A DNA stretch of 45,713 nt from Pseudomonadota bacterium (GTDB lineage: Bacteria > Pseudomonadota > Gammaproteobacteria > Xanthomonadales > Rhodanobacteraceae). Location of the stretch: positions 1 through 45,713 of the forward strand of contig JAJXYE010000266.1 in assembly GCA_021780735.1 (NCBI GenBank), written 5' to 3'. A program made the position numbers and the translations under genes. Shown piece after piece: positions 1 through 45,713 of the stretch. The notes beneath the pieces are model-generated. The model did no database searches. It was not told the DNA's origin and saw only the letters and a program-made list of their open reading frames with translations. Numbering within the stretch: the stretch's first letter is position 1; the number at the start of each line of letters is the position of its first letter.

Positions 1-43
1 GCGACCCGCCCCCCTGCTTGCCTCGGTGCAGCGCTAGCTGAGA

Positions 44-331
44 GTGGTCAACGACGAGCGCGGCAGTTGCCGCGGCACCGACGCCAGGGGACAGTGTCTG
101 GAAAGCGACCGCATCTTCAGCCTGGCCGAGCAGTACCGGCCCGTCATCGACCACGATCCGCAACGGGTCAACGTGGTGGTGAAAGCCGGGCATGTGGAAA
201 TCGTCGGCGACACGCAGGTGATCCCGCGCAAACTGCTGGCCATCCTGCAAGAGCAAGGCTTGCTGGCGGCGACCCCGCCGGAGCGTCGCGCCGCGCTGGA
301 ACGATTGCTGACAGATCTGTATTCGACGTGA
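44..331 (+). CDS. Hypothetical protein, possibly the 3' remnant of a longer gene
   Basis: 95-aa ORF from a GTG at 44. An in-frame TAG lies just upstream at 35-37. Family not recognised; convergent with nadD. Confidence 0.35.
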   Translation: MVNDERGSCRGTDARGQCLESDRIFSLAEQYRPVIDHDPQRVNVVVKAGHVEIVGDTQVIPRKLLAILQEQGLLAATPPERRAALERLLTDLYST

Positions 332-398
332 GCCCGATCATCAAAGCTGGAAATGGTCCGGCAACAAGGACACGGGGCAATGGATCTCTCGATACCCC

Positions 399-1031
399 TC
401 ACCTCCGATAAGGCAGCAGCAACCCCGCGTCATCGAACAACCCCGCCGGCAGTTGATAGCGCGGCTCGCGCCCGGCGGCAATCAGTTCACGGATACGGGT
501 GGCGGAGATTTCCATGGCCGTCACCGCCAACTCGATCACCTTGCCGGCGGGCTGCGTGCTCAGGGCGGCAGGATCACTGACCCGCCGACTGCTGATCGCC
601 TCCTGCAATTCTGCTGGAAGCTGCAGTTGCTCGCCCGGGCGGCTCAGCACACCGATGTGCGCCAGCTCGAACAGCTGACGCCAGCCGTGCCAGTCGGGTA
701 GTCCGGCGAAGGCATCGGCGCCCAGCAGCAGCACGATCGGACGCTCGCCCTGTTCGACGCGAAGCTCGATCATGGTGTCGACGGTGTAGGACGGGCCGCT
801 GCGCTGCAGTTCGCGCGCATCGAGGGTCAACCGCGACTGGTCGCGCAAGGCTACCTGCAGCATCGCCAGTCGCTGTGCAGCGCTGGCGATCGGCGGGGGC
901 CGATGCGGTGGCGTGCCCGAGGGCATGATACGCACCTCGGCATCGAGCAGCTCGGACGCTTCCCAGGCCACGCACAGGTGGCCGAGATGGATCGGGTCGA
1001 AGGTGCCGCCGAAGATCGCCAGCGCGTTCAC
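399..1031 (-). CDS. nadD: Nicotinate-nucleotide adenylyltransferase
   Basis: Translation MNALAIFGGTFDPIHLGHL... contains the GGTFDPIHxGH nucleotidyltransferase signature and the SATRIRELI C-terminal motif. GTG start overlaps the holA stop (GTGA). Confidence 0.95.
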   Translation of the reverse strand: MNALAIFGGTFDPIHLGHLCVAWEASELLDAEVRIMPSGTPPHRPPPIASAAQRLAMLQVALRDQSRLTLDARELQRSGPSYTVDTMIELRVEQGERPIVLLLGADAFAGLPDWHGWRQLFELAHIGVLSRPGEQLQLPAELQEAISSRRVSDPAALSTQPAGKVIELAVTAMEISATRIRELIAAGREPRYQLPAGLFDDAGLLLPYRR

Positions 1032-2038
1032 GCCAGTGCCCTGGCGGCGCGCGGCTCGGCAATGGCGGCAATCAGCCGCTCGGCTTCGCGCCAGGCATCG
1101 CCGGTCTCGCGACCCTTGGCGATGCGGTCGATCCGCGCCGCGCGCGCCAGGCATTGCAACCAGTGTTCGCGCGGCGCGCGGCGCAATGCCTGGCGGAACA
1201 ATTGTTCGCGTCCCTGCCACAGCCGCTCGACCTTGGCCTGCGCCGCGAAGTTCTGCGCATTGGCCAGACGCAGCGCCAGCTGCAACTGATTGACCATCCA
1301 GCCCATCAGTCCGATCAGTTCCTCGCCCTCGGCGCGCAGGCCGGCCAATACGCGCAGCGCACGCGCACCATCGCCGGCAAAGGCGGCATCGGTGAGCTTG
1401 AAGGCATCGTAGCGGGCACTGTCGGCGACCAGGTCTTCCATCTCGGCGGCGTCGATGCGCCCCTCGCCGTGCAACACCACCAGCTTGTCGATTTCCTGCG
1501 CCGCGGCGAGCAGGTTGCCCTCGACCCGTTCGGCCAGCAGCGCGACGGCATCGGGCGTCGCCGACAGTCCGCGCGACGCGAGTCTGGCGCCGATCCAGCC
1601 TGCCCATTCATGCGCGCGCGGCGCATTGAACACCACCATCGTGCCTGTAGCGTCGAGCTTCTTGCTCCAGGCACCATCGTGCTTGCTGCTCCACTCCATC
1701 GCGCTGATCATCAGGCTGACGTCGGCTGGCGGATCGGCACAGAACGCGGTGATCGCCTTGGCTCCCTCAACCCCGGGCCGGCCGGTCGGCAGACGCAGGT
1801 CGATCAGCCGGCGGCTGGAGAACAAAGACATGCTGGCTCCGCTGCGAGCCAGCTCGTTCCAGTCAAAATGCTGACCCGCCTCGAGCACCTCGCGTTCGAG
1901 ATAGCCGAGCTTTCTTGCCTGTGCGCGCAACGCATCAGCTGCCTCAAGCACCAGCAGCTCCTCACCCGCAAGCAGGTAGACCGAGGCCAGCCGATCGGCC
2001 GCCAGCGCCTTATGCCACTGACCGACGCCGAGCGGCAT
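1028..2038 (-). CDS. holA: DNA polymerase III subunit delta
   Basis: 336-aa ORF with HolA-like sequence (LLAGEELLVLEAADALRAQARKLGY...). Position between lptE and nadD is canonical. Confidence 0.95.
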   Translation of the reverse strand: MPLGVGQWHKALAADRLASVYLLAGEELLVLEAADALRAQARKLGYLEREVLEAGQHFDWNELARSGASMSLFSSRRLIDLRLPTGRPGVEGAKAITAFCADPPADVSLMISAMEWSSKHDGAWSKKLDATGTMVVFNAPRAHEWAGWIGARLASRGLSATPDAVALLAERVEGNLLAAAQEIDKLVVLHGEGRIDAAEMEDLVADSARYDAFKLTDAAFAGDGARALRVLAGLRAEGEELIGLMGWMVNQLQLALRLANAQNFAAQAKVERLWQGREQLFRQALRRAPREHWLQCLARAARIDRIAKGRETGDAWREAERLIAAIAEPRAARALA

Positions 2039-2595
2039 CAGTGCGCGCTGGACGCCGTCGCCGGCGCGTCCAGCTGATGGCTGCCGGCGGCCTGCAGGCG
2101 GAACAGGATCGCCTGCACCATGTCGTCGTCCAGGCTGCTCTCGATCTGCTGAACCTGGGCGGCGTTGCCGACGGCGTCGCTGCTGTCGTAGCTGTATTCG
2201 CGCTGCATCTGGATCGACTGCGACGGCAGCAGGGTCTGCCCGCTGGCATCGTTGACGAAAAACGTCACGTGGTAGCGCACCGCGTATTCCGTGATCCGCA
2301 CGTAGCCGCCCTGGCTAAGCGAGTCGGTACTGAAGGCTGCCGTCGGCACGTCCAGTTCGGCGATGCCCGGGCCACTGTTGTCCTCGACCACAACCCCGGA
2401 AGACTCCAGCGCGCGGGCCAGCTTGCGCTGCAGACCCTCGCTGCCGGTGACGACCAGATGCACATGCTGCATGGCCGAAGGCATGCGGGCGTTTTCGCGC
2501 AGGTGGAAGCCGCAGGCGCTGAGTGCCAGACACACCAGCAACAGCGATGCGAGCTGGATCGGGCGACCTGTTTTGATCAGACTCATGACTCTCAT
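2038..2595 (-). CDS. lptE: LPS assembly lipoprotein LptE
   Basis: Signal peptide with lipobox ([11 protein letters not shown]). Start overlaps the leuS stop (ATGA). Canonical leuS-lptE-holA order. Confidence 0.93.
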
Positions 2596-5366
2596 CCTGC
2601 GACGATATTGACGATCTTGCCGGGTACCACGATGACCTTGCGCACCGTCAAGCCCTCGAGAAAGTGCATGACCTGTGGCTGCGCACGCGCCTGCGCCTCC
2701 GCCTCTTCCTTCGAGGCGTTGCACGGCAGTTCGATGGTAGCGCGCAACTTGCCGTTGACCTGTACCGCCAGGGTCACCGAATCGCGCACCAGAGCGGACG
2801 CATCGACTTGCGGCCAGGGCTGATCCTCGAGCACGGTCTCGGGGTGACCGAGCACCTGCCACAGCGCATGACTGATGTGCGGCACCACCGGATTGAGCAG
2901 CAGCACCATGGCTTCCAGCGCCTCGTGCCGCACCGCCCGGCCCTGCTCGCTCAGGTCGTTGAACCTGCCCAGGGCGTTGAGCAGTTCCATCAGCGCGGCA
3001 ATCGCGGTGTTGAAGGCATGCCGCCGCCCGAAATCGTCGCCGACCTTCTGGATGGTTTCGTGCAACTGCCGGCGCAGGATCCTTTGCGCATCGTCCAGCG
3101 CGGCTGTATCGGTCGGTGGATGATCCGGCTGCGCCGCATGCGTGGTGACCTCGCGCCACAGCCGCTTGAGGAAGCGCGCCATGCCTTCGACGCCGGCTTC
3201 GTTCCATTCCAGCGATTGCTCCGGCGGCGCGGCGAACATCGAGAACAGGCGTACCGTATCCGCACCGTACTTGCCTACCATCGACTGCGGATCGACACCG
3301 TTGTTCTTCGACTTGGACATCTTCTCGATGCCGCCGATCTGCACCGGCTGGCCGTCGGCCTTGAGCAAGGCACCGATCACGTGCGCCCGCTCATCACGCT
3401 GGATTTCCACATCGGCCGGATTGATCCAGTCCCTGGAGCCATCGGCATTCTCGCGATAAAACGTCTCGGCGATCACCATGCCCTGGCACAGCAGGTTGCG
3501 AGCCGGTTCGTCCGAGCTCACCAGGCCTTCGTCGCGCAGCAGCTTGTGATAGAAGCGGAAATACAGCAGGTGCAGGATCGCGTGCTCGATGCCGCCGATG
3601 TACTGATCCACCGGCAGCCAGTGATTGGCGCGCTCGTCGACCTGGGCCGTGGCACCCGGTGAGGTATAGCGCGCGTAGTACCAGCTCGACTCCATGAAGG
3701 TGTCGAAGGTGTCGGTTTCGCGTTCGGCCGCGCCGCCGCAGCTCGGGCAGTGGGTCATGCGCCACTCGGGGTCGGCCTTGAGCGGCGACTGCACGCCGGA
3801 GAATGCCACGTCCTCAGGCAGCAGCACCGGCAGCTGATCCTCCGGTACCGGCACGTCGCCGCAGCGCGTGCAGCGGATCACCGGAATCGGACAGCCCCAG
3901 TAGCGCTGCCGGCTCACGCCCCAGTCGCGCAGGCGGAAATTGACCCGGCGCTGGCCCCGTCCCTCCGCCTCGAAACGCGTAGCCAGCGCATCCAGCGCCT
4001 GCTGGAAATCCATGCCGTCGAACTCGCCCGAGTTCACCAGGATGCCGCGCTCGGTCCAGGCGCCCTGCTGCAGGATGCGTTGCTCGAATTGTTCGACCTG
4101 CTCCACTGCGGAACTGACTTCGTAGGCATCCGTGCTGCGGCCATCCAGGGCGGCACGCATCGGATCGGCGCCCACGCCCCGCGACAGGTCGTGCTTGATC
4201 GCACGCAACGCGTCGATCACGTTGCGATCAACGATCACCATGCGGATCGGCAAGCTGTAGCGCTGGGCGAACTCCCAGTCGCGCTGGTCATGTCCGGGCA
4301 CCGCCATCACCGCGCCGGTGCCGTAGTTCATCAACACGAAGTTGGCCACGTACACCGGCAGCGCTTCGCCGCTGATCGGGTGGATCGCGCGCAGGCCGGT
4401 GTCCATGCCGCGCTTTTCCTGGGTTTCCAGTTCGGCTTCGGACACCCCGCCCTGACGCAGCTCGGCGATGAACTCGGCCAGTTGCGGCCGTGCCTGCGCT
4501 GCATACTGCGCCAGCGGATGCTCGGCGGCGATCGACAGGAAGGTCACACCCATCACGGTATCCGGCCGCGTGGTGAACACGGTCAAGGGCGCCACCGGCG
4601 CCTCGTCGTCCTTCACATCGAAGCGGATCTCAAGGCCCTCGGAGCGGCCGATCCAGTTGCGCTGCATGGTCTTGACCGCATCCGGCCAGCCCGGCAGCGT
4701 GTCCAGTCCGTCGAGCAGCTCCTGCGCATAGTCGGTGATCTTGAGGAACCACTGCGGGATCTCGCGCTTTTCGACCAGAGCGCCGGTGCGCCAGCCACGG
4801 CCATCGATCACCTGCTCGTTGGCCAGCACGGTCTGGTCGATCGGATCCCAGTTCACCACCGAATTCTTGCGGTAGGCCAGCCCTTTCTTCATCAGCCGCA
4901 CGAACATGCGCTGCTCGTGCACGTAGTAGTCGGGCTTGCAGGTGGCGAACTCGCGCGACCAGTCAATCGCGTATCCCATCGACTGCAGCTGGGTGCGCAT
5001 GTGCTCGATGTTGGCGTAGGTCCACTTCGCCGGCGCGGTTCTGTTCTTGATCGCGGCGTTCTCGGCCGGCAAGCCAAACGCGTCCCAGCCCATCGGCTGC
5101 ATCACGTTCTTGCCCTGCATGCGCTGGAAGCGACTGATCACGTCGCCTATGGTGTAGTTGCGCACATGACCCATGTGCAACGCGCCGGAGGGATACGGCA
5201 ACATCGACAGGCAGTAGAACTTCGGACGCGCGTCGCCCTCGACCACCTCGTAGGCATGCTGTGTATTCCAGTACCGCTGCGCAGCGGTTTCCACCGTCTG
5301 CGGCGAGTAGCCCTGAGCGATGGCATCGCCCTGCTCGGCTTGGTTCGGGTCTTGATTGTCCTGCAT
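2592..5366 (-). CDS. leuS: Leucyl-tRNA synthetase
   Basis: 924 aa with class I HMGH and KMSKS signatures ([31 protein letters not shown]). Confidence 0.98.
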
Positions 5367-5469
5367 GATTCCGGTGCCATGATGCGGTTGACGCAGGCCG
5401 ACGCGAGCGGGGCTGCGGAGAACTGGTCAGACTAGCCCAGCAAGGGCCGCCCGCCAAGGCCGTGCACGC

Positions 5470-6087
5470 TCAGCCGGACGGGCAACGGGCGGCCTGACCG
5501 CCGGCCAGGGATCGCACTGCCACGGCAATCTGCGCCGCCAGGCGGGCAATGGCGCGCTGATGCCCCTGCACCAGCGCGTCGTAGCCGGGGCCGACCGATT
5601 CACTGACCCGGCTGGTGCAGGCCAGGACGCCATCGTGCGCCGTATTGAGCATGCGTGCGCTCCAGCCACCCTCGATCAGCGCATAGCCACCCAGCTGCGA
5701 GTCGAACCGACGCAGATCCAGCTTGATTCGCACCAGCGGCTTGCCGCCGCCGGGCAGGCCACTGACGTCCTGGCCCGGCAGCTCGCGCGCCAGGTCGGCC
5801 GACAGCGCGCTACGCACCTCGTCGCCCAGCGGCGCAATCCAGCGCTCGCCATCGAGCAGGGCTACGCCCTGACTGCCTTCACGCACGACCAGTTGCGGCT
5901 GGTCGACCTGGGCCGGCACCCCCACCGGCAACAACTCGAAGCGCAGCGAGTCCGGCGCCGGCGTGGCCGAATCGGCGCCCTCCGCGGCAGGCGGCACCAG
6001 GGTGTAGTAGTGCAGCGGCGCGGAGGCGCATGCCGCCAGCAGCAGCGCCGCGCAGGCGCCGGGCAGCAACGTTGCGATACGAATCAT
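5470..6087 (-). CDS. pqiC: PqiC-like ABC-type transport auxiliary lipoprotein
   Basis: Lipoprotein signal (LLLAACASAPLHYYTL). Directly downstream of pqiB with overlapping ends. Confidence 0.85.
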   Translation of the reverse strand: MIRIATLLPGACAALLLAACASAPLHYYTLVPPAAEGADSATPAPDSLRFELLPVGVPAQVDQPQLVVREGSQGVALLDGERWIAPLGDEVRSALSADLARELPGQDVSGLPGGGKPLVRIKLDLRRFDSQLGGYALIEGGWSARMLNTAHDGVLACTSRVSESVGPGYDALVQGHQRAIARLAAQIAVAVRSLAGGQAARCPSG

Positions 6088-7772
6088 GGTTTGCTCCCTT
6101 GCGTCGGTTTGCCCGCCGCCGGCGCTGCGGCGGCGCGTGGCGCATCCGGCCGCCGGCCACGCAGCAGCGCCTCCGGGTGACCGCCCAGATAGTCGGTAAA
6201 CACGCGCAGCGAACGAGCCATCCGTTGTACCTCCTCCAGCGTGGCGCCGAGATTCTGCTGCAGCGGTGAGTCGCCGGACAGCGCCTGGTCTGCGCTACCC
6301 ATGGTCGCCTGCACGCCATGCAAGGTGTCGTTGAAGGCCGGCAGCGTCTTGCCATTGACCTGCTTGAGGGTTGCGTTGAGGCTTGCCAGACTCTGGTCGA
6401 GGTTCTTGCCGATGCTGTCGAATGGCACCTTGTCGAGTTTGCCCACAATGTCGGCCATCTGTTCCTGCAGCTTGTCGAAGCTGCCGGGCACGGTGGGAAT
6501 GGTCAGCGGCTTGGCACCGGGATCGAACGCCACCTTCGCCGCGTGCGGCATGAAATCCAGTGCCACATAGAGCTGGCCGGTAAGCAGGTTGCCCGAGCGC
6601 GTCTGGGCACGCAGACCGTGATCGACCAGGCGCCCGACCATCTGCGACAGGTCGGGGTTCTCGCCACGCGCCCGCGCCATCGCCTCCAGCTTGTCGTAGG
6701 CGCTGCCAAGGCGCTCCGGATAGACCACCGCACCCACCACCACCGGAAACTGCTGGGTCTTCTCGTCATAGTCCAGACGCACCGAGACGACCTTGCCGAT
6801 GTTGATACCCAGGAACTCCACCGGTGCACCAATGGCCAGACCGCGCACCGACTGCTCGAAACGCATGCGCATGTAATGCGGCGCGCCGTCGGGTGGAGCC
6901 ATCGCGCTGGCCTCGTCGTCGAACAGCTTGTAGTTGGTGTCTTCCGGTGCCGGATCGGTTTGATGCGGACCGGGTGGATCCTGGAACGCCACACCGCCGG
7001 CCAGCACGGTAGCCAGTGACTGGGTCTTCAGCTTGACCCCGTTCGCCCCCACCGATACATCCACGCCACTGGCGTTCCAGAAGCGGCTTGCGGTGGTCAC
7101 GAACCGATCGTTCGGACCGTCGACGAAGATGTGCAGCGATACGCCCTTGCCATCCTTGTCCAACTGGTAGGAAGCCACGCGGCCCACCTGGATGCGCCGG
7201 TAGTACACCGGCGAACCCACATCCAGCGAGCCGAGGTCGTCGGTATGCAGGACAAAACTGCGACCGGGCGCGCCGTGGTTCACCGGCGGCGGGTTCTCCA
7301 GCGCCTTGAACTGGTCTTCGGGCATGCTCGATTCACCGACATCGGCGCCAATGAAGGCGCCGGAAAACAGGGTGTCGATGCCGGACACGCCGCCCAGTCC
7401 TATCCGCGGTCGCACCACCCAGTAGCGGGTACCCTTGGTGGCGAAGCCGCTGGCGCTCTTCTCCAGCGCCACCGACACCAGCACATGACTGCGGTCGCTG
7501 CTGAGGCGGATCTTCTTGACCCGGCCGATCACCACGTTCTTGTATTTCACCGGGGTCTTGCCGGCATCCAGCCCTTCGGCACTCTGGAAGCTGATGGTGA
7601 TCAGCGGACCGGCCTGCAGCCAGCTGTTGACCACCAGCGAAACGCCGATGAGTGCAGCCAGCACCGGCAGCAGCCAGACCAGCGAGGCATTGAAACGTCG
7701 CCGCTTGACCACCGGCCGAGGCAGTTCCTCGCGATCCGGACGATCGTTTTCCCTGCGGCTGTCTTCAGTCAT
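6084..7772 (-). CDS. pqiB: Intermembrane transport protein PqiB (MCE/MlaD repeats)
   Basis: Repeated MCE-like segments (ITISFQSAEGLDAGKTPVKYKNVVIGRVKKI; LDVGSPVYYRRIQVGRV; LAIGAPVEFLGINIGKVVSV) after an N-terminal TM helix. Confidence 0.93.
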   Translation of the reverse strand: MTEDSRRENDRPDREELPRPVVKRRRFNASLVWLLPVLAALIGVSLVVNSWLQAGPLITISFQSAEGLDAGKTPVKYKNVVIGRVKKIRLSSDRSHVLVSVALEKSASGFATKGTRYWVVRPRIGLGGVSGIDTLFSGAFIGADVGESSMPEDQFKALENPPPVNHGAPGRSFVLHTDDLGSLDVGSPVYYRRIQVGRVASYQLDKDGKGVSLHIFVDGPNDRFVTTASRFWNASGVDVSVGANGVKLKTQSLATVLAGGVAFQDPPGPHQTDPAPEDTNYKLFDDEASAMAPPDGAPHYMRMRFEQSVRGLAIGAPVEFLGINIGKVVSVRLDYDEKTQQFPVVVGAVVYPERLGSAYDKLEAMARARGENPDLSQMVGRLVDHGLRAQTRSGNLLTGQLYVALDFMPHAAKVAFDPGAKPLTIPTVPGSFDKLQEQMADIVGKLDKVPFDSIGKNLDQSLASLNATLKQVNGKTLPAFNDTLHGVQATMGSADQALSGDSPLQQNLGATLEEVQRMARSLRVFTDYLGGHPEALLRGRRPDAPRAAAAPAAGKPTQGSKP

Positions 7773-8406
7773 TGCTATTCCTGCCATCCCAGATCATGCG
7801 GGGGTCGAAGCTCATCGAGGCGAACATGGTCAGTACCACGGTCAGTCCGAAAAAAATCACGCCAGGCAGGGGCTCGACCCGGCTAAGCAGGCTGAAGCGC
7901 ACCAGCGCGGTCAGCAGCGCCACCACGAACACATCCAGCATCGACCAGTAGCCGATGAATTCCACCAGGCGATACAGTTTCGCGCGCTGTGGCCTGGCCC
8001 AGTCGCTGCCGGCGCGGCTGCTCAGCAACAGCATGCCCAGTGAGAAGAACTTCAGCATGGGCACCACGATGCTGGCGGTGAACACGATCACGGCCAGATC
8101 CGGCGAACCCTTGACCCACAATTCGACCACGCCGCTGATGATGGTGTTGTCGTCTATGTCGTTCAAGCTGGCCGTGCGCATGATTGGCAGCAAATTGGCC
8201 GGGATGTACAGAATGAACGCGGCGATAAGCAGCGCCCAGGTGCGTGAGTAACTGTCGGGCTTGCGCCGATGCAGCGCCGAACCGCAGCGCGGGCAGGCCA
8301 GCGTGTCGCCATCCGGCAACCCGGCATTCGTCGCATCCTTGCAGACCTGACCGCACACATGGCAGCCGATCAGGCCGAGGTCAGCCGCTCGCGGCAGGGT
8401 ATTCAT
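7765..8406 (-). CDS. pqiA: Paraquat-inducible protein A (second PqiA half)
   Basis: N-terminal zinc ribbon (CHVC...CPRC), then a PqiA-type membrane domain (YIPANLLPIM; VVELW..GSPDLAVIVFTASIVVPMLK). ATG overlaps the upstream stop. Confidence 0.9.
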   Translation of the reverse strand: MNTLPRAADLGLIGCHVCGQVCKDATNAGLPDGDTLACPRCGSALHRRKPDSYSRTWALLIAAFILYIPANLLPIMRTASLNDIDDNTIISGVVELWVKGSPDLAVIVFTASIVVPMLKFFSLGMLLLSSRAGSDWARPQRAKLYRLVEFIGYWSMLDVFVVALLTALVRFSLLSRVEPLPGVIFFGLTVVLTMFASMSFDPRMIWDGRNSND

Positions 8407-9020
8407 GCCTGCCCGTCCCGGGTGAGCACCCACAACTGCCGCAGGTCCACGCCGGCAAAGATCGTGATCAGCACGGTCAACGCAGCGTATGCATAGATGC
8501 CGGGGTCGGCCACCACGTCGAAATAGTTGTGCGCCTTGACGATCGCCACCAGGGCGCCGAGCACGAAAACCTCACTCATCGTCCATGGTCCCAGGTGGTG
8601 GAGCCCCACCATCAGCCGGACGAATCCCGGGGCGCGCCGACCGCGACGGGCAAACCAGAGCAGCCAACCGAGCACCAGCATCTTGGTCATCGGAAAGAAG
8701 AACAGGGTGAAGGCCGCCAGCACCGACACCACCTGCGCCTGCTGCTGCCACATGGTGATGATCATGCCCCACAGCGTGGTCGCGCTGAACTGGCCGTTCA
8801 GCCCCAAGGTCACGATCGGCCACATGTTCGCCTGCACGAACACGATCATCGCGGTCAGCACCAGCGCCAGCATCGCATTGACGCTCAGTGATTGGTGACG
8901 CTCCAGCTCGGCCGCGCAACGGGCGCAGCGTGCCACCTCCCCGCGCACCAGGATGCGCCGGCGGTAGACCGTGTCGCAGTGCTCGCAGATCAGCAGAGCA
9001 TCCGCTGCGCCTGTGTCCAT
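8403..9020 (-). CDS. pqiA: Paraquat-inducible protein A (first PqiA half)
   Basis: Zinc ribbon (CEHC...CARC) and PqiA membrane domain (NMWPIVTLGLNG; FFFPMTKMLVLGWLL). Start ambiguous: 9020 (MDTGAAD) or 9071 (MDLRES). Confidence 0.88.
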   Translation of the reverse strand: MDTGAADALLICEHCDTVYRRRILVRGEVARCARCAAELERHQSLSVNAMLALVLTAMIVFVQANMWPIVTLGLNGQFSATTLWGMIITMWQQQAQVVSVLAAFTLFFFPMTKMLVLGWLLWFARRGRRAPGFVRLMVGLHHLGPWTMSEVFVLGALVAIVKAHNYFDVVADPGIYAYAALTVLITIFAGVDLRQLWVLTRDGQA

Positions 9021-9147
9021 GCCTTCGATGCCTCTTCCGTACGGGCGGAGCGCTGATTCTCGCAAATCCATCGTGAACGTGCTGATCGGCTTGATATGCT
9101 GGGCCTTGCCCTGATCTGTAGCGACATCCACCGAACTGGAGTCCTCC

Positions 9148-10017
9148 GTGACTGACCACACCGCCATTTCCCATGTCTTCGATGTGGATCAGCAGACCTT
9201 CGAAGCCGATGTCCTGCAGGCCTCCATGACCACGCCGATACTGGTGGATTTCTGGGCGACCTGGTGTGAGCCGTGCAAGGTGCTCGGGCCTATGCTGGAG
9301 AAGCTGGCCAGCGAATACAACGGCGCGTTCCGGCTCGGCAAGGTCGACGTCGACAGCGAGCAGGAGCTGGCCGGCATGTTCGGCATCAAGAGCATCCCCA
9401 CCGTGATGCTGGTCAAGGACGGCCAGGTACTGGACGGCTTCGCCGGCGCCCTGCCCGAAGGCCAGCTGCGCGAGTTCCTCTCGCGCCATCTGCAACCACT
9501 GAAAGGTTCGGCATCCAGCGATGCACTCGATGAGCAGGAAGTGGAGACCGCGGAGCAGGCGATCAATCGTCTGCAGCAGGCGATCGCCACCACGCCGGAC
9601 AAGGCCGAACTGAAACTCGACCTGGCACTCGCCCTGATGCGCGCGGGCCAGGCCGACGCCGCCGAAGCCGAGCTTGGCGCACTGCCCGCCAATCTCGCCA
9701 CCGACGCACGCGCCGTGCGCCTGCGCAGCGAACTGGACCTCGCCCATGCGCTGCAAGGCGCACCCGACCTGGTTGCCTTGCAACAGGCGGTCGCGGCCGA
9801 TCCCGCCGACTGGGCTGCGCGCGACCAGCTTGGCGTGCGCCTGCTGCTGGAAGGCGATGCCGAAGGCGGGCTCGAGCAGTTCCTGACCATCCTGCAAAAG
9901 GCCCGCGACTGGAATGACGGTCAGGCGAAGAAGCGTCTGCTCGCCGCCTTTGCCACGCTCGACGATGCCGATCTGGTCGGACGCTCTCGCCGGCGGATGG
10001 CGTCGATGCTGTTCTGA
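9148..10017 (+). CDS. cnoX: CnoX/YbbN-like thioredoxin-TPR co-chaperone
   Basis: Thioredoxin fold with WCEPC active site (ILVDFWATWCEPCKVLGPMLEKLA) and C-terminal helical TPR-like repeats. GTG start. Confidence 0.85.
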   Translation: MTDHTAISHVFDVDQQTFEADVLQASMTTPILVDFWATWCEPCKVLGPMLEKLASEYNGAFRLGKVDVDSEQELAGMFGIKSIPTVMLVKDGQVLDGFAGALPEGQLREFLSRHLQPLKGSASSDALDEQEVETAEQAINRLQQAIATTPDKAELKLDLALALMRAGQADAAEAELGALPANLATDARAVRLRSELDLAHALQGAPDLVALQQAVAADPADWAARDQLGVRLLLEGDAEGGLEQFLTILQKARDWNDGQAKKRLLAAFATLDDADLVGRSRRRMASMLF

Positions 10018-10022
10018 TCTTT

Positions 10023-10087
10023 GGGGAACGGGGAACGGGGAACGGCCAGAGCTTCGCCGCTTTGCTTGTGCCCCGTTCCCAGTTCCC
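10023..10087 (+). repeat. GGGGAAC heptad tandem repeat with inverted partner
   Basis: Three tandem GGGGAAC units at 10023-10043. The complementary CCCCGTTCCCAGTTCCC at 10071-10087 makes a long hairpin possible. Confidence 0.8.
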
Positions 10088-10112
10088 GCACCATACCATC
10101 GCGTACGTTCGG

Positions 10113-10140
10113 GCAAGATCGGGCGATCCCCCGATCTTGC
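10113..10140. repeat. Inverted repeat, 11-bp perfect arms
   Basis: GCAAGATCGGG (10113-10123) / CCCGATCTTGC (10130-10140), 6-nt loop, just before the DUF4442-like reading frame. Confidence 0.85.
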
Positions 10141-10148
10141 GAACTTCA

Positions 10149-10601
10149 ATGCGCGCACCCACCTTCCGTCGTCTGCTCAACCTGTGGCCTCCGTTCCTGT
10201 TCAACTCGATCCGCCTGCAGTGGCTCAGTGGCGACTACAGCGAGGCGAAGGTGGGGCTGCGCCTGCGTCCGTGGAACCGCAACTAGGTGCGCAGCCAGTT
10301 CGGCGGCAACCTGTTCGCCATGGTGGATCCGTTCTGGATGCTGCTGCTGATGCACCGGCTGGGCAACGACTACCAGGTGTGGGACAAGGCTGGCGTGATC
10401 GACTTCGTGGCGCCTGGCCGCGACGACGTCTACGCCCACTTCAAGCTGGAGCAGGTCGTGGTCGACGAACTGCGCGCCGCCGCCTCCGGCGGGCAGAAGG
10501 TACTGCGCTGGTTCGAGACCGAAGTGAAGACCGCTGCTGGTGAAGTCATCGCCATCGTGCGCAAGCAGGTCTGCGTGCGGCTGAAGCATGAAGCCCGCTG
10601 A
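10149..10601 (+). pseudogene. DUF4442/acyl-CoA thioesterase-like protein interrupted by an in-frame TAG
   Basis: MRAPTFRRLLNLWPPFLFNSIRLQWLSGDYSEAKVGLRLRPWNRN-*-VRSQFGGNLFAMVDPFWMLLLMHRLG... continues in the same frame on both sides of the TAG at 10284-10286. Confidence 0.8.
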
Positions 10602-10708
10602 GCCGCAGCCTGGATTGCAGGAACAACTTAAGCCGCGATGCTCCTTCCACAGCCATCCACAAGCCCGGCGCACAACAGCTGAATCCTTTCCCACAGAAGT
10701 CCGTTGCT

Positions 10709-11377
10709 TCACTCCTGCTCGAAGCGAGCGATTTCCTGCAGCATCGATTCTGCCTTCCGCACGGCGCTGCCGGCGAAGTTGTTCTCCAGCCAGCGGCGAT
10801 GCCCGACACGGCGAATCAGCCAGTACACCAGCACGACCAGCGCCAACGAAACAATGCCGCTGAAGACGAGATGGCGAGCCAGGCCGGGAGCGTGGCTCCA
10901 ATAATCATCTCCCCACTGATCGAAGTCGTACTGGATCAGCATGAGCATCGCGGGCACCCAAATGACGCTGCCCAACACGGAGAACACCGGCGCTTCCACC
11001 CGCACCCGCCACGTGCGCAATCGGGCGAGCCGGCGCTGGATATCCAGCACGGGCGCGGCATAGTCGATGGCCTGCAACTGGAAAAGCAACCGCCCGGCAA
11101 ACCCGACCATCACGATGCCGAACATCTGCATCACGATGCCGCATGCCATCTGATGCACCACGCCTTGATGCGTCGTCCAGAACGAAATGCCCCAGAGCAT
11201 TGCGGCGATGCCGAAGACGATCTGCATCGACTGCCCCCACACCAGCGGACGCAGGCTCCGGCGCAGCCGATCCATGCCTTGTCCACGATGGATGAGCCGC
11301 TGCAACGACGCCTGCTCGGCCAGTCGCCGATCCAGCTGCTGCCAGGCAAGTTTCATCTCGTCCAGTTCCATCGTCAT
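10709..11377 (-). CDS. Small membrane protein, probable partner of the adjacent ECF sigma factor
   Basis: 222 aa with about four hydrophobic segments after a charged N-terminal coil. Start overlaps the sigma factor stop (ATGA-type). Confidence 0.7.
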   Translation of the reverse strand: MTMELDEMKLAWQQLDRRLAEQASLQRLIHRGQGMDRLRRSLRPLVWGQSMQIVFGIAAMLWGISFWTTHQGVVHQMACGIVMQMFGIVMVGFAGRLLFQLQAIDYAAPVLDIQRRLARLRTWRVRVEAPVFSVLGSVIWVPAMLMLIQYDFDQWGDDYWSHAPGLARHLVFSGIVSLALVVLVYWLIRRVGHRRWLENNFAGSAVRKAESMLQEIARFEQE

Positions 11378-11901
11378 GCTCCCGTGGTTTCGGCAGCAAC
11401 CATCTGCCCGCGCAGTTTCTGCTTGATGCGGCTTATCTTGGTCGCAACATTGGTTTCGCTGATGCCGAGAATCTCGGCGATCTCGGCGTAGCTGCGATCC
11501 TCCAGGTACAGCAGGATCAGCGCCCGGTTGAGCGGATCGAGCTCGCCGATGAAGGCATACAGCGCGGTCAGCCGCTCGTCCTGTTGCGGAATCGCCTCGC
11601 CGCCACCGACGGTTTCCAGGTGATGCGGCTGCAGTGGCTCGAACCGATCGGTCTCCGACCAGCGCCCGCGCCGCGCCTGTGAAATCGCCACGTTCAACGC
11701 GATGCGGTACATCCAGGTGGAAAACCTCGCCTGTCCCTCGTCATAGCGGCCGAACGAACGCCACAGCTGGGTGGCGATCTCCTGCGCCAGATCCTCGCGA
11801 TCGGCCAGGCTGCGGCTGTACACGCTGGCCACCTTGAATACGATGCCGCGATGCTCCTGCAGCAGCGATTCGAAGCGCAGCTGATGTTTTCTGGCCGTCA
11901 T
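11374..11901 (-). CDS. ECF-family RNA polymerase sigma factor
   Basis: Sigma-70 region 2 (DREDLAQEIATQLWRSFGRYDEGQARFSTWMYRIALN) and region 4 (RALILLYLEDRSYAEIAEILGISETNVATKISRIKQKL). Confidence 0.93.
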   Translation of the reverse strand: MTARKHQLRFESLLQEHRGIVFKVASVYSRSLADREDLAQEIATQLWRSFGRYDEGQARFSTWMYRIALNVAISQARRGRWSETDRFEPLQPHHLETVGGGEAIPQQDERLTALYAFIGELDPLNRALILLYLEDRSYAEIAEILGISETNVATKISRIKQKLRGQMVAAETTGA

Positions 11902-12146
11902 GGATGTCCGGATTCGGCTGGGTTCACTCCATGATTCGCCCGGCAGCGAAAAAAATCACAACGGGGCCTTCCCGTCGGGGCAGCGGCGGTCGAACGGGGC
12001 ATTGCGGACTGCACCAAAAAGCGGTGACGCCGGTTGGCAACGCGCTGTCGTTCCCTGCGCAAGCGGGTGCGGGCAGCGCGACTGCCGCCAGTTCCGACGA
12101 TGCCCGTGCCCGTGGTGATCGGGCTAGCGTCGCGACTTTGGCCCGG

Positions 12147-13586
12147 TCACGAGGCGGTACCACCCACCGTCATGCCGTCGATCTTCAGAGTCGGCTGGCC
12201 GACGCCCACGGGCACGCTCTGGCCATCCTTGCCGCAGACGCCGACGCCTTCGTCGAGCTTGAGGTCGTTGCCGATCATCGAGACCCGATTGAGCACCTCC
12301 GGACCGCTGCCGATCAGGGTGGCGCCCTTGACCGGGCGGGTGATCCTGCCGTCCTCGATCAGGTACGCCTCGCTGGCGGAGAACACGAACTTGCCGTTGG
12401 TGATGTCGACCTGACCGCCGCCGAAATTCGGCGCGTACAGACCCTTCTTCACCGAGCGGATGATTTCCGCCGGGTCGTGCTGGCCGGCGAGCATGTAGGT
12501 GTTGGTCATGCGCGGCATCGGCAACGCGGTGAACGACTCGCGGCGACCGTTGCCGGTCGGCGCCATGCCCATCAACCGTGCGTTGAGCTTGTCCTGCATG
12601 TAGCCCTTGAGGATGCCGTCCTCGATCAACGTGGTGCACTCAGTCGGCGTGCCCTCATCGTCGATGCTGAGCGAGCCACGACGGCCCGGCAGGGTGCCGT
12701 CGTCGACGATGGTGACGCCTTTCGCTGCCACGCGCTGACCGATGCGGCCGGAGAATGCGGAGCTGCCCTTGCGGTTGAAATCCCCTTCCAGACCGTGACC
12801 GATGGCCTCATGCAGCAGCACGCCGGGCCAGCCCGGACCGAGCACCACGGTCATCTGCCCGGCCGGTGCGTCGACCGCATCCAGATTGACCAGCGCCGAA
12901 CGAACCGCTTCGTCGGCAAACGCCAGGGCACGACCGTTCTCGATCAGTTCGCGATAACCGTAACGTCCACCGCCACCGGCATTGCCCTGTTCGCGGCGAC
13001 CGTTCTGCTCGGCGATGACCTGGACGTTGAGCCGCACCAGCGGGCGCACGTCGGCAGCCAGGGTGCCGTCCGAGGCAGCGATCAGGATCGTATCGACCGT
13101 GGCCGCGATGCTGACGATCACCTGCTTCACCCGCGGGTCGCGCGAGCGGGCGTACGCGTCCACCTCGCGCAACAGGGCGATCTTGTCGGGGTTGGGCAGG
13201 CTCTCGACCGGGTCGATGGCGGGATACAGCGGGCGCGCACCGTTGAGCGCCAGCGGTTTGCCGGCGCCCTTGCCATCATGGGCGATGGCGCGTGCGGCGC
13301 GCGAGGCTTCAAGCAGTTGCGGCAGCACGATCTCGTCGGAATAGGCGAAGCCGGTCTTCTCACCGGACATTGCGCGCACGCCCACGCCCTGCTCGATGGA
13401 GTGGCTGCCGTCCTTGACGATGCCTTCCTCGAGCAGCCACGACTCGCTGCGTGAATGCTGAAAATACAGGTCGGCAGCGTCGATCGACGGGCCCATCAGC
13501 TGGCTGAAGACGCGGTCGAGATCGCCGGTGGCGATGCCGCCCGGGGCGAGCAGCTTGCTTTCGGCGAGGGTAATCAGGGAATCCAT
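12147..13586 (-). CDS. tldD: Metalloprotease TldD
   Basis: 479 aa with TldD signatures ([34 protein letters not shown], including HExxxH) and C-terminal MTVGGTA. Confidence 0.96.
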
Positions 13587-13687
13587 GGGTCTCGTTGGTC
13601 TGCGGTGGTTCCGGAACTATCCCACATGGGGCTGTCGCCGGGTGCTTTAAAGCGCAGGCCACGACAGCATGAAAACGGAGAACCGGC

Positions 13688-16600
13688 TCAGCGCTGCACT
13701 GAGCCCGATGCGGCGGGCGATGCGCTGCTGCTGGCGGGTGCCGGGACGCTGGGCGCCGGCGCTGGAGCACTGGACGAAGAGGCAGGCAACACAACGGTCG
13801 GCTGGGTAACCACATGCTTTTCGACGAGGGTGATGACCGGCTTGTCCCAGCTGCCCGTGATCTTGTAGCGCGCACTCGCCGCATGGTTCAGGCCCTTGCC
13901 GAGCAAGCCCTGCACCGCGAAGCCGGCCGCGGCGCCAATCGGCCCACCCACCACCGCACCGACCAGGGGCAGGCTGTTGCCGACATGCGGCACCACCCAC
14001 ATCTGCTGGTCGTAGTCCCGCGCACGCAGGCCGGTGCGACCCTTGACGCTGATGTTGGCGGCCGGACCGTCGATCACCAAGTTGCTGGTGGTGGCATTGC
14101 CATCGCTCAGGCGAAAATTGCCGGTGATCGAATCGAATCCCAGGCCCTTGCCGAAGACGTCGCCAAAATCCAGGGTGAGCCGGCGCGGCAGTTCGGCCAG
14201 CGAAACCAGGCCAAGCAGACGGCCCATACCCGGCGAACTGGCCTCGGGAATGCGGCCATCCCTGACATCGACGCTCAACGTGCCATCCATGGTCGCCAGC
14301 GTCAGCGCGCTGGGACTGCCTGGCCAGCTGGCGTCGAGTTCATCGTGGGTCTTGCCACCGTTGACCAGCCCGTCGTAACCGAGGGCGCCCAGCATCGCAC
14401 CGAGATCCTCGGCGGAAAAATTGATCCGCATGTGGGTGTGGCTGTTGCTGGCGCTGCCGTTCCAGTCGCCGCTGGCCGTGACCTGCACCCGCTTGGACAA
14501 CGCGCGCAGTTGCTCGATGTGCATGCCCCTGGCTGTCGGCCAGGTCTCCAGGCGGGCTTCGCCGAGCTTCGCATCACCCAGGCGCAGGTCACCGATCCAC
14601 AGGTGAAACGGCGGCAGCGCGGCGGGATTGATGCCTGTGTTGGCCGGATCGACGACCGCCCCACCGCTGGCTGCGGCACCGTCGGCAGGTTTCGCGTCCT
14701 GCGCCGGCCAGTGCAGGCGCTGCAAGCGCGCGGTAACCCCACGCTTGCCCAGCTCCACCGTCGGCACGCTGAAGTTGCCGGCCATGGAGGCCCCATCCAC
14801 ATCCACGCTCAACACGTCAGGCCGGGGCGTGGCAACCAGCTTCAGGGCTCCCAGCGGACGACCGAACCAACCGGCACGGTCGGTGCTGACATCGAGACTC
14901 TCCAGGCCCGGTCCATCCCCGCTGCCGCCAGCGACGCGCTGCACCCAGCCGGTCACATCCAGCGTGGCGGCATGGCCGCGAATACGCAGGTCACGCAACG
15001 GCAGGCTCTGTGGCATCTGGTCGCCGAAAGCCAGGGTGCCCGCCAGTACCTGCTGCGGGTCAGCGGGAAGCCGCAGGTGACCGCGCATCAGCTGGCCAAG
15101 CGCGATCTGCACGTCGCTGCCGCTGACCGGCAGGCTCATGCTCAGATGCAGCGGCAGGCTGGCCCCCGCTGGCTTGTCCAGCGGCGCCGGAAGATCCAGC
15201 GTGGTGCCGATCAATGGCGAGTCGACGCTGAGCGTTTGCGCGAGGGCATCGCTACCGGCCTGATGCGCGATGCTGAAACCGATGGCGAAATCGCTGCGCC
15301 CGTCTGCCAGCTTGCCGATCCAGTCCAGTGACGGGTAATCCTGGATGAGTTCGGCCACGCGATAATTGCCCTGCAGCGTGGCTGACAGAATCGTCGCCGG
15401 ATCGGCATTGGCGCCGGCAATCGCCATCTGCAGGCTGGAGGGCTCGCCGTGGAAGCTGGTATTCAGCGGGCCGGCCTGCATTCCGTGCAGATCGAATGTC
15501 AACGGGCCATTGAGCCTGGCCAGCTGCAGGTTCCACGCCGGCGCGCTGAGGTCGGCGTCCTTCAGCTGGGCGCTGCCGTTCAACTGCGCCTTGCTGACGT
15601 CCTTCAACGGCAACGCAAGATGAAACCCGAAACTGCCGCTGCCACCCAGTTTCAGCTTGGCCAGGACATCGGCCTGACGGTTGGCGATCGGGCTCTTGCG
15701 CGCAAATTCCAGCAGGCCCGCTGCGCTGCCGCTGCCCTGCACGTTGAGGTCGAGCAGGCCCTCGCCGAAATCGGGAATCAGCGCCACGGCCTTGTCCACC
15801 TTCACGCCGAGCGACTGTCCGGCATCGACCTCGACCAGCATGCCGCTGTTGATGAAGCTGGCGATCGCATTCACCCCTTCCGCACGCGGCCAGTCCTTGC
15901 CGTAGTCGAAGGTCAGGGCGCTGATTTGCGCTCGTGCCTCGAAGCGCCCCTCGTTGTGACGGAATGGCCAGTCTCCCAGATTGCCGTACAGCAGCACCTC
16001 CGCCTGGTCGAGCTTGCCGCTGACCAGCGCTCGATCGAGCCAGGCGATGCTGGCCGGCGGCATCACCCCGATCGGCCAGAACAGTTTCGCCGACGCCACA
16101 TCGGAAGGATCCAGACTGACGTAGATCTTCGCGAACGGCGCGCCCCCCGCCGCCGGCAGGATCAGCTGGCCGCGGGCGCTGCCGGCATAGCCGGCGCCGA
16201 CGAAATCCAGCGTATCGACACCGAGGTGCCAGTCGCCGTCCTCGGCCCAGAACGCCAGGTTGCCGGACAACCGCGACAGCACGAACGGCTGGCGGAAAAG
16301 ATGCGGTGATTGCACGATGGTCGATTGCGCTGGCAGCTCGAGCGAGATCGCCTCCGCATCGCCGCGCAGCTGGCCGTGCAAACCCTCCAGACCAGGCAGC
16401 TTGCCGACCGGATCGATGCCCATGCCGCTGAATTGCAGCGCCAGCTCCTGCACGCCGACCGCCTGCGACCAGTGCAGGTCCAGCTGATCCAGTTCGCCAC
16501 GCGGATGCCCGCTGCCCAGCCATCGCGCCAGCGGACCAGGCATATCGGGCTTCAACGCCAGCCATGGCAGCAGCGGGGCCAGCTGCAATGCACGTGCGGC

Positions 16601-17593
16601 AACCTCGACGGTTGTCTGCCCGGTGACCGGATGGTGCAGATCCGCCACCAGCGCGCTGCCGTCGTCGCCGGCCCAGCGCAATTGGTAACCGTCTGCGCTG
16701 GCATGCACACCGGCCAACCCGTGCAGGGTCACCACGCTTGCGCTGCCTCCGGCGGGCGCCGTCACCGCCAGGGAATCCAGCCCGAATCGGATCAGGCTGC
16801 TGCTCAGCTTCCCCTCCTTCCAGTCCAGCCACGCGCTGAGGCGACCGCGGCCATGGTCAAGCCGGTAGCCACCCGTGTCGAAACCATCCAGCAGGGCGGG
16901 CAGTTGCGCGCCGTCGACGCCGACCCACACCCGTCCGGCGCGTCCATCGTCACTGGAACGACCGGCCAATCGCACGCTGGCATCCGGCACACCTTCGCGC
17001 TGCAGCCTGCCGCCAAAGCGCAGCTGGTCACCCTGATGGCTCAAGCGCAATTGCGGCGAGATCAGTGTGTAGCGCTTGCCGGTGGTGGTGTCGTCGACCA
17101 CCAGGCGCAGATTGGCCAGCCACAGATCCATCGACAGTGGGCCCAGCGACATCGGCTGGCTGTCGCTTCCTGCGCCCACGCCGATGCCATTGACATGCCA
17201 CCCGGCGGTATCGTGCAGCAGATCGAGCTGCAGATCGCGCACATGCAGATTCAGCAACTGCCGCGAGGGCAGCAGCCAGCCACCGAAATCCAGCTTCAAC
17301 TCGGATTCGGGCAACCTCAGCACAGCGCCGCCCGCCGCCGCACCCACACGCACTCCGTGCAGGATGAATTCCGGCCCGGATGGCGTCCAGCGCCCTTCCA
17401 TCGAACTGATGCTGACCGGCCGCTGCAGGCGCTGACTGAGCTGCCCCGCCACCCACGCCGGATGCCTGGCCAGCAACGGCAACAGTATCTGACCCAGTGC
17501 CATCAGAACCGCCAGGACGATCACCATCGTGCCGACGATCCAGCTCAGCGCACGAAAAACACGATGCATTCGCCGCCGCCACAATGCGTTCAC
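13688..17593 (-). CDS. yhdP: YhdP-family AsmA-like protein
   Basis: 1301 aa with an N-terminal TM anchor and an AsmA-like C-terminus (NLVIDGPAANISVKGRTGLRARDYDQQMWVVP). Located between rng and tldD. Ala/Ser/Pro-rich tail. Confidence 0.9.
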   Translation of the reverse strand: MNALWRRRMHRVFRALSWIVGTMVIVLAVLMALGQILLPLLARHPAWVAGQLSQRLQRPVSISSMEGRWTPSGPEFILHGVRVGAAAGGAVLRLPESELKLDFGGWLLPSRQLLNLHVRDLQLDLLHDTAGWHVNGIGVGAGSDSQPMSLGPLSMDLWLANLRLVVDDTTTGKRYTLISPQLRLSHQGDQLRFGGRLQREGVPDASVRLAGRSSDDGRAGRVWVGVDGAQLPALLDGFDTGGYRLDHGRGRLSAWLDWKEGKLSSSLIRFGLDSLAVTAPAGGSASVVTLHGLAGVHASADGYQLRWAGDDGSALVADLHHPVTGQTTVEVAARALQLAPLLPWLALKPDMPGPLARWLGSGHPRGELDQLDLHWSQAVGVQELALQFSGMGIDPVGKLPGLEGLHGQLRGDAEAISLELPAQSTIVQSPHLFRQPFVLSRLSGNLAFWAEDGDWHLGVDTLDFVGAGYAGSARGQLILPAAGGAPFAKIYVSLDPSDVASAKLFWPIGVMPPASIAWLDRALVSGKLDQAEVLLYGNLGDWPFRHNEGRFEARAQISALTFDYGKDWPRAEGVNAIASFINSGMLVEVDAGQSLGVKVDKAVALIPDFGEGLLDLNVQGSGSAAGLLEFARKSPIANRQADVLAKLKLGGSGSFGFHLALPLKDVSKAQLNGSAQLKDADLSAPAWNLQLARLNGPLTFDLHGMQAGPLNTSFHGEPSSLQMAIAGANADPATILSATLQGNYRVAELIQDYPSLDWIGKLADGRSDFAIGFSIAHQAGSDALAQTLSVDSPLIGTTLDLPAPLDKPAGASLPLHLSMSLPVSGSDVQIALGQLMRGHLRLPADPQQVLAGTLAFGDQMPQSLPLRDLRIRGHAATLDVTGWVQRVAGGSGDGPGLESLDVSTDRAGWFGRPLGALKLVATPRPDVLSVDVDGASMAGNFSVPTVELGKRGVTARLQRLHWPAQDAKPADGAAASGGAVVDPANTGINPAALPPFHLWIGDLRLGDAKLGEARLETWPTARGMHIEQLRALSKRVQVTASGDWNGSASNSHTHMRINFSAEDLGAMLGALGYDGLVNGGKTHDELDASWPGSPSALTLATMDGTLSVDVRDGRIPEASSPGMGRLLGLVSLAELPRRLTLDFGDVFGKGLGFDSITGNFRLSDGNATTSNLVIDGPAANISVKGRTGLRARDYDQQMWVVPHVGNSLPLVGAVVGGPIGAAAGFAVQGLLGKGLNHAASARYKITGSWDKPVITLVEKHVVTQPTVVLPASSSSAPAPAPSVPAPASSSASPAASGSVQR

Positions 17594-17614
17594 GCGCAGC
17601 AGCCCGCGGCGGAA

Positions 17615-19099
17615 TTACAGCAAGACGACATCAAACTGTTCCTGCGAATAATGCTCTTCAGCCTGAAAGCGTATGCTTTTGGAGATGAACTCTTCCAGTT
17701 CGGCCACGGCGCCGGACTCTTCCTCGAGGATCCGGTTCACTACCAGCGGGTTGGCCATGACCAGCAGTTTCTCCGCATTGAACTGGCGCACCGCCCGGGT
17801 GATTTCCCGAAAGATCTCGTAGGTCACCGTTTCGGCGGTTTTAAGCACGCCGCGCCCGTTGCAGGTGGCGCACGGCTCGCACAGCTGGCGCGCCAGGCTC
17901 TCGGTGGTGCGCTTGCGGGTCATCTCGACCAGGCCCAGCGCCGACATCGGGTAAACGGTGGTCTTGGCGTGGTCGCGAGCCAGACCCTTGTTCAGCATGC
18001 GCAGCACCTGGCGCTTGTGCTCCTCATCATTCATGTCGATGAAGTCGATGATGATGATGCCGCCCAGATTACGCAGCCGCAGTTGCCGCGCCGACGCCTG
18101 TGCCGCCTCCAGATTGGTGCGATAGACCGTCTCCTCCAGATTGCGGGTGCCGAGGTAGGCACCGGTATTGACGTCGATCGTGGTCATCGCCTCGGTCTGG
18201 TCGACGATGAGGTAGCCACCGGACTTCAAGGGCACCTCTTTCTTCAGCGCACGCTGCATCTCGTCCTCGACCCCGTACAGATCGAAGATCGGCCGCTCGC
18301 CATCGTAGTGCTCGATGCGGTCATCCAGTTGCGGCATGAACTTGTGCACGAACCGGGTGACCTTGTCGAAGGTCTCGCGCGAGTCCACCCGCACCTTCTC
18401 GATGTCGTCGTTGAGCATGTCGCGCAAGCTGCGCAGAGGCAGCGACAACTCCTCGTAGACCCGTTCGCCGACGCCGGCCTTGGCAATGTTCTCCTGCACC
18501 ACGCGCCAGACCTTGGTGAGATAGGCGACATCGAATGCCAGTGCCTCGGCGCTCTGCCCCTCGGCATTGGTGCGCACGATGTAACCCAACGGGTTGTCGC
18601 CGATCAGCTGGCTCATTACGTCCTTCAGGCGCTGACGCTCGACCTCGTCCTCGATGCGCGCCGATATGCCCAGGGTACGGGCATACGGCAGCAGCACCAG
18701 GTAGCGCGACGGAATCGACAGATGCGCCGAGAGCCGGGCCCCCTTGGTGCCAATCGGATCCTTCACCACCTGCACCACGATTTCCTGCCCCTCATGAACC
18801 AGTTCGCTGATCGAGGGAAGGTGACCATTGCCACTGCCGTTCGAGTCCACCGCGTCCGTGGCCAGTGCCGACGGCCGCACGATGTCCGAGGCATGCAAAA
18901 ACGCCGCGCGCTCCAGCCCGATCTCCACGAACACTGCCTGCATGCCGGGCATGACCCGCTGAACCCGGCCCTTGTAGACATTGCCGACATAACCTCGCCT
19001 GGAGGCACGCTCGACGTGTACTTCCTGCAACATGCCGTTCTCGACCACACCGACCCGGGTTTCGCGCGGGGTCACGTTGATCAGTATTTCTTCGCTCAC
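17615..19099 (-). CDS. rng: Ribonuclease G
   Basis: Starts VSEEILINVTPRETRVGVVENG (GTG at 19099). RNase E/G catalytic core (GGYLIVDQTEAMTTIDVNTGAY; GLVEMTRKR) and CEPCxxC zinc link. Confidence 0.95.
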   Translation of the reverse strand: MSEEILINVTPRETRVGVVENGMLQEVHVERASRRGYVGNVYKGRVQRVMPGMQAVFVEIGLERAAFLHASDIVRPSALATDAVDSNGSGNGHLPSISELVHEGQEIVVQVVKDPIGTKGARLSAHLSIPSRYLVLLPYARTLGISARIEDEVERQRLKDVMSQLIGDNPLGYIVRTNAEGQSAEALAFDVAYLTKVWRVVQENIAKAGVGERVYEELSLPLRSLRDMLNDDIEKVRVDSRETFDKVTRFVHKFMPQLDDRIEHYDGERPIFDLYGVEDEMQRALKKEVPLKSGGYLIVDQTEAMTTIDVNTGAYLGTRNLEETVYRTNLEAAQASARQLRLRNLGGIIIIDFIDMNDEEHKRQVLRMLNKGLARDHAKTTVYPMSALGLVEMTRKRTTESLARQLCEPCATCNGRGVLKTAETVTYEIFREITRAVRQFNAEKLLVMANPLVVNRILEEESGAVAELEEFISKSIRFQAEEHYSQEQFDVVLL

Positions 19100-19226
19100 T
19101 GCATACTCCCGGGACTGGGCATCTTTATAGCGGCTGCGCAGGCGAACTGTCGATGCATACCGCACGCCACGGCATATCGGCGAGCCACTTGCTTTAGGCT
19201 TGGGTCATGCTCAGACGAGGCCGCTC

Positions 19227-19892
19227 ATGAAATTGCTGCTAGTGGAAGACTCCGATCGCCTGCGCCAGACCCTGCAGCACGGCCTGCAGGGCGCCGGCTT
19301 TACCGTCGATGCCGCCAGCGATGGCGTGGAAGCCTGCGCCTTCCTGGGCAGTTATGGCTACGAGCTGGTGGTGCTGGATCTGATGCTGCCGCGACTGGAC
19401 GGCATCGGCGTCCTGCGCAGTCTGCCCACCGGCGGCCAGCGCCCGCGGGTGCTGGTGCTGTCCGCGCGCGATCAGGTCGCCGACCGGATCGAGGCACTCA
19501 ATGCCGGCGCCGACGACTACATGGTCAAGCCTTTCTCCTTCGACGAACTGGTCGCGCGGCTGCACGCACTGGCGCGGCGGCCGCAGGAGGCGCAGCCATT
19601 GATACTCAGCCACGGTTCACTGGCCTGGGATCCGCGCTCGCACAGCGCCAGCGTGGATGGCCAGCCGCTGCCCCTGACTCCCCGGGAGTTCGCTGTTCTG
19701 GGCCTGCTGCTGCGCCATCGCGGCCGCGCATTCAGCCGGATGGACATCCTTGAGCGCACCGCCGGCAGCGACAGCGAGGTGTCCGACCGCAGCGTCGAAG
19801 TGCTGGTGTTCGGCCTGCGCCGCAAGCTCGACGCGGCCGGCTTGATCGGCCTGATCGAAACCCGCCGTGGCGCGGGCTATCTGATTCCGTGA
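19227..19892 (+). CDS. OmpR-family response regulator
   Basis: Receiver domain (MKLLLVEDSDRL...LVVLDLMLPRLDG...KPFSFDELVARL) and winged-helix output domain (LTPREFAVLGLLLRHRGRAFSR...RRGAGYLIP). Confidence 0.95.
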   Translation: MKLLLVEDSDRLRQTLQHGLQGAGFTVDAASDGVEACAFLGSYGYELVVLDLMLPRLDGIGVLRSLPTGGQRPRVLVLSARDQVADRIEALNAGADDYMVKPFSFDELVARLHALARRPQEAQPLILSHGSLAWDPRSHSASVDGQPLPLTPREFAVLGLLLRHRGRAFSRMDILERTAGSDSEVSDRSVEVLVFGLRRKLDAAGLIGLIETRRGAGYLIP

Positions 19893-19905
19893 TTGCCGCG
19901 TCACG

Positions 19906-21342
19906 ATGAAACTGGCCTCGCTATCCGCGCGCATCACCACCTTGCTGGTCGTGACCAGTCTGCTGGTGCTCGGTGGCGGCGCCAAAATGATGGATTGGCG
20001 CGTAGATCACGAACTGGAGAGCCGCTTTCGGGAGAACCTGCTGACCCAGGCCAACGCCTTGAGCACGATGTTCCAGCTGGAAGAGGGCGAAACCCCGGAC
20101 ACGGCGCCGATCCGCCCGCACGCAAGTGTGCTCGGTGGCGACAGCCCGACCTATTATGAGGTGCGCTGCGACGGCACCCCGGTGCTGCGCAGCACACCGG
20201 CGCCGCCAGTGCTTCCGCCCGGTTGGCCGGGCAGGGCAGACAGTCAGCCGGGTTTCAGCAGTCTGCGGCATGCCGGCAGGCGGCTGGGCGCTGTCCAGTT
20301 CAGGTTCGTTGCCGCTGCCGCTGCCGGTTCGCATGACAATCCACCGACCGTTGCATCATCCGGCCAGCATCCCGCGCCCCGTCGCTGCGTGCTGTTGTTC
20401 GAGCAGGATCGCGCCACGACCGACGCTATCCTGCTGGCGATCGACTGGATTCTGCTGCTGAGCCCGGCGCTCGCCCTGCTGATTGCACTGGTGGCCGTGC
20501 CATTGATCGTGCGCCGCGGGCTGCGCCCGATGAGTGCGCTGGTCGACCGCATGCGCGACATCGGCCCCAATGCACCCGGCCAACGCCTGACCGCCAGCGG
20601 CATGCGCGAGCTCGATCCGCTGGTGGCGCGCTTCAATGACGTGCTCGAGCGGATGGACGAAGGACTGGCCCGCGAGCGCCAGTTTGCCAGCGGGCTTGCC
20701 CACGAGACGCGTACCAGGCTGGCCGAGCTGCGCGTGCTGACCGAGGTGGAGTCACGCTACCCGAGCGGTCGCGAGCTGTCCGACGTGCTCGGCGAAGTCG
20801 GCCAGATCGGCCGCGAGCTCGAAGCCACGGTGACCGCCCTGCTGTTGTTGACCCGCCTGCAGTCCGGCCTGGAACAATCCCGGCCGCAAGCCGTCGCCTT
20901 GCCCGCCTGGCTGGAACGCCAATTGCAGCGGCAGCAGGCTGTGGTTGCCGATCGGGGCATATCCCTGCGCCTGGCTGGCACGCCCCCGGCATGGTTGTTC
21001 ACCGACCCGGCGCTGCTGGAAGTGGTGGTCGGCAACCTGCTGGGCAATGCGTGCTGCTATGCGCCAACCGGTGACAGCGTGAACGTGCAACTGCAGGCGA
21101 ACGGCATGGACATCAACAACGCGGCCCAGGATTTGAGTGCCGACGATCTGCCGAATCTGGGCCAACGCTTCTGGCGCAAGCAATTGCCGCACGTCGGCCA
21201 TGCCGGGCTGGGCCTGGCGCTGGCGCATGCTGCAGCCGAGGCGCTGCAATTGCGTCTCACTTTCTGCCTGGATACCAGCCAGCGACTGCACGCCACACTT
21301 TCCTGGCCACCAGAAATGACCCGACGGATGCACGAATCGTGA
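19906..21342 (+). CDS. Sensor histidine kinase (QseC-like architecture)
   Basis: Two TM segments, HAMP-like region, H-box FASGLAHETRTRLAEL, N-box VVGNLLGNACCYAP, G2-like GLGLALAHAAAEAL. Follows the response regulator. Confidence 0.88.
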   Translation: MKLASLSARITTLLVVTSLLVLGGGAKMMDWRVDHELESRFRENLLTQANALSTMFQLEEGETPDTAPIRPHASVLGGDSPTYYEVRCDGTPVLRSTPAPPVLPPGWPGRADSQPGFSSLRHAGRRLGAVQFRFVAAAAAGSHDNPPTVASSGQHPAPRRCVLLFEQDRATTDAILLAIDWILLLSPALALLIALVAVPLIVRRGLRPMSALVDRMRDIGPNAPGQRLTASGMRELDPLVARFNDVLERMDEGLARERQFASGLAHETRTRLAELRVLTEVESRYPSGRELSDVLGEVGQIGRELEATVTALLLLTRLQSGLEQSRPQAVALPAWLERQLQRQQAVVADRGISLRLAGTPPAWLFTDPALLEVVVGNLLGNACCYAPTGDSVNVQLQANGMDINNAAQDLSADDLPNLGQRFWRKQLPHVGHAGLGLALAHAAAEALQLRLTFCLDTSQRLHATLSWPPEMTRRMHES

Positions 21343-22037
21343 CGGACACCGCCGAACGCAAACCCATCCTGCTCGCCTGGAGCGGCGGCAAGGACTGCCT
21401 GCTGGCGCTGCAACGACTGCTCGCCGATCCGCACTGGCAGGTGGTTGGATTGCTCACCACGGTCAACCGCAACTACCAGCGCGTGGCCATGCACGGTGTC
21501 CGCCTCGATGTGCTGCTGGCGCAGACCGAGGCACTCGGCCTGCCGCTGGTCGAGGTGTCGCTGGACTGGCCCGGCAGCAACGAAGCGTACGAGCAGGCGC
21601 ATGCGCAGGCACTGATCGAGGCACGCATGCGCTGGCCGGGCATCCGTCATTGTGCATTCGGCGACCTGTTCCTGCAGGACGTGCGCGACTACCGGGTGCG
21701 TCAGCTTGGTCGCGACAATTGGCGCGCGGTCTTCCCGCTGTGGGGCGAGGACACCGCTGCGCTGTCGCGGCGCTTCGTCAGTGAAGGTCACCGCGCGATG
21801 CTGTGCTGCGTCGACATCCAGCAACTCGATGCCCGCTGGTGCGGCCGCCAATATGATGCTGCGTTGCTGGATGCGCTGCCGGCCGGGGTCGATCCCTGTG
21901 GCGAGCGCGGCGAATTCCACACGCTTGCTCATGCCAGCCCGCTGTTCCGCCAGCCGCTCAGGCTGCGCCGCGGTGAGTCGGTGCTGCGCGACGGGCGCTT
22001 CCAGTTCACCGATTTTCTTCTCGACGAGCATGCCTGA
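21339..22037 (+). CDS. Dph6-related ATP pyrophosphatase (PP-loop family)
   Basis: N-terminal PP-loop ILLAWSGGKDCLLAL; TTVNRNYQRVAMHGVR; C-terminal GERGEFHTLAHASPLF. Start overlaps the kinase stop. Confidence 0.88.
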   Translation: MTDTAERKPILLAWSGGKDCLLALQRLLADPHWQVVGLLTTVNRNYQRVAMHGVRLDVLLAQTEALGLPLVEVSLDWPGSNEAYEQAHAQALIEARMRWPGIRHCAFGDLFLQDVRDYRVRQLGRDNWRAVFPLWGEDTAALSRRFVSEGHRAMLCCVDIQQLDARWCGRQYDAALLDALPAGVDPCGERGEFHTLAHASPLFRQPLRLRRGESVLRDGRFQFTDFLLDEHA

Positions 22038-22584
22038 TCACGCGGAACGCCTGGTGCTGCCCGACGTACTGCAGGCCGGTCTGGCCCTGGTGTTCTGTGG
22101 CACGGCTGCCGGCAAGCGCTCGGCCGCCGAGGGCGCCTACTACGCCCATCCCGGCAACCTGTTCTGGCGCGCCTTGTTCGAGGCCGGGCTGACCCCGCGC
22201 CAGCTGGCGCCAGCGGAGTTCCCGCTGCTGCCCCGCTACGGCATCGGCCTCACCGATCTGGCCAAGCACCATAGCGGCAACGACAGCGAGCTGCCGCGCA
22301 CGGCATTCGACGTACCCGGCCTGATCGACCGGATCGGGCAGCATCGCCCGCCATGGCTGGCCTTCACCAGCAAAAACGCCGCCCGCGCCGCGCTCGGCCG
22401 CGCGGTCGACTACGGTACGCAGCGGGAGACCTTCGGCAATACACAACTGTTCGTGCTGCCCTCGCCCTCGGGACAGGCACGCGGACACTGGAGTCTGCAA
22501 CCGTGGCTGGAACTGGGCCTGATCTACCGCGCGACCTGCACGACAGCGGCGGCAATCGACGCGGAACGCGATGCCGTCAGGTGA
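22030..22584 (+). CDS. Mug/TDG-like mismatch-specific DNA glycosylase
   Basis: Mug-like sequence LVFCGTAAGKRSAAEGAYYAHPGNLFWRAL...YGIGLTDLAK...LPSPSG. Overlaps the preceding gene. Confidence 0.85.
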   Translation: MPDHAERLVLPDVLQAGLALVFCGTAAGKRSAAEGAYYAHPGNLFWRALFEAGLTPRQLAPAEFPLLPRYGIGLTDLAKHHSGNDSELPRTAFDVPGLIDRIGQHRPPWLAFTSKNAARAALGRAVDYGTQRETFGNTQLFVLPSPSGQARGHWSLQPWLELGLIYRATCTTAAAIDAERDAVR

Positions 22585-22619
22585 TCCGCCACGTTCCTTG
22601 GCAGTGGTCAGCCACGGCC

Positions 22620-23909
22620 TCAGTCGATCGGCGTATGCCGGTACCTGCTCACATCCTCGGGTCGCACCACCCCGGCATGGTTCGTCCATGCGCGGCGGAT
22701 GTAGCTGACCACCGCCGATACCTCGCTGTCGCTCAGTTGCTGGGCGAACGGCGGCATGGAATAGGGTCGTGGATTGGCTGCAGTCAGTGGCGTGAAGCCG
22801 CCGAGCAGCACCATTCGCGTCGCATTCATCCCGCTCGGCTCGGTCACCGAGGAATTGCCATCCAGCGGCGGATAGACTCCGGCGACACCGCTGCCATCCT
22901 TGCGGTGGCATGCCGCGCAGTGCTGGCTGTAGACCTTTTCGCCCTGCTCGATCACCGCCGCCGCAACGGGCGCTGACTTCTGCTCGGCTGCCGCCGCTCG
23001 TGGCGGCAACGAGGCGAGGTAGGTCGCCATGGCCTGCAGGTCATCCCTGCTGATGTGCTGGGTGCTGCCCACGACCACATCGGCCATCGGCCCAAACGCT
23101 GCGCCTTTTGCCGACAGACCGGTTTGCAGGAGGTCGACAACATCCTGCTCACTCCAGCCCTGCAGACCGCCGTTGCTCTGCATGCTCAGATCCGGCGCGT
23201 ACCAGTTCTGCATGGGGATCTGGCCACCGCTGAGATGCTCATTCTGCGGCGTCCCGCCGAGCGAGTCGCGCGCTGCGTGGCACTCATTGCAGTGCGCCGG
23301 CCCCTGTACCAGATAGGCGCCCCGATTCCACTGCGGCGATCGCTTCGGATCGGGCTTGAACACACCTTCCTTGAAGTACAGCGCGCGCCACCCGAGCAGA
23401 CTGCGGCGTATGCTGTAGGGGAACGCAAGCGACGAAGCCGTGGCGGCCTGACGAATCGGTGGCAATGACTTCAGGTAGGCGAACATCGCCAGCGCATCGT
23501 CGCGATTCACCTTGGTGTAGGAGGTGTAGGGGAACGCCGGGTAAAACAGTTCGCCGTGACGTCCCCGGCCGGCATGCAGCGCCTGCCAGAAATCCTCGAA
23601 ACTCCAGTTGCCCAGTCCGGTTTCGGGATCCGGCGTGATATTGGGCACGGGAATGTCGCCAAACGGCGTTGCCAATGCGCGGCCACCCGCCAGCGCCGCG
23701 CCACCCTGCGCGGTGTGGCAACCGGCGCAATCACCGACGGTGACCAGGTATTCGCCCTTGGCGATCAGTGCCGGATCACGCAGCGTCGAGGCAGCGAACT
23801 TGCTCATCGCTGGCGATGTCGGCTGATGGCGACCACCGAAAAACAGCCAGACCAGCAACAGCACCATCAGCACCACGACCCACAGCGCCAGCCGACGCAG
23901 CCATTTCAT
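22620..23909 (-). CDS. Membrane-anchored triheme c-type cytochrome (dehydrogenase cytochrome-subunit type)
   Basis: Three CxxCH motifs (CAGCH, CNECH, CAACH) after an N-terminal TM. Start overlaps the upstream cytochrome stop. Confidence 0.92.
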   Translation of the reverse strand: MKWLRRLALWVVVLMVLLLVWLFFGGRHQPTSPAMSKFAASTLRDPALIAKGEYLVTVGDCAGCHTAQGGAALAGGRALATPFGDIPVPNITPDPETGLGNWSFEDFWQALHAGRGRHGELFYPAFPYTSYTKVNRDDALAMFAYLKSLPPIRQAATASSLAFPYSIRRSLLGWRALYFKEGVFKPDPKRSPQWNRGAYLVQGPAHCNECHAARDSLGGTPQNEHLSGGQIPMQNWYAPDLSMQSNGGLQGWSEQDVVDLLQTGLSAKGAAFGPMADVVVGSTQHISRDDLQAMATYLASLPPRAAAAEQKSAPVAAAVIEQGEKVYSQHCAACHRKDGSGVAGVYPPLDGNSSVTEPSGMNATRMVLLGGFTPLTAANPRPYSMPPFAQQLSDSEVSAVVSYIRRAWTNHAGVVRPEDVSRYRHTPID

Positions 23910-24652
23910 GCGCCGTCTCCACTGGCGCCCAGCACGCCGCAAGGCAAGGGTGGCGTCACCGAACCTGCCGCCTGCGCTTTCGTATCAACCGGCGGCTGGC
24001 GACTGGCCAGCGCTGCTGCCACCGCCGTGATGTCGGATGCGCCGAGCCGGTTGGCGACCACCGCCATGCAATCCGGCGCCAGCGCAGCGCGGGTGTGCGT
24101 GCGCCACGAGCCCAGCTGCGCACTGATGTAGTCATAGGGCAGCCCGACCAGACCCGGCGTGGAGGGTTGCACCCCGGTCAGCTGACTGCCATGGCAGCTG
24201 GCGCAGGCAGGAATATGACGCGCCGCATCACCCTTGCTGACCAGTTGCTCGCCACGCAACAAGGTCGCGGCGGAAACCGGCGGCAGCGGCGAGCGGGTAA
24301 AGGGCACCTGCTGCGCGGCGAAATATCCCGCGATCTCCTGCATGTAGGCTGGGCTCAACTGGCGCAGGGTGTATTCCATCGGTGCGTACTTGCGCAGCCC
24401 GTTCTGGAAATTCTGCATCTGGCGCACCAGGTAGGCGGCCGGCTTGCCTGCCAGGCGGGGAAAGTAGCCGCTGCCCGGCGTACCCTCACCATGCACCCCG
24501 TGACATGACGTGCATGCGGCGATCCGCTGCTGCAGCGTGTCGGGTATGGCCGGCGCACTGGCGGCACGCGCCGGCCAGCCGAGCAGTTGCACGAGGGCAC
24601 AAAGGACAGTGGCGCCGAAGAATGTGGCAAGGCGATGCTGGGCACGGATCAT
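23906..24652 (-). CDS. Diheme cytochrome c, c4-like
   Basis: Signal peptide and two CxxCH motifs (CTSCHG, CASCHG). Start MIRAQHRLATFF... chosen at 24652. Confidence 0.88.
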   Translation of the reverse strand: MIRAQHRLATFFGATVLCALVQLLGWPARAASAPAIPDTLQQRIAACTSCHGVHGEGTPGSGYFPRLAGKPAAYLVRQMQNFQNGLRKYAPMEYTLRQLSPAYMQEIAGYFAAQQVPFTRSPLPPVSAATLLRGEQLVSKGDAARHIPACASCHGSQLTGVQPSTPGLVGLPYDYISAQLGSWRTHTRAALAPDCMAVVANRLGASDITAVAAALASRQPPVDTKAQAAGSVTPPLPCGVLGASGDGA

Positions 24653-24794
24653 CGGGCAATTATACGCAGGCGTGGCTGGAGCCATCGTGGCCGGGTCGCG
24701 ACAGGCCGGGCTCCAGCAATCAGACCTGGCCACCGTTGGGCAGCCAAGTCGTCAGTGGCGATCCCGGCGTCGGTGGGGCAACAAGCGAAGCACA

Positions 24795-24816
24795 GGCGAA
24801 CGCCATGGCGTTCGCC
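24795..24816. repeat. Perfect 22-bp palindrome
   Basis: GGCGAACGCCATGGCGTTCGCC equals its own reverse complement. Lies between the DAHP synthase stop and the cytochrome start. Confidence 0.9.
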
Positions 24817-24841
24817 ACGCTGAACCCGATCCTGACCTCGC

Positions 24842-26239
24842 TCAGCCCTGCCCGCCGACCGACTTGCGCACGATCAGCATGGCCAGCTCGAGCGACTGCT
24901 CATAGTTGAGACGAGGGTCGACGGTCGATTTGTAGGCTCGATCGAGGTCGGATTCGGACAGGTCACGTGCACCGCCCATGCATTCGGTAACGTCCTCGCC
25001 GGTCAATTCCAGATGCACTCCGCCAAGCCGCGTACCGACGCTGGCATGGATATCGAATGCCTGATCGAGTTCGCCGCGGATATTGTCGAAGCGACGAGTC
25101 TTGTAGCCGTTCGACGTGCTCTCGGTATTGCCGTGCATCGGGTCGGCCACCCACAGTACCCTGCGCCCCTCGCGCTTCACCGCCTCCAGCAAGGGCGGCA
25201 GCGCGGTGGCAACCTTCTGGTTGCCCATGCGGTGGATCAGGGTGAGTCGACCGGGCTCATCGTGCGGATTCAACGCGTCAATCAACGGCAACAGTTGCCC
25301 GGCAGTCACTGACGGCCCGACCTTGACCGCGATCGGATTGCGGATGCCGCGGAAATATTCCACATGCGCGCCCTCCAGCGCAGCGGTGCGCATGCCGATC
25401 CAGGGAAAATGCGTGGAAAGGTTGAACCAACCCGCATGGCGTGGCACCTGGCGGGTCAACGCCTGCTCGTAATGCAGGAGCAAGGCCTCGTGCGAGGTGA
25501 AGAAATCCACCTTGGAGAAACCGGCGATCGGGCCAGCCAGAGTTTCCATGAAGCGCAGGGAGTCGCCGATCCCGGCAACCATCTGACGATACTCACCGGC
25601 CAGTGGCGAATGTTCAACCCAGGCCAGATCCCAGTACTCCGGATGATGCAGATCGGCGAAGCCGCCATCAATGAGCGCGCGCACGAAGTTCATCGTCAAC
25701 GCGGAGTGGGCATGCGCCTGGATCAACCGCTGCGGGTCGGGTCGCCGCGCCTCGGCAGTGAACTCCGGACTGTTGACCACATCGCCGCGAAAACTCGGCA
25801 AGGTCAGGCCATCGCGGGTCTCCGTATCGGTCGAGCGCGGCTTCGCATACTGGCCGGCGAAACGTCCCACCAGCAGCACCGGCTTCTTGAGGCCATGCAC
25901 GAGCACCAGACTCATCTGCAAGAGCACCTTCAACCGATTGGAAATCAGCGGACTGGTGCAGTCAGCAAAGCTTTCAGCGCAGTCGCCCCCTTGCAACAGG
26001 AAGCGGTTGCCATCCTGCGCATCGGCAATCGCCTGCTTGAGCGCCAGCACCTCCCACGAGGTGACCAGCGGCGGCAGCTGGGCGAGATGTGCACCCGCCC
26101 TGCCGAGCTCGACGGCGTCGTCGTAGTGCGGCTGCTGCAGAGCTTCACGCTGCTGCCAAGAATCCGGCGCCCACGGGGCTGCGGCAACAGAACGGTCGCT
26201 ATTCATCGGGTCGGCCTTCAACGCATCAACAAGTTTCAT
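24842..26239 (-). CDS. Class II 3-deoxy-7-phosphoheptulonate (DAHP) synthase
   Basis: Class II motifs (FLLQGGDCAESFADC; KPVLLVGRFAGQYAKPRS; RVLWVADPMHGNTE; GGVHLELTGEDVTECMGG). ATG at 26239 overlaps the dsbB stop. Confidence 0.96.
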   Translation of the reverse strand: MKLVDALKADPMNSDRSVAAAPWAPDSWQQREALQQPHYDDAVELGRAGAHLAQLPPLVTSWEVLALKQAIADAQDGNRFLLQGGDCAESFADCTSPLISNRLKVLLQMSLVLVHGLKKPVLLVGRFAGQYAKPRSTDTETRDGLTLPSFRGDVVNSPEFTAEARRPDPQRLIQAHAHSALTMNFVRALIDGGFADLHHPEYWDLAWVEHSPLAGEYRQMVAGIGDSLRFMETLAGPIAGFSKVDFFTSHEALLLHYEQALTRQVPRHAGWFNLSTHFPWIGMRTAALEGAHVEYFRGIRNPIAVKVGPSVTAGQLLPLIDALNPHDEPGRLTLIHRMGNQKVATALPPLLEAVKREGRRVLWVADPMHGNTESTSNGYKTRRFDNIRGELDQAFDIHASVGTRLGGVHLELTGEDVTECMGGARDLSESDLDRAYKSTVDPRLNYEQSLELAMLIVRKSVGGQG

Positions 26240-26739
26240 GGCGGCGACACCTTCCGGCGTACCGCAAGCACTGCGAGGGCTCCAAGCAGAATGAACCAGA
26301 GCAAGCTCCATGCCGGCATCGGCAGACCTAGAATCGGCTCCACCTTGGCGCATTCCCCGGAGCCGGTGAATACCAGCTTCAATACCTGGGAAAACGGAAA
26401 CGCGCTGAACATGTAGTCCAGCGGCGGCCCGCACGACGGAACCTGATCAGCCGGCAGCGACTGGATCCACAAATGCCGCCCTGCCACGACAATGCCAAAC
26501 ACTTCGCCAAGACAGACGCCAGCGGCATAGATCATGCGCATGCGGCCGCGCGGGGCATGCAGGGCACCCAGCAGAAAGAACAGCCCCATCACGATGAAGC
26601 CGACCCGCTGGAAAATGCACAATGGACAGGGAAACATCTGCCAGTGGTATTCCGCAAAAAGCGCGAAACCGATCAACCCGGCACATGCGACAAAGCCGGC
26701 TAGGAAACTGACGCGATACGACCAGTGGATGGGATTCAT
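26236..26739 (-). CDS. dsbB: Disulfide bond formation protein B
   Basis: Four-TM protein with CPLC motif (QMFPCPLCIFQR) and second cysteine pair (VPSCGPPL; GSGECAKVEP). Confidence 0.95.
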   Translation of the reverse strand: MNPIHWSYRVSFLAGFVACAGLIGFALFAEYHWQMFPCPLCIFQRVGFIVMGLFFLLGALHAPRGRMRMIYAAGVCLGEVFGIVVAGRHLWIQSLPADQVPSCGPPLDYMFSAFPFSQVLKLVFTGSGECAKVEPILGLPMPAWSLLWFILLGALAVLAVRRKVSPP

Positions 26740-26851
26740 GGCACTTTGCTGCGTTGCGGAACAACGACATTACCTGTTCGCCGCCGCGCTGTCAGCAGGA
26801 TTGCGGCAATCCGTCGAAATTCGGCAAGAACAGCCCGTCCGCACAAAGCAA

Positions 26852-26877
26852 AACCCGGCTGATCGCTCGGCCGGGTT
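26852..26877 (-). terminator. Rho-independent terminator downstream of rplQ
   Basis: Minus strand AACCCGGC-cgagcgatca-GCCGGGTT followed by TTGCTTTG. Perfect 8-bp arms. Confidence 0.75.
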
Positions 26878-26939
26878 GCATATGGACGTCTGAACATCAC
26901 ATCGACCCGAAAACCGCCATCGGGCAACGGGTGCAGCGC

Positions 26940-27323
26940 TTACTCGACGTCGAGCGCCTCGACCTGCGGTCGACCCACAAGTTCGACATACGCCATCGGT
27001 GCGTTGTCGCCGGGACGGAAGCCGCACTTGAGGATGCGCAGGTAGCCGCCCGGACGCTCCTTGTAACGCGGACCCAGCTCGACAAACAACTTGCCGACCG
27101 CTTCCTTGTCGCGCATGCGCGAGAAGGCCAGGCGGCGATTGGCAACACCGTCGGTCTTGGCCAGCGTGATCAGCGGCTCGGCGACCCGACGAAGTTCCTT
27201 CGCCTTGGGCAAGGTGGTGCGGATCAGCTCATGCTTCATCAGCGAGGAGGCCATGTTGCGAAACATGGCTTCGCGATGACTGCTGGTGCGATTGAATTTG
27301 CGTCCGGATTTTTGGTGGCGCAT
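26940..27323 (-). CDS. rplQ: 50S ribosomal protein L17
   Basis: [29 protein letters not shown]... Confidence 0.99.
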
Positions 27324-27351
27324 GGCTAAATTCTCTATCTGTTGTTATGAA

Positions 27352-27374
27352 AAGCCGGCACCTGTGTCCGGCTT
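27352..27374 (-). terminator. Terminator-like hairpin between rpoA and rplQ
   Basis: Minus strand AAGCCGG-acacaggtg-CCGGCTT followed by TT then C. Confidence 0.45.
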
Positions 27375-27427
27375 CCCGCGGTTACCCGCTTATAAAGGCC
27401 CCATTGCAGCAGGCTCTTGTGAAGAAT

Positions 27428-27519
27428 GCAGCCTCGGATGGCCGCTTCTGGACTTGCCAGATACTGGAACGGTCGCCGCAAGAGCGACCGTTCAGACTGC
27501 CGCGATCACGGATGATCGC
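27428..27519. repeat. Three hairpins in the rpoA-rplQ spacer
   Basis: Plus strand GCAGCC-tcggat-GGCCGC (27428-27445), GAACGGTCGC-cgcaaga-GCGACCGTTC (27467-27493), GCGATC-acggat-GATCGC (27502-27519). Confidence 0.8.
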
Positions 27520-27529
27520 ATCAACCCCG

Positions 27530-28528
27530 CTAACCCAGCTGCATGCCGTGCGACAAGCCCGGCGGCGGCCAGTTTTCAAGCTTCATGCCAAGGGCCAGAC
27601 TACGGCCACCCAGCACGTCCTTGATCTCGGTCAGGGACTTCTTGCCCAGGTTTGGCGTCTTCAGCAGCTCGACCTCGGTCTTCTGCACCAGATCACCGAT
27701 GTAATAGATGCTCTCGGCCTTCAGGCAGTTGGCCGAACGCACGGTCAGCTCCAGATCGTCGATCGGGCGCAGCAGCAACGGATCGAATCCGCTCTTCTCC
27801 GCCTTGTCGGTGGCGCTTTCGCGGCGCGAGAAGTCACCAAACACCGACAGTTGGTCGTTGATGATCTCGGCGGCCTTGCGCACCGCATCTTCCGCACCGA
27901 TCGTGCCGTTGGTCTCGATGTCCAGCACCAGCTTGTCGAGGTTGGTTCGCTGCTCGACACGAGCCGCATCCACTTCGTAGGCCACACGCAGCACCGGCGC
28001 GAACGATGCGTCCAGCTGCAGGCGACCGATCGGACGCGCTTCATCATCCGGGTGCTGACGCGTGCTGGCCGGCTGATAGCCAACGCCGCGACGCACCTTC
28101 AGGCGCATGTTGAGCGCGATGTCCTTGGTCAGGTGGCAAAGCACGTGCTCGGGGTTGATGATCTCCACCGAGTGGTCGACGACAATGTCGCCAGCCGTCA
28201 CCACGCCCTTGCCCTTTTTGGACAGGGTCAGGGTCACCTCATCGCCGGTATGCTGACGAATCGCCACGTCCTTCAGGTTCAACAGGACTTCGATGACGTC
28301 CTCCTGCAAACCTTCCAGCGTGGTGTATTCGTGCAGCACGCCATCGATCTCGACCTCGACGATGGCGCTGCCGGGGATCGAGGAGAGCAGCACGCGACGC
28401 AGCGCGTTGCCCAGGGTGTGACCGAAGCCACGCTCGAGCGGCTCGACCACCACCTTGGCGCGGTTGGCTCCGAGCTGTTCGACGCTGAGGCCACGCGGCC
28501 GCAGCACACTAGTTGACGAAACTGCCAT
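27530..28528 (-). CDS. rpoA: RNA polymerase subunit alpha
   Basis: RpoA N-terminal domain ([48 protein letters not shown]) and C-terminal domain. Confidence 0.99.
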
Positions 28529-28543
28529 GCAGAGCTCCGGTAA

Positions 28544-29170
<627 letters not shown>

Positions 29171-29192
29171 GTTTTCATCTCTTTCAAATAGT

Positions 29193-29241
29193 CCGACCAG
29201 GGATGGCCGGTTATTGACTTTTCGCGATCAGGGATGATCGC
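29193..29241. repeat. Two hairpins in the rpsD-rpsK spacer
   Basis: Plus strand CCGACC-agggat-GGCCGG (29193-29210) and GCGATC-agggat-GATCGC (29224-29241). Confidence 0.8.
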
Positions 29242-29254
29242 AAAAAAACAACCC

Positions 29255-29641
29255 TTAGACTCGACGCTTCTTTGGGGGACGGCAGCCGTTGTGCGGAATC
29301 GGCGTGACATCGATGATGTTGAGCACCTTGTAGCCCAACGCATTCAGCGAACGCACGGCCGACTCGCGGCCCGGGCCTGGGCCCTTGATGCGCACTTCCA
29401 CCGTCTTCACGCCGTAGTCGCCTGCAGCACGACCGGCCTTCTCGGCGGCAACCTGCGCAGCGAACGGGGTCGACTTGCGCGAGCCACGGAAACCGGCGCC
29501 GCCGGCAGTAGCCCACGACAAGGCATTGCCCTGGCGATCGGTGATGGTGACGATGGTGTTGTTGAAGGAGGCCTGCACGTGCGCCACGGCATCCGTGACA
29601 ACGCGCTTGATCTTCTTCTTGGTCTTGACCGGCTTAGCCAT
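29255..29641 (-). CDS. rpsK: 30S ribosomal protein S11
   Basis: [67 protein letters not shown]... Confidence 0.99.
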
Positions 29642-29667
29642 AATTTTTGAGGCTCTTGGTAATCAGT

Positions 29668-29715
29668 GCGGTCACGGATGACCGCTCTTTGATCTTCGCG
29701 ATCATGGTCGATCGC
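29668..29715. repeat. Two hairpins in the rpsK-rpsM spacer
   Basis: Plus strand GCGGTC-acggat-GACCGC (29668-29685) and GCGATC-atggtc-GATCGC (29698-29715). Confidence 0.8.
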
Positions 29716-29725
29716 ACTAGTGCAA

Positions 29726-30082
29726 TCACTTCTTGATCGCGCGACGGGGACCCTTGCGGGTACGTGCGTTGGTACGCGTGCGCTGGCCGCGCACCGGCAG
29801 GCCACGACGGTGGCGCAAGCCACGGTAGCAACCCAGATCCATCAATCGCTTGATGGCCATACCCACCTCACGGCGCAGGTCGCCTTCGACGATGTACTTG
29901 CCGATTTCGTGGCGGATCTTCTCCACCTCGCCTTCACTGAGGGACTTGATCTGGGTGGTGGGAACCACGCCAGCATCCACGCAGACCTTCCTGGCACGGC
30001 TGCGGCCGATACCGTAAATGCTCTGCAGACCAACCCAGACATGCTTCTGGACCGGCAAATTGACACCCGCGATGCGCGCCAT
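29726..30082 (-). CDS. rpsM: 30S ribosomal protein S13
   Basis: [34 protein letters not shown]... Confidence 0.99.
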
Positions 30083-30208
30083 GATGTACTTCTCCGATGC
30101 GTTTCGTGCGCGGTAAACGCGCAATTTTAACCTGAATTACCCGAACTGGAAAGCCCTGCGACACCGCGGTGCCGCCACTCCCCGACCATGGCCCCCTCGT
30201 TGGCAGCG

Positions 30209-31531
30209 TCAGCTGCGGCGGAGATTGGCCTTCTTGAGCAGACTGTCGTACTGGTGACTGACCAGATGCGCCTGGATCTGCGCCGTGAAATCCATCACCA
30301 CGACCACCACGATCAGCAGCGATGTGCCACCGAAATAGAACGGCACATGCCAGAAGCTCTGCATGAACGATGGCACCAGACACACCGCCACCAGATACAA
30401 CGCACCGACGCCGGTCAAGCGAGTCATCACCGCATCGATATAGTTCGAGGTGGCGCGACCCGGACGAATGCCCGGAATCAGCGCGCCCGAGCGCTTGAGG
30501 TTGTCTGCGGTCTCATCAGCGTTGAACACGATCGCCGTGTAGAAGAACGCAAACCCGATCACCAGCACCGAAAACACGATTTCGTACAGCGGATTGCCAG
30601 GGCTCAGCGACTGCGTCAGATCCTGCAGCCAGCGCTGCGGATGGCCGGTGCTGAACCAGCTCACCGCCGTTGCCGGAAACATCAGCAAGCTGGAGGCGAA
30701 GATCGGCGGAATCACACCCGACATGTTGATCTTCAACGGCAGGTTGGAGCTCTGATTCTGATAAGCCTTCTGGCCACCCGAACGCCGCGCGTAGTTGACC
30801 GTGATGCGCCGCTGCGCCCGCTCCATGAACACCACGAAAGCGGTTGTTGCCAACACCACCACAAACACCAGCAACAGCTTGATCAGCGACAGCTCGCCGT
30901 TATTCGCCATGCCGAGCGTATGCACCACCGCCGCCGGCAGACCGGCCACAATCCCGGCGAAGATCAACAACGAGATGCCGTTGCCGATGCCGCGCTCGGT
31001 CATCTGCTCACCCAGCCACATCAGGAACATGGTGCCCGCGGTGAGACCGACCACGGACGACATGATGAAACCGAAGCCAGGCGTATACACCACCGGAGCA
31101 CCACCCGCCGCAGTCTGGTTCTGCAGCGCCATCGCGATGCCGAACGACTGAAACGCTGCCAGCGCCACCGTGGCATAGCGCGTATACATCGTCATCTTGC
31201 GCTTGCCGGCCTCGCCTTCCTTGCGCAGGCCCTGCAGGCTGGGCAGAACCGAACCCATCATCTGGAACACGATCGACGCCGAGATGTACGGAATCACGCC
31301 GAGCGCAAACACCGAAAAACGCGCCAGCGCACCGCCGGAGAACATGTTGAACATGTCCATCAAGCCGTTGCCGTTGACCAGATTGGTCATCGCCTCCGGA
31401 TTGACACCCGGAACCGGAATGAACGAACCCAGTCGGAACACCATCAACGCACCGACCACGAAGAAGATGCGCTGCCGGAGTTCGGTCAGCTTGCCCAGCT
31501 TGCCCAGTGCATTACCCTTGGCTGCAGCCAC
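30209..31531 (-). CDS. secY: Protein translocase subunit SecY
   Basis: 440-aa multi-TM SecY sequence between rpsM and rplO. Confidence 0.99.
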   Translation of the reverse strand: MAAAKGNALGKLGKLTELRQRIFFVVGALMVFRLGSFIPVPGVNPEAMTNLVNGNGLMDMFNMFSGGALARFSVFALGVIPYISASIVFQMMGSVLPSLQGLRKEGEAGKRKMTMYTRYATVALAAFQSFGIAMALQNQTAAGGAPVVYTPGFGFIMSSVVGLTAGTMFLMWLGEQMTERGIGNGISLLIFAGIVAGLPAAVVHTLGMANNGELSLIKLLLVFVVVLATTAFVVFMERAQRRITVNYARRSGGQKAYQNQSSNLPLKINMSGVIPPIFASSLLMFPATAVSWFSTGHPQRWLQDLTQSLSPGNPLYEIVFSVLVIGFAFFYTAIVFNADETADNLKRSGALIPGIRPGRATSNYIDAVMTRLTGVGALYLVAVCLVPSFMQSFWHVPFYFGGTSLLIVVVVVMDFTAQIQAHLVSHQYDSLLKKANLRRS

Positions 31532-31537
31532 GCCCGA

Positions 31538-31969
31538 TTACTCCACGCTGCCGCCGGCCGCCTCGATGGCTGCCTTGGCGCCGGCCGTAGCCAGCAGACC
31601 CGACAACTTCACCGCGCGACCGATTTCACCCTTGAGCACTACCTTGACCTTCTTCGCGCGGCTGTTGATCAGGCCAGCCTGATGCAGCGCGACAACATCG
31701 ATCACGTCACCCTTGAGGTGGGCCAACTGATACAGGAAAACTTCCTGGCTCTCGACCTTCTTCTTCGAACGGAAACCAACCTTCGGCATCCGGCGGTTCA
31801 GCGGCATCTGGCCGCCTTCAAAACCAAATTTATGGGTGCCACCGGCACGAGCGTGCTGACCCTTGTGGCCGCGCCCCGCCGTCTTGCCCATGCCCGAACC
31901 GATGCCGCGACCAACGCGCAGGCGCGTCTTGTGCGAACCGGCGGCAGGCTGAATGTCATTCAAACGCAT
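31538..31969 (-). CDS. rplO: 50S ribosomal protein L15
   Basis: MRLNDIQPAAGSHKTRLRVGRGIGSGMGKTAGRGHKGQ... Confidence 0.99.
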   Translation of the reverse strand: MRLNDIQPAAGSHKTRLRVGRGIGSGMGKTAGRGHKGQHARAGGTHKFGFEGGQMPLNRRMPKVGFRSKKKVESQEVFLYQLAHLKGDVIDVVALHQAGLINSRAKKVKVVLKGEIGRAVKLSGLLATAGAKAAIEAAGGSVE

Positions 31970-31974
31970 GATAC

Positions 31975-32175
31975 TTACTCCTCGACCCGGACCAGGTAAT
32001 AGACCGTGTTGATCAGGCCACGAACCTGCGGGCTGTCCTTCAATTCACGGACGTCGTTGATCTTGCCCAGACCCAGCGCCTTGACGCTGAGACGGTGACG
32101 CGACTGGACGCCACGCAGGCCCTTGACCAGGCGCACGCGAACGGTCTTGTCGGCGGATTGTTGAGACTTAGCCAT
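31975..32175 (-). CDS. rpmD: 50S ribosomal protein L30
   Basis: [58 protein letters not shown] at 32175. Confidence 0.97.
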
Positions 32176-32689
32176 TGCCGAGCACCTCTTCCAGGGTCTT
32201 GCCACGCTTGGCGGCGATCTTCTTGGGCGAGGCAACCGCCTGCAGGCCCTTGATGGTGGCACGCACCAGGTTGATCGGATTGCGTGAACCCACGGCCTTG
32301 GCCAGCACGTTCTTGACGCCCACCACTTCCAGAACAGCGCGCATGGCGCCACCAGCGATCACGCCGGTACCTTCTGAAGCCGGCTGCATGTACACGCGGG
32401 CCGCGCCGTGATTTGCCTTGATGGCGTACCACAAGGTGCCGTTGTTCAATTCGATGTTCACCATCTGACGACGGGCACGCTCCATCGCCTTGGAGATGGC
32501 CACCGGCACTTCACGCGCCTTGCCATAACCGAAGCCGACCTTGCCCTCGCCATCGCCGACCACGGTCAGCGCAGTGAAACTCATCTGGCGGCCACCCTTG
32601 ACGGTCTTGGCCACGCGGTTGACGGCGATCAACTTCTCGAGCAAGCCGTCCGAATTTTCGCGATCGTTTGAAGACATGTTCTTTTCCAT
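32168..32689 (-). CDS. rpsE: 30S ribosomal protein S5
   Basis: S5 core [43 protein letters not shown]. Start 32689 or 32677. Confidence 0.98.
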
Positions 32690-32795
32690 GTGCCCGGCTA
32701 ACCGGGACTTTGCTTGCGGCTGAGCCGCTTGGAGTTGTAGGTATCTCGCTGGGCAAGTGGCCTGCGCCAAGGCAGCCCACCACCCGGGTGGTGCT

Positions 32796-33149
32796 TCAGA
32801 ATTTCAGACCCGCTTCGCGTGCCGCCTCAGCCAATGCCTTGATGCGGCCGTGATAGCGGAAACCGGAGCGGTCAAATGCCACCGACTCGACACCCGCAGC
32901 CATCGCGCGTTCGGCAACAGCCTTCCCCACTGCAGCGGCCGCAGCAATGTTCTTGGTGCCCTTGAGGCCTTCCGCAACCGACTTCTGCACGGTCGAAGCG
33001 GCTGCCACGACGTTCTGCCCGGAAGCATCGAACACTTGTGCATACAGATGCTGGCCGGTGCGATGCACCGACAGGCGCGCCACCGCGAGCTTGCGAATGT
33101 GCGAACGCGTTGACTTGGCGCGGCGCAGGCGATTTTCGTTCTTGTTCAT
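32796..33149 (-). CDS. rplR: 50S ribosomal protein L18
   Basis: [40 protein letters not shown]... Start 33149 or 33155. Confidence 0.98.
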
Positions 33150-33204
33150 CGTCATAATTCCTGGAAAGCGGATCGGCTTTGATGAGCTGACAGCCCCTGC
33201 TCTT

Positions 33205-33240
33205 GTCTGGAGTGCGGCCATGAATGGCCGCATCCCAGAC
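33205..33240. repeat. Two-tier hairpin in the rplR-rplF spacer
   Basis: GTCTGG-agt-GCGGCC-atgaat-GGCCGC-atc-CCAGAC; both arm pairs complementary. Confidence 0.85.
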
Positions 33241-33263
33241 GCAGGGACAGAGTACTAACCCAC

Positions 33264-33791
33264 TTATGCCTTCTTGGCTTCCTTCAGCGTGATCTTCTCA
33301 CCGGCATAACGGACACCCTTGCCCTTGTAGGGCTCAGGCGGACGGAAACCACGGATCTTTGCAGCCACCTGACCGACGACCTGCTTGTCGGTGCCCTTGA
33401 TCAGCACCTCGGTCTGGGTCGGGGTCTCGATGCTGATGCCTTCCGGCGCATCGAACAGCACCGGATGGGAAAAGCCCAGGCTCAGATTCAGCGATTTGCC
33501 GGCCATCGCAACGCGGTAACCGACACCGACCAGCTCAAGCTTGCGCTCATAACCCGTCGAAACACCGGTGACCATGTTTGCAAGCAGCGCCCGCGCTGTA
33601 CCGCCGAACTTGTCATCGGCGCCTTCGACCAGGCTGATCGTGGCAACGCCGTTCTCGACGGCAACGGCCACGCCAGGCAGGTGATGCACGCTGAGCGTGC
33701 CCTTCGGGCCCTTGACCGTGATGTTTTCGGCACCGACCGTCAGCTCGACACCCTTGGGCAGGGAAATGGGTTGTTTGGCAACACGTGACAT
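33264..33791 (-). CDS. rplF: 50S ribosomal protein L6
   Basis: [35 protein letters not shown]... Confidence 0.99.
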
Positions 33792-33802
33792 CGAAAGACT
33801 CC

Positions 33803-34198
33803 TTACGCCACTTGGCCGATGACTTCGCCGCCCAGACCCTTGGCACGGGCCTGCGCATCGGTCAGCAGACCGGCGGAAGTGGAGATGATCGAGATACCCA
33901 GGCCGCCAAGCACCTTCGGCAACTCGTCCTTGCCGCGATAAACACGCAGGCCGGAACGGCTCACCCGGGAAATGTTCTCGATGGCCGGCTGGCCGTCGAA
34001 ATACTTGAGCTTGATCTCGAGCACCGGCTTGCCTTCCTCAGCGGAAGTCTTGGCGTCGAGGATGTAGCCCTCGTTCTTGAGAAGGTCGGCGATCGCCACC
34101 TTCAGCTTCGACGACGGCATACGCACAACCGGCTTGCCCATGGCCTGGGCATTGCGGACACGCGTAAACAGATCGGCGATGGGATCAGTCATGCTCAT
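33803..34198 (-). CDS. rpsH: 30S ribosomal protein S8
   Basis: [33 protein letters not shown]... Confidence 0.99.
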
Positions 34199-34423
34199 GA
34201 AAACATCCTTCAGAGTGCACCGATATCCGATAAAACCGGAAATCAATCAGATTGTGAGCCGACCATCAGCCGACCTGCCTTGCGCAGACCGCTGACTATA
34301 TCAGCATTTTCAGGTTTTAGCGAATGTCGATGCGATAGTCGCATCAGTTACGGCGCCAGGGCGCCGCCACCTGAATCAGTAACGCAAACCTGGTTGCGCC
34401 GCCCGATTCAGCAAGTCTTTGTC

Positions 34424-34729
34424 TTACCAGCTGGCTTTGCGCAGGCCCGGCACGTCACCGCGCATGGTTGCTTCACGCAGCTTGTTGCGACCCAGGCCGA
34501 ATTTGGCGTAGACCGCACGCGGACGGCCGGTCAAGGCGCAGCGCGTACGCTGGCGCACCGGACTGGCATCACGCGGCAGCTTCTGCAGCTTGGACTGCGC
34601 CGCCATTTTCTCCTCGTAAGAGGCTTTGGGGCTCAGCACGATCGCCTTCAGTTCAGCGCGCTGGGCAGCGAACTTCTGCACGAGTTTGGTCCGCTTGATA
34701 TCGCGGTTCACCATTGATGTCTTGGCCAT
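34424..34729 (-). CDS. rpsN: 30S ribosomal protein S14 (long, zinc-independent form)
   Basis: 101 aa ending [39 protein letters not shown]. No CxxC pairs. Confidence 0.99.
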
Positions 34730-34743
34730 GGACTACGCGCCTG

Positions 34744-35286
34744 TCAATTACGGAAGGGGAAGCTGAAGGCCGTCAACAGGGCCTTGGCTTCATCATCGGT
34801 CTTGGCGGTGGTGGTGATGGAGATATCCATGCCACGCAGCGCATCGACCTGGTCGAAATCGATCTCTGGAAAGATGATCTGTTCCTTGATACCAAAGTTG
34901 TAGTTGCCGCGGCCATCGAACGCCTTCGCCGACACACCGCGGAAATCGCGCACGCGGGGCAGCGAGATGTTGATCAGGCGATCCAGGAACTCCCACATCT
35001 GGGCACGACGCAGCGTCACCTTGCAGCCGATCGGCCAACCGTCGCGAATCTTGAACGAGGCGACGGAAACGCGCGCCTTGGTCGTGATCGGCTTCTGACC
35101 GGACAGCTTGGCCATATCGGCGACAGCGTTCTCGAGCACTTTCTTGTTGCCCGCCGCCTCACCCACGCCCATGTTCAGCGTGATCTTGGTGATGCGGGGA
35201 ACCTGCATCACGTTCTGGTAGCCGAACTGCTCGGTGAGCTTCGCGACTACCTGCTCTTTATAAAAATTTTCAAGGCGCGTCATCAT
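34744..35286 (-). CDS. rplE: 50S ribosomal protein L5
   Basis: 180 aa, L5 sequence ([10 protein letters not shown]...[33 protein letters not shown]). Confidence 0.99.
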
Positions 35287-35294
35287 CGTGTTCC

Positions 35295-35609
35295 TTACGC
35301 GTCCACGACCTCGCCAGTCGAACGGAACACGCGTACCTTGCGCCCGTCTTCGAGCGTTTTGGTGCCGACGCGTTCACCCTTGTTCGTGGCGGGGTTGAAC
35401 AGCTGCACATTGGAGAGATGGATCGAAGCTTCACGCTCGACGATACCGCCGGCCTGGTTGGCCTGCGGATTCGCCTTGGTGTGACGCTTGACCAGATTCA
35501 CGTTGGAGACGAATACGCGATCGTCCGCAACACGCAGCACATCGCCGCGCTGACCTTTGTTCTTGCCGGTGATCACGAGGACCTGATCACCCTTTCGGAT
35601 ACGGTTCAT
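35295..35609 (-). CDS. rplX: 50S ribosomal protein L24
   Basis: [27 protein letters not shown]... Confidence 0.99.
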
Positions 35610-35623
35610 TTTGTGATCTCCGC

Positions 35624-35992
35624 TCAGAGCACTTCGGGCGCAAGCGAGACGATCTTCATGAACTTCTCGCTGCGCAGCTCGCGGGTAACCGGCCCGAAAA
35701 TACGGGTACCGATCGGCTCGAGCTTGTTGTTGAGGAGCACCGCTGCATTGCCGTCGAAACGGATCAGCGAGCCATCGGGACGGCGCACACCCTTGGCGGT
35801 ACGAACCACCACGGCGTTGTACACCTCACCCTTCTTCACCTTGCCACGGGGAATAGCATCCTTCACGGTGACCTTGATCACGTCGCCGATCGATGCGTAA
35901 CGACGCTTGGAGCCGCCGAGCACCTTGATGCACATCACTTCCTTCGCGCCGCTGTTGTCCGCTGCGGATAGCGTGCTTTGCATTTGGATCAT
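35624..35992 (-). CDS. rplN: 50S ribosomal protein L14
   Basis: [33 protein letters not shown]... Confidence 0.99.
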
Positions 35993-36006
35993 GGCTGCAC
36001 CCTCCC

Positions 36007-36282
36007 TTAGACGTTGGCGCGCGTGATGATTTCAACCACGCGATGATGTTTGGTCTTGGACAACGGACGGCACTCGGCGATACGCACGAGGTCGCCCTCA
36101 TTCGCACCAAGATCGTCCTGCGCATGCAACTTGGTCGAACGGCGGATGATCTTGCCGAGCAGCCAATGCTGAACCTGACGCTCGACCAGCACGGTCACGG
36201 TCTTGTTCATCTTGTTGCTGGTGACGCGCCCCTGGAGAGTACGCGCCTGCTTCGTTTCTGCTTGAACCTGGATGTCGCTCAT
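36007..36282 (-). CDS. rpsQ: 30S ribosomal protein S17
   Basis: [66 protein letters not shown]... Confidence 0.99.
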
Positions 36283-36294
36283 GTCGGCCGTCCC

Positions 36295-36480
36295 TTACTT
36301 CTTTCCGCCGAGCACAAACTTCGTGCGGGCGATGTCACGCCGAACGCGGCGGAGCTGGTGCGGCTGAGTGAGCTGACCCGAACCCTTTTGCATGCGCAGA
36401 TTGAACTGCTCCTTGCGCAGGTCCAGCAGATGCTGCTTCAACTCGTCGGCCGACTGGTTGTTGATATCTTTGGTGGCCAT
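36295..36480 (-). CDS. rpmC: 50S ribosomal protein L29
   Basis: [57 protein letters not shown]. Confidence 0.98.
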
Positions 36481-36893
36481 CACATCACCGCCCGGGTTAC
36501 GAACTGGGTCTGCACCGAAAGCTTGGCGGCGGCCAGGCGAAACGCCTCGCGTGCCGTTGACTCATCGACGCCCTCGATTTCATACAGCATGCGACCGGGC
36601 TGGATCGGGGCGACCCAGAACTCGACGCTGCCCTTGCCCGCACCCATGCGGACCTCGATCGGCTTCTTGGTGATCGGCTTGTCGGGGAACACGCGGATCC
36701 ACAACTTGCCGCCACGCTTGACGAAGCGAGTGATGCAACGACGGGCCGCCTCGATCTGGCGCGCGGTGAGCGCGCCATGCGTGGTCGCCTTCAGGCCGTA
36801 CTCGCCAAAGCTGACGAGGTTGGAGCACTGGGCCAGGCCGTCGTTACGACCCTTGAACTGCTTGCGGTATTTGGTGCGCTTGGGTTGCAACAT
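36480..36893 (-). CDS. rplP: 50S ribosomal protein L16
   Basis: [36 protein letters not shown]... Confidence 0.99.
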
Positions 36894-36904
36894 GGCAACT
36901 CTCC

Positions 36905-37657
36905 TTACTTCGCAGTCCGCTCGCGGCGGCCGTCACCGGCCTCGCGACGCGAATCATTACGACGACCTTCGCCACCCTCGCGGCGCGGCTGCGACGGCTC
37001 GTCTTTCGACTCCTGGCTGGCTGCGGCCAGATCGAAGATCTCGCCCTTGTAGATCCAGACCTTGATGCCGATGATGCCGTAGGTGGTGCTCGCCTCGGCG
37101 GTGCCGTAGTCGATGTCGGCGCGCAGCGTATGCAGCGGCACACGACCCTCGCGGCTCCATTCGGAACGGGCAATCTCGGCACCGTTCAAACGACCGGACA
37201 CGTTGATCTTGATGCCGAGTGCGCCCAGGCGCATGGCGTTGCCGACCGAACGCTTCATCGCGCGGCGGAACATGATGCGACGCTCGAGCTGCTGCGCAAT
37301 CGACTCGGCAACCAGCTGAGCATCAAGCTCCGGCTTGCGCACTTCATTGACGTTGATGTGCGTCGGAACGCCCATCATGTCGCTGACTTCCTTGCGCAGC
37401 TTCTCGATATCCTCGCCCTTCTTGCCGATCACCACGCCCGGGCGGGCGGTGTGGATCGTCACGCGCGCGGTCTTCGCCGGACGCTCGATCTGGATCTTCG
37501 AGATACCGGCGGCAGCGAGTTTCTTCTTGAGCATGTCGCGAACCTTGATATCGGCCACGAGATACTTAGCGTAATCGCCCTTGTTGGCGAACCACTTCGA
37601 GTTCCAGTCCTTGGCAATGCCGAGGCGGATACCGGTGGGATGAACTTTATGACCCAT
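36905..37657 (-). CDS. rpsC: 30S ribosomal protein S3
   Basis: [33 protein letters not shown]... with an Arg/Glu/Gly-rich C-terminal tail. Confidence 0.99.
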
Positions 37658-37672
37658 CGTCTATGTCCCCGG

Positions 37673-38008
37673 TCAGTTACCAACAACCACAGTGATGTGG
37701 CTGGTGCGCTTGAGAATGCGCGAACCGCGGCCTTTGGCGCGGGCGTACATGCGCTTCATCGCCGGACCTTCGTCGACGAAGATGCTGGCGACCTTCAGTT
37801 CGTCGACGTCGGCACCGAGATTGTTCTCGGCGTTGGCGACAGCCGACAGCAGCACCTTGCGAACCAGGTGCGCCGCCTTCTTGTTGGTGTAGGTGAGCAC
37901 GTCGCTGGCCCGGCCCACGGGAAGCCCGCGGACCAGATCAGCCACCAGGCGTGCCTTTTGCGCCGAGATGCGGGCGCCGCGCAGGATCGCTTTGGCTTCA
38001 GTGCTCAT
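37673..38008 (-). CDS. rplV: 50S ribosomal protein L22
   Basis: [38 protein letters not shown]... Confidence 0.99.
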
Positions 38009-38280
38009 CACTTGCCCTTCTTGTCGCCGACATGGCCTTTGAACGTGCGGGTCACCGCGAACTCGCCGAGCTTGTGCCCGACCATGTTCTCGTTGATCAG
38101 AACGGGCACGTGCTGCCGGCCGTTGTGGATGGCGATGGTCAAGCCGACCATTTCCGGCAAGATCATCGAGCGGCGCGACCAGGTCTTGATCGGACGCTTG
38201 TTGTTGGCGGAAACCGCAGCTTCCACCTTCTTTACGAGGTGAAGGTCAACGAACGGACCCTTCTTCAAAGAGCGAGGCAT
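38008..38280 (-). CDS. rpsS: 30S ribosomal protein S19
   Basis: [22 protein letters not shown]... Confidence 0.99.
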
Positions 38281-38292
38281 GTCGGTTTCCTG

Positions 38293-39117
38293 TTACTTGG
38301 TACGACGACGCACGATGAACTGCTGCGTGCGCTTGTTGTTACGGGTCTTGTAGCCCTTGGCCGGCGTGCCCCACGGGCTGACCGGATGACGACCACCTGA
38401 AGTCTTGCCTTCACCACCGCCGTGCGGATGGTCGACCGGGTTCATCACCACGCCGCGAACGGTGGGGCGAATACCCAACCAGCGCTTGGCACCGGCCTTG
38501 CCCAGTTTCTTCAGGCTGTGCTCGCCGTTGCCAACTTCACCGATGGTGGCGCGGCAATCGACCGAGACGCGACGCATCTCGCCGGAGCGCAGACGCAGCG
38601 TGGCGTAGCCGGACTCGCGGGCCACCAGCTGCACCGAGGCTCCGGCGCTGCGGGCGATCTGCGCACCCTTGCCGGGGCGCAGCTCAACGCAATGGATCGT
38701 GCTGCCCATCGGGATATTGCGCAACTGCAGGCAGTTGCCGGCCCTGATCGGCGCTTCACGCCCGGACACCAGACGATCGTCCACCTGCACGCCCTTCGGC
38801 GCGATGATGTAACGACGCTCGCCATCGGCGTAGCACAGCAGCGCGATGTGCGCAGTGCGGTTCGGATCGTATTCGATACGCTCGACGCGGGCGGCGATGC
38901 CTTCCTTGTCACGCTTGAAATCGATAATGCGGTAATGCTGCTTGTGACCGCCGCCGCGATGACGCACGGTGATGCGACCATGATGATTGCGGCCACCCGT
39001 GCGGGGCTGCGACTCGGTCAACGCCGCGTACGGCGCGCCCTTGTACAGGCCTTCCGTCTTGACGCTGACTGCGTCGCGACGGCCCGGCGAGGTCGGCTTG
39101 TGGTTGATTAGTGCCAT
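38293..39117 (-). CDS. rplB: 50S ribosomal protein L2
   Basis: 274 aa, includes [29 protein letters not shown]. Confidence 0.99.
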
Positions 39118-39134
39118 CTCTAGGAACTCCTGGC

Positions 39135-39428
39135 TCAGGCCTTGGCGGACACGTCGATGGTCTGGCCATCGGCAAGACGCACATAGGCCTTACGCTTGCC
39201 CTGACGACTGCCAGCGCGTTGACGGAAGGCTTTGACCTTGCCCTTGGTGTTGACGAGGTTCACCTGCTCGACCTTCACGTCAAACAGCTTTTCCACGGCA
39301 GCACGGACATCGGCCTTGGTCGCCGCTGGGGCGACCACGAATACGTACTGGTTATGCTCGGCCAACCGCGCCGACTTCTCGGAAATATGCGGCGCCCGCA
39401 GCGTGTCGAGAATGCGTTCGTTGTTCAT
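39135..39428 (-). CDS. rplW: 50S ribosomal protein L23
   Basis: [32 protein letters not shown]... ATG overlaps the rplD stop. Confidence 0.98.
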
Positions 39429-40027
39429 GCCAGCCACTCCTCGATCTTCTTCACCGCATCGACCGTCACGACAACATGATCGGAACCGACCAGGCTGACC
39501 GGATTGAGGCCCATCACATCCAGCACGTGGATATAGGGAATGTTGCGCGCGGCCAGGAACACGGACTCGGAAGCATCTTCGGAGACCAGCAGCACGCGAC
39601 CGGCAACTTCCAGCTCGGCCAGCTTGGCAACCATCGCGGACGTCTTCGGTGTGTCGACGCCAAAGCTCTCGACCACCTTCAGACGACCCTGACGAACCAG
39701 TTCGGAGAAAATCGAACGGATCGCGACCCGGTACGCCTTGCGGTTGACCTTCTGCTCGTAGCTGCGCGGCTTCGCCGCGAAGGTACGGCCACCACCGACA
39801 AAGATCGGGGCACGGTAATCACCATGACGGGCGCCGCCGCCCTTCTGCTTCTTGAACTTCTTGGTGGTACCGGACATCTCGCCGCGGGACAGCTGCGACT
39901 GGGTACCGGCACGGCCGGCCGCTTGGTAGGCGACAACGACCTGGTGAACCAGGGCCTTCTTGTACTCACCGCCGAACACTTCGTCCGACACGTTGAGCGA
40001 CTTGGCGCCAATAACATTGAGTTCCAT
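39425..40027 (-). CDS. rplD: 50S ribosomal protein L4
   Basis: 200 aa, L4 sequence ([50 protein letters not shown]). Confidence 0.99.
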
Positions 40028-40038
40028 GGCGTCTCTCC

Positions 40039-40680
40039 TCAGCTCTTCGTCGTCGGGCGGATGATGACGTCGCCACCGGTTGCACCCGGCACCGCACCTT
40101 TAACCGCGATCAGATGACGCTCTGCATCGACCTTGACCACTTCCAGACCCTGCTGCGTGCGATTGACCGCACCCATGTGACCGGACATCTTCTTGCCGGG
40201 GAACACGCGACCCGGAGTCTGGCGCTGACCGATGGAGCCCGGCGCGCGATGCGACAGCGAGTTACCGTGGGTGGCGTCACCCATCTTGAAGTTCCAGCGC
40301 TTGATCGTGCCCTGGAAACCCTTGCCCTTGGACACACCGGCGACATCGACGATCTGGCCAACGGCAAACACGTCGTCAGCCTTGATCTCGTTGCCCACGG
40401 CGTACTTGCCCAGGTCGTCGGCAGAAACACGGAATTCCCACAGACCACGACCCGGCTCAACCTTTGCCTTCGCGTAGTGGCCCTTCAGCGGCTGTGTCAA
40501 CAGATTCGCGCGCTTGCTGCCCGCGGAAACCTGGACGGCGCTGTAACCATCACTCTCATCCGTCTTCAACTGGGTCACCCGGTTCGGTGTCGCTTCAATC
40601 AGCGTCACCGGAATCGAGCGGCCATCTTCAGTGAAGAGCCGGCTCATGCCGCATTTGCGGCCAACCAATCCGATACTCAT
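40039..40680 (-). CDS. rplC: 50S ribosomal protein L3
   Basis: [30 protein letters not shown]... Confidence 0.98.
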
Positions 40681-40700
40681 CTTCGTATCCTGTCTGTCGC

Positions 40701-41012
40701 TCAACCGAGCTTGATCTGAACATCGACGCCAGCGGCGAGATCAAGCTTCATGAGCGCGTCCACGGTCTTGTCGTTCGGGTCGACGATATCGAGCACACGC
40801 TTGTGCGTGCGGGTCTCGTACTGGTCGCGTGCATCCTTGTCGACGTGCGGCGACGTCAGAATGGTGTAACGCTCGATCTTGGTCGGGAGCGGGATCGGAC
40901 CGAGTACCGTGGCACCCGTGCGCTTTGCCGTCTCGACGATCTCGCTGGCCGAGCGGTCGATCAGACGATGATCGTACGCCTTGAGCCGAATCCGAATCTT
41001 CTGGTTCGCCAT
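40701..41012 (-). CDS. rpsJ: 30S ribosomal protein S10
   Basis: [48 protein letters not shown]... Confidence 0.99.
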
Positions 41013-41125
41013 AACCGTGTCCTGTTGTCTAAAGAACGCAATGTGAAACGGAACGGCTTCTCACCGCCCGCACAACGCCGTTGTTGCTGGGCCGCGGCCG
41101 CGCCACCTGGACTCGACCCCGACTC

Positions 41126-41161
41126 AAAAACGCCAAGCGAGCACCCATGGCTCGCCAAGCG
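41126..41161 (-). terminator. Intrinsic-terminator-like hairpin in the rpsJ leader
   Basis: Minus strand CGCTTGGCGAGC-catgggt-GCTCGCTTGGCG then TTTTTG. About 12-bp stem with one U-U mismatch and two G-U pairs. Confidence 0.6.
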
Positions 41162-41318
41162 AAATCTGTTATCACTCAAGACATCGCGACCTGCCGGAAT
41201 GATCCAGCGGTCACGTCGTCAAGCGAGGGCCATCTGGCCTGCGAACTCGAAGCACATCCTGTGCCTCATTTCGCGGTTTATCTCCCGAAGACAGGCTCCG
41301 GTTGATAGCAAGCTGCCA

Positions 41319-41347
41319 AGTATACCGGCAAATGCGCGACTAGTGAA
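41319..41347 (-). promoter_or_regulatory. Candidate sigma-70 promoter for the S10 operon
   Basis: Minus strand TTCACT (-35), 17-nt spacer, TATACT (-10), between tuf and rpsJ. Confidence 0.55.
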
Positions 41348-41412
41348 GGGGGTGTCATCGAATATTTCGAAAACAGACACTTCGCCAGCTGAACAGATAA
41401 AACGGTCGAGGG

Positions 41413-41437
41413 AACCTGACGGCAAAACCGCCAGGTT
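41413..41437 (-). terminator. Candidate terminator downstream of tuf
   Basis: Minus strand AACCTGGCGG-ttttg-CCGTCAGGTT, 10-bp stem with one G-U pair. No strong adjacent U tract. Confidence 0.5.
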
Positions 41438-41446
41438 CGGACAATC

Positions 41447-42637
41447 TTACTTGATAACCTTGGCCACCACGCCGGCGCCGACGGTACGACCGCCTTCGCG
41501 AATGGCGAAACGCAGACCTTCGTCCATCGCGATCGGGTGGATCAGGCTCACCACCATCTTCACGTTGTCACCCGGCATCACCATTTCCACGCCTTCCGGC
41601 AGGGTCACGGCACCCGTCACGTCGGTCGTGCGGAAGTAGAACTGCGGGCGGTAACCCTTGAAGAACGGCGTATGACGGCCACCCTCGTCCTTCGACAGCA
41701 CATACACCTCGGCCTCGAAGTCGGTATGCGGGGTGATCGTGCCCGGCTTGGCCAGCACCTGGCCACGCTCCACGTCGTCTCGCTTCAGGCCGCGCAGCAG
41801 CAGACCGGCGTTGTCGCCTGCCTGACCCTGATCCAGCAGCTTGCGGAACATTTCCACGCCGGTGACCGTGGTCTTCTGCGTATCGCGGATGCCGACCACT
41901 TCGATTTCGTCGCCGACCTTGATGATGCCGCGCTCGATACGACCGGTCACCACCGTGCCGCGGCCCGAGATCGAGAACACGTCTTCCACCGGCATCAGGA
42001 ACGGCTTGTCGATCGTGCGCACCGGCTCCGGAATGTAGCTGTCCAGCGCATCCACCAGCTTGATGATCGACGGCACGCCGATCTCGCTCTGGTCACCTTC
42101 CAGCGCCTTCAGCGCCGAACCGTGGATGATCGGCGTATCGTCGCCCGGGAAGTCGTACTTCGACAGCAGCTCGCGCACTTCCATCTCGACCAGCTCGAGC
42201 AGTTCCGCGTCATCCACCATGTCCGCCTTGTTCAGGAACACGATGATGTACGGCACGCCCACCTGGCGCGACAGCAGAATGTGCTCGCGCGTCTGCGGCA
42301 TCGGGCCGTCCGCGGCCGAGCACACCAGGATCGCACCGTCCATCTGCGCCGCACCCGTGATCATGTTCTTCACATAATCCGCATGGCCCGGGCAATCCAC
42401 GTGCGCGTAATGACGGTTCGGCGACTCGTACTCGACGTGCGCCGTCGAGATCGTGATGCCGCGCGCCTTCTCTTCCGGCGCCGCGTCAATCGAGCTGTAG
42501 TCCTTGAACTCGCCACCGAAGCGTTCCGCACCGACCTTCGTCAATGCTGCCGTCAGCGTCGTCTTGCCGTGATCCACGTGACCAATCGTGCCGACGTTGA
42601 CGTGCGGCTTGGTGCGTTCGAATTTACCCTTTGCCAT
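41447..42637 (-). CDS. tuf: Elongation factor Tu
   Basis: 396 aa, [33 protein letters not shown]... Confidence 0.99.
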
Positions 42638-42685
42638 GACTCAGACCTCTGAAAGAACCGTGATATTTGGAGAAAGAAGACCCGC

Positions 42686-44815
<2,130 letters not shown>

Positions 44816-44853
44816 GGATATATACCTGTGCCGGGCCGCCTGCCCGATTCAAA

Positions 44854-44903
44854 GCAGCCGTCCAGGCCGCGCCTTTCTATGGAGATACCGCCATCAATGG
44901 CGG
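44854..44903. repeat. Two hairpins in the rpsG-fusA spacer
   Basis: Plus strand GCAGCC-gtcca-GGCCGC (44854-44870) and CCGCC-atcaat-GGCGG (44888-44903). Confidence 0.75.
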
Positions 44904-44944
44904 ATTGATTCCTTGCCACCGGGGAAGGCGGCCATGCAACCGGC

Positions 44945-45412
44945 TTACCAGCGGTAGTGCGAGAAAGCCTTGTTCGCCTCGGCCATGCGATGCGTTTCTT
45001 CACGCTTCTTCGCGGCGCCACCGCGACTCTCGGAGGCTTCCAGCAGCTCAGCCGCCAGCTTGCGCGGCATCGAGGTCTCACCGCGCTTGCGCGCAGCGTC
45101 GATGACCCAGCGCATCGCCAATGCCATGCGACGACCCGGGCGTACCTCGACCGGAACCTGATACGTGGCGCCACCGACACGGCGCGACTTCACCTCGACC
45201 GCCGGAGCGATGTTGTTGAGCGCCTTCTCGACCAGGGCCACCGGCTCGGCATTCTTTTCGCCAATATGCTGCAATGCACCGTAAACGATGCTTTCAGCCA
45301 CCGACTTTTTGCCGCTCTTCATCACCATGTTGATGAAACGGGCAATCAGCTGGCTGCCATGCTTGGGGTCCGGCAGAACCAGACGGGCGGGATGTGAACC
45401 TTTGCGCGACAT
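44945..45412 (-). CDS. rpsG: 30S ribosomal protein S7
   Basis: [40 protein letters not shown]... Confidence 0.99.
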
Positions 45413-45434
45413 GTTTTTTGTCCGTTATTTTTTT

Positions 45435-45534
45435 GCAGGCATCCCTGCCCGCCTGAAAAGCGGCCGTCCTGGCCGCGCGTTGTATTTTTGCAGGCGTCCA
45501 TGCCTGCCGAGCAAATGCGACCATCCATGGCCGC
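45435..45534. repeat. Tandem four-hairpin array in the rpsL-rpsG spacer
   Basis: Plus strand GCAGGC-atccct-GCCCGC; GCGGCC-gtcct-GGCCGC; GCAGGC-gtccat-GCCTGC; GCGACC-atccat-GGCCGC, an A-B-A-B arrangement with a ~56 bp period. Confidence 0.88.
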
Positions 45535-45555
45535 ACTCTTCAATACGGCAAATTC

Positions 45556-45713
<158 letters not shown>

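Follow-up and report, generated by a model that had tools for sequence, protein, structure and literature searches.

On the minus strand of the window, by which we mean the whole stretch of 45,713 nucleotides that was analyzed, the stop codon of tuf is separated by 434 bp (41446–41013) from rpsJ (40701–41012, start at 41012), the first gene of the S10 operon, encoding ribosomal protein S10, that is, NusE. A promoter scan finds exactly one σ70-like site in this gap (0.2 expected in shuffles), namely, the promoter P1 of the S10 operon (TTCACT-N17-TATACT, 41347–41319, minus strand, as are all features below), with a predicted start at about 41312. Downstream of P1 follows a core hairpin (GCGAA-AU-GAGGCAC-AGGAU-GUGCUUC-GAG-UUCGC, 41274–41241), which was defined by covariation and a covariance model and is common to the leaders of the S10 and str operons; its apical part (GCACAGGAUGUGC, 41264–41252), with CAGGAUG, is identical to the repeat motif CAGGA(U/A/C)G of CsrB. 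Next come a second hairpin (GGCC-AGAU-GGCC, 41239–41228), whose loop reads AGA in the window and GGA in nearly all relatives, a third stem-loop of variable sequence (CUCGCUUGACGACGUGACC...GGUCGCGAUGUCUUGAG, 41227–41175), recognized from the fold and the alignment, and an intrinsic terminator-like hairpin (CGCUUGGCGAGC...GCUCGCUUGGCG plus UUUUU, 41161–41126), delimited by a terminator scan and the comparison of leaders; the window scan itself placed this hairpin at 41156–41136, with TTTTT running to 41126. Closer to rpsJ are a small hairpin (GGCGGUGAGAAGCCG, 41068–41054) conserved family-wide in the alignment and a boxA (GTTCTTTAGAC, 41037–41027), which sequence comparison marks as a candidate site for NusB–S10/NusE and which adjoins the rpsJ Shine–Dalgarno sequence (CAGGA, 41024–41020), also a GGA. 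The leader RNA is stable far beyond shuffled sequences on folding (z = −4.9). An earlier note on this DNA had described the 434-bp gap, the minus-strand promoter and a strong terminator-like hairpin with U5, all of which are confirmed here, and its spacings (about 150–160 nt from the start site to the hairpin and about 113 nt from the hairpin to rpsJ) are right; the span it proposed, 41126–41347, covers the terminator, while the A(N)GGA hairpins and the boxA were overlooked as recognition-like elements. The structured, conserved leader in the tuf–rpsJ gap is real, and its attenuator-type anatomy is shown by these features.

In a DNA search of related genomes, most species of the genus proved to have a matching leader; P1, of the type TTC[AC]CT-N17-TAYACT, is present in 29 of 31 leaders of the genus at a constant distance of 42–47 nt before the core. 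Alignment of 30 tuf–rpsJ gaps reveals, together with the constant P1, a near-invariant segment (ACCGCGAAATGAGG...CTTCGAGTTCGC) and an almost invariant stretch directly before rpsJ. The conservation of the hairpin, a check named in the earlier note, is borne out in that promoter, terminator, and intervening hairpin are all kept across the genus; between genera, the terminator stem varies in sequence with its pairing retained. Among 60 further rpsJ upstream regions, the same leader plan occurs in Rhodanobacteraceae (f1; Rhodanobacter, Dyella, Luteibacter, and Frateuria) and Lysobacteraceae/Xanthomonadaceae (f2; Arenimonas and others), and most other families have short tuf–rpsJ gaps without it. 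A terminator-like hairpin between core and ATG is found in 49 of the 53 rpsJ leaders among the matches listed in the pattern scan described below, versus about 1% of dinucleotide shuffles, and by this comparison across rpsJ leaders, the terminator is more than chance.

The core hairpin conforms to the consensus GCGAA-AW-GAG-stem-A(N)GGAN-stem-CUC-GWN-UUCGC, and covariation analysis, which had also been proposed for this leader, finds its pairs covarying in the S10 set and in the str set. In the former, 34 cells are changed on both sides versus 2.4 in shuffles, with 98.1% paired; in a separate test of the latter, both-sided changes are seen in 8 of 11 pairs (0/500 shuffles), and swaps in the lower helix include C–G to G–C and A–U to G–C. 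The covariance model of the core, R1, scores the window copy at 64.7 bits, the only strong match in its own draft genome, in which the window's contig ends inside rpsL and the rpoC–rpsL gap is absent from that contig. A second strong copy was found in genome G060 in the rpoC–rpsL gap, which is the leader of the str operon (rpsL-rpsG-fusA-tuf), and the order-wide search gives two copies, typically about 4.7 kb apart, in most Rhodanobacteraceae and many Lysobacteraceae genomes. Hence the same RNA element heads the S10 and str operons, and, being common to both, it may place them under one regulator. In families f3, f4, and f6, core matches occur before rpsL and none before rpsJ, the tuf–rpsJ gap being short; the simplest history would be that an old rpsL leader, serving a joint str–S10 operon, was duplicated to a position ahead of rpsJ in the ancestor shared by f1 and f2. 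Outside the order, R1 has no strong match in 369 genomes sampled from the class; the weak matches there are taken as chance: those inspected lie within or close to genes resembling spoT and glmS, and rpsL or rpsJ is present in none of the seven loci fetched around them. Three weak extra matches inside the order (L187–L189), likewise discarded, have no rpsL nearby. One str leader (L166, genome G092) is the sole str copy seen with AUCGAAU replacing A(N)GGA in the core loop, its stem being intact.

Because the earlier collection step had required GGA, the loop was left unspecified in a pattern scan of 84,980 genomes (CGAAAWGAGG-N(8-15)-CYTCGWGTTCG), which listed at least 121 matches: 60 before rpsL, 53 before rpsJ, two at contig ends, and six elsewhere. 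These counts, like those derived from them, refer to matches listed and take in related species, so that they are not independent events. Among the rpsJ and rpsL leaders listed (113 of the 121 matches), 112 of 113 have A(N)GGA in the core loop and 111 have another GGA within 30 nt, at 24–26 nt in 90. Compared with shuffles, the second hairpin around this GGA forms better in the rpsJ leaders and only modestly better in the rpsL leaders. The core is followed by a terminator-like hairpin also in 46 of the 60 rpsL leaders listed, versus about 1% or less of shuffles; the str leader of relatives has the same core, second GGA, and terminator. Finally, 33 of the 53 rpsJ and 34 of the 60 rpsL leaders listed have a second promoter-like site, P2, in the interval from the core to the start codon (shuffles, <1%).

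The leader resembles that of the E. coli S10 operon, which is controlled by L4-dependent attenuation (PMC10931766), in being a long structured region before rpsJ with an intrinsic terminator hairpin and U tract; it differs in the terminator lying about 113 nt from rpsJ, the core shared with str, and the boxA. By eye, no likeness in sequence or structure to the E. coli leader (NC_000913, L031) is visible and the window has no match at gathering score in Rfam 15, in keeping with the earlier view that this leader is structurally distinct. Control by the S10-operon product L4 alone, however, is unsupported because the same core also stands before the str operon, and in three families before str only. 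To our knowledge, each known ribosomal leader is dedicated to a single operon and acts through a protein which that operon encodes. The present element precedes two large ribosomal operons across the Lysobacterales, an order with plant pathogens as well as biocontrol bacteria among its members. For rpsL, an upstream terminator, alike to that of the str leaders described here, was predicted in Xanthomonas and Pseudomonas by Naville and Gautheret in 2010 (PMC2965389); these authors saw no common feature among rpsL leaders, and the common core is not reported there, nor is rpsJ mentioned in their text, S10 figuring solely in connection with the operon attenuation already known from the E. coli type. 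Leaders bound by CsrA/RsmA and the CsrB/RsmY RNAs (PMC7652899; Rfam CL00106) are alike in their CAGGA(U/A/C)G or A(N)GGA loops and spacing of about 25 nt, whereas the present element has an extra conserved lower core, a ribosomal-leader location, and scores below the Rfam cut-offs. The shared core, GGA pairs, S10 copy, and boxA in this order are undescribed in the papers open to search.

We give a probability of about 0.45 to the reading that a trans-acting RNA-binding protein, most likely CsrA/RsmA, reads the attenuation-type leader of both operons, with a separate NusB–S10 brake on rpsJ. In the predicted mechanism, RNA initiated at P1 (about 41312) would fold the core and second hairpin and reach the intrinsic terminator about 150 nt on, where only a fraction of the polymerases would continue into rpsJ. 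A trans-acting RNA-binding protein that also governs the str operon would dock on the core and second hairpin, and whatever holds the core would decide how often the terminator is passed or how long the RNA lives. One CsrA/RsmA dimer may clamp both A(N)GGA loops, which are spaced by about 25 nt, and so set the amount of RNA passing the terminator or surviving. We infer that termination at the leader terminator is regulated; that RsmA favors expression during growth is a guess. If the loops are so read, ribosome synthesis would be tied directly to the global carbon-storage regulator.

We infer CsrA/RsmA as the ligand from several observations. CsrB loops carry CAGGA(U/A/C)G, and CsrA binds GGA in hairpin loops (PMC7652899); the core loop of the window, CAGGAUG, is an A(N)GGA in a hairpin loop, as in CsrA sites. 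CsrA is known to bridge two sites 10–63 nt apart, with an optimum above 18 (PMC7652899), a range into which 111 of 113 relatives among the matches listed fall, the second loop of the window being AGA. As judged from sequence, the hexaloops ANGGAN fit the general CsrA site, and the spacing of about 25 nt suits one CsrA dimer. CsrA is encoded in the genome (PF02599 match on contig C312, E = 4.5e-26). Among Rfam families, RsmY alone is matched by the str leaders at E values up to 0.5 (E = 0.01, L158; 25.5 versus a 57-bit cut-off); its first hairpin, GCGCAGGAAGCGC, is identical letter for letter to that of the str-side locus, and the window has a weak match to rsmX (E = 7; 12.9 versus a 56-bit cut-off). 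At an E-value threshold, none of the matches of 20 S10-side and 20 str-side loci reached the gathering score, and the best high-E matches (MIR4227, RNAI, mir-767, BASRCII26, and IRES_Bip) were taken as chance. Counting against CsrA, the core stem has 7–8 pairs, unlike the CsrA sites selected by SELEX, which are usually on short stems (PMC7652899).

The main rival to CsrA/RsmA is a ribosomal protein encoded in the operons themselves, because the lower core is conserved more strongly than CsrA would require and the second loop of the window has lost its GGA. The lower core (CGAA-AU-GAG / CUC-GUG-UUCG) is not needed by CsrA sites, and the degree to which it and the internal loop are conserved exceeds the demands of a GGA site, pointing to a ligand of higher specificity. 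According to this explanation, which we consider possible and somewhat less probable than CsrA/RsmA, the core mimics an rRNA site bound by a protein of the ancestral str–S10 cluster (e.g., S7, L4, or S3), which would repress both operons by promoting termination, comparable to the action of L4 on a different RNA in E. coli. The element is all but confined to two operons, both of them ribosomal, and the rpsL-only copy with a short tuf–rpsJ gap in f3, f4, and f6 is as expected for a once-joint operon. In addition, two segments of the core, CUCGUGUU and GAAAUG, are also found in 16S rRNA (1069–1084) at a separation of 10 nt, a likeness that is present but not beyond chance, being expected 0.22 times per rRNA-sized sequence, and that we therefore do not retain as evidence of mimicry. 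Further against a ribosomal protein is the A(N)GGA loop in both hairpins; we know of no L4 or S7 site that requires such a loop.

It is unlikely that the element serves chiefly as a non-coding RNA, in which case P1 or, at str, read-through from rpoBC would make a short terminated RNA acting in trans, which could soak up RsmA, the mRNA arising from P2 or read-through. Such an RNA would be consistent with the P2-like promoter between core and terminator in the leaders counted above, with the similarity to RsmY and rsmX, although below cut-off, and with the result that, across 61 genomes of the order, no match of the CsrB and RsmZ covariance models exceeds the cut-off. Each RNA would, however, offer just two GGA sites, P2 transcripts would begin at the same terminator hairpin, the promoter scan sees no P2 in the S10 leader of the window, and the element does not recur away from the S10 and str operons. 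A narrower proposal is improbable in our estimate, namely, that short RNAs ending at the terminator and bearing paired CsrA hairpins are released from the S10 and str leaders of Lysobacterales and act as a growth-coupled CsrA sponge; if true, ribosome synthesis itself would titrate RsmA in an order that yielded no CsrB/RsmZ-type RNA above cut-off. A strong P2 (TTGAC-N17-TATACT/TTAAAC) is seen in the core–terminator interval of L039, L033, L057, L182, L170, and others, its predicted start coinciding with the terminator hairpin, and in other genera the P2-like site falls where the third stem-loop sits. Because of this location of P2 in other genera, much of the mRNA may be free of the core, a point against the CsrA/RsmA reading.

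As for how the terminator could be controlled, neither the core nor the upstream segments show a pairing preference for the terminator of their own leader over terminators from other species. In single species, the core 3′ strand (GUUCGCUGG) looks well matched to the 5′ arm of the terminator (CCAGGCGAGC), but this candidate antiterminator was rejected on the same cross-species comparison, with the whole upstream stretch behaving likewise. With no antiterminator found, a classical two-state switch is not supported, and a better fit is offered by RNA protection or by a protein that modulates pausing or termination, as in E. coli S10. The lack of an antiterminator would also agree with a plain constitutive terminator that trims read-through, the conserved hairpins merely protecting the RNA, which we nevertheless deem very doubtful, since plain trimming needs no covarying two-operon core with a near-invariant loop between promoter and terminator.

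The boxA is confined to the rpsJ side: among the matches listed, the final 60 nt include GYTCTTT in 53/53 leaders of rpsJ and 0/60 of rpsL. Against the strict boxA GYTCTTTAANA within 50 nt of the start, the window has the GYTCTTT core and deviates in the last positions. The rRNA boxA sequences of a sister species also deviate from the strict consensus (GATCTTTGACA and GTTCTTTGAAAACA), and the spacer one, GTTCTTTGAAAACA, has the GTTCTTT core in common with the rpsJ boxA. Control of Nus-factor genes through boxA has been demonstrated in the case of suhB and suggested, in three genera, for rpsJ (Baniulyte et al., PMC5725501), where, as here, boxA lies close upstream of the Shine–Dalgarno sequence; the present site differs in having the GYTCTTT core only, the strict form being absent from the window, and in the added leader terminator. 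By its sequence, the rpsJ boxA is a candidate site of NusE autoregulation, at which surplus S10 (NusE) with NusB would repress rpsJ translation independently of the core, and this rpsJ-only site is a clean test case for such autoregulation. In one leader of the same genus (L026, G030:C582), the core and terminator are missing or replaced and the boxA end is intact. Family f12 (L075 and L076) has another conserved element with GGA (CGGTGGGGCGCARGCTCAWGGATGTGGCGAACG...GCGGCGYGAACACCGC) in the last 120 nt before rpsJ. At the other end of the gap, just downstream of tuf, L004, L010, L013, L016, and L018 carry a repeat-like element (AGTCCGGCATGGATGCCGG...GCCATCAGGGAGGATGGCTGA), partly duplicated in L018 and perhaps a mobile palindromic repeat.
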